The notes: generated from the sequence alone by a model not told the origin. A DNA stretch of 49,661 bases from Candidatus Brocadia sp. (GCA_011525665.1 WYAU01000064.1:1-49661), one strand, 5' to 3'. Shown: positions 1 through 49,661, counted from the first letter of the stretch. Translations and numbers: made by a program.

Positions 1-282
1 AAGGAGTTGGGCAACTCGGTGGGGAGGTGGTATCATGTTGCAGGGACGTACAGCAAGGCAACGGGAGAACAGAGGCTCTACGTGGATGGCCTGCTGGTTG
101 ATACAAAATTCCATCCCGCCGGTAATACAATTGTGCCATTGACATCCTATGCTGATATGAGAATAGGGTATTCACGGGTCAATAACGGTTATTTTAATGG
201 CAAGATTGACGAAGTCCACCTTTACAATAAATCTTTGAGCGACCAGGAAGTGCAGGACTTGTACAAGGGCATCGGTTATTGA
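1..282 (+). CDS. LamG-domain (concanavalin A-like) surface protein, C-terminal end only
   Basis: The reading frame is already open at base 1, so the gene starts outside the window and only about 93 C-terminal residues are visible. They read as the end of a LamG/concanavalin A-like jelly-roll: a GRWYHVAGTY strand, an RLYVDGLLVD strand, an MRIGYS strand, and the closing GKIDEVHLYNKSLSDQEV segment that is very typical of LamG_3-type domains. Such domains bind carbohydrate or act as structural modules in large secreted proteins of Planctomycetota and relatives. An exported protein beside a polysaccharide locus fits. The size and other domains of the full protein cannot be known from here. Confidence 0.8.
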   Translation, partial: KELGNSVGRWYHVAGTYSKATGEQRLYVDGLLVDTKFHPAGNTIVPLTSYADMRIGYSRVNNGYFNGKIDEVHLYNKSLSDQEVQDLYKGIGY

Positions 283-306
283 ATTTTCCGGGAAATTTAG
301 TATAAT
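279..306 (+). promoter_or_regulatory. sigma-70-type promoter for the GT2 gene
   Basis: TTGAAT (279-284), a 16-base spacer and a perfect TATAAT (301-306). The predicted start is near 313, giving a leader of about 60 bases before the glycosyltransferase at 374. A small dyad, ATGCCC/GGGCAT (305-325), lies over the start point. Confidence 0.6.
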
Positions 307-373
307 GCCCCTTAAAGCCGGGCATAATTGAATTGATAAGGTTGCAAGGGAGAAGGGTGTAATTAACAAAGGA

Positions 374-1306
374 ATGATGAGCAAAAATAAAACACGGGTA
401 AGCATAGGCTTACCCGTGTTTAATGGCGAAATGCACCTTGAAGATGCGATAGATTCAATTCTTTCCCAAACGTATTCAGATTTTGAACTGATCATCTCGG
501 ACAATGCCTCTACCGATAAAACACAAGAGATTTGCAGGGCTTATGAAGCAAGGGACAGGCGCATTTGTTACTATAGAAATGAAAAGAATCTCGGAGCTGC
601 CAGGAATTTTAACCGGGTCTTTGAGTTATCATCGGGTGAATATTTTAAATGGGCGGCCCATGATGACCTGCTGGCTGCGGACTTTTTATTGAGATGCGTT
701 GATGTGCTCGACCATGATGCTTCCGTAGTCCTGTGTTATCCCCGGACGGAGATCATTGATGAGCAGGGGAACTTCTTAGGGAACTATGATGTGAAGTTGA
801 ACACGGATTCGCCGAAACCGAACGAACGTTTTCATGACCTTATCTGTATCTTTCATGGTTGCTATCAGATTTTTGGCTTAATTCGGGCAAGCGCCCTTAA
901 AATGACGTCTCTTATCGGCAACTTTACCGGATCGGACAGAAATTTGCTGGTTGAACTTGGTCTCATAAATAGGTTTTATGAAATTCCTGAACGGCTCTTC
1001 TTTTCAAGAGACCACTCACGACGTTCAATAAGGCGCGTGAGTTTCTACTCACGGGCGACCTGGTTTGACCCGGCAAAAGAGAGACAGGTGGCTTTTCCGC
1101 ACTGGAAAAGGTTTTTCGAGTATCTCAGGTCGCTGAGACGCGCCTCATTAAACCGGCATGAGCGTGCGCGTTGCTATCTGCACATGATGCGATGGTTAGG
1201 AATGAAATTTAACTGGAAGTGGTTGCTGAAAGATTTGATAATGGCCGTCAGATCCGCGGTTTGGATTTTTCTGTGGAAAGCAAAAAGGGTATTTTTGCAA
1301 AAATGA
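374..1306 (+). CDS. Family 2 glycosyltransferase
   Basis: A 310-residue GT-A fold glycosyltransferase that would transfer a sugar from a nucleotide donor to a growing surface glycan on the cytoplasmic face. The N-terminus has the GT2 signature: VSIGLPVFNGE, then SILSQTYSDFELIISDNAST and the metal/nucleotide-binding stretch KWAAHDDLL (about residues 95-103). The C-terminus is basic with an amphipathic, hydrophobic helix that may lie on the membrane. Two ATG codons are adjacent (374, 377) behind AAAGGA; either could be used. It is the first full gene of the polysaccharide block, and a dyad in the following gap may limit read-through to rfbF. Donor and acceptor cannot be predicted from sequence. 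Confidence 0.9.
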   Translation: MMSKNKTRVSIGLPVFNGEMHLEDAIDSILSQTYSDFELIISDNASTDKTQEICRAYEARDRRICYYRNEKNLGAARNFNRVFELSSGEYFKWAAHDDLLAADFLLRCVDVLDHDASVVLCYPRTEIIDEQGNFLGNYDVKLNTDSPKPNERFHDLICIFHGCYQIFGLIRASALKMTSLIGNFTGSDRNLLVELGLINRFYEIPERLFFSRDHSRRSIRRVSFYSRATWFDPAKERQVAFPHWKRFFEYLRSLRRASLNRHERARCYLHMMRWLGMKFNWKWLLKDLIMAVRSAVWIFLWKAKRVFLQK

Positions 1307-1347
1307 ACAATGATTCGCTGACAAACTCCGGAATTTCGTTTTAATTC

Positions 1348-1365
1348 TCCTGACTGACGTCAGGA
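1348..1365. terminator. Dyad in the GT2-rfbF gap, possible terminator or operator
   Basis: TCCTGAC and GTCAGGA form a perfect 7-bp stem around a 4-base centre (TGAC), flanked by TTTTAATTC on the left and AATAAAAC on the right. The AT flanks can extend the pairing, so it may act as a weak terminator after the GT2 gene. It could equally be a protein-binding dyad upstream of rfbF. Confidence 0.4.
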
Positions 1366-1406
1366 ATAAAACCGGTAAATAGAGGAAAGAAGAGGAGAGA
1401 CATTCT

Positions 1407-2180
1407 ATGAAAGTGGCCATTCTGGCTGGAGGGGTTGGCACCCGCCTCGTTGAAGAAACAGAAGTAAAGCCGAAGCCTATGGTAGAAATTGGTGGGCGGC
1501 CGATTCTCTGGCATATTATGATGCACTATTCACATTACGGTTTTAAACACTTTGTGATTGCCCTCGGTTATAAGGGCGAGGTGATTAAAAAATATATGGT
1601 GGATTATTGCTCACTGAACAGCAATCTGACTGTTCATTTGGGAAGCGGGGAGGTAAAGGTCCATGGTGCCGCAAAAACAGATTGGATAATAGATCTGGTT
1701 GACACCGGCATACCGACGCTAACGGGCGGCCGTATCAAGCAACTTTCGCCATACATGGGAAACGAGACTTTTATGCTGACATGGGGGGATGGAGTTTCCG
1801 ATGTGAATTTGCACGATCTGCTCAGTTTCCATCGCTCTCACGGCAAGTATGCTACGTTAACTGCCGTTCGGCCGCCCGCGCGGTTTGGCCATCTTGAACT
1901 GGATGGCGATCGTGTGGTGGAATTCTCCGAAAAGCCCCAGACGAGCGAAGGGTGGATTAATGGGGCTTTTTTTGTTCTGGAGCCGGCAATATTTGATTAT
2001 ATCGACGGTAATGACACGCAGTGGGAGAAAGAGCCAATGGAAAGACTGGCGAAAGACGGCCAGTTAATGGCATACCGCCATACATCTTTCTGGCAATGTA
2101 TGGATACGTTGCGTGATAAGAGATTGCTGGAAAGTCTCTGGCAAGATGGCAATGCGCCTTGGAAAATCTGGAGGGAATAG
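1407..2180 (+). CDS. rfbF: Glucose-1-phosphate cytidylyltransferase
   Basis: A 257-residue nucleotidyltransferase, the usual RfbF length, making CDP-glucose from CTP and glucose-1-phosphate. It starts with LAGGVGTRLVEET followed by KPKPMVEIGGRPILWHIM, the nucleotide-binding loop typical of RfbF rather than of the dTDP-glucose enzyme RmlA. Further family blocks are WGDGVSDV and FSEKPQ near the middle. The start follows AGAGGAGAG at good spacing. The stop is one base before the next gene's ATG, so the two are translationally coupled. CDP-glucose normally feeds a CDP-glucose 4,6-dehydratase (RfbG), but no RfbG homologue lies in the window. Confidence 0.92.
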   Translation: MKVAILAGGVGTRLVEETEVKPKPMVEIGGRPILWHIMMHYSHYGFKHFVIALGYKGEVIKKYMVDYCSLNSNLTVHLGSGEVKVHGAAKTDWIIDLVDTGIPTLTGGRIKQLSPYMGNETFMLTWGDGVSDVNLHDLLSFHRSHGKYATLTAVRPPARFGHLELDGDRVVEFSEKPQTSEGWINGAFFVLEPAIFDYIDGNDTQWEKEPMERLAKDGQLMAYRHTSFWQCMDTLRDKRLLESLWQDGNAPWKIWRE

Positions 2181-2181
2181 T

Positions 2182-3252
2182 ATGCGTATATTGGTAACAG
2201 GACACAACGGTTATATCGGCGCCGTTATGGTGCCAATGCTTATTGCTGCGGGGTATGAGGTGGAGGGGCTGGACAGCGATCTTTATGCACAATGCACATT
2301 TGGAGATGATAATCAGAACATCCCCTCAATGAAAAAGGATATCCGGGATGTTGAGGTATCCGATCTTGACGGGTTTGGCGCCGTGTTGCACCTTGCCGGT
2401 CTTTCAAATGATCCGCTCGGAGATTTGAACCCGGAATTAACGTATGAAATTAATCATACTGCATCGGTACACCTGGCCAAATTGTCAAAAAAGGCTGGGA
2501 TTAAGCGCTTTATTTTTTCATCGTCTTGCAGCATCTATGGCGTTGCGGGCGAAAATATGGTGACGGAAGAAGCAGAATTCCATCCGGTTACTCCCTATGG
2601 TATCTCGAAAATGCTTGTTGAACGGGAGGTGGCAAAGCTGGCGGATGCAGACTTCAGTCCCACATTTCTCCGTAATGCGACGGCCTACGGGGTATCGCCG
2701 CGCCTGCGCTTCGACCTTGTGCTCAATAATCTGGTTGCCTGGGCGTTTACTACCGGTCGTGTATACATTAAGAGCGACGGCACCCCCTGGCGCCCTATTG
2801 TCCATATCGAAGATATATCACGCGCCTTTATAGCGGTACTGGGCGCACCGAGGGAACTCGTCCATAACGAGGCATTTAATGTTGGCATTAATGGGGAGAA
2901 TTACCGGGTGAGGGAGATTGCGGAGATCGTCAAAGAAACAGTGCCGGGATGCCATATTGAATACGCCGAGGACGCAGGACCGGATAAGCGCTGCTATCGT
3001 GTTGATTGCAGTAAACTGGCCCGTATGCTGCCGGAATTTAAGCCTCAATGGAACGCGCGCAGAGGCGCGGCTCAATTGTATGCGGCGTACAAGAAGATCG
3101 GTTTGTCCCTGGAAGATTTTGAAGGGCCGAGATACAAACGCATTGGCCACATTAAAAAGTTGCTGAGCATGGGTAGTTTGGATGAAACACTCCGGTGGAA
3201 AAAAGAGGAAACCTCAGCAAACACCTCAAGAAAAGAGAAGAGCTACACATGA
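2182..3252 (+). CDS. NAD-dependent sugar-nucleotide epimerase/dehydratase (extended SDR)
   Basis: 356 residues. The Rossmann glycine motif is at the N-terminus ([16 protein letters not shown]), followed by an acidic residue (LDSDLY) that suits NAD binding. The SDR catalytic elements are the SSSCSIYG segment and the YGISK tyrosine-lysine pair. I start it at 2182 because the ATG sits one base after the rfbF stop with GGAGG just upstream; the longer frame from 2113 runs inside rfbF. It ends in an ATGA overlap with the methyltransferase. Placed between a CDP-glucose synthase and a sugar C-methyltransferase, it probably modifies a CDP-sugar (epimerisation, dehydration or 4-keto reduction); which one is not visible. 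Confidence 0.87.
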
Positions 3253-4478
3253 ATCAAACAAAAATAGCTTGTAGATCCTGCGGGGGGAAAGAGCTGGAAC
3301 CAATTTTGTCTTTTGGCCGGACACCTCTGGCCGATGCATTGCTAACGGAAGAACAATTAAAAGAACCGGAGTTGACGGCTCCCCTTGATCTGGTATTTTG
3401 CACCAATTGCACCCTGGTGCAGATAACGGAATCCGTTTCGCCCGAGATTCTCTTTTGCAGGGATTACCCCTATTTTTCTTCCGTATCGAAGGCGCTGCTC
3501 CAACACTTCAGGGAAAGCGCACTGGCTATAATCCAGTCGCAGCATTTGAATTCAGACAGCCTCGTTGTTGAAGCAGCAAGCAATGACGGGTACTTGCTGA
3601 AAAATTTTGTGGAAAAAGGGATTCCGGTTCTGGGAATTGATCCGGCCGCGGGACCCGCCCGGGCGGCGCAGCAAGCCGGTATCCCGACACTTTGTACATT
3701 CTTCGGACAGGATCTGGCCGGGCAGCTTCGGAAAGAAGGGCGGATGGCCGATGTCTTTCTTGCGAACAATGTTCTGGCTCACGTGCCGGATCTTAACGGC
3801 TTTGTGGAAGGCATTCGAATTCTTTTGAAAGAGAAAGGAACGGCGGTGATAGAAGTGCCTTACGTAGTTGATCTTATTGAGCATTGTGAGTTTGACACGA
3901 TTTACCACCAACACCTCTGCTATTTTTCCGTAACCGCATTGGATAAATTATTGAGAAGGCATTCTCTTTTTCTTAATGAAATAAAGCACGTACCAATACA
4001 TGGAGGATCGTTGCGATTGTTTATCGGACACCGCGAGGCCACACATGAATCTTTCCGTTTCCTCCTGGATGAAGAGGGGAAGAAGGGAATTCATCACATC
4101 GGGTACTATTGCAATTTCGCTGACCGGGTAAAGGAGATAAAGAATTCCTTGTGTAATCTGTTGCGGGATCTTAAACGGGCAGGAAAGAAAATTGCTGCAT
4201 ATGGAGCGGCGGCGAAGGCGACTACGTTGTTGAATTATTGCGGAATTGATAAAAAACTTGTGGATTACGTGGTGGACATGAACAAATTCAAGCATGGACG
4301 CTATATGGGGGGCAATCACTTGCGCATCTTTTCACCCGCGAAGCTTTTAGAAGACATGCCGGACTATGTAGTGTTGCTTGCCTGGAATTTTTCGGAAGAA
4401 ATTTTGCAGCAACAAGAGGAATACCGGAGGCGCGGCGGTAAATTCATCATTCCCATTCCCTATCCCGCCATTGTTTAG
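3249..4478 (+). CDS. Sugar C-methyltransferase, SAM-dependent, with zinc-binding N-terminus
   Basis: 409 residues with the three-part layout of TylC3/NovU-type NDP-sugar C-methyltransferases. First is an N-terminal cysteine site ([13 protein letters not shown] and later CTNCTLVQ). Second is a SAM Rossmann domain with [12 protein letters not shown] as the glycine-rich motif and [12 protein letters not shown]. Third is a C-terminal Rossmann-like domain starting near [18 protein letters not shown]. The family puts a methyl group on the ring carbon next to a keto group, giving a branched-chain deoxysugar. I start at the ATG at 3249, which overlaps the preceding stop as ATGA; the upstream extension overlaps the SDR gene. 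The substrate is presumably the product of RfbF and the SDR. Confidence 0.88.
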
Positions 4479-4544
4479 AACTCATGGCGGTGTATTCGGG
4501 GCATTCTCACCTTTAAAATTATCACACGTTACGATTTACACTTT

Positions 4545-5945
4545 TCATTTTTCACGCCGCCCCCGAAAGGCAGCAATCAACAGGAAACCCCATGATGTAG
4601 CAATGATAAAAGACTGGATAAATTCGCTTGCCGCCACGATAATCAATATACGGCGACTACTACACCCATGTCCGTGCAGTATACCGGGCAATTGTAAATT
4701 TACGTACGTACCTCCCAGTGACACGACAAAGAGCATAACCATTGCAATGAGGGTCGATTGTGACACTTTGGGAAAGCGTTTCTTGTATATTAAGGACAGG
4801 ATTACTCCAGCAAAAGAAGCAAGAAAAAGGGGCGAATGGGATAAATAACTGATGAGTTTGGTAACCAGTATCCAGTGTGTTTGAGGCTTCAGCGGTACAA
4901 CCGTTAGATTGCCAAAAGTCGCATCTACGTGGTGTGCAATGAGCAAAAAAGACCCCCGGGGCAGATTGGCTGCGGTAGTCAGTCTCCGGAGATTCCACGT
5001 TATGGGCTCATATTCTACGTCTTTTTCCCACACCTTGAGACTATATAAGCTGCCGGCCGGGATTGTTTCCACTCTTGCTTTAAACCAGTAGGTATGCCCG
5101 CTTTTAAACTGGTGCGTATCGGTGCCGGGGCTGGGGCTGCCGGGCGGATTGCCAGGCTCGGCATGAATGTGCAACAGATTGCGCTGGTTCCTTTTCCATT
5201 CATACCAGTTTGACCCTCCCACCGGCTCCCAACCGCAGTGCGGCTGCGGACAAACCACGGGTAAATTTGTGTGTCCCTGCCAGCGGAAAAGAATCCCGAG
5301 TCCCGGGCCCACGCTTGTGTTTGAGTCAAAAGCCGATTCATCAATGGCATGAATCGTAACCGGGACAGTAACCTCGTAATCGGTCCAACTCATATCACCA
5401 ATGGCCACAATACGGTCATAGCCAACATGATCCGGGTGCGTACGGATGCCATTTTTATCCAAAACCCACAACCCGTCTACAACCTGGGCCACATCCTGTA
5501 TTTTTTCTACGGAACTCCAGTTAATAGAGTATGGCAGGGGCCATGCTTTTCTTTTCATGTACTCTACCGTTACCGCCTCAATGGTCTGATTGCCAAGACT
5601 ATCTGTGGCTTTAATGATAACCTGATTTTGGCCGATTATGAGGTCTGTGTATGCGATTTCAATATTGAAATCGCCAGGAGAAACGAGGCGGCGCCTGTCC
5701 GGTCCCAGAGAAAGGGGCTGTTCTGGCCAGCCATTTAGCGAGTAATTCAGCGAGATTATTCCATCGGTATCTGACACGTTGCCAAGGATATTGATCCAGC
5801 GCTGCGGAAGGCCAAAATGTCCAAAAACCTGATGATGGCCATACCAGATATGAATAGAGGGCGCGTCCGCTTTTACCGGCGTAGCATAAGCCAATCCGAG
5901 AATAAAAAGAGAAAAACCCGTCATTCTCCAGAACCCTTTTCGCAT
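4545..5945 (-). CDS. Exported membrane-anchored protein, lectin-like, function unknown
   Basis: 466 residues. A signal peptide covers about residues 1-26 (FSLFILGLAYATPVKA). Then comes a stretch that reads like an Ig/cadherin-type beta sandwich (about 28-130: ILGNVSDTDGIISLNYSLNG, ATDSLGNQTI), then a larger beta-rich region (about 135-355: YEVTVPVTIHA, GLGILFRW, HTYWFKARVE, LKVWEKD) that resembles a concanavalin A-like domain. Three hydrophobic segments follow near the C-terminus (SPLFLASFAGVILSLIY, LIAMVMLFVVSLGGTYV, FIIATSWGFLLIAAF). The bulk is probably periplasmic. It is transcribed against the flanking sugar genes from its own promoter (6024-6051). I do not recognise a named family. Confidence 0.7.
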   Translation of the reverse strand: MRKGFWRMTGFSLFILGLAYATPVKADAPSIHIWYGHHQVFGHFGLPQRWINILGNVSDTDGIISLNYSLNGWPEQPLSLGPDRRRLVSPGDFNIEIAYTDLIIGQNQVIIKATDSLGNQTIEAVTVEYMKRKAWPLPYSINWSSVEKIQDVAQVVDGLWVLDKNGIRTHPDHVGYDRIVAIGDMSWTDYEVTVPVTIHAIDESAFDSNTSVGPGLGILFRWQGHTNLPVVCPQPHCGWEPVGGSNWYEWKRNQRNLLHIHAEPGNPPGSPSPGTDTHQFKSGHTYWFKARVETIPAGSLYSLKVWEKDVEYEPITWNLRRLTTAANLPRGSFLLIAHHVDATFGNLTVVPLKPQTHWILVTKLISYLSHSPLFLASFAGVILSLIYKKRFPKVSQSTLIAMVMLFVVSLGGTYVNLQLPGILHGHGCSSRRILIIVAASEFIQSFIIATSWGFLLIAAFRGRREK

Positions 5946-6266
5946 TGTTTGTCCTTTCCCTGAAGCAACTATGGTGAATGCATTACCCTTTATTTTATTA
6001 AAAAAACTTGCGTAAAAGCCGATATATTAACAGACGATATGTTATTGTCAACAGATTTATCCGGTTGGAGACAAGGGAATGAAACACTATTTTGCAATAA
6101 GGGCGGGGCTCCGAAGTAAATCCGGTGAAATTGCCCCTGATCGGTTTCTTTACGATGGTTTTACCCCTTGCTATGCATCGAAATATGAGTTATGATTTTA
6201 GGTTATGTAAAATTTTTGCGCTGCGTTAATCCCGGAAAAATCAATTATGTAATTATAAGGAAATAC
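5946..6266. other. Divergent intergenic region between the lectin-like gene and the ABC permease
   Basis: 321 bases. It holds the minus-strand promoter listed separately and an AT-rich tract at 5985-6030. GGGGC (6106-6110) could pair with GCCCC about 25 bases further on. I found no convincing plus-strand promoter for the ABC exporter genes and no further gene. Confidence 0.5.
6024..6051 (-). promoter_or_regulatory. sigma-70-type promoter for the lectin-like membrane protein
   Basis: On the minus strand, TTGACA (6051-6046), a 16-base spacer and TAATAT (6029-6024). The predicted start near 6017 gives a leader of about 70 bases before the ATG at 5945, which has AAAGGA upstream. Five of six bases match in the -10 and all six in the -35. 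Confidence 0.6.
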
Positions 6267-7133
6267 ATGAAGACGGATGATTATCATATCAAGGAAGAAG
6301 GCAAAAAACAGAGCGTTCCAACTATTATTATCACTCCTTCCCGGGGATGGGTTTCTCTTAAGCTGCATGAATTATGGGAATATCGTGAGCTAATCTATTT
6401 CCTTGCCTGGCGCGATATTAAGGTCCGGTACAAACAGACCGTATTGGGAGCGGCGTGGGCAATTATACAGCCTTTTTTTACCATGATGGTGTTTAGTCTT
6501 TTCTTTGGAAAGCTTGCCCGGGTACCGTCAGACGGAATACCTTACCCAATCTTCAGTTACGCTGCATTGGTGCCATGGACTTTTTTTGCCAACGGACTGA
6601 GTCAGGCGTCAAACAGCGTGGTAGCCAGCTCCAATCTTATTAAAAAAATATATTTTCCGCGCCTTGCAATACCGATTGCGACAGTATTATCGGGTGTTGT
6701 TGACTTTATTCTGGCGTTTTTTATGTTAACCGGTATGCTGTTCTATTATGGCTATGTGCCCACGATTAATTTGATTTGGCTCCCTCTCTTGCTGCTCTTA
6801 GCATTCGTTACGTCTCTCGGTGTATCTTTATTGCTTTCTGCAATGAATGTACAGTTCCGTGACGTGCGTTATATAATACCTTTTTTAACCCAACTGTGGC
6901 TCTTTGCGACACCCATTGCTTATCCCAGTAGCCTGCTGTCGAAACCCTGGCAAACTCTTTACGGAATTAATCCCATGGTTGGTGTGGTTGAGGGGTTTCG
7001 TTGGGCATTATTGGGCACAAATACAGCGCCGGGACCGATCATCGTCGTGTCTTCATTAGCTGCATTATCTCTGCTGGCAGGGGGGATTTTTTATTTTCGC
7101 CGGATGGAAAAATATTTTGCGGATCTGGTATAA
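6267..7133 (+). CDS. wzm: ABC-2 type polysaccharide export permease (Wzm-like)
   Basis: 288 residues with six hydrophobic segments after a cytoplasmic N-terminus. It carries the hallmark block ELIYFLAWRDIKVRYKQTVLGAAWAIIQPF found at the start of Wzm/TagG/KpsM-type permeases. It would form the inner-membrane channel that moves an undecaprenyl-linked glycan to the periplasm. I prefer the ATG at 6267 (AAGGA five bases upstream) over 6192, since the extra 25 residues have no family similarity that I can see. The ATPase partner follows 87 bases downstream. The pairing shows that this locus uses the ABC-transporter route rather than the Wzx/Wzy route. Confidence 0.9.
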   Translation: MKTDDYHIKEEGKKQSVPTIIITPSRGWVSLKLHELWEYRELIYFLAWRDIKVRYKQTVLGAAWAIIQPFFTMMVFSLFFGKLARVPSDGIPYPIFSYAALVPWTFFANGLSQASNSVVASSNLIKKIYFPRLAIPIATVLSGVVDFILAFFMLTGMLFYYGYVPTINLIWLPLLLLLAFVTSLGVSLLLSAMNVQFRDVRYIIPFLTQLWLFATPIAYPSSLLSKPWQTLYGINPMVGVVEGFRWALLGTNTAPGPIIVVSSLAALSLLAGGIFYFRRMEKYFADLV

Positions 7134-7220
7134 GTCTGATAATGAAATTTCAAAACAACCGTGCAGCTGCGATTCATGAATTACCGCTGCACTATTAAAA
7201 TCGCTGAAGGTATAACGTAA

Positions 7221-8525
7221 ATGAGTGATATTTCGATAACTGTGGAACATCTCGGAAAGCTGTATCATATCGGCAGGAGGCAGGAGAAGTATAAAACCCT
7301 CCGTGATAGCATATCGGGCGCTTTTTTAGGTCCATTTCGGCGGGCAGGCAACTTATTGAGGGGAAAAGCTGCAGGCGCTGCAGAACTGGATGAAATACTA
7401 TGGGCGCTTAAAGACGTCTCTTTTGAGATAAAACAAGGGGAAGTTGTTGGCATTATTGGGAGCAACGGGGCGGGCAAGAGCACGCTTCTGAAAATTCTCT
7501 CCCGTATCACGGAACCGACGGAAGGCAAAATTGTTATTCATGGCCGGGTGGGATCTTTGCTGGAGGTGGGGACAGGCTTCCATCCCGAATTGACCGGACG
7601 TGAAAATATCTATCTGAACGGAGCAATCCTCGGTATGCGCCGGACTGAAATTGACAATAAATTTGATGAAATAGTCTCTTTTGCTGAAGTAGAAAAGTTT
7701 ATTGATACTCCGGTAAAGCACTATTCAAGCGGGATGTATCTGCGTCTTGCCTTTGCCGTAGCTGCCCATTTGGAGCCGGAGATATTGCTCGTTGATGAGG
7801 TATTGGCAGTAGGAGACGCATCATTTCAAAAAAAATGCCTGGGAAAAATGAGCGACGTGGTGAAGGAGGGCCGGACGGTTTTGTTTGTAAGTCATAATAT
7901 GGCGGCAGTGCAGCAACTCACCCGCACGAGTTTACTGCTGCACAGGGGGAAACTTATCTCTCAGGGAAAAACTGCCGATGTCGTCAAACACTATATGAGC
8001 GCTTTGATAAATTGCTCTGTCACTGTCTACGACGTGGAGAACACACCCCGGAGATACCGGGACCTTTCCCGTCAGGTGGAATTTCTTACCGTAGAATTGG
8101 AGAATCATCAAACAACACTTGTGCCGGCTGATGCTGAGATACTGGTGCGGCTTACCGTGCGAGGCAACGAATACGTCGACAAGTTTCGTTTTAGCATGAG
8201 CATTTATCGCGCGGACAATACGCCGGTGGGAAATCTGCTTGGTCCCGAGATTCACTCCATTAAAAAAGGTGAGGTGGCCACATTCAGGATGGAATTACAC
8301 GATCTCGGACTTGCCAGGGGTATGTACTATTGTAATTTGGCGATAGGCAAGGGTAATTACCTGAGTAAGCGTACGGAATTTGATATTATCAATGACGTCT
8401 TATATTTTGAGATAATGGCGCCTGGGGGGGAAGATGGGGTAATGTCAGAATGGTATCCCAGCTGGGGATCGATCCGGTTCAAAGAACCGAAGATAACGAG
8501 GATTGCACATGCCTGTTCAGGATAA
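7221..8525 (+). CDS. wzt: ABC transporter ATPase with C-terminal carbohydrate-recognition domain (Wzt-like)
   Basis: 434 residues. The ATPase half shows the Walker A GSNGAGKST, the Q-loop region with GSLLEVGTGFHPELTGREN (typical of Wzt/TagH/KpsT), the signature YSSGMYLRLAFA, the Walker B ILLVDEVLAVGD and the switch histidine FVSHN. From about residue 270 a beta-rich extension follows (FRFSMSIYRADNTPVG, YYCNLAIGKG), matching the Wzt C-terminal domain. That domain recognises the modified non-reducing end of the O-antigen in E. coli O8/O9a. Its presence suggests that export here is coupled to a terminal modification such as methylation, which fits the methyltransferases downstream. Confidence 0.92.
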   Translation: MSDISITVEHLGKLYHIGRRQEKYKTLRDSISGAFLGPFRRAGNLLRGKAAGAAELDEILWALKDVSFEIKQGEVVGIIGSNGAGKSTLLKILSRITEPTEGKIVIHGRVGSLLEVGTGFHPELTGRENIYLNGAILGMRRTEIDNKFDEIVSFAEVEKFIDTPVKHYSSGMYLRLAFAVAAHLEPEILLVDEVLAVGDASFQKKCLGKMSDVVKEGRTVLFVSHNMAAVQQLTRTSLLLHRGKLISQGKTADVVKHYMSALINCSVTVYDVENTPRRYRDLSRQVEFLTVELENHQTTLVPADAEILVRLTVRGNEYVDKFRFSMSIYRADNTPVGNLLGPEIHSIKKGEVATFRMELHDLGLARGMYYCNLAIGKGNYLSKRTEFDIINDVLYFEIMAPGGEDGVMSEWYPSWGSIRFKEPKITRIAHACSG

Positions 8526-8550
8526 CGGCTGCAAGATGATTTCATAAGTT

Positions 8551-10596
8551 ATGGTAAAAAGTATGCAACGAATAGCGTCTTTTGATGTATTTGATACCGT
8601 CATAACCCGTGCCGTGGGAACACCTGCTGCTGTTTTTCTCCTGTTAGGCCGAATACTGAAAAACATGTCGTTGATCGGGTGTACGCCTGAAGCCTTTGCC
8701 TGTATCCGTATTGATGCCGAGCGTCGCGCAACGAAAAATGCAGAGGATGGCGCTGTATCTCTGCGTCAAATTTATGCAGAAGTTCAAATTTCCTTAGGGC
8801 TGACGGAAGAAGATTCTCTCCGGTTAATGAATCTCGAATGCGAGTTGGAAGCTAAGGTGATTAGAGCCGTGCCCGGGGCGAAGGATCGCATACAAAACGC
8901 CCGCAATCATGGCCTGCGCGTGTTGTTCCTTTCCGATATGTATTTATCCTCCTCATTTATTCAAAAACAACTGTCACATCATGGCTTATGGCTTGATGGC
9001 GATACATGTTATGTATCCTGTGAATATGGCAAATCGAAAAGATCGGGTAAACTCTTCCGTGAGTTATTACGCCGTGAAGGAGTTGCACCTGATTTTATAG
9101 TCCATTGCGGTAATCATCCCGACGCTGACGTTCAGATTGCAAAACATATCGGACTTCATGTTGAACCATTCCTGGATGGCAACCCGAATCGCTATGAACA
9201 AATCCTTGATTCCCACATCCGGGCGACGGAGGGATTGTCTTCCGCAATGGCCGGCGCATCGAGGCTGGCGCGGTTAACGGTTCCGGTGAAGTCCCCGAAA
9301 GAAGAGATTCTGCGGGATGTCGCAGCAGGTGTGATAGCGCCACTGCTTGTTGGTTATGTCCTCTGGATACTGCGTCGCGCTCAGCAACTGTGCTTGAAGA
9401 GGCTGTGTTTCGTATCCAGAGACGGTCAGATTCTTTTTGGAATTGCACGCAGATTGGCGAAAACATTGAATGTTGGCTGTAATCTTCGTTATATTTACGG
9501 AAGCAGGCAATCATGGAACCTCCCGGCCATAACCCGTATTGATCAAGAACAGTTAGCCTGGATATGGGATCTGACGGGGTTTCCCACGGTGCGGAATGTG
9601 CTGTCCCGCGTTTGCATCAAACCGGAAGAGATCCAAGAGAGCCTGAACTCTCTTGGAATCACAGAAAAAATGTGGTCTGCACATTTACCTGGCAAAGAAA
9701 TCTCTGCGATCTGCGATTTACTATTAAAGGATGGCAGGTTGCACGAACTCATATTACAGAAAGCGTCTCAAAAGCGAGCGGTAATTCTTAAATATCTGAA
9801 TCAGGAAGGATTGCTCGACACCGTTGACTGGGGAATGGTTGACGTAGGATGGCTTGGAAGCCTCCAGGATTCTTTGGAAAGAATTTTAACCGCCGAGGGC
9901 AAAAATCTACCCTACGGCTTCTATTTTGGCCTGAGAAAAAACCCGTTGGGTAACCGACTTGACCGGCGGGAGGCCTATTTCTTTGATGAGCGTCTTGGCC
10001 TTGGATACAGTGAAATTTTTCCCCGTTACGGGTTGTTGAAGTGGATGGAGGCGTTCTGCTCCGCAGATCATGGTACAGTGATGGATTTCGAGGAAAAAGA
10101 GAAGGAAGTACGACCGGTGCTAAAAGAAAATGGCAATCAACCGTTGCGGGAATGGGGTCTCTCGGCGATACAGAAAACGGTTTACTGTTTCGCCGAAAAT
10201 CTATTGCTCGATTCGAGCCTGATCAATGTCGATGCAGACGTTCGTAACGCCACTGCTGAAGCGCTCAAGGCCTTCTGCTTAAAACCTTCTTTTCAGGAAG
10301 TAAAGGCCTTTGCTGATTTTCCTGTTGAAATTGGGTTGGGTAAGGATAGCTGCATGGTTCGTTTAGCCGAAGGATACCGTTGGAGTCATATTGTCAAATC
10401 TTTCCGCGCCGGCAAAGCGATGCATGACCACCCGGCAATCTGGTGCGAAGGCGCCCTCTTGCTAACGCCACCCTTTGTTCGCTTAGCATTGAAAACGGCC
10501 CTTGTCGTTTCCCATACATTACGGTACACGATCAGGCCTCTGAAGCATTTGATTCGCCGCAAAGCTCTGATCCCGGCAAAGCAATTTATCCGATGA
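8551..10596 (+). CDS. HAD-superfamily protein of the COG5610 type
   Basis: 681 residues. The N-terminal HAD domain carries FDVFDT (residues 11-16) as motif I, LFLSDMYLSS as motif II, a lysine in YGKSKRSGK and HCGNHPDADVQIAK as the motif III/IV region. A long C-terminal half (from about 250) has CFVSRDGQIL and GWLGSLQDSL, blocks that recur in polysaccharide-cluster proteins annotated as predicted HAD hydrolases. The biochemical role of the family is poorly defined; it may be a phosphatase or a transferase acting on glycans. Two ATG codons compete (8551 and 8563) and neither has a clear Shine-Dalgarno sequence. It is co-directional with the ABC exporter and the glycosyltransferases. Confidence 0.78.
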   Translation: MVKSMQRIASFDVFDTVITRAVGTPAAVFLLLGRILKNMSLIGCTPEAFACIRIDAERRATKNAEDGAVSLRQIYAEVQISLGLTEEDSLRLMNLECELEAKVIRAVPGAKDRIQNARNHGLRVLFLSDMYLSSSFIQKQLSHHGLWLDGDTCYVSCEYGKSKRSGKLFRELLRREGVAPDFIVHCGNHPDADVQIAKHIGLHVEPFLDGNPNRYEQILDSHIRATEGLSSAMAGASRLARLTVPVKSPKEEILRDVAAGVIAPLLVGYVLWILRRAQQLCLKRLCFVSRDGQILFGIARRLAKTLNVGCNLRYIYGSRQSWNLPAITRIDQEQLAWIWDLTGFPTVRNVLSRVCIKPEEIQESLNSLGITEKMWSAHLPGKEISAICDLLLKDGRLHELILQKASQKRAVILKYLNQEGLLDTVDWGMVDVGWLGSLQDSLERILTAEGKNLPYGFYFGLRKNPLGNRLDRREAYFFDERLGLGYSEIFPRYGLLKWMEAFCSADHGTVMDFEEKEKEVRPVLKENGNQPLREWGLSAIQKTVYCFAENLLLDSSLINVDADVRNATAEALKAFCLKPSFQEVKAFADFPVEIGLGKDSCMVRLAEGYRWSHIVKSFRAGKAMHDHPAIWCEGALLLTPPFVRLALKTALVVSHTLRYTIRPLKHLIRRKALIPAKQFIR

Positions 10597-10646
10597 GCGT
10601 TTCGTTTTGCGCTGGGATCGGGCTGTTTGCTCCATGAGAAGAGGAG

Positions 10647-11939
10647 ATGAATACGGTGCAAAGAAAAATGAAGATTGCTTTCGTAAGTCAGCCTTTCGAT
10701 GAAGTCCTTCCCCCCAATCATAATTCGATAGGGATTTTGCTTTATGAGGTTGCACGCCGCCTGGCCCGTTCGTGTGAAGTAACGGTTTACATAAAAGGGG
10801 GATGGTTTCGAAAGAAAGAAACATGTGAAGAGGGGGTGTGCTATCAGCGCATACCGGTGGGTATCGATAAAATACTACAGAGACTCCTTGCGATTTTTTC
10901 AAGATTTTTTAACGCCAAACGACCTCTCTATGCCTCTCAATTCTATTACCGGGGATATATTGCCCGGATAGGAAGAAACCTGAGGGCGCAACACTGCGAT
11001 ATCGTTCACATCATCAATTTTTCTCAGTTTGTTCCTGTTATCAGGGCATTTAATCCCGGGATTAAAATTATCTTACACATGCATTGTGAGTGGTTGACGC
11101 AACTCGACCACTCAATAATCGAACGGCGACTCGGAAAAACCGATTTAATCATCGGTTGCAGTGATTATATTACACAAAAGATCCGTCACAATTTTCCCCG
11201 GTTTTCCGGTTGTTGTGAGACTGTCCATAATGGCGTGGATAGTGATCACTTTGTGCGCCGAAACGACAACAATACAGGGAAGGGAAATGGCGCCAAAAGA
11301 TTGCTGTTTGTTGGCAGGGTATCACCGGAAAAAGGTGTGCATGTGTTATTAAAGGCCTTTCAGAGGGTGGTTCAACGCTATCCGCAAGCGCACCTCGAGA
11401 TTGCCGGGCCCAAAAAACAGTTACCTTTCGAATATCTTGTCGCTTTAAGTGATGATGCTGCGGTGACAGAATTAGCGGCTTTCTATGGCAGTGGTTCTCC
11501 CTACGGTTACTCATACCGCCTGCGGGATATGCTTGGATTGTTAAATATCGCGAACCGGGTAACTTTCTCCGGTGTTATTCCCAACTCACAATTGTTAAGT
11601 CAGTATCGAAATGCAGATGTTTTTATCTTTCCGTCAGTTTGGGAAGAACCATTCGGGCTGCCTCCCCTTGAGGCCATGTCGGTTGAAGTCCCTGTAGTTG
11701 CTACCCGATCAGGAGGCATAGTTGAAACCGTAGAAAATGGCAGGACGGGGATCCTGGTCGAACGGAACAATGAATGTGCCTTAGCAGAGGCGATCCTTCG
11801 TATCCTTTCCGATGAAGATTTGAGGCAATCCATGGGGAAGTCTGGACGAAAGCGGGTAGTAGAATTTTTTTCCCTTGAACGGATGGTTGAAAGGCTCCTG
11901 CATCTCTACAAAAATCTTTGTGCGGTTAGTATTTCTTAA
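10647..11939 (+). CDS. Family 4 glycosyltransferase
   Basis: 430-residue GT-B enzyme. The N-terminal domain begins MKIAFVSQPFDEV. The donor-binding C-terminal domain has LLFVGRVSPEKGVHVLLKAF, FIFPSVWEEPFGLPPLEAMS (the E-x7-E motif of GT4) and VVATRSGGIVETVENGRTG. Start is uncertain: the ATG at 10647 abuts GAGGAG with no spacer, while GTG at 10656 has the same purine run nine bases away, and the internal ATG at 10668 begins the conserved fold. Differences are at most seven residues. It probably adds one sugar to the surface glycan; the sugar type cannot be told. Confidence 0.9.
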   Translation: MNTVQRKMKIAFVSQPFDEVLPPNHNSIGILLYEVARRLARSCEVTVYIKGGWFRKKETCEEGVCYQRIPVGIDKILQRLLAIFSRFFNAKRPLYASQFYYRGYIARIGRNLRAQHCDIVHIINFSQFVPVIRAFNPGIKIILHMHCEWLTQLDHSIIERRLGKTDLIIGCSDYITQKIRHNFPRFSGCCETVHNGVDSDHFVRRNDNNTGKGNGAKRLLFVGRVSPEKGVHVLLKAFQRVVQRYPQAHLEIAGPKKQLPFEYLVALSDDAAVTELAAFYGSGSPYGYSYRLRDMLGLLNIANRVTFSGVIPNSQLLSQYRNADVFIFPSVWEEPFGLPPLEAMSVEVPVVATRSGGIVETVENGRTGILVERNNECALAEAILRILSDEDLRQSMGKSGRKRVVEFFSLERMVERLLHLYKNLCAVSIS

Positions 11940-11983
11940 GTGAAGTTAAAAACTCACTTGTTTTTTTCAGATAAAATGAGAAC

Positions 11984-13246
11984 ATGAAGGTTTTGATTCT
12001 TAGTTCTTATCTTGAAGGTGGCGCGGGTGGAGCGGCTTACCGGCTGCATCAAAGCTTGCGGGACAGTGGCGTGACCTCCCGCATTCTGGTGCAAAAGAAA
12101 AACGTTCATGATGACACCGTTGTGGTTGCGCCAAAAGCCACGTTGGTGAGGGAACTTGAATGGCTGGCAAGAGGCAGAAACTTGGATCGTTTGCCCTTGA
12201 AACTGTATCCCCGGAGAGACCGTACCTTATTTTCCCTCCAGTGGCTTCCGGATTCTATTCTTTCGCCGGTGGCCCGGTTCGCTCCGGATGTCATTAATCT
12301 GCATTGGATTTGCAGTGGCTTTATGCGAATAGAAACTATCCCCCGGTTGAACAAACCTTTGGTTTGGACCTTTCATGATATGTGGGCTTTTACGGGAGGA
12401 TGTCATTATAGCGAGGAATGCGAACTCTATACCGCTTCCTGCGGCACTTGCCCCCGGCTCCATAGCGGGAAAAACCGTGATCTGTCGCACTGGGTATGGC
12501 GGCGCAAAGCCAGGGCATGGAAAGAACTAAAACTAACGATCGTTACTCCCAGTTCATGGCTGGCAAAATGCGCAAGATCCAGCTCGCTTTTCAGAGATGT
12601 ACGTATTGAGGTAATCCCCTATGGCATTGATATAAAAAAGTACAGGCCCATAGACCGTCGCGTAGCCCGCGAGATACTTGGCTTACCTCATGAGAAGCGG
12701 ATCATCCTTTTCGGGGCATGGAATAACGAATACCGCAAGGGATTTCATTTGCTTTTGCCTGCTTTGCAAAGCCTGGCAAAGTCTGGATGGCATGATAAGA
12801 TGGAGTTGGTTGTTTTTGGCTTTTTTCACCCAAACAGCCAAATTGATGTAAATATCAAGACCCATTACCTGGGCAAGCTGAGCGATGCAACCTCAATGGC
12901 GCTCGTTTATTGCGCAGCGGATGTTTTCGTCGCGCCTTCTCTGTACGATAACTTACCCAATACGGTACTGGAATCTATCGCCTGCGGCACGCCCTGTGTC
13001 GCATTCAATGCCTGCGGTATGCCTGACATGATTGAGCATCTGCAGAATGGTTATCTTGCGCAACCTTACCGATATGAGGATCTAGCTCAAGGAATTATGT
13101 GGGTATTGGAAGATGGTAATCGGCACTATCGTTTGTCTCGCCGTGCCCGGGACAAGGCCGAGCGTGAATTTACCCTTGATCTCTACGCAGAACGATACCG
13201 GGATCTTTTTCATGACATCGTGAAGAATCACAATTCAAAGGATTAA
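11984..13246 (+). CDS. Family 4 glycosyltransferase (WcaC-like)
   Basis: 420 residues. The N-terminus MKVLILSSYLEGGAGGAA has the glycine-rich loop of this subgroup. The block HDMWAFTGGCHYSEEC followed by CGTCPRL is characteristic of WcaC/WbcM-like GT4 enzymes. The donor half has VIPYGIDIKKYRP, FGAWNNEYRKGFHLLLPAL, FVAPSLYDNLPNTVLESIACG and VAFNACGMPDMI. The cysteines in the central block may bind metal, but that is not established. The gene sits 44 bases after the previous glycosyltransferase and 3 bases before the next gene, so the three are likely co-transcribed. Confidence 0.9.
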   Translation: MKVLILSSYLEGGAGGAAYRLHQSLRDSGVTSRILVQKKNVHDDTVVVAPKATLVRELEWLARGRNLDRLPLKLYPRRDRTLFSLQWLPDSILSPVARFAPDVINLHWICSGFMRIETIPRLNKPLVWTFHDMWAFTGGCHYSEECELYTASCGTCPRLHSGKNRDLSHWVWRRKARAWKELKLTIVTPSSWLAKCARSSSLFRDVRIEVIPYGIDIKKYRPIDRRVAREILGLPHEKRIILFGAWNNEYRKGFHLLLPALQSLAKSGWHDKMELVVFGFFHPNSQIDVNIKTHYLGKLSDATSMALVYCAADVFVAPSLYDNLPNTVLESIACGTPCVAFNACGMPDMIEHLQNGYLAQPYRYEDLAQGIMWVLEDGNRHYRLSRRARDKAEREFTLDLYAERYRDLFHDIVKNHNSKD

Positions 13247-13249
13247 AAA

Positions 13250-14476
13250 ATGAAACAATCAGTCCAAGGTAGGAGTGCCATGCGGGAAGTAAACGTCCTG
13301 GAAGAAGTATTTTGCCCAAGCTGTGACTCAAAAGGGGTATCGGTCTTTTACAGGCAGAAGAATGTTCCGGTTCATAGTGTGTTGCTTATGCCGACACGGG
13401 AAGTGGCTATGAGTTATCCTACCGGGGAGATAGCACTGGGGTTTTGTCAGAATTGTGGGTTTATTTTCAACACCTCTTTTGATCCGGATGTTCATGAATA
13501 TTCATCCAGGTATGAGGAAACACAGGGATTCTCATCCACATTTAACTCTTTTCACAGGCGTCTGGCCACGTATCTTGTTGAAAGATATAATTTATATAAT
13601 AAAACTATTATTGAAGTGGGCTGCGGGAAGGGAGAGTTTCTGACAATGCTTTGTGAAATGGGTGAGAACTGTGGCGTTGGATTTGACCCCGGTTATATAA
13701 ACGAACGTAATTCCAGCCTGGCGCGGGATCGGATTACCTTTATTAAAGACTTTTATTCGGAGAAATATGCCAGTTACCATGCCGACTTCGTCTGCTGCAA
13801 AATGACATTGGAACATATTCAGCGTACGGCAGATTTCGTCAAGACGGTACGGCGTTCGATCGGGAACCGGCTGGATACAATTGTTTTTTTCCAGGTTCCG
13901 GATGTAACCCGTGTTTTGCGCGAACTGGCGTTTTGGGATATCTATTACGAGCACTGTTCTTACTTCAGCATGGGATCATTAGCCCGTCTTTTCAGGAAAT
14001 GCAGTTTTGATGTTACAGATATCCGAAAAGATTACGGGGAGCAATATCTGATGATTGAGGCCCGGCCATGCGAGGGAAGGCAAACCTCTTCCCTGCTGCG
14101 GGAAGACGATATCAAAGATTTGGCTAATGACGTTGCATATTTTGCGAAAAACTACCGGAATAAGCTGGACACATGGAAACATTACTTCCAGAAGATTAAA
14201 CAGAACAAACAGCGGACTGTCATTTGGGGATCGGGTTCGAAGGGCGTTGCTTTTTTGACGACGCTTTGTATTAAAGACGAGATTGAATTTGCGGTAGATA
14301 TAAATCCTTATAAACATAATATGTACATGCCAGGGACGGGACAAAAAATTGTGGGTCCTGACTTTTTGCAAACATATAAACCAGACATTGTTATTGCGAT
14401 GAACCCAATTTATGGTGAAGAAATACGACAGGATCTCAACCGAATGGGACTGTCTGCAGAGCTTGTTACTGTTTAA
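13250..14476 (+). CDS. C-methyltransferase-like SAM enzyme, tandem copy 1
   Basis: 408 residues in three parts. A zinc-ribbon-like N-terminus has CPSCDSKG and CQNCGFIF. The SAM domain has IIEVGCGKGEFLTMLCEMG and KMTLEHIQ. The C-terminal Rossmann-like domain starts VIWGSGSKGVAFL and includes FAVDINPYKHNMYMPGTG. The layout matches the sugar C-methyltransferase at 3249 but the sequence is clearly a different subgroup. Initiation is either the ATG at 13250 (AAAGGA upstream) or 13280 (AGGAG five bases away); the latter removes ten poorly conserved residues. The neighbour at 14512 is a close paralogue. It may methylate a sugar or another intermediate of the glycan; the acceptor is unknown. Confidence 0.82.
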   Translation: MKQSVQGRSAMREVNVLEEVFCPSCDSKGVSVFYRQKNVPVHSVLLMPTREVAMSYPTGEIALGFCQNCGFIFNTSFDPDVHEYSSRYEETQGFSSTFNSFHRRLATYLVERYNLYNKTIIEVGCGKGEFLTMLCEMGENCGVGFDPGYINERNSSLARDRITFIKDFYSEKYASYHADFVCCKMTLEHIQRTADFVKTVRRSIGNRLDTIVFFQVPDVTRVLRELAFWDIYYEHCSYFSMGSLARLFRKCSFDVTDIRKDYGEQYLMIEARPCEGRQTSSLLREDDIKDLANDVAYFAKNYRNKLDTWKHYFQKIKQNKQRTVIWGSGSKGVAFLTTLCIKDEIEFAVDINPYKHNMYMPGTGQKIVGPDFLQTYKPDIVIAMNPIYGEEIRQDLNRMGLSAELVTV

Positions 14477-14511
14477 TTTCCCGCCGGGAAAGTATACGGA
14501 GCTTAAAAAAA

Positions 14512-15705
14512 TTGAGCAAAGAATCTGTTTCGGAAAGCACGTGTCCGGTCTGTGTCTCGAAGAATGTTTCCGGAATTGTCAAGATACCGCAGGTACCCGT
14601 CCATTGTAATCTGCTATGGTCAACGCGTGATGAAGCACTCCGCGTCCCCACAGGGGATATTCATATCGGTTGTTGCAAAGATTGTGGACACATATTCAAT
14701 CTCACGTTTGATCCCTCTCTCATGAAATATACTAAAGACTATGAGAACAGCCTGTATTTCTCACCGCGCTTTAAAAGTTATGCCGACACCCTGGCTACTT
14801 ATTTGATCAATCGACATGATTTACGCAACAAAGAGATTATTGAAATCGGCTGCGGAAATGGAGATTTTTTGACGCTCCTCTGCAGACTCGGTGGAAACCG
14901 GGGAGTGGGTTTTGACCCAGGTTACGTGCACAAAACACATAACGGCTCAGACACGGGGAATATCACTTTCATACAAGATTTCTATTCAGAACGGTATGCC
15001 ACCTATAAGGCGGATATTATCTGTTGCAGGCATGTACTGGAACACATCCGGTTTCCCCGGGATTTATTAGACAATCTGCGCAGGGCAATCGGTAATCGCC
15101 ACAATACGGTTGTATTCTTTGAAGTGCCAAATGCCTTGTTCATTTTGCGTGATCTTTCAATTTGGGATATCATCTATGAACACTGCTCGTACTTCAACTC
15201 CTTATCACTAGCTCATTTATTTGCTTCTTGCGGTTTCTCTGTCAATGATGTCACGGAATCATTTGAAGGGCAATTCCTCTGTATTGAGGCAATGCCAGGA
15301 GAGGGTGCAGGGCACTTTTCCCTTGAGCGTCAAAATACCCTGAATACAATAATGCGCTACGTGGCAGAATTCTCTTCCACGCACCAAAAAAGGATTGATG
15401 AATGGAAATACAAACTGGAAGGGTTTAAATATAGTGGTAAACGAATCGTGGTATGGGGGGCAGGCTCGAAGGGTGTCACATTCTTAAATGCAATTAAACC
15501 GAAAAATCAAATTCATTACATTGTTGATATAAACCCGCGGAAGCAAAATATGTTTGTGGCAGGAACCGCACAGCAAATCGTGCCGCCGGTGTTTCTTCAA
15601 GACTATCGTCCCGATATCATATTAATAATGAATCCGCTCTATAAAGATGAAATAAGCAGGCTTACGAACGCTCTGGAGCTCACTGCCGAATTGGTACTTG
15701 TGTAA
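14512..15705 (+). CDS. C-methyltransferase-like SAM enzyme, tandem copy 2
   Basis: 397 residues, paralogous to the gene just upstream along its whole length. It has a cysteine site CPVCVSKN/CKDCGHIF, a SAM motif IIEIGCGNGDFLTLLC, then CRHVLEHIRFP, then the C-terminal VVWGAGSKGVTFL and YIVDINPRKQNMF. By eye nearly half of the residues match. The start is a TTG at 14512 preceded by CGGAG nine bases upstream; no ATG fits without losing the first CxxC. The pair probably arose by tandem duplication and then diverged, perhaps to act on two positions or two sugars. The gene ends 13 bases from the convergent beta-barrel gene. Confidence 0.82.
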   Translation: MSKESVSESTCPVCVSKNVSGIVKIPQVPVHCNLLWSTRDEALRVPTGDIHIGCCKDCGHIFNLTFDPSLMKYTKDYENSLYFSPRFKSYADTLATYLINRHDLRNKEIIEIGCGNGDFLTLLCRLGGNRGVGFDPGYVHKTHNGSDTGNITFIQDFYSERYATYKADIICCRHVLEHIRFPRDLLDNLRRAIGNRHNTVVFFEVPNALFILRDLSIWDIIYEHCSYFNSLSLAHLFASCGFSVNDVTESFEGQFLCIEAMPGEGAGHFSLERQNTLNTIMRYVAEFSSTHQKRIDEWKYKLEGFKYSGKRIVVWGAGSKGVTFLNAIKPKNQIHYIVDINPRKQNMFVAGTAQQIVPPVFLQDYRPDIILIMNPLYKDEISRLTNALELTAELVLV

Positions 15706-15718
15706 ATCTCTTCGCATA

Positions 15719-16948
15719 TTAAAATTCCGCTGATAATCCGAGAAATACCGTATTTTTTGTATATCCTGCGTCCTCCAAGTTGGAATCCGATTCCGAATAG
15801 GTATAAGTAAAGTTTCCCCTTAAAATTTTTGTAATCTCATAGGTAAACGTGGTATTTGCCCCCAGCAATCGGGTTTTAAAATCAGAAGAAATGAATTCAC
15901 CATCTCCATAAAAAATGGAAAGGGAGCACTGGAGTCTTTCCAACAGTTGCCGCGTTGCCGTGGCAGTAGTTTTCCAGATATTGAAAATATCCTCATTATA
16001 AGGATTAGTATCGTACCTTTTTTCAAATATAAGGCGTGCAATTGTTTCAGAATCTTTTTTATAAGTAAGCGAGGTTAGGACAATGGGCCTGGTGAGATTT
16101 TTATCGTCAAAGGAATCTATCAGGTCTACTCCGGGCCTCAGATCAAAATAAAGTTTCTTGGTTATGTACTGCCTTATGCCGGTGGTAATGGTTTGAATTG
16201 AAGCGTCATTATTATCTTCAAATTCTCTGTGGACGAAATCGTATGAGAATAAAAAGGTAGTGTCTGCGCTGAATAAATAAGCCACTTCAAAACCCGCTTT
16301 ATTCAGAAAAGAGTCTTCTTCGTCCACCCCTGAAAAAACATCTATATAATTGCCGTATCTTATTGTGGCGGAAAGTTGTTTGGCAATATCCCTCGTGTAG
16401 TCGATGTCAAGCTTGTTTCTGAAATACTCGAACTGGCCTCCTCTTCTGCCAAATTGTTCATCGAAGAAATCTATTCTGTTAAAAAGCGGTTCTGTGGAAT
16501 GAACGAAGATATTCCTCAAACTCATACGGTCGTGCGCTGAAAACTCGTTTTCAAACGTTAAGGTTAAATCTTCGGTGGTATTATCAAATTCGTTGTTTTT
16601 TGCGTATGCCCGGTGGCTTACACCAGCCGTTAGTTCTAACCTCCTCATTTTACCTTCATAGTTTACACCGACTTCGATTCCCGCAAGCGTTATGAAGTCT
16701 TCTCTTTTATCTTTTTTGTCATAGGTGATGTTATCATCGAACGTTTCACCGACTGATATGCCCGCAATTCGCATATCGAAACCTTTATAATTATAAGAAA
16801 GGTAATTAAGGAAATGTGTAAGGGAAAAGTCTGATCTGCTATCGGTATCGGTGAACGAATAGGCGTTTGAAAAGGAGGTAATAAAAATAATAACTATCCA
16901 GAGACTCGCGGCTGATATTGTTTTGTAATATCTTACCAGGGTATTCAC
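15719..16948 (-). CDS. Outer-membrane beta-barrel protein
   Basis: 409 residues with an N-terminal hydrophobic signal (SLWIVIIFITSFSNAYS). The rest is alternating amphipathic strands rich in aromatic and charged residues (LELTAGVSHRAYAK, TTFLFSYDFVHREFE, ILRGNFTYTYSESDS). It ends in VFLGLSAEF, a classic C-terminal phenylalanine barrel signal. This looks like the barrel proteins found beside exopolysaccharide loci, sometimes annotated as PEP-CTERM-system associated, but no exosortase gene is visible. A role in secretion of the glycan across the outer membrane is an inference from position only. It is transcribed opposite to the sugar genes. Confidence 0.78.
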   Translation of the reverse strand: MNTLVRYYKTISAASLWIVIIFITSFSNAYSFTDTDSRSDFSLTHFLNYLSYNYKGFDMRIAGISVGETFDDNITYDKKDKREDFITLAGIEVGVNYEGKMRRLELTAGVSHRAYAKNNEFDNTTEDLTLTFENEFSAHDRMSLRNIFVHSTEPLFNRIDFFDEQFGRRGGQFEYFRNKLDIDYTRDIAKQLSATIRYGNYIDVFSGVDEEDSFLNKAGFEVAYLFSADTTFLFSYDFVHREFEDNNDASIQTITTGIRQYITKKLYFDLRPGVDLIDSFDDKNLTRPIVLTSLTYKKDSETIARLIFEKRYDTNPYNEDIFNIWKTTATATRQLLERLQCSLSIFYGDGEFISSDFKTRLLGANTTFTYEITKILRGNFTYTYSESDSNLEDAGYTKNTVFLGLSAEF

Positions 16949-17132
16949 TGTAATCTCATAGTAAGTTCGTAATTTCGTGTCGTATACAAAGTATTTATTA
17001 TTCTGAAAATCGTCCTATTATCCTATTTTTCTCAGGAGCGGCAAGACAGTGAAGTCAAAGCCTATTTCTTGCTTGTGTATAAAACATGCAAACAATTATT
17101 CTATCTGTTTACGTCAGCGTGAATTATACAAA

Positions 17133-17174
17133 ATGAAATTAAATTTGCAATTGTAAAATTTAATTTCATAATAT
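17133..17174 (+). promoter_or_regulatory. Promoter overlapped by a perfect 14-bp inverted repeat
   Basis: ATGAAATTAAATTT (17133-17146) and AAATTTAATTTCAT (17156-17169) are perfect inverted repeats around nine bases. A sigma-70-like promoter overlaps them: TTGCAA (17145-17150), an 18-base spacer and TAATAT (17169-17174). The geometry is that of an operator covering a promoter. It lies in the 279-base divergent gap, about 55 bases before the methyltransferase at 17228. Confidence 0.5.
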
Positions 17175-17227
17175 GTGTTATGTGAAAAATGAAAACCACC
17201 ATTTAAGAAAAAGAGGAGGGGGGGAGA

Positions 17228-18094
17228 ATGAGATGTAAACTTTGCGGTAGTATTAAAACAATAAAAATAAGCAGTATTGCCGTATCAAGTATTAAGGAAA
17301 TTTTCCCTGTCAGGATAAATTTAGAAAGATTTTTTATAGGCAATAGTTTTGATTTATATCAATGTCAGGTATGCGGAATTAAGAGTTTTGACAAAGTTTT
17401 GCCGCCCGATTCGGAACTCAATAGCGCTTTGCAGGGATTACCTTTCTATTATGAAGAATCAAAAGGAGAATTTAATTATGCCATTGAAGTAATTTCCAAA
17501 CGGGTTCCTAAAAAAATCCTCGAGATAGGGGCTGGTAGAGGATACTTTCTGGAAAAATTGAAAAATTCATATGACGTGAGGGCTGTTGAATCTAGTGACA
17601 AAAATTTGATGTTTTTACAAGAAAAGAATATTAAACTTGATGAAAAAGGGTTGACGTATGACTTTATTTGTGCCTTCCAGGTGCTGGAACATATTGAAAA
17701 TTTAACTGATTTTTTAAGTTTTTGCGATGAAAAGCTAGAAGTAAATGGCTGCTTACTCATTTCAGTTCCAAACAATGATTCCCCATACTTTACAGAAACT
17801 ATTAATGTCCTCGATTTTCCTCCCCATCACCTGTATCAATTTAATGAAAAGGCATTAAAATATATTGCAAAAGTTTTAAACCAAGAAATTATAGAATATT
17901 GGCAGGAACCTTTACGAATAGAACATTACACGTGTATGATTAGGGCACGGAGAAACAAAATGATGCACAGATTTCCCTTTATAAGGAGATTATTTTATAT
18001 AATGGATTATCTTTTAATACCTTATTATTATGATTGTAACAGGGAGGAACCAGGTCATACCCATGCCGTTTTATTGCAAAAGAAGTGCTCCTGA
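17228..18094 (+). CDS. SAM-dependent methyltransferase with N-terminal zinc-ribbon
   Basis: 288 residues. It begins MRCKLCGSI and has a second CQVCGIKSF, a four-cysteine metal site, then the SAM motif ILEIGAGRGYFLEKL (about residues 97-111) and FICAFQVLEHIENL. It lacks the extra C-terminal Rossmann domain of the C-methyltransferases at 3249, 13250 and 14512. A strong Shine-Dalgarno run (GAGGAGGGGGGG) precedes the ATG. Its codon use is more AT-rich than that of the polysaccharide genes to its left, which may signal a separate origin. The target is probably a sugar or lipid-linked glycan, but nothing in the sequence fixes it. Confidence 0.8.
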   Translation: MRCKLCGSIKTIKISSIAVSSIKEIFPVRINLERFFIGNSFDLYQCQVCGIKSFDKVLPPDSELNSALQGLPFYYEESKGEFNYAIEVISKRVPKKILEIGAGRGYFLEKLKNSYDVRAVESSDKNLMFLQEKNIKLDEKGLTYDFICAFQVLEHIENLTDFLSFCDEKLEVNGCLLISVPNNDSPYFTETINVLDFPPHHLYQFNEKALKYIAKVLNQEIIEYWQEPLRIEHYTCMIRARRNKMMHRFPFIRRLFYIMDYLLIPYYYDCNREEPGHTHAVLLQKKCS

Positions 18095-18250
18095 GGGCAC
18101 CGATCCTGTGGCGACAATCAGAGACCGGTAAATAAAAAAGAAGGTTTCCCGGATGTAATTGCCTCCGGATTCTGGAAACGGGTCAGTTATCCGGGAGAGA
18201 CAAGATTCATCAGAAAGCCTGATAGCGGATGGCGTAAGACTTACCATATT

Positions 18251-19525
18251 ATGCAATTCCTTAAAGAATTAATTATTGAGAAAATAGACAAAAAGGGGAA
18301 AATTACCTTTGCAGAGTTTATGCAAGCGGTATTGTATCACCCGCAATACGGCTATTACAACTCAGACAGGGAACGCATAGGGAAATCCGGCGATTATTAC
18401 ACAGGCCCCACCGTTCACGGGATGTTTGGAAAGCTTATTGCAAAACAACTGGAAGAGATGTGGAGGGTTATGGGGAAAGGGGCGTTCACCGTTGTGGAAA
18501 TAGGGGCCAATAGAGGATGGTTGTGTTATGATATTATTCACAGTATCAAGAAAGAATATCCGGGATTTTATGCTAATTTTCATTATATTATCGTTGAAAC
18601 TAATCCCCATGCAAAAGAAAAACAAATGACACTTCTTAACTCTGTCATCTCAGCCAAATTGAATAGAGCAAGCATAAGACAGGAAACGGCAGAAAAAAGA
18701 AATTGGTTTGATTGCCCTATCACTCAACACAGCCTTGCGCCTTTCTCTAGAGAGAAAAAAGAAACATACCTCTCGCCCTTCTTGTCAGGGGAAAAAGATT
18801 TGGATGGGAAGGTATCGTGGCATAGCTGCTCAAAAGATGGATTTACTTTTGGCAGGATGCAGGGATGCTTCGTATCCAATGAATTTTTCGATGCGTTACC
18901 GGTACACCGGTTAAAGATGAAAAATAAGATTTTAAAAGAGGTATATGTGGGTTATAATACAGCCGGTTTTTACGAAACGGACGACGAGATATCCCGTCCG
19001 TCTATAACGGATTATATTGAAACCAATAGAATATATCTCAAAGAAGGGCAGGAATACGAAGTAAATTTAGGCGCTGCAAAGTGGTTAAGGCACGCCTCAG
19101 AAAAGTTAAACAAAGGATTTATCCTAACGGTTGACTACGGTGACACGGCAGAGGCGATATGCCGGGGAAACCATACCGGCGGTACTGTTAGGTGTTATTA
19201 TAAACATACTGTGAATCGGGATTATTACAAACGACTGGGTGAACAAGACATCACGACGCATGTGGATTTTACGAACTTGATGAATGCTGGAAGGTTGCTG
19301 GGATTCGATGTTACCGGTTTTACAAAACAATCCCATTTTTTAATCGCACTGGGAGTCCTGGAGAGGTTACGCGATACGAATACTGATATTGAAACACGAT
19401 TAAAAATGAAAAATCTTCTTCATCCTGAGGGGATGGGTGATATCTTCAAGGTATTAATTCAGCATAAAAATATCAAAAATTCTCAGTTGTCCGGTTTAAG
19501 GCCATTGCAATCAATAACAATATAA
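18251..19525 (+). CDS. MidA/NDUFAF7-type SAM-dependent methyltransferase
   Basis: 424 residues of the DUF185/COG1565 family. Signatures are ITFAEFMQAVLYHPQYGYY near the N-terminus, SGDYYTGPTVHGMFG, the SAM motif VVEIGANRGWL, and FVSNEFFDALPVHRL followed by LTVDYGD. The mitochondrial relative NDUFAF7 dimethylates an arginine in complex I subunit NDUFS2. Bacterial members are mostly uncharacterised, so a role in complex I maturation is only a suggestion. No clear ribosome-binding site precedes the ATG. It is followed 48 bases later by the ferritin-like gene and may share its transcript. Confidence 0.85.
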   Translation: MQFLKELIIEKIDKKGKITFAEFMQAVLYHPQYGYYNSDRERIGKSGDYYTGPTVHGMFGKLIAKQLEEMWRVMGKGAFTVVEIGANRGWLCYDIIHSIKKEYPGFYANFHYIIVETNPHAKEKQMTLLNSVISAKLNRASIRQETAEKRNWFDCPITQHSLAPFSREKKETYLSPFLSGEKDLDGKVSWHSCSKDGFTFGRMQGCFVSNEFFDALPVHRLKMKNKILKEVYVGYNTAGFYETDDEISRPSITDYIETNRIYLKEGQEYEVNLGAAKWLRHASEKLNKGFILTVDYGDTAEAICRGNHTGGTVRCYYKHTVNRDYYKRLGEQDITTHVDFTNLMNAGRLLGFDVTGFTKQSHFLIALGVLERLRDTNTDIETRLKMKNLLHPEGMGDIFKVLIQHKNIKNSQLSGLRPLQSITI

Positions 19526-19573
19526 ATTATTCAGTTCTGTGGTTAGGCTTTTACAATACGGAAGGGGGTGCGT

Positions 19574-19819
19574 ATGAAAATACAGAAGACGTCGGAACCT
19601 TGCGCCATAATGGAAGTGCTCATGGAGGCAATCAAAAGGGAGCAGGAATCGTATGATTATTACTATCGGGCATCATTACAAGCGGCAAAGCCTGCTACAC
19701 GCAGGATGTTGCTGAACCTGGCCGAATGGGAAAAAGGGCACATAGACGAGCTAACCAATCACGTATTGGAACTCAAGGCCCAGATGGAGATTGATCGGGC
19801 AATTACTGGCGGTCTGTAA
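19574..19819 (+). CDS. Small ferritin-like/rubrerythrin-type protein
   Basis: 81 residues, about half a rubrerythrin four-helix bundle. Helix 1 has MEAIKREQESYDYYYRAS and helix 2 has LNLAEWEKGHIDEL. The E...Y and E..H pattern matches the diiron-binding residues of rubrerythrin and ferritin-like domains. A two-helix unit would need to dimerise to make the metal site. I take the ATG at 19574, five bases behind AGGGGG, over the GTG at 19568. It may protect against peroxide or buffer iron; its position just before the pyruvate dehydrogenase genes may be incidental. Confidence 0.75.
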   Translation: MKIQKTSEPCAIMEVLMEAIKREQESYDYYYRASLQAAKPATRRMLLNLAEWEKGHIDELTNHVLELKAQMEIDRAITGGL

Positions 19820-19942
19820 GCGCTCTGTCCCGGCAAAAATTGCCTTCAGCCAATGAAAAACACAGGTGAACAACGGATGTGACCGTTCAAGCCGTTTTAA
19901 CCGGTTAATCCACGGGTGCTTTTAAAAAGGTGGAGAAAAACG

Positions 19943-20929
19943 ATGGATATTAAGCGTGAAGATTTACTGCGATTATATTATTACCTCAAATTGACACGAA
20001 GACTGGAAGACCGCGTCACATCTCTCTATCATCAGGGAAGGATATTGGGAGGCGCATGGACAAGCAATGGTACGGAGGCGGTTTCTGTGGGGTACGGTTA
20101 TGCCCTTGAAAAGAATGACATTGCAGCTCCGTATTTCAGAGATATGGGTGTCTTTTTAATACGGGGAATTACCGCAAAACGCATTATGGCCCAGTACATG
20201 GGTAAAAAGACCGGTGTTACCGGCGGTAAAGAGGGAAATGTCCATATCGGGGATTTGAATTTTGGTGTCTTCGGCTTTCCCAGCCATCTGGCAGATAATT
20301 ATCCGGTGGGAACGGGCGCTGCCCTTGCCTTTAAAATACGCAATGAAAAAAGGATTGTAGCGGCATGTACGGGGGACGGAGGGACGAGCCGCGGCGATTT
20401 CCATGAGGGAATGAATTTTGCTTCCGCACGAAAGCTGCCTATTGTTTTTATTTGCAATAATAACCAGTATGCCTATTCCACTCCGTTGAGACTGCAGATG
20501 GCCATTAAGGATATTGCTGAACGTGCCCTTGCTTATGCCATTCCAAGTAAGATCGTGGACGGAAATAATGTCGTTGAAGTTTATAAGGCTGCAATGGAGG
20601 CCTATGATATTGCAAGAAATGGAGGCGGTCCGTCCTTCATAGAGTGCAAGACCATGAGGATGCACGGTCATTCGGAACATGACAGCGCCCGGTATGTCCC
20701 GCGAGAACTCCTGGAGGAATGGAAGAAAAAGGATCCCATTTTAACTATGGAAAAATACTTGATGGAAAACACTATTGCCGGAAAAGAGGAATTGGACGGT
20801 ATCGATTCGCAGGTGAAAAAAGAGATTGAAGAGGCAGAGGCATTTGCAGAGGAAAGTCCTTATCCCGATTCGGAAGATTGTTTGAAGGGTGTTTATGCAA
20901 CACCGATAGAAGAGGAGCGGGGGATATGA
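19943..20929 (+). CDS. pdhA: Pyruvate (2-oxoacid) dehydrogenase E1 component, alpha subunit
   Basis: 328 residues. It binds thiamine diphosphate and decarboxylates pyruvate, passing the acetyl group to the lipoyl arm of E2. The ThDP motif GDGGTSRGDFHEGMNF ... CNNNQYA (GDG to NN) is intact. KEGNVHIGDLNFGVFG and the phosphorylation-loop region MRMHGHSEHDSARYV are also typical. I start at 19943 because AAGGTGGAG lies seven bases upstream; 19916 only adds nine basic residues. The stop overlaps the beta-subunit start as ATGA. Substrate could also be acetoin or a branched-chain oxoacid; the lipB and lipA genes next door favour a general pyruvate complex. Confidence 0.9.
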   Translation: MDIKREDLLRLYYYLKLTRRLEDRVTSLYHQGRILGGAWTSNGTEAVSVGYGYALEKNDIAAPYFRDMGVFLIRGITAKRIMAQYMGKKTGVTGGKEGNVHIGDLNFGVFGFPSHLADNYPVGTGAALAFKIRNEKRIVAACTGDGGTSRGDFHEGMNFASARKLPIVFICNNNQYAYSTPLRLQMAIKDIAERALAYAIPSKIVDGNNVVEVYKAAMEAYDIARNGGGPSFIECKTMRMHGHSEHDSARYVPRELLEEWKKKDPILTMEKYLMENTIAGKEELDGIDSQVKKEIEEAEAFAEESPYPDSEDCLKGVYATPIEEERGI

Positions 20930-21900
20930 AAGAAATTACCTATCTTGAGGCGATTAAAGAGGCAATGGATGAAGAAATGGCGCGGGACCCCGGTGTGTTC
21001 GTTCTGGGTGAAGACGTCGGGGTGTATGGCGGTGCATTCCGTGCGACAGAAGGGTTTTATGAAAAGTACGGAGAGTGGCGGGTTCTGGATACCCCGTTGT
21101 CCGAATCAGGCTTTACCGGCGCTGCCATTGGTGCTGCGCTTGTTGGTATGCGTCCCATAGTGGAGATGCAGTTTGCCGATTTTATCTCGTGTGCGTTTGA
21201 TCAGCTGGTAAATGTGGCTGCAAAGAATCATTACCGGTGGGGGGCGGCTACACCCATTGTCGTACGGGCGCCCTATGGTGGAAATATACACGGCGGGGCA
21301 TTTCATTCCCAGTGCATTGAGGGATTCTTTTTTAACGTGCCCGGACTGAAAATCATTGCGCCATCCACAGCATATGATGCCAAGGGATTACTAAAAGCTG
21401 CTATACGTGATAATGATCCCGTTATTTATTGTGAGCATAAGTATCTCTACAGACGCATTAAAGATTCCATCCCTGACGAAGATTATATCGTACCGATAGG
21501 AAAGGCACGAATTGCACGTGAAGGAAATGACGTATCGGTTATCACATACGGCGCAATGGTTCATACCGCACTTGAGACCGCACAGTTGCTGGAAGAAAAC
21601 GGAGTTTCCTGTGAAATTGTTGACCTGAGAACCATCCTCCCCCTGGATAAAAAATCAATTCTTGGTTCGGTAAAGAAGACAAGCAAGGTTGTTGTATTGC
21701 ATGAACAGACGAAAACGGGCGGCGTTGGCGCCGAGGTCTCTGCCTTACTGAGTGAATATTGTTTTGATTTTCTGGACGGACCCATTCTCCGCGTTGCCGC
21801 CCCGGATACCCCTGTACCGTACAGTGCTCAGATGGAAGAAGCCTTTATTCCGCAAACAAAAGACGTCGTCGCAGCAGTAGAGAAAGTGATGCGTTATTGA
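20926..21900 (+). CDS. pdhB: Pyruvate (2-oxoacid) dehydrogenase E1 component, beta subunit
   Basis: 324 residues, the normal length. It begins ITYLEAIKEAMDEEM and has FVLGEDVGVYGGAFRAT, DTPLSESGFTGAAIGAA, QFADFISCAFDQLVN and YCEHKYLYR. All are conserved in the E1 beta/transketolase pyrimidine domain, which contributes the glutamate that activates ThDP. The C-terminal transketolase domain contains SVITYGAMVHTALE and VVLHEQTKTGGVGAE. It starts inside the alpha-subunit stop codon (ATGA), so the two subunits are made in equal amounts. E2 follows after 16 bases carrying AAGGAGG. Confidence 0.92.
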   Translation: MKEITYLEAIKEAMDEEMARDPGVFVLGEDVGVYGGAFRATEGFYEKYGEWRVLDTPLSESGFTGAAIGAALVGMRPIVEMQFADFISCAFDQLVNVAAKNHYRWGAATPIVVRAPYGGNIHGGAFHSQCIEGFFFNVPGLKIIAPSTAYDAKGLLKAAIRDNDPVIYCEHKYLYRRIKDSIPDEDYIVPIGKARIAREGNDVSVITYGAMVHTALETAQLLEENGVSCEIVDLRTILPLDKKSILGSVKKTSKVVVLHEQTKTGGVGAEVSALLSEYCFDFLDGPILRVAAPDTPVPYSAQMEEAFIPQTKDVVAAVEKVMRY

Positions 21901-21916
21901 TAAGGAGGTTTAAAAT

Positions 21917-23176
21917 ATGCCTGTTAATGTGATTATGCCACAAATGGGTGAAAGTGTAGCGGAAGGAACCATCACCAGGTGGCTTGTGCATGAAGGGGAT
22001 AGAGTTGAAAAGGAACAACCTGTCGTTGAAATCAGCACGGACAAGATCGATACTGAGGTGCCGTCACCGGTTACCGGCATTCTGAAAAAGATTCTCTATC
22101 CGGAAGGCAATACGGTCCCTGTACAGACCGTGATTGCCCAAATTGAAACTGTTGAAGGAAAAGAGGGGGAACCTGTCTCCCCGGAAAGGCCCGGAGTTAT
22201 AAAGGAAAGAGAGACGGCAAAGGTTGTAAAGCCGGCGGAAAAATCTGAGGAGCCAGGAGAAGGAGAAAAAAAATATTCACCGCTGGTAAGGAGACTGGCT
22301 AAGGAATATGCCGTTGATTTAGAAAAACTAAAGGGCACAGGCGAAGGGGGGCGAGTTACCAAAAAGGATGTAATGGATTATGTGGCTTCACGGCAAGGTG
22401 TTACTCCTGCTCCTCCTGCGGAGGCGGAAACGAAGATTTTGGAGAAGGAAATATGTATTCCTGTAAGTCCAAAACGTAAAATTATAGCCGACAGGATGGT
22501 GCAGAGCAAGCGAACAGCTGCCCATGTAACAACGGTATTTGAGGTTGATATGACAAAGGTTGAACGGTGCCGTGAATTGAATAAGGACAGTTTAAAGAGG
22601 GAAGGTATCCATCTTACCTATCTTCCTTTTGTAACCTTTGCAACCGTTCGCGCGCTCAAAGAGCATCCCATTGTGAACGCCTCATGGACAGATGAAGGCA
22701 TTGTTCAGAAAAACTATATTAATATCGGAATTGCAGTGTCTCTTGAAGATGGGCTGATTGTTCCGGTAATAAAGGATGCAGATAAAAAAGACCTCTTGCA
22801 ATTAGCCCAGGATATCCAGGATATTGCCCTGCGAGCACGTTCAAAAAAATTAAAACCGGAAGAAGTCCAGGGGGGAACATTTACTGTAACAAATTACGGA
22901 CTCAATGGCAGCTTATTTGGGACGCCTGTAATACTGCTGCCGCAGGTGGCGATATTAGGTGTAGGAGCTGTCGTCAAAAGGCCCGTCGTTATAGATGATG
23001 CAATTGCAATCCACCCCCTGATGTATCTCAGCCTTTCTTTTGATCATCGGGTTATGGACGGTGCCGGTGCCGATGCGTTCCTTCGTAAAGTGAAAGATAT
23101 TCTGGAAGGATGGGAGGTTAAAGTCTATGAGGCGAAGAGGTCTTCTCCTCCAACTGGATACGGTGGAGTATGGTGA
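21917..23176 (+). CDS. pdhC: Dihydrolipoamide acyltransferase (E2) of the 2-oxoacid dehydrogenase complex
   Basis: 419 residues with one lipoyl domain, one subunit-binding domain and the catalytic core. The lipoylated lysine is K43 in STDKIDTEVPSP. The E3-binding domain is YSPLVRRLAKEYAVDLEKLK ... GGRVTKKDV (about 119-152). The active-site motif DHRVMDG has H377 and D381. An acidic, charged linker joins the first two domains. A full AAGGAGG precedes the ATG. The last dozen residues extend beyond the usual E2 end, and the lipB gene starts inside this 3' end. No E3 (lipoamide dehydrogenase) gene is present in the window. Confidence 0.92.
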   Translation: MPVNVIMPQMGESVAEGTITRWLVHEGDRVEKEQPVVEISTDKIDTEVPSPVTGILKKILYPEGNTVPVQTVIAQIETVEGKEGEPVSPERPGVIKERETAKVVKPAEKSEEPGEGEKKYSPLVRRLAKEYAVDLEKLKGTGEGGRVTKKDVMDYVASRQGVTPAPPAEAETKILEKEICIPVSPKRKIIADRMVQSKRTAAHVTTVFEVDMTKVERCRELNKDSLKREGIHLTYLPFVTFATVRALKEHPIVNASWTDEGIVQKNYINIGIAVSLEDGLIVPVIKDADKKDLLQLAQDIQDIALRARSKKLKPEEVQGGTFTVTNYGLNGSLFGTPVILLPQVAILGVGAVVKRPVVIDDAIAIHPLMYLSLSFDHRVMDGAGADAFLRKVKDILEGWEVKVYEAKRSSPPTGYGGVW

Positions 23177-23813
23177 GGCCTGGGAGTTTCAAAAAGCCCT
23201 GCTTGAGGCAAGGAGTTCCGGCAGGATAGAAGATTGTCTTATCCTGCTTCAGCATCCGCCGACCTTTACCTTCGGCCGCAGGTATAAAGAAACGAACCTG
23301 ATAAACAACGGGGAATATTACACGGGTAACGGTTTTGCTGTGTATAAAACTGATCGGGGTGGATTGGCTACGTATCATGGTCCGGGTCAGGTAGTGTGCT
23401 ATCCTATAATAAAAATGGACACCTATACGAAGGATTATTATAACTATCTGCGGATGCTCGAAGAAGTAATGATAAGGACGTTGTCAGACTTTGGCATTGC
23501 TGCAGAACGAAGCGAAGGATACACAGGTGTCTGGGTAAACAGGGCAAAGATCGGTTTTATTGGTGTTCGGATTGCCGTGGGCTATACAATGCACGGATTT
23601 TCTCTTAACGTGAACAACGATTTATCTCCCTTCAGTTATATTACCCCCTGCGGAATCCATGGCGTAAGGGTCACCTCTGTACAGGAACTGTTGCGGGAAG
23701 ATGTGAACATCAGGGAAGTCTATAGTAAACTGGCAAATTACTATGCCATTATATTTCAGGTAAATATGGTACCTGCTGAAATATCAGCAATGTGTAGCAA
23801 TTTAGTATTGTGA
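23127..23813 (+). CDS. lipB: Octanoyl-[acyl-carrier-protein]:protein N-octanoyltransferase
   Basis: 228 residues. It moves octanoyl from acyl carrier protein to the lipoyl lysine of E2, the first step of lipoate assembly. Visible motifs: FTFGRRYK, RGGLATYHGPGQVVCYP, then KIGFIGVRI with the general-base lysine K141, and SYITPCGI with the acyl-accepting cysteine C175. Both catalytic residues are intact. The gene overlaps the E2 reading frame by 50 bases, and its GGAGG (23113-23117) lies nine bases upstream of the ATG inside pdhC. Direct coupling to its substrate protein is therefore built into the operon. Confidence 0.93.
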   Translation: MRRRGLLLQLDTVEYGEAWEFQKALLEARSSGRIEDCLILLQHPPTFTFGRRYKETNLINNGEYYTGNGFAVYKTDRGGLATYHGPGQVVCYPIIKMDTYTKDYYNYLRMLEEVMIRTLSDFGIAAERSEGYTGVWVNRAKIGFIGVRIAVGYTMHGFSLNVNNDLSPFSYITPCGIHGVRVTSVQELLREDVNIREVYSKLANYYAIIFQVNMVPAEISAMCSNLVL

Positions 23814-23963
23814 AAAATATTCCGACTCGATAGAATCGTGGCATCATGCAGCGCGATATTTATGCCGACGTCCTGCGAACTGAAGTTCATGACACACCAA
23901 CGAAAAAAACCTGGTTTTTATTAAGATTTTTTTCAAAAACCCTGATTGTTATTATATGAATTT

Positions 23964-24803
23964 ATGGTCAAACCGGAAGACACAAATAAAAAAAACAGCC
24001 GTAATAATCTCCGTGAAGAAGGCACAAAAGAAGGTATCTTTGGCAGTATAAAGGACAAGGAAATAAATCATGTGGATTATGACCGATGGATGGGAGGTCC
24101 CCGCGGACCGGAGAAATTAACTTTTAAAGATGGGAGCGCTGTGATATTCAAGTGTGACATCCGGCATTACTGGATGGCCAATAACCCTGATACTGCAATC
24201 CGGGAGGCGATTGTTTATCAAATTGATAAAATCGTAGGGCTTGGGCTGGTGCCAAAAACAATGGTGATCGATGACACGATCGGCAGCGTACGATATGATG
24301 GTTCAGTTCAGGAGTGGATTAAAAACGCCAGAGACGGCTATCAGATAGAGAAATTTACGGATGAAGAAAGGAAAGATTTTGAACGGTTAAAGGTCTTTGA
24401 TTTTATCATTGGAAACAGCGACAGGCATCTGGGGAATATACTGTTTACCGATGACGGTAAATTGCATGCTATCGATAATAATGCATGCCTTATTATTGAT
24501 AAGGACGAGGATATTTTGTCATTCTCTGATTCGATAATAATTTTCTTTAGCAGAAACGTTATTCATGACATGCCCCATATTGTGGAATTAATAGAAAAGT
24601 TTTATAACAACAAAGACACGATATTACATTTGATAGATAAGTACATACATGATAATACAGAACGTGCCAAATTAATGGTGGAGTCGAGGATTAATTATTT
24701 GTATAACATGTTGAAAAAAGTCAAACCATTTCCCAGAAAATATCTGGAATGGAGAAAAGGATTGAATGAAGAAATGCAAAATATAATGAAACGGGAAAAA
24801 TGA
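23964..24803 (+). CDS. Protein with PI3/4-kinase/HipA/Fam20-like kinase active site, function unknown
   Basis: 279 residues. An N-terminal lobe has KLTFKDGSAVIFKCD, with a likely ATP-binding lysine, and REAIVYQIDKIVGLGLVPKT. The catalytic block is FDFIIGNSDRHLGNILF, where D153 and N158 match the D-R-x-x-x-N loop, followed by HAIDNN, where D171 would bind metal. This pattern is shared by PI3/4-kinase-like, HipA-like and Fam20C-like kinases. A phosphate acceptor cannot be named. The start is uncertain: the ATG at 23964 has no Shine-Dalgarno, and a TTG at 23946 is in frame. It sits between lipB and lipA in the same direction, with 150- and 52-base gaps. Confidence 0.7.
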   Translation: MVKPEDTNKKNSRNNLREEGTKEGIFGSIKDKEINHVDYDRWMGGPRGPEKLTFKDGSAVIFKCDIRHYWMANNPDTAIREAIVYQIDKIVGLGLVPKTMVIDDTIGSVRYDGSVQEWIKNARDGYQIEKFTDEERKDFERLKVFDFIIGNSDRHLGNILFTDDGKLHAIDNNACLIIDKDEDILSFSDSIIIFFSRNVIHDMPHIVELIEKFYNNKDTILHLIDKYIHDNTERAKLMVESRINYLYNMLKKVKPFPRKYLEWRKGLNEEMQNIMKREK

Positions 24804-24855
24804 CGCATCTTCATTGATAATTTTATTCACTGCATAAATCACAATTAAGAATTCT

Positions 24856-25707
24856 ATGCGTCCGCATTGGCTAAGGGTAAAGTTGCCGTCAGGCAGAAAT
24901 TACCATGAAATAAAAGGCTTCCTGCGAGAGAAACGGCTTCATACGGTGTGCGAGGAGGCGCTCTGCCCGAATATCGGTGAATGTTTTGAACAGAGAACCG
25001 CAACGTTTCTGATACTCGGCGAAACGTGTACCAGAAAGTGCGGATTTTGTGCGGTGAAAAAGGGAAACCCTTCCGGGGCAGAGGGAGAGGAATCCTATCG
25101 AATTGCAGAGGTTGTTAAAAGGATAGGGCTAAAATACGTTGTGATTACCTCGGTGACAAGGGATGACCTCACTGATGGCGGCGCATCGGTTTACGCTGAA
25201 ACAATCAAAAACATTCGGGAAGTTATGAAAGTTTGTAAAATAGAAGTTTTAATACCCGATCTTGGGGGAAACCCGGAGGCGTTAGATACAATAATTACCG
25301 CAGGCCCGGATGTGTTAAATCACAATATAGAAACGGTGCCGCGCCTCTATTCGCTGGTAAGGCCCGCGGCCGATTATAAGCGTTCCCTGGCATTGTTAAA
25401 GAGTGCACGGGTGAAAAACCCTTCCCTAACAACAAAATCAGGATTCATGGTAGGCCTCGGTGAGCAATGGGATGAAATAATAAGTATCATGCAGGACATA
25501 AGGAATGCCGGGTGCGATATCCTTACCCTTGGACAATATCTGAGTCCAAAGAGAAACGCCTTGCCGGTTCAGCGTTATTATACCCCGGAGGAGTTTGAAT
25601 TGTTGCAGGTAGAAGGGGAGAGGGTAGGATTTCAACACGTAGAATCTGGGCCACTGGTGAGGAGTTCCTACCATGCAAAGGCGCAATCAAGTAAGATTCT
25701 TGTATGA
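24856..25707 (+). CDS. lipA: Lipoyl synthase
   Basis: 283 residues. A radical-SAM enzyme that inserts two sulfurs into the octanoyl chain on E2. Both iron-sulfur clusters are represented: the auxiliary cluster by C32, C37 and C43 (CEEALCPNIGEC) and the SAM cluster by C58, C62 and C65 (CTRKCGFC). The C-terminal RSSYHA supplies the serine ligand of the auxiliary cluster. Also typical are VVITSVTRDDLTDGGA and LNHNIETVPRLY. Length is slightly short but no motif is missing. With lipB 1 kb upstream it completes endogenous lipoate synthesis beside the pyruvate dehydrogenase genes. No obvious ribosome-binding site precedes the ATG. Confidence 0.94.
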   Translation: MRPHWLRVKLPSGRNYHEIKGFLREKRLHTVCEEALCPNIGECFEQRTATFLILGETCTRKCGFCAVKKGNPSGAEGEESYRIAEVVKRIGLKYVVITSVTRDDLTDGGASVYAETIKNIREVMKVCKIEVLIPDLGGNPEALDTIITAGPDVLNHNIETVPRLYSLVRPAADYKRSLALLKSARVKNPSLTTKSGFMVGLGEQWDEIISIMQDIRNAGCDILTLGQYLSPKRNALPVQRYYTPEEFELLQVEGERVGFQHVESGPLVRSSYHAKAQSSKILV

Positions 25708-25777
25708 AAAGGGAGAGCGAGTAAACAACGCTGTTCCGGGGAAGTAAGTGTTTTTGATGGAGGGGGTTTAAGGGGAA

Positions 25778-26695
25778 ATGACAACGATGAAAGACGGTGA
25801 TTTATACAGAGGCCTGCTGGATAGCCTTTCTGTCGGAATATATATTGTTGATCGGGACAGTATAATTACTTACGGTAATAGAGGCGCAGAGACACTTACG
25901 GGTTATAAGAACTCCGAGATGGTGGGCCGGTGCTGTAGAGGGAATCTTTTGATGTATGTGGACGAACAGGGGAGGGATGTCTGTGAGAAAGAGTGCATGG
26001 CTGTAGAATCAATCATTGATGGACGCCCGCGGAGTATGGAGGTGTATGCCCGGCATAAAGAGGGCTATCGGATGCCTGTGTTCGTGCGCGTGTCACCGGT
26101 CAGGAACTGCAACGGGCAGGTCATAGGCGCTGTTGAAGAACTGCATGATAATTCTTCAAAGGTCGAGTTTGTTCATAAGATTGAGGAACTTGAAAGATGC
26201 GCCTTACTTGATCCCCTCACCGGGCTGATGAAACGACGCGGTTTGGAAATGAACCTGAGGTCCGTTTGCAGTGTGATGCATAGACACGGCTGGTCATATG
26301 GGATTTTTTTTGTGGATATCGATGAATTTAAAAGAATAAATGATGTCTACGGTTATGACGTAGGGGACACCGTGTTAAAGATGGCGGCAAAGACTCTGCT
26401 GAATAGTGTGAGAGCCTCGGATATGGTTGGTCGATGGAGTGGCGAGGAATTTATGGTAATTGCTGCCAATGTTGGGGAAGATTATCTGTATAAAATTGCA
26501 AATAAGATACGTATTTTAATAGAGCAATCGGGTTTTTCCGCAGGAAATGAACGCATTTGTGTTACCGCTTCTGTTTGTGCAACTATGGTACAATCAAATG
26601 ATTCTGTGGATACCTTACTGAAAAGAATAAACCGTTTAATGGAACACTGCAGGATTTCTGGCAAGAACTGTGTGTCGGTAAAGGCGAATGCATAA
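25778..26695 (+). CDS. PAS-GGDEF protein, predicted diguanylate cyclase
   Basis: 305 residues. An N-terminal PAS domain (about 10-125: LLDSLSVGIYIVDRDSIITY, NRGAETLTGYKNSEMVGR) with a cluster of cysteines (RCCRGN, VCEKECMAV) could hold a redox-sensitive or metal site. The GGDEF domain begins DPLTGLMKRRGLE; its signature is SGEEF (S221-F225), with serine in place of the first glycine. An intact RxxD inhibitory site (R212-D215) lies five residues upstream. It has no membrane segment. It probably makes cyclic di-GMP in response to a small ligand or redox state, though the serine leaves activity open. A purine-rich run (GGAGGGGG and AAGGGG) precedes the ATG. Confidence 0.85.
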   Translation: MTTMKDGDLYRGLLDSLSVGIYIVDRDSIITYGNRGAETLTGYKNSEMVGRCCRGNLLMYVDEQGRDVCEKECMAVESIIDGRPRSMEVYARHKEGYRMPVFVRVSPVRNCNGQVIGAVEELHDNSSKVEFVHKIEELERCALLDPLTGLMKRRGLEMNLRSVCSVMHRHGWSYGIFFVDIDEFKRINDVYGYDVGDTVLKMAAKTLLNSVRASDMVGRWSGEEFMVIAANVGEDYLYKIANKIRILIEQSGFSAGNERICVTASVCATMVQSNDSVDTLLKRINRLMEHCRISGKNCVSVKANA

Positions 26696-26786
26696 TTTAT
26701 TTGTAAAGGAATTTTGACGTTATTTATACGATTGGGAGAGCACAGAGGCCATTCGTTCTCCGGCGGAAAGTTTCTGAATTCCGCTA

Positions 26787-27461
26787 TTAGGGTAGTAATT
26801 CTTTTGGAATGCTGATCCCGGTTACTATGACCTCTCCTGTGTGCGCCGGCCCATCTCGCAGAGAAAACCCCCTTTTACTTACTGCAAATGTCACGGTTTT
26901 TGCGGCCTTAATGGCTGCACCCAATACACTGCCATCATTGCAATCAAGTCCTGAAGGTATATCCACGGATACAACGGGTTTATTAAGGTTATTAACGCCC
27001 TCAATGAGTGTTTTAAACGGTTCCCGGATCTCCCCCGAAAGCCCCGTCCCAAACAATGCATCAACGATGATATCATAACTGCTCAATTCTTTCAAAATGC
27101 GGTTTACTTCCGAGATATCAAGCGCTTCTCTGACGGGGATCTTCATATGAAAGAGTATTCGCAGGTTTATGGCCGCATCTCCATCCTTTAGAACGTCAGA
27201 AATCTTTGCAACGAGGAATACATCCGCGGGAACGTGATGATTATAAAGATGTCTCGCCACGACATACCCATCGCCGCCGTTATTCCCTTTCCCACATAAA
27301 ATGGCCGCTTTTGTTTTTTGAGGATTCTGTATTAATTTCACTACTTCTTCTGCTACATTCCGCCCGGCGTTTTCCATAAGAATAATGCCGGGAATCTTGT
27401 ATTCCTCAATGGCCTTTCTGTCCAATTCCCGCATTTCTTCGCGGGTAAATGACTTTTCCAT
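26787..27461 (-). CDS. nnrE: NAD(P)H-hydrate epimerase
   Basis: 224 residues, the YjeF N-terminal domain alone. It repairs the R form of hydrated NADH/NADPH to the S form. Family blocks: REMRELDRKAIEEYKIPG, LMENAGRNVA, LCGKGNNGGDGYVVARHL (phosphate-binding), VDALFGTGLSG and VDIPSGLDCNDG with the catalytic aspartate region. I start at the ATG at 27461; the TTG at 27500 only adds 13 unconserved residues. In many bacteria this domain is fused to the ADP-dependent dehydratase NnrD; here it stands alone and NnrD is not in the window. It is convergent with the GGDEF gene. Confidence 0.92.
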   Translation of the reverse strand: MEKSFTREEMRELDRKAIEEYKIPGIILMENAGRNVAEEVVKLIQNPQKTKAAILCGKGNNGGDGYVVARHLYNHHVPADVFLVAKISDVLKDGDAAINLRILFHMKIPVREALDISEVNRILKELSSYDIIVDALFGTGLSGEIREPFKTLIEGVNNLNKPVVSVDIPSGLDCNDGSVLGAAIKAAKTVTFAVSKRGFSLRDGPAHTGEVIVTGISIPKELLP

Positions 27462-27760
27462 ACTTCCGGTTTCCTGTCTTGATGCTGGAGAAATTTTCAA
27501 ACTTCCGTTCCTTCCCTTTCACCCACCTCACCGAGGGCGACAAACAACCGCCCCCCCCGCCAGCGGCGGCGAAGAAGAATGGACCGCTATTGTGAAAAAT
27601 ATCTATGTGAAAGTTATAGAAGCGCAAATTTTGTGTCTTTAGCCCGTTTTCAAAGAAAAATTGTTGGGTTTTGTCCTTAAAAATCTTAACCAGTTTATAA
27701 CGTATTTTGTTCTATTCGTCTATCATAAATTTCTTTCTATTTTTTATATAGATCCTTAAC

Positions 27761-27862
27761 TTGACAAAAGAAGAACTCCCTGCCGCCCTCCAGAACGCCA
27801 AAGAAATCATTGAGAGGAACAATAAGGGTGCTGGGTTGCAAAACAACCCGGCCTGCCGGTAA
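27761..27862 (+). pseudogene. Short remnant frame, DUF433-like tail (tentative)
   Basis: A 33-codon open stretch reading LTKEELPAALQNAKEIIERN resembles the C-terminal helix of DUF433-type antitoxins (LTxEDIxAAL..A pattern). It has a stop three codons upstream and no start context, so it is likely a leftover. Its place next to vapBC is suggestive. The match is short and by eye only. Confidence 0.2.
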
Positions 27863-27871
27863 ATAAAAATA

Positions 27872-27900
27872 TTGACAAGATATATAAACATAACTACTAT
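27872..27900 (+). promoter_or_regulatory. sigma-70-type promoter for vapBC
   Basis: TTGACA (27872-27877), exactly 17 bases, then TACTAT (27895-27900). The predicted start near 27907 lies 26 bases before the vapB ATG. Confidence 0.65.
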
Positions 27901-27932
27901 GAATGTATCTGATTTTAAAATGGAGATATATT

Positions 27933-28127
27933 ATGAAGACAATATTGGATATACCTGATGAATTGCTGAATGAGGCAATGAAATTGTCTCATAGCAAGAC
28001 CAAAAAGGAGAGCGTGATTATTGCCCTTGAAGAATATATAAGGAAAAAGAGGATCGTGGAAGCGTTTGAGATGGAGGGCAAATTAAAATTTAAGAAAGAC
28101 TGGGAGAGGTTCAGGCATGAAAGATAA
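27933..28127 (+). CDS. vapB: VapB-type antitoxin
   Basis: 64 residues. The N-terminal ribbon-helix-helix reads MKTILDIPDELLNEAMKLS followed by TKKESVIIALEEYIRKKR, typical of type II VapB (DUF2191-like) antitoxins that repress their own promoter and block the partner nuclease. A toxin-binding tail is present (KLKFKKDWERFR). The start at 27933 has GGAGATA upstream; the longer frame from 27903 begins at the predicted transcription start and is unlikely. It overlaps vapC by 11 bases, the usual coupled arrangement. Confidence 0.85.
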   Translation: MKTILDIPDELLNEAMKLSHSKTKKESVIIALEEYIRKKRIVEAFEMEGKLKFKKDWERFRHER

Positions 28128-28519
28128 AATCCTGATAGATACGTCTGTCTGGATAGAGTTTTTCAGAAAAAACGGCAGTGAAGTCTCAGGCAGATTAAAG
28201 AACGTCTTAGCAGAGGAAAGGGCTGCCGTTACACGAATTATCTTGCTTGAATTGCAAAGAGGCGCTGCCGGAGAGACGGAATTGAAGTTTTTAGACAGAT
28301 TTCTCGCTGCAATACATTATGTCCTCACAAAAGAAGAGTCATATAAAAACGCCGGTTTAATGGGGTACACCTTACAACCTCTCTAAAAAAGGGATAAAAA
28401 TAGGGACGATAGATTTGTTTATAGCGCAGACAGCAATAGAAAATAACATCCCTCTCTACACTCTGGACAGGCATTTTAAAGAGATTGCAGTGCATTTCCC
28501 GCTTTTATTATTTGCCTGA
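28117..28519 (+). pseudogene. vapC: VapC PIN-domain toxin, disrupted by a one-base frameshift
   Basis: The first frame gives 89 residues and ends at 28386: ILIDTSVWIEFFRKNG (first catalytic aspartate), TRIILLELQRGA (conserved glutamate), then GYTLQPL and a stop. In the +1 frame from 28376 the missing half continues without a break to a stop at 28517: LSKKGIKIGTIDLFIAQTA, IENNIPLYTLDRHF. This restores the third acidic residue and the C-terminal PIN motif. One extra base near 28373-28376 explains it. Unless this is a sequencing error or is bypassed in translation, the toxin lacks a complete active site and is dead while the antitoxin remains intact. Confidence 0.85.
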
Positions 28520-28697
28520 AAACGATTTTACAATAAATAATTTCCTGTACATTACACTCAACCCCGTATCGTCCTCGGCACAAAGAAGCCAGCGGTGTAA
28601 GGTTTGCCGGGGACAATCACCGATTATGTGGTACTGTGAATTGTTTGATTCTTTTTTTTGACCCTTTTTGTCTTAAAGGAGATGGACTTGGATTATT

Positions 28698-29135
28698 ATG
28701 AAATCTTATAAAATTTGCATAATTTATCGCATGAAAACACCAATCAAATATTGTGCTTTATTATCTTTACTTCTCGGTATTGTTTTCTTTTCTCTCAATA
28801 GTAATGCCAAAGAGGGGAAATGGAAATATTATGCAACAGGTGATGACCGTACGAAGCATTATTACGATCCGGAAAGTGTAGCGTATATCTCCGATAACAT
28901 TGTCAGGGTATGGGAGAAAACAACTACTTCTGAGTTGTCCACATCTCTAACGAAAGAATTGAAGACTTTTCGGGAAATAGATTGTTCCCGACGAAGGTAT
29001 CGCATTCTTGAAATGCACGTAGAGTTTAGAGACGGAAGCGAAAAGGAGCAGTCTTTTTCTAACCCAAAATGGATGGATATTGCGCAAAATACATGGTCAG
29101 ATATCCTTTATGGGATTTTATGCAAGAAAAAATAA
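28698..29135 (+). CDS. Small exported protein, surface-adhesin E-like
   Basis: 145 residues. After a short basic start comes a signal peptide (YCALLSLLLGIVFFSLNSNA). The mature part has WKYYATGDD, HYYDPESVAYISDNIVRVWEK and IDCSRRRYRILEM. The pattern W..Y......YYD..S......VRVW matches the surface-adhesin protein E family of small secreted proteins seen in many Gram-negatives, whose molecular role is mostly unknown. AAGGAG lies 16 bases upstream of the ATG at 28698, further than usual; an in-frame ATG at 28731 would shorten the n-region. It has no functional link to neighbours. Confidence 0.65.
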   Translation: MKSYKICIIYRMKTPIKYCALLSLLLGIVFFSLNSNAKEGKWKYYATGDDRTKHYYDPESVAYISDNIVRVWEKTTTSELSTSLTKELKTFREIDCSRRRYRILEMHVEFRDGSEKEQSFSNPKWMDIAQNTWSDILYGILCKKK

Positions 29136-29174
29136 AAATGTATAATAAGTTTATTTATTGTGAGGGTATTTGAT

Positions 29175-30593
29175 TTAATAAACCCTCAGGAGGTTGGTTG
29201 ATCCCGGCTTCCAGACAGGGACGCCACCGGTGATGGCTAATGTTTCTCCCTCGCTGATATAACCTGCCTGCCTGGCGGCTTCGATGCCTTTTTTCATCAT
29301 GTCATCGGTGTTGTGTATAGGTTCGGTAAGTATGGGGATGACGCCCCATACCAGTGCAAGTCTTCTGTAAGTATTGGGTGATGGGGTAACGGCAAGAATG
29401 AGTTGTTTGGGCCGGTGTTTGGAAACAAACCGTGCCGTGCTTCCCGTTTGAGTGCATGTAATAATGGCCTTGATATGAAGATCGTCAGCAACCTGACAGG
29501 TCGCACTGCTTATCGCATCGGGGATTGTGATCGTGCTGTCCGTTTTTTGCATTGCTTCAAAATTGCTTTTTTTCACTAAACCGGGCTCAACTTCTCTGGC
29601 AATTTTCGACAGCATGCTTACGGACTCAAGGGGATAGCGGCCTTTGGCCGTTTCTTCGGAAAGCATGACTGCATCGCTTCCATCAAAGATGGCATTGGCA
29701 ACGTCGGTCACTTCAGCACGGGTAGGCCTGTAATTGTTGACCATGGATTGCAGCATTTGTGTTGCGGTAATGACCGGTTTGTAATAACTGTTGGCAATGT
29801 GAATGAGCTTCTTCTGAACAAGAGGGATCCTTTCCAGCGGTATTTCTACCCCCAGATCCCCCCTGGCAACCATAATAGCATCCGCACTTTTTACAATATC
29901 CTCAAGATTATCGAGCGCTTCATGTTTTTCAATCTTGGCAATAACGGGTATGTCTTTATTTTTCTGATGGATAAGCTCTTTGAGATGTAAAACGTCATCA
30001 ACCGTTTTTACAAAAGACAGCGCCACGTAATCCACGTCATGCTCAATCCCGAATTCAAGGTCTTTTTTGTCTTTTTCCGTAAGGGAAGGTATGGGCAGAC
30101 TCCTTGCCGGTATGTTGATTCCCTTGCCGGCGCTCAATATGCCGCCAACGATAACCTGACAGAGAATACTCGTCTTATCCTTATGAACGACCTTAAGTTC
30201 GATATCTCCGTCACAAAGTAAGATACTATCGCCGGCAAAAACATGATCAGGTAACAGTGAATAGGTAATAGACGCTATCTGCTCATTTCCTTCCAAAACC
30301 TTGTTTGTAAGTGTAAACAAATCATTGGCTTTCACTGTAACGGATTCTTTAGATAGCGTTCCTATCCTGATTTTTGGGCCTGATAAATCCTGGATAATTG
30401 CAACAGATCTTTTTAACTGTGCAGAAATACGGCGTATATTTTTAATATTACCTTCATGGTCCTGTACTGTGCCATGAGAGAAGTTTAATCGAGCCACATT
30501 CATGCCCGCACGTATCATGTCCTCAATCATGGATGGGGAATTGCATGCAGGTCCAATTGTACAGACAATCTTTGTCCTGGAGAGATTATTCAT
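29175..30593 (-). CDS. pyk: Pyruvate kinase
   Basis: 472 residues, the normal bacterial length. It converts phosphoenolpyruvate and ADP to pyruvate and ATP. Motifs: TKIVCTIGPACNSP, MNVARLNFSHG, IQDLSGPKIRIG, the active-site block VIAKIEKHEALDNLEDI, IMVARGDLGVEIP and TATQMLQSM. The C-terminal allosteric domain has CTQTGSTARFVSKHRP. An inverted repeat TGAGGGT/ACCCTCA (29160-29188) spans its stop and may serve as a terminator shared with the convergent gene. It supplies pyruvate for the dehydrogenase complex encoded 8 kb away, but is not in the same operon. Confidence 0.96.
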   Translation of the reverse strand: MNNLSRTKIVCTIGPACNSPSMIEDMIRAGMNVARLNFSHGTVQDHEGNIKNIRRISAQLKRSVAIIQDLSGPKIRIGTLSKESVTVKANDLFTLTNKVLEGNEQIASITYSLLPDHVFAGDSILLCDGDIELKVVHKDKTSILCQVIVGGILSAGKGINIPARSLPIPSLTEKDKKDLEFGIEHDVDYVALSFVKTVDDVLHLKELIHQKNKDIPVIAKIEKHEALDNLEDIVKSADAIMVARGDLGVEIPLERIPLVQKKLIHIANSYYKPVITATQMLQSMVNNYRPTRAEVTDVANAIFDGSDAVMLSEETAKGRYPLESVSMLSKIAREVEPGLVKKSNFEAMQKTDSTITIPDAISSATCQVADDLHIKAIITCTQTGSTARFVSKHRPKQLILAVTPSPNTYRRLALVWGVIPILTEPIHNTDDMMKKGIEAARQAGYISEGETLAITGGVPVWKPGSTNLLRVY

Positions 30594-30796
30594 TATGGAA
30601 ATTTCGTTTCACAAAGGTACTGGCAAACAAATACCGGGAAATCTGGCAGCCGTAACCTCCGGAAGCAGAATGTGTTCCTGGCTAAAGCGGCTGTCACCCG
30701 GCTTTGACGCCTATAACAGGTGGAAGGGTTGCATACGTAAGAAATTTATTGAAAAATAACAAGTGTAAAATAACGCTACCGTTCCCTGAACTTATA

Positions 30797-30843
30797 ACCA
30801 CCCCTCTTTCTTCTCCTTGCGAAGAAAGGGATAAAGGGGTGGT
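30797..30843. repeat. Long stem-loop in the pyk-rhodanese gap
   Basis: ACCACCCCT (30797-30805) pairs with AGGGGTGGT (30835-30843), and CTTTCTTC (30806-30813) pairs with GAAGAAAG (30821-30828). There is a six-base bulge on the right arm. No long T run follows on either strand, so a repetitive extragenic palindrome or transcript-stabilising hairpin is as likely as a terminator. Confidence 0.6.
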
Positions 30844-30870
30844 AAAATTAAAAACGCCACACCTATCACA

Positions 30871-31326
30871 TCAGGGTTTTTCGACTGGATAGCCTTCTGA
30901 CTTCCACTGGTTAATTCCCCCTTCGACGTTATACAACTCTTTCAATCCTTTGTCTTTCAGCATCTCACATGCCCTTGCGCTGCGTTTTCCCTTTGCGCAA
31001 TGAACAACGATTTTCTTGTCTTTGGGAATTTTGTTCAGGTTTGCTTCCAGTTCCTGGATAGGAATGAGGTTGGCACCCTTGATATGGGCGTCGTCATATT
31101 CCTCCTTTGTCCGTACGTCCAGGATGAATACGTCTTTATCTTTTTCAATCAAATCCCTGGCCTGACTCGCGGAGATGTTCTTCACCTCGGTTTGTGCCTT
31201 TGTCTTCCCTTCATCTGCAGAGAGCCTTTTGGAAAAGAAGATACTTGTAACGATACCCGAGAATAAAATTGCGCCTCCAAACATCGCCACCATACTTGCA
31301 CGTCGTAAATCCCGTTTTATTTTCAT
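30871..31326 (-). CDS. Exported or membrane-anchored rhodanese-domain protein
   Basis: 151 residues. A hydrophobic N-terminal segment (MVAMFGGAILFSGIVTSIFF) would export or anchor it. A single rhodanese domain follows: ISASQARDLIEKDKDVFILDVRTKEEY, HIKGANLIP, and the active loop VVHCAKGKRSARAC, whose first cysteine is the sulfur-accepting residue. GGINQWKSEGYPV closes the domain as usual. I use the ATG at 31326, with AAGGAG eight bases upstream, rather than the GTG at 31335. It lies downstream of a MoeB-like gene on the same strand, but its likely periplasmic location argues against it serving that enzyme. Confidence 0.88.
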   Translation of the reverse strand: MKIKRDLRRASMVAMFGGAILFSGIVTSIFFSKRLSADEGKTKAQTEVKNISASQARDLIEKDKDVFILDVRTKEEYDDAHIKGANLIPIQELEANLNKIPKDKKIVVHCAKGKRSARACEMLKDKGLKELYNVEGGINQWKSEGYPVEKP

Positions 31327-31567
31327 CTGAAGCACTCCTTTACATTCTGTTAGGGTGCGTTTTAAAAGGCAAAACCAACACGTTTTTTAGCTTTTACCCC
31401 ACCCTTTTAAAAAGGTAATTTCCAAAATTTCTCTCGTGAGAAGGGAAAGAGGGTATTTACTCCTGGCTTAACCAGGAAAGTGAAATTCCTGACGCTCTCT
31501 TACGGATACCCACCTCACGGAAAGATATGATCGTTTCCCTCTCTTATTACTGAATTAAATTGTTTGT

Positions 31568-32383
31568 CTAAGATCCAACATGGGCGTGGCAAAACTCTTC
31601 GTAGTCAATGAGTTCCTTAATCGTGGCTTTATCGCTGCACACCGGACAATCGGGATTCTTATGTATTTTGACCTTTTTAAAGTCCATATTCAGGGAGTCG
31701 TAAATGAGCAACTTTCCTTTTAGTATCTGTCCCTTGCCCAGGATAAGTTTTACTACTTCCGTGGCCTGAATAGAGCCAACCACGCCAGGCAAAACCCCCA
31801 GGACTCCGGCCTCCTGGCATGACGGAACCAGACCCGGCGGCGGCGGCGTTTCGTATAAACAGCGGTAACAAGGTCCATCAAACGGCACAATGGTAGTAAC
31901 CTGTCCTTCGAACCTGAATATGGAACCATGTGACAGCGGTTTTTTGAGGAATACACACGCATCGTTAACAAGATACCTCGTTGGGAAGTTATCAGCCCCG
32001 TCAAGGATCACATCATAGTCTTTAATGATATCTAAGATATTTTCAGAATTTAAACGTTCAGTATAAGGAATTACCTCTATATCAGGGTTTAATGCCTCCA
32101 GGGTTTCCTTGGCAGAGATAGCCTTGGAACGTCCTACATCTCTGGTGGAATGGAGTATCTGCCGTTGCAGGTTTGAATGATCCACGCAATCACTGTCTGC
32201 AATGCCGATCTTTCCCACACCGGCTGCAGCAAGGTAAAATGCGGCAGGAGATCCCAATCCTCCCGCTCCAACCAGAAATACACGGGCATTCAAAAGCTTT
32301 TGCTGCCCTTTTCCTCCTACTTCCGGCAAGATGATATGCCGCGAATAACGCTTTATCTGTTCTTCTGTAAATGGTGATGACAT
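31568..32383 (-). CDS. MoeB/ThiF-family E1-like adenylyltransferase
   Basis: 271 residues. It would adenylate the C-terminal Gly-Gly of a small sulfur-carrier protein (MoaD or ThiS type). The N-terminus EEQIKRYSRHIILPEVGGKG is diagnostic. The nucleotide site is VFLVGAGGLGSPAAFYLAAAGVG, followed by DHSNLQRQILH, DGADNFPTRYLVNDAC and the SCQEAGVLGVLPG segment with the conserved cysteine. Zinc is bound by CYRC and CPVC. The C-terminus IDYEEFCHAH is the linker sequence that leads into a rhodanese domain in fused MoeZ-type proteins, but here the protein simply ends. No MoaD/ThiS is visible in the window. Confidence 0.88.
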   Translation of the reverse strand: MSSPFTEEQIKRYSRHIILPEVGGKGQQKLLNARVFLVGAGGLGSPAAFYLAAAGVGKIGIADSDCVDHSNLQRQILHSTRDVGRSKAISAKETLEALNPDIEVIPYTERLNSENILDIIKDYDVILDGADNFPTRYLVNDACVFLKKPLSHGSIFRFEGQVTTIVPFDGPCYRCLYETPPPPGLVPSCQEAGVLGVLPGVVGSIQATEVVKLILGKGQILKGKLLIYDSLNMDFKKVKIHKNPDCPVCSDKATIKELIDYEEFCHAHVGS

Positions 32384-32437
32384 CTCGTTTCCTGAAGTTA
32401 AGTAAAATTTCCGTAAATGTTATGAAACAGTGAGCAA

Positions 32438-32466
32438 ATAATAACAAACAATACGGTATTATTCAA
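32438..32466 (-). promoter_or_regulatory. sigma-70-type promoter for the MoeB-like gene
   Basis: On the minus strand, TTGAAT (32466-32461), a 17-base spacer and TATTAT (32443-32438). The start near 32431 gives a leader of about 48 bases to the ATG at 32383. Confidence 0.6.
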
Positions 32467-32501
32467 CAGATTTTGCCCGCCGATATCCTTCTCCGGCTAA
32501 A

Positions 32502-33530
32502 TCATATGTGAACGACATTGATTTTGGAGGGTTCGTCAATACCCAATCCCAGCATGGCAGCCGTGGAGATATATTTGGGCTCACGGTTTGCCTGCTTCAG
32601 AGACGGAAGCTTCATCTCTTTGCGTTTCCCTTCAATAATAGTATGACATATCCGGTCCAGGGCCACAGGGTCTCTGCCTGCGATAATTCCCTGGTAGTTC
32701 CATGTCCACTGCGGCTTGTAACCAGGTCCACCATGGTACTGAGCAAGAATTGCATCGCATATAACCAATCTTACCTTGTCCGCAATATAAGGGTGGGTAT
32801 TTAACTCGGCAATAAAGGGGTTACAGTTGTTCCCATGATACTTGTTGGGATTATGAATAACGCCGAAAAAATTCTTCATGGCCACGCTTATCCCGGACAG
32901 GTCGTGGTCTTTTAGAACAGGGACATTAATAATAGCCGTGCATAAGCGCGATACAATCTTGCTGAAACACGTACCCACACTGCCAGCAAATTGCGGCTCG
33001 GCCTCATAACCACCGCCAGGAAGTTCATCAGTGCCGAAACACTGGATTCCTTCAGTCATGCGGCGGACACGGAATCCAGCGGTTTCAAGCTCCCGGCTGA
33101 AACGTTCGAAGACGATTACGTTTTTATCTTTAATGCCCGCAAATTTTAAACCTTGAATAATGGATTCCACAACCGCAACATGAGGAGACATGGTCTTTCC
33201 CGACAGACAGTTTAACTTTATGCCGACAATATCGTCAGGTCTGAAAAGGGCCTGCCATGCTTTTTCTTGTGACAGGGCGTTGGTCAGTTGCATTACCGCT
33301 TTATGTATTAAGCCAGAAACCAAAGTCTCCTTTAAATTTCCGGTCTCCGCGAATAATTTGTCATCACGCGCAATAATTACCGTAGGGGAATTGATCGCGG
33401 ATCTGTCCTCACCCCGCGCAAGAAAGGAGGTATTATGTACGTATTTCGCTATAATTGAAGAAGCACAAATACCGCTTCCCGCCTGGAAAGCCTTTTTCAG
33501 GAATTTGCGTCTTTCCCTGTTTATTTCCAT
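32502..33530 (-). CDS. DUF362-family protein with Tat signal
   Basis: 342 residues. The N-terminus NRERRKFLKKAF followed by a mildly hydrophobic stretch (GSGICASSII) is a twin-arginine signal (RRxFLK), so it is probably exported folded. The body has the DUF362 pattern: DIVGIKLNCLSG, INVPVLKDHDLSGISVAMKNFFGVI, and an NPNKYHGNNC block with HPYIADKVRLVICDAI. The family occurs with and without ferredoxin-like cysteines; this one has no clear 4Fe-4S motif, and its function is unknown. I start at the ATG at 33530 because the Tat signal follows directly; a TTG at 33584 adds 18 residues with no signal-like features. Confidence 0.8.
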   Translation of the reverse strand: MEINRERRKFLKKAFQAGSGICASSIIAKYVHNTSFLARGEDRSAINSPTVIIARDDKLFAETGNLKETLVSGLIHKAVMQLTNALSQEKAWQALFRPDDIVGIKLNCLSGKTMSPHVAVVESIIQGLKFAGIKDKNVIVFERFSRELETAGFRVRRMTEGIQCFGTDELPGGGYEAEPQFAGSVGTCFSKIVSRLCTAIINVPVLKDHDLSGISVAMKNFFGVIHNPNKYHGNNCNPFIAELNTHPYIADKVRLVICDAILAQYHGGPGYKPQWTWNYQGIIAGRDPVALDRICHTIIEGKRKEMKLPSLKQANREPKYISTAAMLGLGIDEPSKINVVHI

Positions 33531-33859
33531 CGATTTCCGCAAAAAGAATAAAATTGTTTTGGTGTCTGCGACGAGTTTGGCCAAGAAACTTCTGAAGTAT
33601 GTGTATGCGATTTATGATAGAAACAAACTCATGAAATGTCAATGAAGTTATGCGTATAAATACCGTGACCTTTCGGTAAACACGCAATCAATTTTAAATA
33701 CTTACTTGCAATAACCTACATATTTTGTTTTAATGAAAAACGTCTTGAAACGTCTTCCCGGAAATTCCCCGTCTGTATTAGGGTATACCTTGACGTAAAG
33801 AAATCTCAAACCAAACGTGTAAGGGGCACGGCGCACCTTACCATTGCTGTTACCGACAT
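33531..33859. other. Divergent intergenic region, DUF362 gene to cupin lipoprotein
   Basis: 329 bases. It contains a direct repeat AACGTCTTGAAACGTCTT (around 33739) and a dyad GTAAGG/CCTTAC near 33820-33841, just before the lipoprotein start. TTGACG (33789) is a possible -35 without a good -10. No gene is recognisable here and no Shine-Dalgarno precedes 33860. Confidence 0.4.
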
Positions 33860-35497
33860 ATGAAAACATCTTTTTGCCTTTTACTTTTTTCCCCTATCCT
33901 GGTGTTCGGCGGTTGTACAACGGTAAAATATTATCCCGTGAATTTTGTAGAGTCCCTCCAGCATCCTACGAAATTTCCCGTGGTTTTTTCCTCCAATGTC
34001 CAGAATATCGAAGAGATAGCAACCAAAAATCCTCTTGGTGAAAACGAAGATGTAAAGATCACCGATGTGGGCGAGAATAAAAATTCAAGTATGCATCTGA
34101 TCCAGGTGCGTGAGAATGGAGAACTCCGTCCTCATTACCACAAGCGGCATGATGAAGTTATCTACGTTAAAAAGGGCAGCGGTATTGCCACCCTTGACGG
34201 TACACGATATTTGGTAAAACCGGGTTCTATCTTACAAATTCCCGGCAAGACGGTGCATAAATTCCTGAATACCGGCGGTGAACAATTTGTAGCTGTTTCT
34301 ATCTTTTCTCCTCCATTTGACGGGAGGGATGAGAAGACTATCAGGGAAAAAAAGAAGGCTGACAGGAGCGTAAAGGAAGAAAAAAGGCTCGCCGCAAAAA
34401 AACCTGAAAAGATTGACGAAAAAAGAGAAATTTCAACGACAAAAGAACGCGCGGAAGAGAGCGGGACACCAAGAGGTAAACCTGACAAGGTCGCGGTAAA
34501 GAACTCGCACAGACCTGTCCCTGAGGAATGGAATTATGATGCCGAAAAACCGTCTCTTTCTTCACGAAAAGTTTCGTCACCGGAAGGCGTAAAAAAACAA
34601 AAGGGTATTGCTGGCGCCAAAGAATCAGCAGTAAATATAGAAGACATGCATGAAAAACTTACGAAGTTACTGGAACTCAAGGAAGAAGGAACCATCTCTG
34701 CTGAAGAATATGAGGAAAAAAAGGACGCCCTTGTGGATGGTCGTGATATCGGCGACCTTCCGGAATTAAAAGGTCACTCAAAAAAGATGATTACGGATGA
34801 AGATGAATCCGTTTTTGAAGAGGCAGAGAGACGTATTCCTGTAAACCGGGATTTCTCCGATGAAAATCGGGATACAATGTTTAGCGCCCAGGATTTGTCA
34901 GATGAAAGCGACCCCGCAGGACAAGAAGTTACCCCGATAGAAACAGAATCTCCGGATGATAAATTAAGGATCCTGGAAGAAATGAGGCATGAGGGTCTAA
35001 TCACGGAAGAGGATTATGCAGACAAGAAAAAAGAACTCGCGGGAATATCAGAAAGTGAAGAAAGCAGGCCGGTGCCATCCGGAAGCATGAACAGAGATGA
35101 ACGGATCCAGGAGCTTAAGGAGCTATACGAACAGGAACTCATCACGGAAGAAGATTATCGGTATAAGGTGAAAGAACTTGCCGGGACACGGGGTTCGCCT
35201 CCGGAAATTCCCCGAGATGAAGAGCAAACGTTTTCTCCTCCATCCGCGGACACCATCGAGGACGAACGAATCGGCGAACTGAAATCACTTTACGATGAGG
35301 GGCTCATTACAGGAGATGATTACGAGTATAAACTTAAGGAACTGACTGAGGCAAAGGCACAGAATTCTCCCGCCAAGATTTCGTCCGGGGAAAAAAGCGA
35401 AAATGAGAAGTTGTCAGAACTCGATGAATTAAGAGAGCTAGGCCTTATTTCCGAAGAAGACTACGAGTTTAAAAAGTCACAATTGTTGGGTGATTAA
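33860..35497 (+). CDS. Lipoprotein with cupin domain and five SHOCT-like repeats
   Basis: 545 residues. A lipoprotein signal ends at FGGC with C19 as the acylation site. A cupin follows: GELRPHYHKRHDE (metal ligands H92, H94 or H97, E99) and PGKTVHKFLNTG as motif 2. After a very charged linker (about 155-255) come five copies of a roughly 30-residue unit of the form L..L...G.I..E.Y..KK..L at about 34646, 34957, 35095, 35258 and 35399. Examples are LLELKEEGTISAEEYEEKK and LDELRELGLISEEDYEFKK. This is the SHOCT short C-terminal domain, normally present once. The function is unknown; the repeats suggest a protein-binding or oligomerising tail. The start lacks a Shine-Dalgarno sequence. Confidence 0.8.
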   Translation: MKTSFCLLLFSPILVFGGCTTVKYYPVNFVESLQHPTKFPVVFSSNVQNIEEIATKNPLGENEDVKITDVGENKNSSMHLIQVRENGELRPHYHKRHDEVIYVKKGSGIATLDGTRYLVKPGSILQIPGKTVHKFLNTGGEQFVAVSIFSPPFDGRDEKTIREKKKADRSVKEEKRLAAKKPEKIDEKREISTTKERAEESGTPRGKPDKVAVKNSHRPVPEEWNYDAEKPSLSSRKVSSPEGVKKQKGIAGAKESAVNIEDMHEKLTKLLELKEEGTISAEEYEEKKDALVDGRDIGDLPELKGHSKKMITDEDESVFEEAERRIPVNRDFSDENRDTMFSAQDLSDESDPAGQEVTPIETESPDDKLRILEEMRHEGLITEEDYADKKKELAGISESEESRPVPSGSMNRDERIQELKELYEQELITEEDYRYKVKELAGTRGSPPEIPRDEEQTFSPPSADTIEDERIGELKSLYDEGLITGDDYEYKLKELTEAKAQNSPAKISSGEKSENEKLSELDELRELGLISEEDYEFKKSQLLGD

Positions 35498-35599
35498 AAC
35501 ACGCCTCTCATAAACATACCACAAATTGTATTTCATAGTGATCCATTCTTTGTATCATTTCAAATTACACCAAAACAGTATTTCATAAATATTGTTCTG

Positions 35600-35615
35600 G
35601 CACATGTTTCGCTCT
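35600..35615 (+). promoter_or_regulatory. sigma-54-type (-24/-12) promoter candidate for the Rh transporter
   Basis: TGGCAC (35600-35605) with GG and GC ten bases apart (TGGCACATGTTTCGCT). This matches the -24/-12 consensus TGGCAC-N5-TTGC with one mismatch (TCGC). Sigma-54 control of ammonium transport is common in other bacteria. The start would be near 35626, leaving a leader of about 340 bases. Confidence 0.45.
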
Positions 35616-35771
35616 TATTTTGCAACGCTTTTAGCCTTCAAAACAAAATTGCGGTAAATGGCACTTTTCGCTTGATATTTCATGTCAAATGGAATATATA
35701 TATCCCCTGAAATATCAACAGGAAACAACAAATAGTGATATATAAAGTTTTAAGAAATATACGGAGAACTA

Positions 35772-35843
35772 ATGAGCACTCGTTACGAAATTCCCATGAG
35801 AATTGTTTCAGGGAAAGTGAAAACAAGCCACTTCAGTGGCTGA
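35772..35843 (+). CDS. Possible 23-residue leader peptide
   Basis: A short frame beginning MSTRYEIPMRIVSGKV with GGAG six bases before its ATG, ending 120 bases before the Rh transporter gene. The dyad at 35826-35841 sits on its stop codon, a layout seen in some attenuators. It may also be chance: no conservation can be tested here. Confidence 0.25.
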   Translation: MSTRYEIPMRIVSGKVKTSHFSG

Positions 35844-35963
35844 TATCATGCGTTTTAAATTGTTCGGAAAGTAAAAGTTTTCATAAAAAGTTGTTTCATT
35901 AACCATGCGAGTAATGTGTTAATTCCCACACCATTTTAGATATGAGAAAAGGAGGGCAGGTAG

Positions 35964-37373
35964 ATGGCAATGAAAAGGTTTTTGAAGTTGTACGGTGTTA
36001 TATGTATCGGTCTTTTATGCTTCCCCTTGCTAGGGGTGCCAAAAGTATTTGGCGGGGCTGAGGGGTTTGCAAATGAAGGAAAAAATCAATCGGTGGACCA
36101 TGCATTGCTCGCAACGCATGACACGCAGAACGATTGGAACGCGTGGTCTTCTATAGATCATGAATCTCCTACGCTTTCGGAAAATCATAAAATCCTCCTT
36201 GCCAGTAATAGCGTCGAATCTCATACACCGGCAAGAATTGAGTCAGTTTCTTCTCAGGGTGAACATCCCGCTGAGATTACATCTGCCATGGAGGACTTTA
36301 TTGAATTAACGAAGTATGGCAAGGCCATCCACGTTATGGCGATGCTGATGGTCGGTTTCGGTTTTTTAATGGTCTTTGTAAAAAGATACGGCTATGGCGC
36401 AGTTACTGCAACTTATATTGCGGTAAGCGTTGTTATTCCTTATTATATGTTTCTCAAGAAAATGGATATATTTGGAGAACCGGCTGAATTGACCATGGAT
36501 CGGTTGATCCTTGCCGAGTTTTGCGCAGCAAGCATACTCATTGCCACAGGGGCTTTCCTGGGCAGATTAAAAATGTCCCAGTATATTATTATGGCATTGA
36601 TATTTGTTCCATCCTATATGCTGAATGAATGGATTATGCTGGAAAATGGTATGGGGCTTATACCAAAGGGCCGGTTGATAGATACGGGGGGTTCTATCGT
36701 TATCCACCAGTTTGGGGCCTATTTTGGTTTAGGCGTAATTGTAAGAATGACCACGAGCGAGGATTTTCTTAAGAAAATAGAATCTGATAAGATCAGCAAT
36801 CAATTTTCCATGCTGGGAAGTATGGTCTTGTGGATATTCTGGCCATCTTTTTGTGCTGCGCCGGCAGAGATTTCAAAGATGCCTCTTGCTGCAGTCAATA
36901 CCGTTCTTTCGCTTTGTGGCGCAACGGTGTCCACGTATCTTGCAAGCACAATGATCCGGAAGAAGATCGCTATTGAAGATATGGCCAACGCAGCCCTCGC
37001 AGGCGGTGTGGCTATCGGTTCTTCCTGCGCGCATACCACGCCAAAGGCTTCGCTGATATTGGGTTTCATCGCCGGTATTTTAAGTGTCATTGGATTTGCT
37101 CTTATTCAACCGCGTATTCAAAGGGCAATAAAGGGTATTGATACGTGCGGTGTCCATAATCTTCATGGAATGCCCGGCATGCTGGGAGGTTTGGCAGCCA
37201 TCTTCATAGCACAGAACGTTGTGCCGGGACTTCAGATTAAGGGTGTGTTCATTACCTTCATTATCGCATGGATTACAGGGCTTGCCGCGGGAACAATCGT
37301 GTCTCTGTTCGGCTATCGAAAACAGTCCTATGAGGATGGGGTGGAGTTTATTGTTGAAGAGGAGCATCACTAA
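35964..37373 (+). CDS. Rh-type (Rhesus) ammonium transporter
   Basis: 469 residues. It conducts ammonia/ammonium across the cytoplasmic membrane. The Rh signatures, distinct from AmtB, are HVMAMLMVGFGFLMVFV, GGSIVIHQFGAYFGL with the first pore histidine H248, and DTCGVHNLHGMPGMLGG with the second, H398. About eleven membrane helices follow an N-terminal signal or helix (ICIGLLCFPLLGVPKVF). Between that and the next helix lies an unusually long hydrophilic loop (about residues 32-112) carrying six histidines. AGGAGG is eight bases upstream. A strong terminator follows the stop. Bacterial Rh proteins are known from Nitrosomonas and anammox bacteria, which supports the organism guess. Confidence 0.92.
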   Translation: MAMKRFLKLYGVICIGLLCFPLLGVPKVFGGAEGFANEGKNQSVDHALLATHDTQNDWNAWSSIDHESPTLSENHKILLASNSVESHTPARIESVSSQGEHPAEITSAMEDFIELTKYGKAIHVMAMLMVGFGFLMVFVKRYGYGAVTATYIAVSVVIPYYMFLKKMDIFGEPAELTMDRLILAEFCAASILIATGAFLGRLKMSQYIIMALIFVPSYMLNEWIMLENGMGLIPKGRLIDTGGSIVIHQFGAYFGLGVIVRMTTSEDFLKKIESDKISNQFSMLGSMVLWIFWPSFCAAPAEISKMPLAAVNTVLSLCGATVSTYLASTMIRKKIAIEDMANAALAGGVAIGSSCAHTTPKASLILGFIAGILSVIGFALIQPRIQRAIKGIDTCGVHNLHGMPGMLGGLAAIFIAQNVVPGLQIKGVFITFIIAWITGLAAGTIVSLFGYRKQSYEDGVEFIVEEEHH

Positions 37374-37406
37374 ATTTTCCCTCATTAACACAAAAGGATT
37401 CTCTAC

Positions 37407-37449
37407 AAAACCTCCTGCAAGGTCTTTCAATGCAGGAGGTTTTTTATTT
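37407..37449 (+). terminator. Rho-independent terminator after the Rh transporter
   Basis: AACCTCCTGCA pairs perfectly with TGCAGGAGGTT around an 11-base loop, followed by a run of T (37439-37445). It is the clearest terminator in the window, 34 bases after the stop codon. Confidence 0.92.
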
Positions 37450-37470
37450 AAAATGTAGTGGTATTTTAGA

Positions 37471-37499
37471 TTGACTCATAGGTTGTATTCTGATATACA
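37471..37499 (+). promoter_or_regulatory. sigma-70-type promoter for the GDT1-trpC gene run
   Basis: TTGACT (37471-37476), 17 bases, TATACA (37494-37499). It lies just past the terminator and about 100 bases ahead of the GDT1 half-gene, so it probably drives the three genes through trpC. Confidence 0.6.
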
Positions 37500-37603
37500 C
37501 GTGAATAACAGAAAAAGGCAATGTCGTTTTGCCTTGCAAAACGAAACTTAATTTAATGACTGACCCTCGTGAGATCCGTGCGAAACGGAGATGATATTAA
37601 TTT

Positions 37604-37876
37604 ATGAATTGGAAGATTATCGTGAGTGTATTTGTCACAATTTTTTTAGCAGAACTGGGGGATAAGACACAACTGGCATCTATCCTTATGACCAGTAAGA
37701 CAAACAAACCCGTACTGGTTTTTGTCGGTACTATGCTTGCATTTGCTGTAGTAACCGTTATTGGTGTTAGCGTAGGGGCTGTCATAACGAAATTTTTGCC
37801 TATCAGTTTCATTAAGGCGGGTGCAGCAATTGCCTTTATTATCATCGGAATCCTTATTCTCATCGGTAAAATCTAA
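37604..37876 (+). CDS. TMEM165/GDT1 (UPF0016) family half-length membrane protein
   Basis: 90 residues with three hydrophobic segments. It carries the family signature LAELGDKTQLASIL (ExGDKT), thought to bind Mn or Ca in cation/proton antiporters. Full-length members contain the motif twice; this protein has one copy, so it would act as a dimer or with a second half encoded elsewhere. The next gene encodes a membrane protein without the motif. No Shine-Dalgarno is evident before the ATG. Confidence 0.85.
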   Translation: MNWKIIVSVFVTIFLAELGDKTQLASILMTSKTNKPVLVFVGTMLAFAVVTVIGVSVGAVITKFLPISFIKAGAAIAFIIIGILILIGKI

Positions 37877-37878
37877 AA

Positions 37879-38316
37879 ATGACTGAAAAAGACCTGATAA
37901 ATCACTCACAACGTGTTGGAAAGGTGGCAAACCTGGTAATTTTTCTGGGTATATTAGGTATTATCCTGAGCATTTTGGCATTATCCGTTAGCCAGGGGCT
38001 TGCTCAGCGTGGCTACGGATTTGGTTATATTACCATAGGTTTATTCATGGTTGGGCTTGGATACGGCATCCGCTACCGGTATAAATATTGTCTTTATGCT
38101 GCTATAGGTCTGTTCATGATACTTTCGGGCAATTTCCTTTTCAGATTTTGTATACATCACACCGCCTATCTTTCCTTACGGCTGGCCTTATGCAGTTGGG
38201 TATCTTTTCGGCTCCTCCAGTCTCTTCCCTCCATGCAAATGCTTATTGCAACGAATACCTTGCCGGATAAAAGCAACCGTTTTATGGAACTTTTGTTGAA
38301 ACAAAAACGCGTATGA
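37879..38316 (+). CDS. Membrane protein of unknown function
   Basis: 145 residues. Three hydrophobic segments are visible: LVIFLGILGIILSILALSV, YITIGLFMVGLGYGI and CLYAAIGLFMILSGNFLF. The C-terminus is less hydrophobic and basic. I do not recognise the family. It begins two bases after the GDT1 half-gene stop and its own stop overlaps the trpC start as ATGA, so it is translated in a tight operon. It could be a partner for the half-length cation transporter, but only position supports this. Confidence 0.6.
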   Translation: MTEKDLINHSQRVGKVANLVIFLGILGIILSILALSVSQGLAQRGYGFGYITIGLFMVGLGYGIRYRYKYCLYAAIGLFMILSGNFLFRFCIHHTAYLSLRLALCSWVSFRLLQSLPSMQMLIATNTLPDKSNRFMELLLKQKRV

Positions 38317-39095
38317 CAATTTTGGATAAGATTTACCGGTATAAATTGATTGAAGTGTCTGAAAATAAAAAGCGGGTTTCCGTTGAGGTATTGAAAAAAG
38401 GCATTCACAAAATCCAAATCACGAAACCCTTTGGCATGGCGCTAAAATCGGATAGAGGTATGGGTATCATTGCGGAGATCAAAAAGGCCTCCCCCTCTCT
38501 GGGTATCATAAGGAATGATTTCGATCCGGTTGGAATTGCTCGTCTTTATGAGACAGGAGGCGCATCGGCCATTTCCGTCCTTACGGATGAAAAATTTTTC
38601 CAGGGCAGTTTATCCCATTTAACAGAGGTTAAGAAGTCTGTGGATTTGCCTGTTCTGAGGAAAGACTTCATCGTTGACGCATATCAAATTTATGAGGCGC
38701 GGGCTGCAGGGGCCGATGCGATACTGCTCATTGCCGCGATCCTCTCCAGGAAGCAAATAGAGTGTTTTTTAGAACTGGCAGCAGGGTTGGGTATGGATTG
38801 CCTGGTTGAAGTACATTCAGAATCGGAATTACACATGGTCTTGCAGACAAATGCCACGATTGTCGGAATAAACAACCGCGACCTTGCAACGTTTCAGACA
38901 GACCTGGGCACTACTCTTCGGCTGAGGTCCATTGTCCCCGCGGGAAAAATTGTTGTAAGCGAGAGTGGTATCAAATCACGGGAAGACGTGAAGAGATTGA
39001 TCGACATAGGTGTTCATGCTATTTTAGTCGGTGAAACCCTGATGAAAAGCGAAGACATACCAACCAAAATGCATGAACTGCTGGGAATACCATAA
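38313..39095 (+). CDS. trpC: Indole-3-glycerol phosphate synthase
   Basis: 260 residues. The TIM-barrel enzyme of tryptophan synthesis that closes the indole ring. Conserved pieces are IIAEIKKASPSLGIIRNDF (catalytic glutamate and lysine), ISVLTDEKFFQGSL, LPVLRKDFIVDAYQIYEARA, ADAILLIAAIL, VEVHSESEL, GINNRDLATFQTD and VVSESGI. All catalytic residues appear present. It stands alone: no other trp gene lies in the window. It overlaps the upstream membrane gene by four bases and converges on trxA, only three bases away. Confidence 0.94.
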   Translation: MTILDKIYRYKLIEVSENKKRVSVEVLKKGIHKIQITKPFGMALKSDRGMGIIAEIKKASPSLGIIRNDFDPVGIARLYETGGASAISVLTDEKFFQGSLSHLTEVKKSVDLPVLRKDFIVDAYQIYEARAAGADAILLIAAILSRKQIECFLELAAGLGMDCLVEVHSESELHMVLQTNATIVGINNRDLATFQTDLGTTLRLRSIVPAGKIVVSESGIKSREDVKRLIDIGVHAILVGETLMKSEDIPTKMHELLGIP

Positions 39096-39098
39096 GTA

Positions 39099-39425
39099 TT
39101 ACAGATGAGCATCCAGCACTGTCTTTAATTCTTTCTTCGATTTTACACCTACCATTTTATTCACGACCTCTCCATTTTTAAAAAGGATAATCGTAGGTAT
39201 TGCGGTAATTCCAAATTTAGCGGGGGTATTGTTATTTTCTTCCGTATCCATTTTTCCTATCTTCACTTTTCCTTTGTATTCCTTCGCCAGTTCGTCGATT
39301 ACAGGGGCCAATTGTCTGCAAGGACCACACCAGGCAGCCCAGAAATCTACCAAGACCGGGACATTTGATTTTACTACCTCTGTATCGAAATTTGCATCTG
39401 TTATTACAGCAACGTCTTCAGACAT
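39099..39425 (-). CDS. trxA: Thioredoxin
   Basis: 108 residues, the classical length. The redox motif WCGPC is in LVDFWAAWCGPCRQLAPVID, with the cis-proline in AIPTIILFKNGE and GVKSKKEL near the C-terminus. Its start overlaps the ferredoxin-thioredoxin reductase gene by eight bases, so the two are co-translated. This suggests that the thioredoxin is reduced with electrons from ferredoxin rather than from NADPH. Confidence 0.95.
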   Translation of the reverse strand: MSEDVAVITDANFDTEVVKSNVPVLVDFWAAWCGPCRQLAPVIDELAKEYKGKVKIGKMDTEENNNTPAKFGITAIPTIILFKNGEVVNKMVGVKSKKELKTVLDAHL

Positions 39426-39738
39426 ATTCTTCTCCTTTCTCTACCTTTGCTTGATAATTTACGCTCACAAAAAGATTGCAATGACATTCTCCCTCACGCT
39501 CAATTTCATCAATATGATAAACACAGGGGCAAATGATCTTTTTATCTCTTTCCCTGTCTCCTGTAACCAAACGGCAGGGGCAGTATGCATGTCCGAATTT
39601 GACCTTACGCATCAGTAATCCGTCAATTACTCTGTCTACAATTTTCGTATCCGGATTTAGCCTACAGGAACTATAAATCACGTATTCATTAATCATTTCC
39701 CGGATTCTTCTTGCTTCTTGTTCTGCGTTATTCTCCAT
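39418..39738 (-). CDS. Ferredoxin-thioredoxin reductase, catalytic chain
   Basis: 106 residues. All cysteines of the FTR catalytic subunit are visible: YSSCRLNPD with the partner cysteine, then CPCRLV, CPCVYH and CHCNLFV, which bind the 4Fe-4S cluster and form the active disulfide. It passes electrons from ferredoxin to thioredoxin. The variable subunit found in plants and cyanobacteria is not in the window; single-subunit systems are known in anaerobes and archaea. It is the first gene of a two-gene operon with trxA, behind the promoter at 39815-39844. Confidence 0.9.
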   Translation of the reverse strand: MENNAEQEARRIREMINEYVIYSSCRLNPDTKIVDRVIDGLLMRKVKFGHAYCPCRLVTGDRERDKKIICPCVYHIDEIEREGECHCNLFVSVNYQAKVEKGEEYV

Positions 39739-39814
39739 AGGTGTTCATGTGATAGTAGTGTGATCGTTTTCCTGTGTTACTCGGGGAATTTTTAGAAACA
39801 GAATACAGATGGTC

Positions 39815-39844
39815 ATTATATTTTATCTCGTTAGGATATTTCAA
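39815..39844 (-). promoter_or_regulatory. sigma-70-type promoter for the FTR-trxA operon
   Basis: On the minus strand, TTGAAA (39844-39839), an 18-base spacer and a perfect TATAAT (39820-39815). The start near 39808 gives a leader of about 70 bases to the FTR gene. Confidence 0.65.
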
Positions 39845-39960
39845 GGAAAAACCTGCCGGTGCAGAGATTATTTAACATGAGATTGCTCCGGAGGAACCCG
39901 GGTGCGGGTGTTGGATAATATGTGCCAGTGGGTTTTGATATTATCCTGTTATTGCCAGGA

Positions 39961-41247
39961 CTAATGCTGGGGGTGATCCGTATGATGAAATATGCCAAAT
40001 AATTTTTTGATGGTTTCCACATACCGGTATCCGCCACCATTCTTTGCCTCGAGCTTGGCAACTTTTGCAGGATGATGGAGAAGCTTGTTTATGGTTCGCT
40101 CCATGGTATAAACGACTTGTTCCCAGTCTCCGGTATCTATGGTTTTCAGCTTCGGCCTCAAACGTTCTAACTCTTCTTTCCCGACCGTATGGAAATGATT
40201 ACGCAACTGGGTTATTGCTGGTTCTATTTTCATTTCTTCCAGCTTTGCCATGAAATGTTCTACCTCTTCTTCAACAATAGCACGGCATTTTTCTACCTCC
40301 CTGGTTCGTTCATCAATGTTCTGATTCACAACAGATTGCAGGTCGTCAATATTGTAGAGGTAAACATTATCAACGTTGGCAACATCAGGCTCAATATCCC
40401 TGGGCACTGCAATGTCAATGAGGAACATGGGATTGCCCCTTCGATGCCAGATGGCTTCTTTAACCTGGTCTACATGGATTACATAATGGGGGGCAGAGGT
40501 CGAGCTGATAATAATATCGGCTTTTGCAAGATATTCACCCAGTAATTCGTATTTAATGGCCTGACCCTGGAAGGCGTTGGCGATCTCCTGGGCACGCTCA
40601 AAGGTGCGATTTGCAACCACAATAGTTCGCGCCCCTTCTTCGTAGAGATGCTTTAACAAAAGCTCGCACATTTCACCGGCACCCACCACGAGGACCATTT
40701 TACCGGTAAAATCCTGAAATATCTTTTCGGCAAATTCGACTGCGACGGAGCTTATCGAAACCTTCCTCTTTCCGATGGATGTTTTGGTATGTATGATTTT
40801 TGCAACATTGAGCGCCTGCTGAAATAGTTGGTTCATAACCTTTCCGGTGGCCTCTTCCATGGATGCCATGGTGTAAGCTTCCTTGACCTGTGAAAGGATC
40901 TGTGACTCACCCAGCACCATAGAATCAAGGCTGGCAGTGACAAAGAAAAGATGGTTCACGGCGCGACCATCCTTATAGTGGTACATGTAAGGAGAAAAAT
41001 TGCCGGACTCAATTTTGTGAAATTCGGCAAGGAACGAGAAGACGTCTTCTACAGTAACAGTGCCTTCGATTGACGATACATATATCTCCACCCGGTTACA
41101 GGTTGATAAAATAACGGCCTCCGCCGCTTGATGTTTGTGGAGAAATAGTGATAAGGCGGTGGAAATATTATTGGCATTAAAAGCCAATTTCTCCCTGATC
41201 TCTACAGGGGCCGACTTATGATTCAGCCCAACGACCAGAATACTCAT
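39961..41247 (-). CDS. hemA: Glutamyl-tRNA reductase
   Basis: 428 residues. It makes glutamate-1-semialdehyde from glutamyl-tRNA, the first committed step of C5-pathway haem synthesis. Motifs: GLNHKSAPVEIREKLAF, the active-site cysteine in LSTCNRVEIYV, SLDSMVLGESQILSQVK, the NADPH site MVLVVGAGEMCELLLKHL, and IDIAVPRDIEP. The C-terminal dimerisation helices are present (LRNHFHTVGKEELERL). The upstream gene on the same strand encodes a HemX-like membrane protein, an arrangement resembling Bacillus hemAX in reverse order. Confidence 0.96.
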   Translation of the reverse strand: MSILVVGLNHKSAPVEIREKLAFNANNISTALSLFLHKHQAAEAVILSTCNRVEIYVSSIEGTVTVEDVFSFLAEFHKIESGNFSPYMYHYKDGRAVNHLFFVTASLDSMVLGESQILSQVKEAYTMASMEEATGKVMNQLFQQALNVAKIIHTKTSIGKRKVSISSVAVEFAEKIFQDFTGKMVLVVGAGEMCELLLKHLYEEGARTIVVANRTFERAQEIANAFQGQAIKYELLGEYLAKADIIISSTSAPHYVIHVDQVKEAIWHRRGNPMFLIDIAVPRDIEPDVANVDNVYLYNIDDLQSVVNQNIDERTREVEKCRAIVEEEVEHFMAKLEEMKIEPAITQLRNHFHTVGKEELERLRPKLKTIDTGDWEQVVYTMERTINKLLHHPAKVAKLEAKNGGGYRYVETIKKLFGIFHHTDHPQH

Positions 41248-41370
41248 ATAAGAAACCTTTGTCTTGCGTAATCTACCGTAACAGTAATATTAGCGCGAAA
41301 TAAAATCAAAACAATTTAACATCATTTATTATACCATGAGTTTTTTGATTGCAGATGCCCATCGATAAGT

Positions 41371-42237
41371 TTATCGTATATTTACAATCTCGTTGTGCGT
41401 TTGTTCGCTAACCCTCTGAAAGGCATGCTTGGACCCCATAAAGAAGGTGCCAATAAAAGTAAAAAGCACCAGACAAAAACCGGCAATTGTCAATAAAGCG
41501 ATCCTGGTGCCATGAAATGATGCAACGAGCCGCATATGGAGCAGGGCCGCATAAATGAGCCATGTGGCCAGGCCCAGGACAACTTTATAATCCAGGTACC
41601 ACTGTTCGCCTAAAATATCCTGCGTCCTGACCCAAAACGTACCGAACACAAGTCCAAGCGTAAGTAGTGGAAAGCCAAAAGAGATCGTCTTCCACATAAG
41701 CTTGTCAATCCCTTCCAGGGAAGGCAGCTTGCTAAAAAGCGGACCGAACAGTTTGTGTTTTAGCTGTCTTTGTTGCGTGAGATACATAACGCTCAGGCTA
41801 AAAGATATGGTGAAAGCGGCGTAGCCTATGAATATGGGGATGATGTGCGCTACAAGCCAGAAATTCTGAAGACTGACGGTAATTAACAGATTTCCCCCGT
41901 CAAATGTGAGCGCCCAGATAGAGAGTGCGGTGACAAGAGGCATTAAAAATGTATCTAAAGACGGCAATTTATAAAGATAATCCAGATTGATATACACAAA
42001 AAGAACACACCACAGCAATGATACAAAGGATTCATAGACATTTGTTATAGGGATATTGCCGGATTCAAGGCCGAGAAATACCAGGAACCCGCTGTGAATA
42101 AAAAACCCCATCATCATCGACCACTTGGCTACTTTTTTAGTGAAAAAAATGGGCTTGATAATAGAGCCAATCGACCATACAGAAGAAACAAAATAGAGCA
42201 GTATGGTAATAATAAAAGGAATATGAGTCATAATCAT
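41371..42237 (-). CDS. HemX-like / cytochrome c assembly family membrane protein
   Basis: 288 residues with about eight hydrophobic segments (IPFIITILLYFVSSVWSIG, LVTALSIWALTF, HIIPIFIGYAAFTISFSLSV, LLTLGLVFGTFWV, VLGLATWLIYAALLHMR). It belongs to the CcmC/CcsA/HemX superfamily. The tryptophan-rich WWD haem-binding motif is not intact: the corresponding stretch reads ILGEQWYLDYK, with no WGxxWxWD. That points to HemX, which in Bacillus controls HemA amount, rather than to a haem-delivering CcsA. Its position directly upstream of hemA agrees. A CcsA annotation is still possible. Confidence 0.75.
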   Translation of the reverse strand: MIMTHIPFIITILLYFVSSVWSIGSIIKPIFFTKKVAKWSMMMGFFIHSGFLVFLGLESGNIPITNVYESFVSLLWCVLFVYINLDYLYKLPSLDTFLMPLVTALSIWALTFDGGNLLITVSLQNFWLVAHIIPIFIGYAAFTISFSLSVMYLTQQRQLKHKLFGPLFSKLPSLEGIDKLMWKTISFGFPLLTLGLVFGTFWVRTQDILGEQWYLDYKVVLGLATWLIYAALLHMRLVASFHGTRIALLTIAGFCLVLFTFIGTFFMGSKHAFQRVSEQTHNEIVNIR

Positions 42238-42267
42238 AGGTAAATAAGTGTAAAAGATAAATATTCA

Positions 42268-42411
42268 TTAATCAATCAAATTTTTAAAACGTTGTGTCCC
42301 CGCCAATTGATATATTCCGGATTTTTTTTGGTTGACAAAAACTCCATTGTCCGATAACCTTAACTTTCGTAAGAAAGAGTACAGCGTACGCGAAGTAATT
42401 GTGAAAATCTG
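42268..42411 (-). pseudogene. Possible Crp/Fnr C-terminal remnant
   Basis: A minus-strand frame reads ITSRTLYSFLRKLRLSDNGV then KSGIYQLAGTQRFKNLI. This resembles the recognition helix and C-terminal wing of Crp/Fnr regulators (SRETLSRxLxKLxxxGxI pattern). The rest of the protein is absent: upstream sequence runs into the gap and the DUF1858 gene. It is most likely a decayed fragment, or a chance match. Confidence 0.25.
42309..42360. promoter_or_regulatory. Overlapping divergent promoter candidates
   Basis: Rightward: TTGACA (42332-42337), 17 bases, TAACCT (42355-42360), toward the DUF1858 gene. Leftward: TTGTCA (42338-42333), 18 bases, TATATC (42314-42309), toward the HemX-like gene. The two -35 boxes share the same bases, so the promoters would compete. 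The -35 boxes are good, the -10 boxes only fair. Confidence 0.35.
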
Positions 42412-42501
42412 TTTATGATTTCCATGTGTATTGATATGCTGGGAATGTCTCCTTCCGGGCATTCCTAATTATCTATAAAATTTTAGTAGTGAGGAATTTA
42501 T

Positions 42502-42729
42502 ATGACAGAAGTTAAAAAAATAACAAAAAAGACCAGCATCGGAGAGGTAATCAAACAATACCCGGAAGCTGAGGCCGTCGTAAAAAAATATTTTGGAGCA
42601 GGTTGCTTTACCTGTCCGGGTTCAAAAATGGAAGATATTGCCTTTGGCGCCGCTATGCATAATATTGATCCGGAGGTTATTATTAAGGAGCTGAACGAAG
42701 TTATTGAGAAGAAAAAAGTTAACCAGTAA
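42502..42729 (+). CDS. DUF1858 redox-disulfide domain protein
   Basis: 75 residues. The domain reads TSIGEVIKQYPEAEAVVKKYF then GAGCFTCPGSKMEDIAFGAA. The CxxC pair is the candidate redox disulfide of the family, which is often encoded near hybrid-cluster, NifU-like or sulfur-transfer proteins. The fold is a small helical bundle. GAGGAA precedes the ATG. It is 18 bases from the NFU gene and likely heads the sulfur gene run. It might pass electrons or a persulfide; no biochemical role is established for the family. Confidence 0.85.
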   Translation: MTEVKKITKKTSIGEVIKQYPEAEAVVKKYFGAGCFTCPGSKMEDIAFGAAMHNIDPEVIIKELNEVIEKKKVNQ

Positions 42730-42747
42730 ACAAAAAGGAGAATTCAG

Positions 42748-42966
42748 ATGAAAGAGAAAGTAGAAGAGGCACTGAAACATATCAGACCTGCATTGCAAGC
42801 AGACGGTGGGGATATTGAATTGGTTGATATTCAGGGAGGTGTCGTAAAGGTGCGCTTAAGAGGCGCATGCGGATCTTGTCCAAGTGCACTCATGACGCTA
42901 AAATATGGCGTAGAGGAGCGCCTCAAAGAAGAGATTCCCGAAGTAGAATCAGTCGAACTCGCTTAG
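42748..42966 (+). CDS. NifU-like (NFU domain) iron-sulfur scaffold
   Basis: 72 residues consisting of only the NFU domain. It has LKHIRPALQADGGDIELVDI and then GACGSCPSALMTLKYGVE, whose CxxC binds a 4Fe-4S cluster at a dimer interface and delivers it to client proteins. AAAGGAG lies upstream. The neighbours (a CxxC redox protein and, further on, a cysteine desulfurase) suit a cluster-assembly or sulfur-transfer role. Stand-alone NFU of this size is common in anaerobes. A long palindrome follows the gene. Confidence 0.92.
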   Translation: MKEKVEEALKHIRPALQADGGDIELVDIQGGVVKVRLRGACGSCPSALMTLKYGVEERLKEEIPEVESVELA

Positions 42967-43019
42967 TCATGGTGTTGAATAGTCATAACGTTGGCGTTTC
43001 AGAATTTCAAAATTGCGGT

Positions 43020-43048
43020 TGTAGAGCGAAGAGTCTCTTCGCTCTACA
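43020..43048. repeat. Near-perfect palindrome in the NFU-downstream gap
   Basis: TGTAGAGCGAAGAG and CTCTTCGCTCTACA are exact inverted repeats around a single T, 29 bases in all. No T run follows. It may be a repetitive extragenic palindrome, a transcript-end hairpin or a binding site. Confidence 0.75.
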
Positions 43049-43174
43049 TTGAAAAGTAGCTGAAGGCCTAATTATGGTGGAGTGTGATACTGTTTATTAC
43101 CAGAAAAACATCTGTGATCTCAGTGGTTTTTGGAGGTTAATTTTTAGTCAAATTTCACATCGAGGAGTTTCTGA

Positions 43175-43852
43175 ATGAGTTTAGTATTGGGGCCGATCCA
43201 TCATTGGATGTACGGGAAGATTAAAACGACGGAGGCAAGGGAATCTGCTATTGTTTCTGCATTGAAGGCAAAGTACGGAGCAGAAGCAGATAAAATCCTT
43301 GAGCAGGTTTACAAAAAATACCCGAAATCGAGCGTTAATAAACCCTTAGAAGAACTCTTAGCCAACAAACCTATTCATCAGGGAATTCAAAATCTTATTG
43401 TAGAGGGAGAAACACGTGAAGCCGCCATAATCGCCGCATTCTGCGCTCAGGATATAAATGCCGCAAAGATAGCGGCAGATGCTGCCCGCAAACATGGTAT
43501 TAGTTGCGGAAAAGAGGCAGCCCGGAGCAAAGGGTTATCGGCAGCAGATTGCAACAGTACATCAAAGGCTTTTGAGGTGCTGGGTGATTACCTTTGTGAT
43601 GGCATGCCATGTGACCGGGGTGCACAGGTGGTGGCGGATTCCGAAAAAAGTACATCCTGGGACCACGAAAGTTGCGTTCATGAAGCGTATTGGCGGGATG
43701 CTGGTGCGGACTTTTTAACAATGTGCAATATCATCAATGAGTGGATTGCAGGGTTTGGCGAAGGAATAAATCCTCAGATTGCGTATACAAGAGAAAAGGC
43801 CCTTGCGGCAGGTGATCCTTCGTGCTTGAGTAACTTCAAAATAAAAAATTAG
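43175..43852 (+). CDS. Cysteine-rich protein with internal duplication, possibly thiazoline-hydrolase-like
   Basis: 225 residues, no signal peptide. Residues 6-50 (GPIHHWMYGKIKTTEARESA) and about 66-110 (KPIHQGIQNLIVEGETREAA) are two versions of one helical unit sharing PIH....I...E.RE.AI. Eight cysteines fall in the last two thirds (ISCGKEA, ADCNS, LCDGMPCDRG, ESCVHE, TMCNI, PSCLSN). The tail YTREKALAAGDPSCLSNFKI resembles the end of L-2-amino-thiazoline-4-carboxylate hydrolase-like proteins, from memory and not certain. GAGGAG precedes the ATG. Its stop is one base before thiF, so it is tightly coupled to that gene and to the cysteine desulfurase. Confidence 0.6.
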   Translation: MSLVLGPIHHWMYGKIKTTEARESAIVSALKAKYGAEADKILEQVYKKYPKSSVNKPLEELLANKPIHQGIQNLIVEGETREAAIIAAFCAQDINAAKIAADAARKHGISCGKEAARSKGLSAADCNSTSKAFEVLGDYLCDGMPCDRGAQVVADSEKSTSWDHESCVHEAYWRDAGADFLTMCNIINEWIAGFGEGINPQIAYTREKALAAGDPSCLSNFKIKN

Positions 43853-43853
43853 C

Positions 43854-44879
43854 ATGTCGGAACGTTATGCACGGCAGATTTCATTTTACGGCATAGGCAT
43901 ACAAGGTCAAAAAATACTTATGCAGAAGAATGCCGTGCTTATCGGCTGCGGCGCATTAGGCTGTACCTCTGCCAATCTTCTCGTCCGGAGCGGGCTAAAG
44001 CGCTTAAAAGTTATTGACCGCGATTATATCGAAGAAAGTAACCTGCAACGCCAATCTTTATTTGATGAAGAAGATATCAGCAAGAACCTTCCAAAAGTCG
44101 TTGCCGCTCAAAAGAAACTTCAAAAAGTCAATTCCCATGTTCAGGTTGAATCATTCATCGCAGACCTCAATCCGTCGAATATTGAGACCCTTTTAGAAAG
44201 TGCGGATATTATTATTGATGGAACCGATAACTTTGAAACCCGGTTCCTGGTTAATGATTATTGCGTAAAAAAAGGGATACCATGGATTTACGGGGCCTGT
44301 ATCGGAAGTGTGGGTTTGACCATGAACATTGTCCCATCAAAAACCCCCTGCCTGCGATGCGTACTCGAAAACATCCCGCCTTTTGGCACCATCGAAACAT
44401 GTGATACGGAGGGAATTATTGCGCCCATTGCCAGCATGATTGCCTCCATTCAGGTAGCAGAAGCGTTAAAAATCTTAACGGGTAATTTCGAGACTTTGAA
44501 TAAAGGTCTTTTAAAGATCGACCTCTGGCGCAATGAAATAAAAAGGCTGCATGTAGAAGATATCAAGGAAAAGTCCGATTGTATAACGTGCAAGCAACAC
44601 AGGTATGAATTCCTGTCGAAAAAGACGTATTCGATGATAACCACCCTGTGTGCCAGAAACGCCGTACAGATTTTACACCCTAACGGGTCAAAACTCGACT
44701 TAAAGAGGCTTGCAGTACGGCTGGAAAAAGCAGGATATGTGTCTTTTAATAGCTTTTTGTTACGACTGAAGATAGACAGGTACGAGTTAACAGTTTTTCC
44801 AGATGGTCGGTCAATTATTTCAGGCACAACCGATGCCTCTGTAGCCAAGGGGCTTTATGCAAAATATATAGGGATGTAA
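43854..44879 (+). CDS. thiF: ThiF-type E1-like adenylyltransferase
   Basis: 341 residues. The start RYARQISFYGIGIQGQK and the nucleotide site AVLIGCGALGCTSANLLVRSG, SNLQRQSLF and DGTDNFETRFLVNDYC match ThiF/MoeB. The conserved cysteine is C183 in ETCDTEGIIAPI. Zinc is bound by CLRC and CITC. A C-terminal extension of about 90 residues ending FPDGRSIISGTTDASVAKGL is typical of ThiF for thiazole synthesis in Gram-positives and Planctomycetota. It would adenylate ThiS or another sulfur carrier, yet no carrier gene is nearby. It is a second E1-like gene besides the one at 31568. Confidence 0.88.
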   Translation: MSERYARQISFYGIGIQGQKILMQKNAVLIGCGALGCTSANLLVRSGLKRLKVIDRDYIEESNLQRQSLFDEEDISKNLPKVVAAQKKLQKVNSHVQVESFIADLNPSNIETLLESADIIIDGTDNFETRFLVNDYCVKKGIPWIYGACIGSVGLTMNIVPSKTPCLRCVLENIPPFGTIETCDTEGIIAPIASMIASIQVAEALKILTGNFETLNKGLLKIDLWRNEIKRLHVEDIKEKSDCITCKQHRYEFLSKKTYSMITTLCARNAVQILHPNGSKLDLKRLAVRLEKAGYVSFNSFLLRLKIDRYELTVFPDGRSIISGTTDASVAKGLYAKYIGM

Positions 44880-44880
44880 T

Positions 44881-46029
44881 ATGATCTATTTAGATAACGC
44901 TGCAACGACATTTCCAAAACCAGAGATTGTATACAAAACCATGGATAATTTTTACCGGACACTGGGTGCCAATCCCGGACGCTCCGGTCACCGGATGGCG
45001 GTGGCAGCAGAAAAGGAAGTTGAAGATACCCGCACTGTTGTTGCACGATTATTTGGTATCAAGGATTCTAAGAGGCTTATTCTTACGTTTAATGCCACCG
45101 ATGCGATTAATATGGGGATTAAAGGACTCCTCAAATCAGGCGACCATGCCATCACGACCTTTCTCGAACATAATGCGGTATCCCGTGCCCTCAATGGGCT
45201 CGAAAAAAGAAATATAATTACCGTTACCAAGGTAAGAAATTCTCCAGATGGTCTTATTAATCCGGATGATATCAAAAATGCCATTACATCAAAAACGCGA
45301 TTGATTGTCATCTCTCATGCTCCTAACGTCCTTGGTACCATCCAACCAATCCGGAAGATTGGCAGGATCGCAAGGGAACATAATATTATTTTTATGGTCG
45401 ATGCCGCTCAAACGGCAGGGGTATGTGAAATTAACGTCGATGAGGACTATGTCGACATGCTTGCCTTCACAGGACACAAAGGCCCATTAGGACCAACTGG
45501 AACGGGGGGGCTCTATGTGGAAGAACGTTTGACTTTAGAACCGTGGCGGGAAGGAGGCACGGGTTTTGAGCCTGCATCGCTATCCCAGCCGGAAGAATTG
45601 CCCTTCAAACTGGAAAGCGGCACTCCCAATACCGTTGGTATTGCTGGTCTTCGGGCGGGAATTGAATACGTTTTATCAAAAGGGATCGGTACAATCAGGG
45701 CGCACGAACAACGCCTGACGAATAAAATTATTCAGGCGCTAAAAGATGATCAGCGCTTTATTTTATATGGCACAACGGACATATCCCAAAAGGTAGGTAT
45801 CCTGTCGATAAATGTGAAAGGGTTTAAAGCTGCAGAGGTCGGTGCCATTCTCGATCAATCCTTCGATATTGCGGTACGTCCCGGTCTTCACTGTGCTCCT
45901 TTTGCACATCAAATGATCGGGACATTTCCCGATGGCACCGTAAGGATCAGTCCGGGACTATTTAACACAGAAGAGGACGTAGACCTGTTTATAAGGGCGC
46001 TGGTTAAGATCGCAAACGAAAGAATATAA
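44881..46029 (+). CDS. Cysteine desulfurase family protein (class V aminotransferase)
   Basis: 382 residues. A PLP enzyme expected to take sulfur from cysteine. It starts MIYLDNAATTFPKPE. The PLP lysine is K200 in FTGHKGPLGPTGTGGLYV. The sulfur-carrying cysteine is C338 in RPGLHCAPFAHQ. VDAAQTAGV supplies the PLP-pyridine aspartate. This is the subgroup often labelled cysteine desulfurase family rather than IscS or NifS proper. It starts one base after the thiF stop. Together with ThiF and the NFU protein it forms a sulfur-mobilising set. Confidence 0.9.
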   Translation: MIYLDNAATTFPKPEIVYKTMDNFYRTLGANPGRSGHRMAVAAEKEVEDTRTVVARLFGIKDSKRLILTFNATDAINMGIKGLLKSGDHAITTFLEHNAVSRALNGLEKRNIITVTKVRNSPDGLINPDDIKNAITSKTRLIVISHAPNVLGTIQPIRKIGRIAREHNIIFMVDAAQTAGVCEINVDEDYVDMLAFTGHKGPLGPTGTGGLYVEERLTLEPWREGGTGFEPASLSQPEELPFKLESGTPNTVGIAGLRAGIEYVLSKGIGTIRAHEQRLTNKIIQALKDDQRFILYGTTDISQKVGILSINVKGFKAAEVGAILDQSFDIAVRPGLHCAPFAHQMIGTFPDGTVRISPGLFNTEEDVDLFIRALVKIANERI

Positions 46030-46151
46030 TTTGTTAACCCCCCCGGCCTTCTGAGTCCTTGCAATGATATCAATATTTTATCTGAACGACTTAAAATAAT
46101 CCTCTTGAGCAAACTCGGAGGGGGGGATCTGTGCTTGTTAATGACAGTAGG

Positions 46152-46177
46152 AAGTGGTTAAACAGCCACTTTTCTTA
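46152..46177 (+). terminator. Weak terminator-like hairpin after the cysteine desulfurase
   Basis: AAGTGG (46152-46157) and CCACTT (46166-46171) form a 6-bp stem with an 8-base loop, followed by TTCTT. It lies about 120 bases after the stop and 115 before dnaJ. Further left, C7 (46038-46044) and G7 (46120-46126) could also pair at long range. Confidence 0.35.
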
Positions 46178-46291
46178 CATTCCTGCCCTTATGGGAAAGT
46201 AATTCAGGTTCCGTTCTTACGTTTGATTCTTAGTGTCTAAATAGTACCTTTTTTATTGAATAAAGCTATAAATGAACGTAAGATATGGGGC

Positions 46292-47401
46292 ATGTCAGAC
46301 AAAAAAGATTATTATGCGCTATTGGGGGTGGACAGGACTGCTTCAAAAGAAGAAATTAAGGCGGCTTACCGCGCATTAGCGAAAAAATTCCATCCTGATC
46401 TTAATAAAGACAATCCTAAGCTGGCTGAAGAAAAGTTCAGGGAAATATCTGAGGCATATGAAGTGCTGATTGATGACGATAAGAGGGCCAGATACGATCA
46501 GTATGGGCATGCAGGGGTAGCTTCAGATTTCAGCAAAGAAGGGTTTACGTGGCGGGATTTTAGCCATGTCAGCGATTTGGAAGACATTTTCGGCCATGAT
46601 ATCTTTTCCGATTTTTTTGGCCGTGGCAGTATCTTCAGCGATTTTTTCGGCGCACGCAGATGGGGTTTTACACAACCTGAAGTACCGGTCAAGCGAGTCC
46701 AGGTTGAAATTACCTTAGAACAAGCCTATAAAGGTGTTAGCACAGAGGTGGCTATACCTCATATGGAAAAATGCACTGATTGCGGTGGATCGGGCGCTGC
46801 AAAAGGTACGGTTCCCAGGACTTGCACGAATTGTAACGGCAGGGGGGAAGTGCAACAGGAGCAACTGCAGGGGTTCGGCAGGATTATCAAAATCGGTGCA
46901 TGTCCTGTTTGTAAAGGCAGGGGAAAAATCATTGAACATTCGTGCCAGAGCTGCCACGGAAGTGGCGAGGTACAAAAACTGGATAAGATCAACGTTAAGA
47001 TACCGCCGGGGGTGGATAATGGGACAACCTTAAGGGTGACCGCCGATAAGGCCGCAGGGAGATGGAAGGAAGATATCTACGTAATTGTCTCCGTGCAACC
47101 ACACCCCATTTTTCACAGGCAAGGAAGCGATATTTATATGGAAACAACCATTTCTTTACCAGAGGCAGCGCTGGGTTCAAAGATTGAAGTACCCACATTG
47201 GATGGAAATGCGGTGATGAAGATTCCGCCGGGGACACAGACTGACACCCTCTTCCGATTGAGAGGAAGTGGTATGCCCTATTTAAAGGGCCGTGGATTCG
47301 GCGATCAATATGTGCGCGTGATCGTAAGTACCCCTAAGAACTTAACGAAAAGACAAAGGGAGCTACTGGAAGAATTTCGGGCGATCGAAACAAAAAAATA
47401 G
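46292..47401 (+). CDS. dnaJ: Chaperone DnaJ (type I Hsp40)
   Basis: 369 residues. J domain [20 protein letters not shown] with HPD in [12 protein letters not shown] short phenylalanine-rich linker replaces a long Gly/Phe region ([17 protein letters not shown]). Four zinc repeats follow: [24 protein letters not shown] and CQSCHGSG. The client-binding C-terminus has [15 protein letters not shown] and [18 protein letters not shown] start at 46292, since the frame from the TTG at 46256 only adds 12 residues before the J domain. DnaK and GrpE are not in the window. Confidence 0.94.
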
Positions 47402-47413
47402 TAAGGGGAATAC

Positions 47414-47950
47414 ATGAAAAACCGGGATTTTTTAACAGTTCTCAACAAAGGTTTTGTCAATGCAGGGCGCTATTTTGTAGCAGTGGCCTCAATTCTTACC
47501 ATTTTGGCCTCTGGTTTTTTAATCTTTTCCGGGGTTTGGGAGTTTGTAAATGGTATTCCGGACATCTTAAATTTTTTGTTTAATCATGGCGAACATCGTG
47601 TAGAACTCTCTGTGCACTTTATTTCTGCCATCGATCTGTTTATGGTTGCCGTGGTGATGTTTGTCATGGGTATAGGACTCTTTGAATTGTTTGTAGATAA
47701 AGACCAGTCTATAAGCTATCCGCACTGGTTGAAAATACATGATCTCACTGATTTAAAAGAAAAATTGATTGCAGCAGTTGTTGTGGTCATTGTTATCACT
47801 TTTTTAAAGCATATTGTAATATGGGAACAACCCTTAGAAACCTTATATTTTGGCGGTTCCATAGCTATCGTTATCATGGCAATAACCCTTTTTTCGAAGT
47901 TGGTGGTAGGAGATGAATCACGAAAGAAGAAAGAAGAGACAAAAGAATAA
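47414..47950 (+). CDS. UPF0114 (YqhA) family membrane protein, copy 1
   Basis: 178 residues with four hydrophobic segments: YFVAVASILTILASGFLIFSG, LFMVAVVMFVMGIGLFELFV, LIAAVVVVIVITFLKHIVI and GGSIAIVIMAITLFSKLVV. The stretch WLKIHDLTDLKEKL between them is typical of UPF0114/YqhA, a family of unknown function. AAGGGG lies upstream of the ATG and the gap to dnaJ is 12 bases, so it may share the dnaJ transcript. It has a close paralogue just downstream. Confidence 0.85.
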   Translation: MKNRDFLTVLNKGFVNAGRYFVAVASILTILASGFLIFSGVWEFVNGIPDILNFLFNHGEHRVELSVHFISAIDLFMVAVVMFVMGIGLFELFVDKDQSISYPHWLKIHDLTDLKEKLIAAVVVVIVITFLKHIVIWEQPLETLYFGGSIAIVIMAITLFSKLVVGDESRKKKEETKE

Positions 47951-48160
47951 ATGCAAAAAACTTTTGAATAATTGAAACGATATGTGGAATTACAAAAATA
48001 GGGAACCAGAGAAGCAACATACGCGTTATAAAAAATGAAAATCCTGTGTATCATGTATCTTGTGTTCGTTACCTTATGGTAAGAACGTTATGCTTTATTG
48101 CTGAGTTTTTAACAATACTAAATGGTCAGTATCGCTGGAGTTAGTAGGAGGTGGAGCTAC

Positions 48161-48700
48161 ATGATTAATATTGGTTTTATGGGAAGTATAAATAATTATT
48201 TTATAAATTTAGGACGCTATTTTGTTGCGGCAGCATCTGTTGTTACGATTTTTGCTTCTGGTTTTTTGATCTTTGCAGGGATCTGGAAACTGTTTAACGG
48301 GTTACCCGAAATAGTTAACTTGTTATTTCTTCAGAAGGAATTTGAGGTGGAACTTCCCGTTCTTTTTATTTCTGCCATAGACTCATTTATGGTGGCAGTG
48401 GTAATGTTTGTTCTCGGAATAGGACTTTACAAATTATTCGTCGATGAAAATTTATCCTCGAATAATCTAAAATGGTTTGAAATATACGACCTGTATGATT
48501 TAAAAGAAAAGCTGATTGCCACTTCTGTAGTGGTGCTCCTGATTACCTTCGTGAAAAAAATCGTAACCTGGAAAAATCCTGTGGAAACCATGTATTTTGG
48601 CGGTTCCATAGCTGTCGTTATTATGGCAATCACACTCTTTTCGAAGTTTGTGGTAGTCCATGAGATACAAAAGAAAAAAGATGAAAAGAAAAAAGAATGA
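48161..48700 (+). CDS. UPF0114 (YqhA) family membrane protein, copy 2
   Basis: 179 residues, with over half of positions identical by eye to the gene at 47414. Shared blocks: GRYFVA.AS, ASGFLIF.G, FISAID.FMVAVVMFV, DLKEKLIA and YFGGSIA.VIMAITLFSK. I start at the ATG at 48161, preceded by AGGAGGTGGAG; the frame from 48122 lacks such a site and adds 13 residues. A 210-base gap without an obvious gene separates the copies. Retention of both suggests that they form a hetero-oligomer or serve different conditions; neither has a known role. Confidence 0.84.
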   Translation: MINIGFMGSINNYFINLGRYFVAAASVVTIFASGFLIFAGIWKLFNGLPEIVNLLFLQKEFEVELPVLFISAIDSFMVAVVMFVLGIGLYKLFVDENLSSNNLKWFEIYDLYDLKEKLIATSVVVLLITFVKKIVTWKNPVETMYFGGSIAVVIMAITLFSKFVVVHEIQKKKDEKKKE

Positions 48701-49478
48701 ATTACATTCACATGACCTTGGCCATCTCTCAGATAAAGATTTGCTGTTTCTTATTGAAAACTATGTAACGAAGAGGCAAGACTATGAGCATATAGCAAAT
48801 CTCATTAAGGGGGATGCAGATATTGTCTCACAGATGGTTGATAGTGACCGTGTTTTTGATAAGGTGATGCATGAAGGGAATATAATCCTTCATGCATCAC
48901 CTTATTTTTTATTTACCTTATTGCTAAGAAGGGTATTTAAGCTGAAGAAAGATGACGCAGACTTTATCGATGATGTCGTAGAAGAATTGAACAGTACTGA
49001 ACGTCCGTATCCCTGGAACAGGAATAAAGTCCTGAAATTGTTAAATAGCACCAATGTATCAAATTATCTTGCAAACATGCTTGCCACGTTTGTACAAACG
49101 TCCAGACTATACGGGATGGAAAAGGACGATGAAAAGCAATACCGCTATATTATCGACATGATTGAAGAGATTCAGCGTTCCGACAGTGCCCGGAGATTTT
49201 ATATTTACTGTCATATTGGTAACTATACATTGTTTTTTACGGGCATGTTCCCTGAATACATCGAACATAAATTTAAGTATAAAAAGACCCTCATAGACAA
49301 TCGTTATTATGTAGACTTTGGAAAAACTTATTTCGGTCTGGCTTCTGAACACGATATGGCAAGGCGGCATGAATTAGACGATACCCTGCATTCCCTGTCA
49401 GAAGGGTTTGAGATTATCACGAAATTACTTCAATACATGCGGAAGGAATACCTTGTGTTTTATAATCTGAAAGTATAA
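48660..49478 (+). CDS. Conserved-looking hypothetical protein with an embedded hairpin
   Basis: 272 residues, mostly helical, no signal peptide, basic start (KRKKMKRKKNE). Blocks such as YVTKRQDYEHIANLIKGD, RRFYIYCHIGNYTLFFTGMF and RYYVDFGKTYFGLASEHDMA look like a conserved soluble protein of unknown function; I do not recognise the family. It overlaps the UPF0114 gene by 41 bases if the ATG at 48660 is used, or 20 if 48681 is. Neither has a good Shine-Dalgarno. Bases 48859-48905 form a perfect hairpin within the coding region (see findings). Its frame is open throughout. Confidence 0.7.
   Translation: MRYKRKKMKRKKNELHSHDLGHLSDKDLLFLIENYVTKRQDYEHIANLIKGDADIVSQMVDSDRVFDKVMHEGNIILHASPYFLFTLLLRRVFKLKKDDADFIDDVVEELNSTERPYPWNRNKVLKLLNSTNVSNYLANMLATFVQTSRLYGMEKDDEKQYRYIIDMIEEIQRSDSARRFYIYCHIGNYTLFFTGMFPEYIEHKFKYKKTLIDNRYYVDFGKTYFGLASEHDMARRHELDDTLHSLSEGFEIITKLLQYMRKEYLVFYNLKV
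48859..48911 (+). repeat. Perfect 19-bp hairpin plus T run inside the coding sequence
   Basis: ATAAGGTGATGCATGAAGG (48859-48877) and its exact reverse complement (48887-48905) flank a nine-base loop, with six T immediately after (48905-48910). In RNA this would look like an intrinsic terminator on the plus strand. Confidence 0.9.
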
Positions 49479-49661
49479 GTATGCGATTCGGATGACCTGT
49501 ATGCTCCAGGTAGTTCCAAAAAAGGTGAAGATTCCCTAGCGTGAGTTTATTATGGCCGAAGGCCAAAAGCATTATAACGTTAATATAGTCAATGTATTAG
49601 AGGGGTATTAATTGTATACACTAACACCCTGAAATTTCGGGAGATTCTTGTGGAAATCCTT
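49479..49661. other. Window end, no gene visible
   Basis: 183 bases after the last gene. A small hairpin TGGCC-GAA-GGCCA (49552-49564) is the only structure noticed. The next gene presumably starts beyond the window. Confidence 0.4.

Follow-up and report, generated by a model that had tools for sequence, protein, structure and literature searches.

We describe here KIN, a lineage-specific core kinase gene of the Brocadiaceae, the freshwater anammox family. Its product has a PI3/PI4-kinase fold with an intact active site, the gene is under purifying selection, and in most genera it lies within a pdh-lip operon of pyruvate dehydrogenase (PDH) and lipoylation genes. KIN is the label used here for the gene at 23964-24803 (+ strand) of a window of 49,661 nucleotides from Candidatus Brocadia sp. 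(GCA_011525665.1 WYAU01000064.1:1-49661), the window being the whole stretch of DNA that was analysed. The likeliest single mechanism, which we put forward tentatively, would be that KIN is an operon protein kinase acting on the PDH complex or on a lipoylation enzyme.

A kinase-fold gene between lipB and lipA

The sequence-only reading of the window had placed a kinase-like gene in line with pdhA, pdhB, pdhC, lipB and lipA. Profile matches above cut-off confirmed these neighbours, and the gaps of 150 bp (lipB-KIN) and 52 bp (KIN-lipA) given by that reading are also correct. The features of the region are as follows.

18251..19525, + strand: methyltransferase of the NDUFAF7/MidA type (PF02636), start of the block, order conserved
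19568..19819, + strand: 83-aa protein without Pfam match, conserved in the block order
19946..20929, + strand: E1 alpha (PdhA; PF00676, E=6e-78)
20684..20686, + strand: S247 of E1 alpha, within the loop HGHSEHDSARY; this position is Ser in Brocadiaceae and Ala in the sister family without KIN
20926..21900, + strand: E1 beta (PdhB; PF02779, PF02780)
21917..23176, + strand: E2 (PdhC) with lipoyl domain (PF00198, PF00364, PF02817)
23127..23813, + strand: LipB octanoyltransferase (NF010925 above cut-off), overlapping E2 by 50 bp
23964..24803, + strand: KIN, PI3/PI4-kinase-fold protein of 279 aa (PF00454, AlphaFold2 model, PI4K-II and CtkA structural matches)
24150..24152, + strand: KIN K63 in IFKCD, the lysine expected to bind ATP (invariant among anammox members and phage relatives)
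24204..24206, + strand: KIN E81, expected partner of K63, nearly invariant (D in two pst paralogues)
24411..24437, + strand: KIN catalytic loop GNSDRHLGN with D153 and N158 (D153, R154, H155 and N158 invariant)
24474..24476, + strand: KIN D171, expected metal-binding Asp (IDNN), invariant
24856..25707, + strand: LipA lipoyl synthase (TIGR00510, 380 bits)
25778..26695, + strand: PAS-GGDEF protein, with which the block ends in Brocadia, order conserved

The KIN reading frame opens with ATG at 23964 and its stop codon ends at 24803. Translation probably does not begin at the TTG at 23946, because ATG is the start in most relatives. The profile match, the anammox relatives and the low dN/dS of KIN put this gene far outside chance. 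No intrinsic-terminator-like site was found on the + strand in either gap around KIN, and an Rfam search returned no RNA element in the region. In most Brocadiaceae genomes, the pdh-lip block begins with the methyltransferase gene.

Fold, active site and kinase relatives

The readable active site noted from the sequence, GNSDRHLGN with D153 and N158 followed by IDNN with D171, was correct in letters and positions (context IGNSDRHLGN; D153 codon at 24420-24422, N158 codon at 24435-24437). The accompanying assignment to the PI3/4-kinase, HipA and Fam20 kind of fold also stands, and profile and structure now narrow it to a PI4K-II/CtkA/HipT-like protein. Searched against kinase-fold profiles, as the sequence-only reading had proposed, KIN matched PF00454 above the gathering cut-off (E=1.4e-10, 42 bits against 27.1) and remained below it for HipA_C (14.4 against 30.5 bits), HipA_2 (14.1 against 27) and the Fam20C profile PF06702 (11.9 against 26.8). 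The Pfam search gave no match to the GHKL profiles of PDK/BCKDK. An AlphaFold2 model built from 28 aligned sequences (pLDDT 82, pTM 0.85) had PI4-kinase type II as its top structural match (Foldseek, VIA-align; Z 18.1, rmsd 3.6, 239 residues); matches to this kinase overall had Z values of ~18 over 238-254 residues at 18-20% identity. CtkA (Z 15.7) and HipT (Z 13.6) ranked lower, followed by Fam20, HipA and CotH (Z ~12).

Wherever they are covered, K63, D153, N158 and D171 are invariant among 30 anammox members, and K63, D153, R154, H155, N158 and D171 are invariant also in phage relatives of 22-30% identity. Loss of the catalytic D and N from most of the family, which had been raised as a possibility, is thus not what we observe, since these residues are conserved in the relatives. 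We regard the kinase fold as practically certain and, judging from the conserved residues, for which an active kinase is the parsimonious reading, KIN is very probably an active phosphotransferase.

The fold alone cannot tell a protein from a lipid substrate. In PI4K type II (PI4K2A/B), the best match, the K, E, D, N and D of the active site follow in the same order as in KIN, which differs in belonging to a bacterial operon; that the top match to the predicted structure is a lipid kinase counts against a mechanism centred on PDH. It is nevertheless rather improbable that KIN is a lipid or small-molecule kinase, acting perhaps on an anammox membrane lipid: unlike PI4K type II, KIN is without the palmitoylation cysteine cassette (its only cysteines are C64 and C175), the protein kinases CtkA, HipT and HipA match nearly as well, and no inositol-lipid gene was recognised in its neighbourhood. 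A protein is, in our estimate, the probable substrate.

Among protein kinases, Helicobacter pylori CtkA resembles KIN as a bacterial minimal kinase and is the runner-up structural match, but the two share only 16% identity, and we know of no genomic link between CtkA and PDH. The toxin kinases HipA and HipT belong to the same superfamily; unlike them, KIN has no HipB-like antitoxin gene beside it, its neighbours being lipB and lipA. In Actinobacteria, the SCO1664 family (TIGR03843), a PI3/4K-like signature protein, is linked to the mycothiol gene mshC (PMC4255298). This link parallels that of KIN with lipoate genes, although KIN falls far under the TIGR03843 equivalog cut-off (47.4 against 172.4 bits). 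The kinase domains of phage MuF/head proteins share the invariant residues of KIN but are fused to other phage proteins.

Lineage restriction, selection and insertion history

Relatives of KIN were found in 28 of 33 Brocadiaceae genomes, whose named members include Brocadia, Jettenia, Kuenenia and Loosdrechtia; the 29 further anammox members are 68-87% identical to it, and the gene is single-copy in most genomes. When 392 genomes were searched with the family profile, there was no match in other families of the order or in other Planctomycetota (~370). The genome of the window has no PF00454 gene other than KIN, and families f2-f5 have none at all. Two of the five Brocadiaceae genomes without a match have lipA at a contig edge, and another two have neither lipB nor a true lipA; in the fifth, 58% complete, lipB is present and the ~700 bp after it contain no KIN.

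The nearest relatives found outside the family comprise phage proteins that end in a kinase domain, two of which also contain a Phage_Mu_F domain, together with haloarchaeal tailed virus proteins and actinobacterial SCO1664. Scans of plasmids, phages and genome contigs returned only such distant relatives outside Brocadiaceae. In the viral contigs L136-L148, PI3/4-kinase-like domains lie at the C-terminus of long phage proteins, to which L147 and L148 add the Phage_Mu_F domain and L139 a 2'-5' RNA ligase domain. A KIN tree rooted on the phage relatives was abandoned, its branches being too long to trust.

In seven pairs, the dN/dS of KIN is 0.07-0.17; for most of these pairs, the values of LipA, LipB and E2 are similar or higher. 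Purifying selection acts on KIN as strongly as on lipA and E2. Such values are not expected of a functionless passenger, although they would also suit a gene that functions in something unrelated. It is accordingly hard to credit that KIN has lost its catalytic activity or is a selfish element inserted without relation to the operon: its place between lipB and lipA and the phage proteins among its distant relatives would suit such an element, but the catalytic residues are kept, dN/dS is low and the gene is present in 28 of the 33 genomes.

The block of methyltransferase, 83-aa protein, E1 alpha, E1 beta, E2, LipB, KIN and LipA is kept in most genera. The order lipB-KIN-lipA is complete in 17 genomes and, in two contig-edge cases, seen with one neighbour in place, together covering seven genera; in three Jettenia-type genomes (genus g6), lipB-KIN is retained and lipA has been relocated. 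The gene-order conservation that the sequence-only reading had proposed to look for is thus present. KIN lies elsewhere, away from pdh and lip genes, in Kuenenia (three genomes), in the genera g9 and g3, and in one Brocadia. The scatter that the same reading had considered, with no link to lip or pdh genes, therefore holds for these genomes and for a pst paralogue described below, and not for most genera.

In one genome of the sister family (G048), E2, lipB and lipA follow each other without KIN, lipB ending ~50 bp before lipA; g9, with KIN elsewhere, likewise has lipB next to lipA. KIN is thus an insertion into an older pdh-lip operon. Of the unrelated insertion left open by the sequence-only reading, the insertion itself is borne out by this comparison; a recent and unrelated arrival does not agree with the long retention of the gene. 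The tree of E1, E2, LipA and LipB does not separate a lip position ancestral to all Brocadiaceae from one gained after the split of Kuenenia and g9.

Several local irregularities were noted. In Kuenenia and g9, where KIN is outside the operon, a CI/S24-type repressor gene (~212 aa) lies between E1 alpha and E1 beta (insertion loci L172:3688-4615, L174:3262-4641, L175:9384-10107 and L184:3624-4636). A joint decay of PDH and KIN in Brocadia carolinensis (G007) was considered and rejected; the breaks in E1 beta, E2 and KIN are frame changes that leave all residues present and are, for this reason, probably assembly errors. In two other genomes (G029 and G030; lipA at L036 and L037), the first stretch of LipA matches the query only to residue 185, probably through a frame change by assembly error, or else by real truncation.

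Possible partners, candidate target and proposed role

Conserved gene-order blocks are common in Brocadiaceae, so synteny alone is weak evidence for a shared function, and the retention of unlinked KIN in Kuenenia, g9, g3 and one Brocadia indicates that its function is independent of linkage to pdh and lip genes. Other partners are suggested by two contexts. Two Brocadia genomes carry a second KIN copy with an intact active site (L058:8753-9625 and L059:8988-9860) in a pst phosphate-uptake operon, ordered porin O/P, PstS, KIN, two permeases and ATPase, in which it shares 4 bp with the first permease gene. In Kuenenia, 5 bp separate KIN from a calcineurin-like metallophosphoesterase gene directly upstream, MPE-A (L051:9858-10577, L054:8033-8752 and L056:9582-10301). 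These arrangements speak for a kinase that different processes can recruit.

The Kuenenia pair, together with two of the three Jettenia genomes in which KIN lies 25 bp before a second phosphoesterase gene, MPE-B, could suggest that KIN and a calcineurin-like phosphoesterase perform a reversible modification. We consider this very unlikely. MPE-B, GrpE and DnaK form a block of their own in most genera, so that the Jettenia adjacency looks like a joint made by rearrangement between this block and lipB-KIN, and in Brocadia both phosphoesterase genes are far from KIN. Kinase/phosphatase pairing was hence dropped as a general rule. Each Brocadiaceae genome checked has about three metallophosphoesterase paralogues.

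A broader alternative, to which we give just under even confidence, is that KIN is active as a protein kinase but acts on something else, for instance in general energy or phosphate signalling, and that it entered the operon by chance and stays for the use of the operon's promoter. The strong conservation of KIN where it is unlinked (Kuenenia, g9, g3), the pst paralogue, the phosphoesterase neighbour in Kuenenia and the frequency of conserved blocks in the family all agree with it. It accounts less readily for the lipB/lipA position, kept in seven genera though the genes flanking the block change, or for the gain of a serine in E1 alpha.

This gain emerged when E1 alpha, E1 beta, E2, LipB and LipA were compared between Brocadiaceae and the sister family lacking KIN. 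Fifty residues are fixed and different between the two, six of which create S, T or Y; the sole Ser among the six is E1 alpha S247, Ser in 24 of 24 Brocadiaceae and Ala in three of three sister-family genomes. The surrounding loop, written HGHSEHDSAKY in the Brocadiaceae comparison, is that of the regulatory phosphosites of mammalian PDHA1, which mitochondrial kinases target. S243, of HGHS, is also present in the sister family. Estimated only from length (six gains of S, T or Y, with ~15 of 1570 residues in the loop), a gain would fall in this loop in ~6% of sets. As a change that happened once, on a single branch, and that could be a coincidence at this ~6% level, S247 is a lead on the target of KIN, not evidence of phosphorylation. 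A literature search found no useful anammox phosphoproteome paper; a published co-fractionation resource includes Kuenenia.

We nevertheless favour, tentatively, action on PDH or lipoylation; a role in E1/E2 or lipoylation control would be consistent with these results. KIN would be catalytically active and ATP-dependent, a kinase from the superfamily of PI3/PI4-kinases, CtkA and HipA, inserted between lipB and lipA of the older operon, kept there in most genera and probably co-transcribed with the pyruvate dehydrogenase and lipoylation genes. As a soluble Ser/Thr protein kinase, it may phosphorylate the PDH complex, with Ser243/Ser247 of the E1 alpha loop as candidate sites, or a lipoylation enzyme, and pyruvate oxidation would be damped while the cell makes acetyl-CoA by CO2 fixation. 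PDH or lipoylation is the largest single option for the target, a possible one that falls clearly short of a majority, and some other substrate is at least as likely overall as PDH. The most specific form of the proposal appears unlikely, namely a bacterial PDH kinase of PI3/PI4-kinase fold that arose independently of the mitochondrial PDKs and phosphorylates the serine recently acquired in the E1 alpha loop that those kinases also target.

Even with a different target, KIN remains a core kinase particular to the freshwater anammox lineage; our literature search found no description of its function. Mitochondrial PDK and BCKDK, which would share its job if the PDH hypothesis holds, have a GHKL fold and not a PI3/4K fold. 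To our knowledge, only mitochondria are known to control pyruvate dehydrogenase covalently through a kinase of its own, and they do so with such GHKL-fold kinases. If KIN performs this task, it would represent convergent evolution with another kinase fold, and it would help to explain how autotrophic anammox bacteria may avoid burning pyruvate during CO2 fixation.
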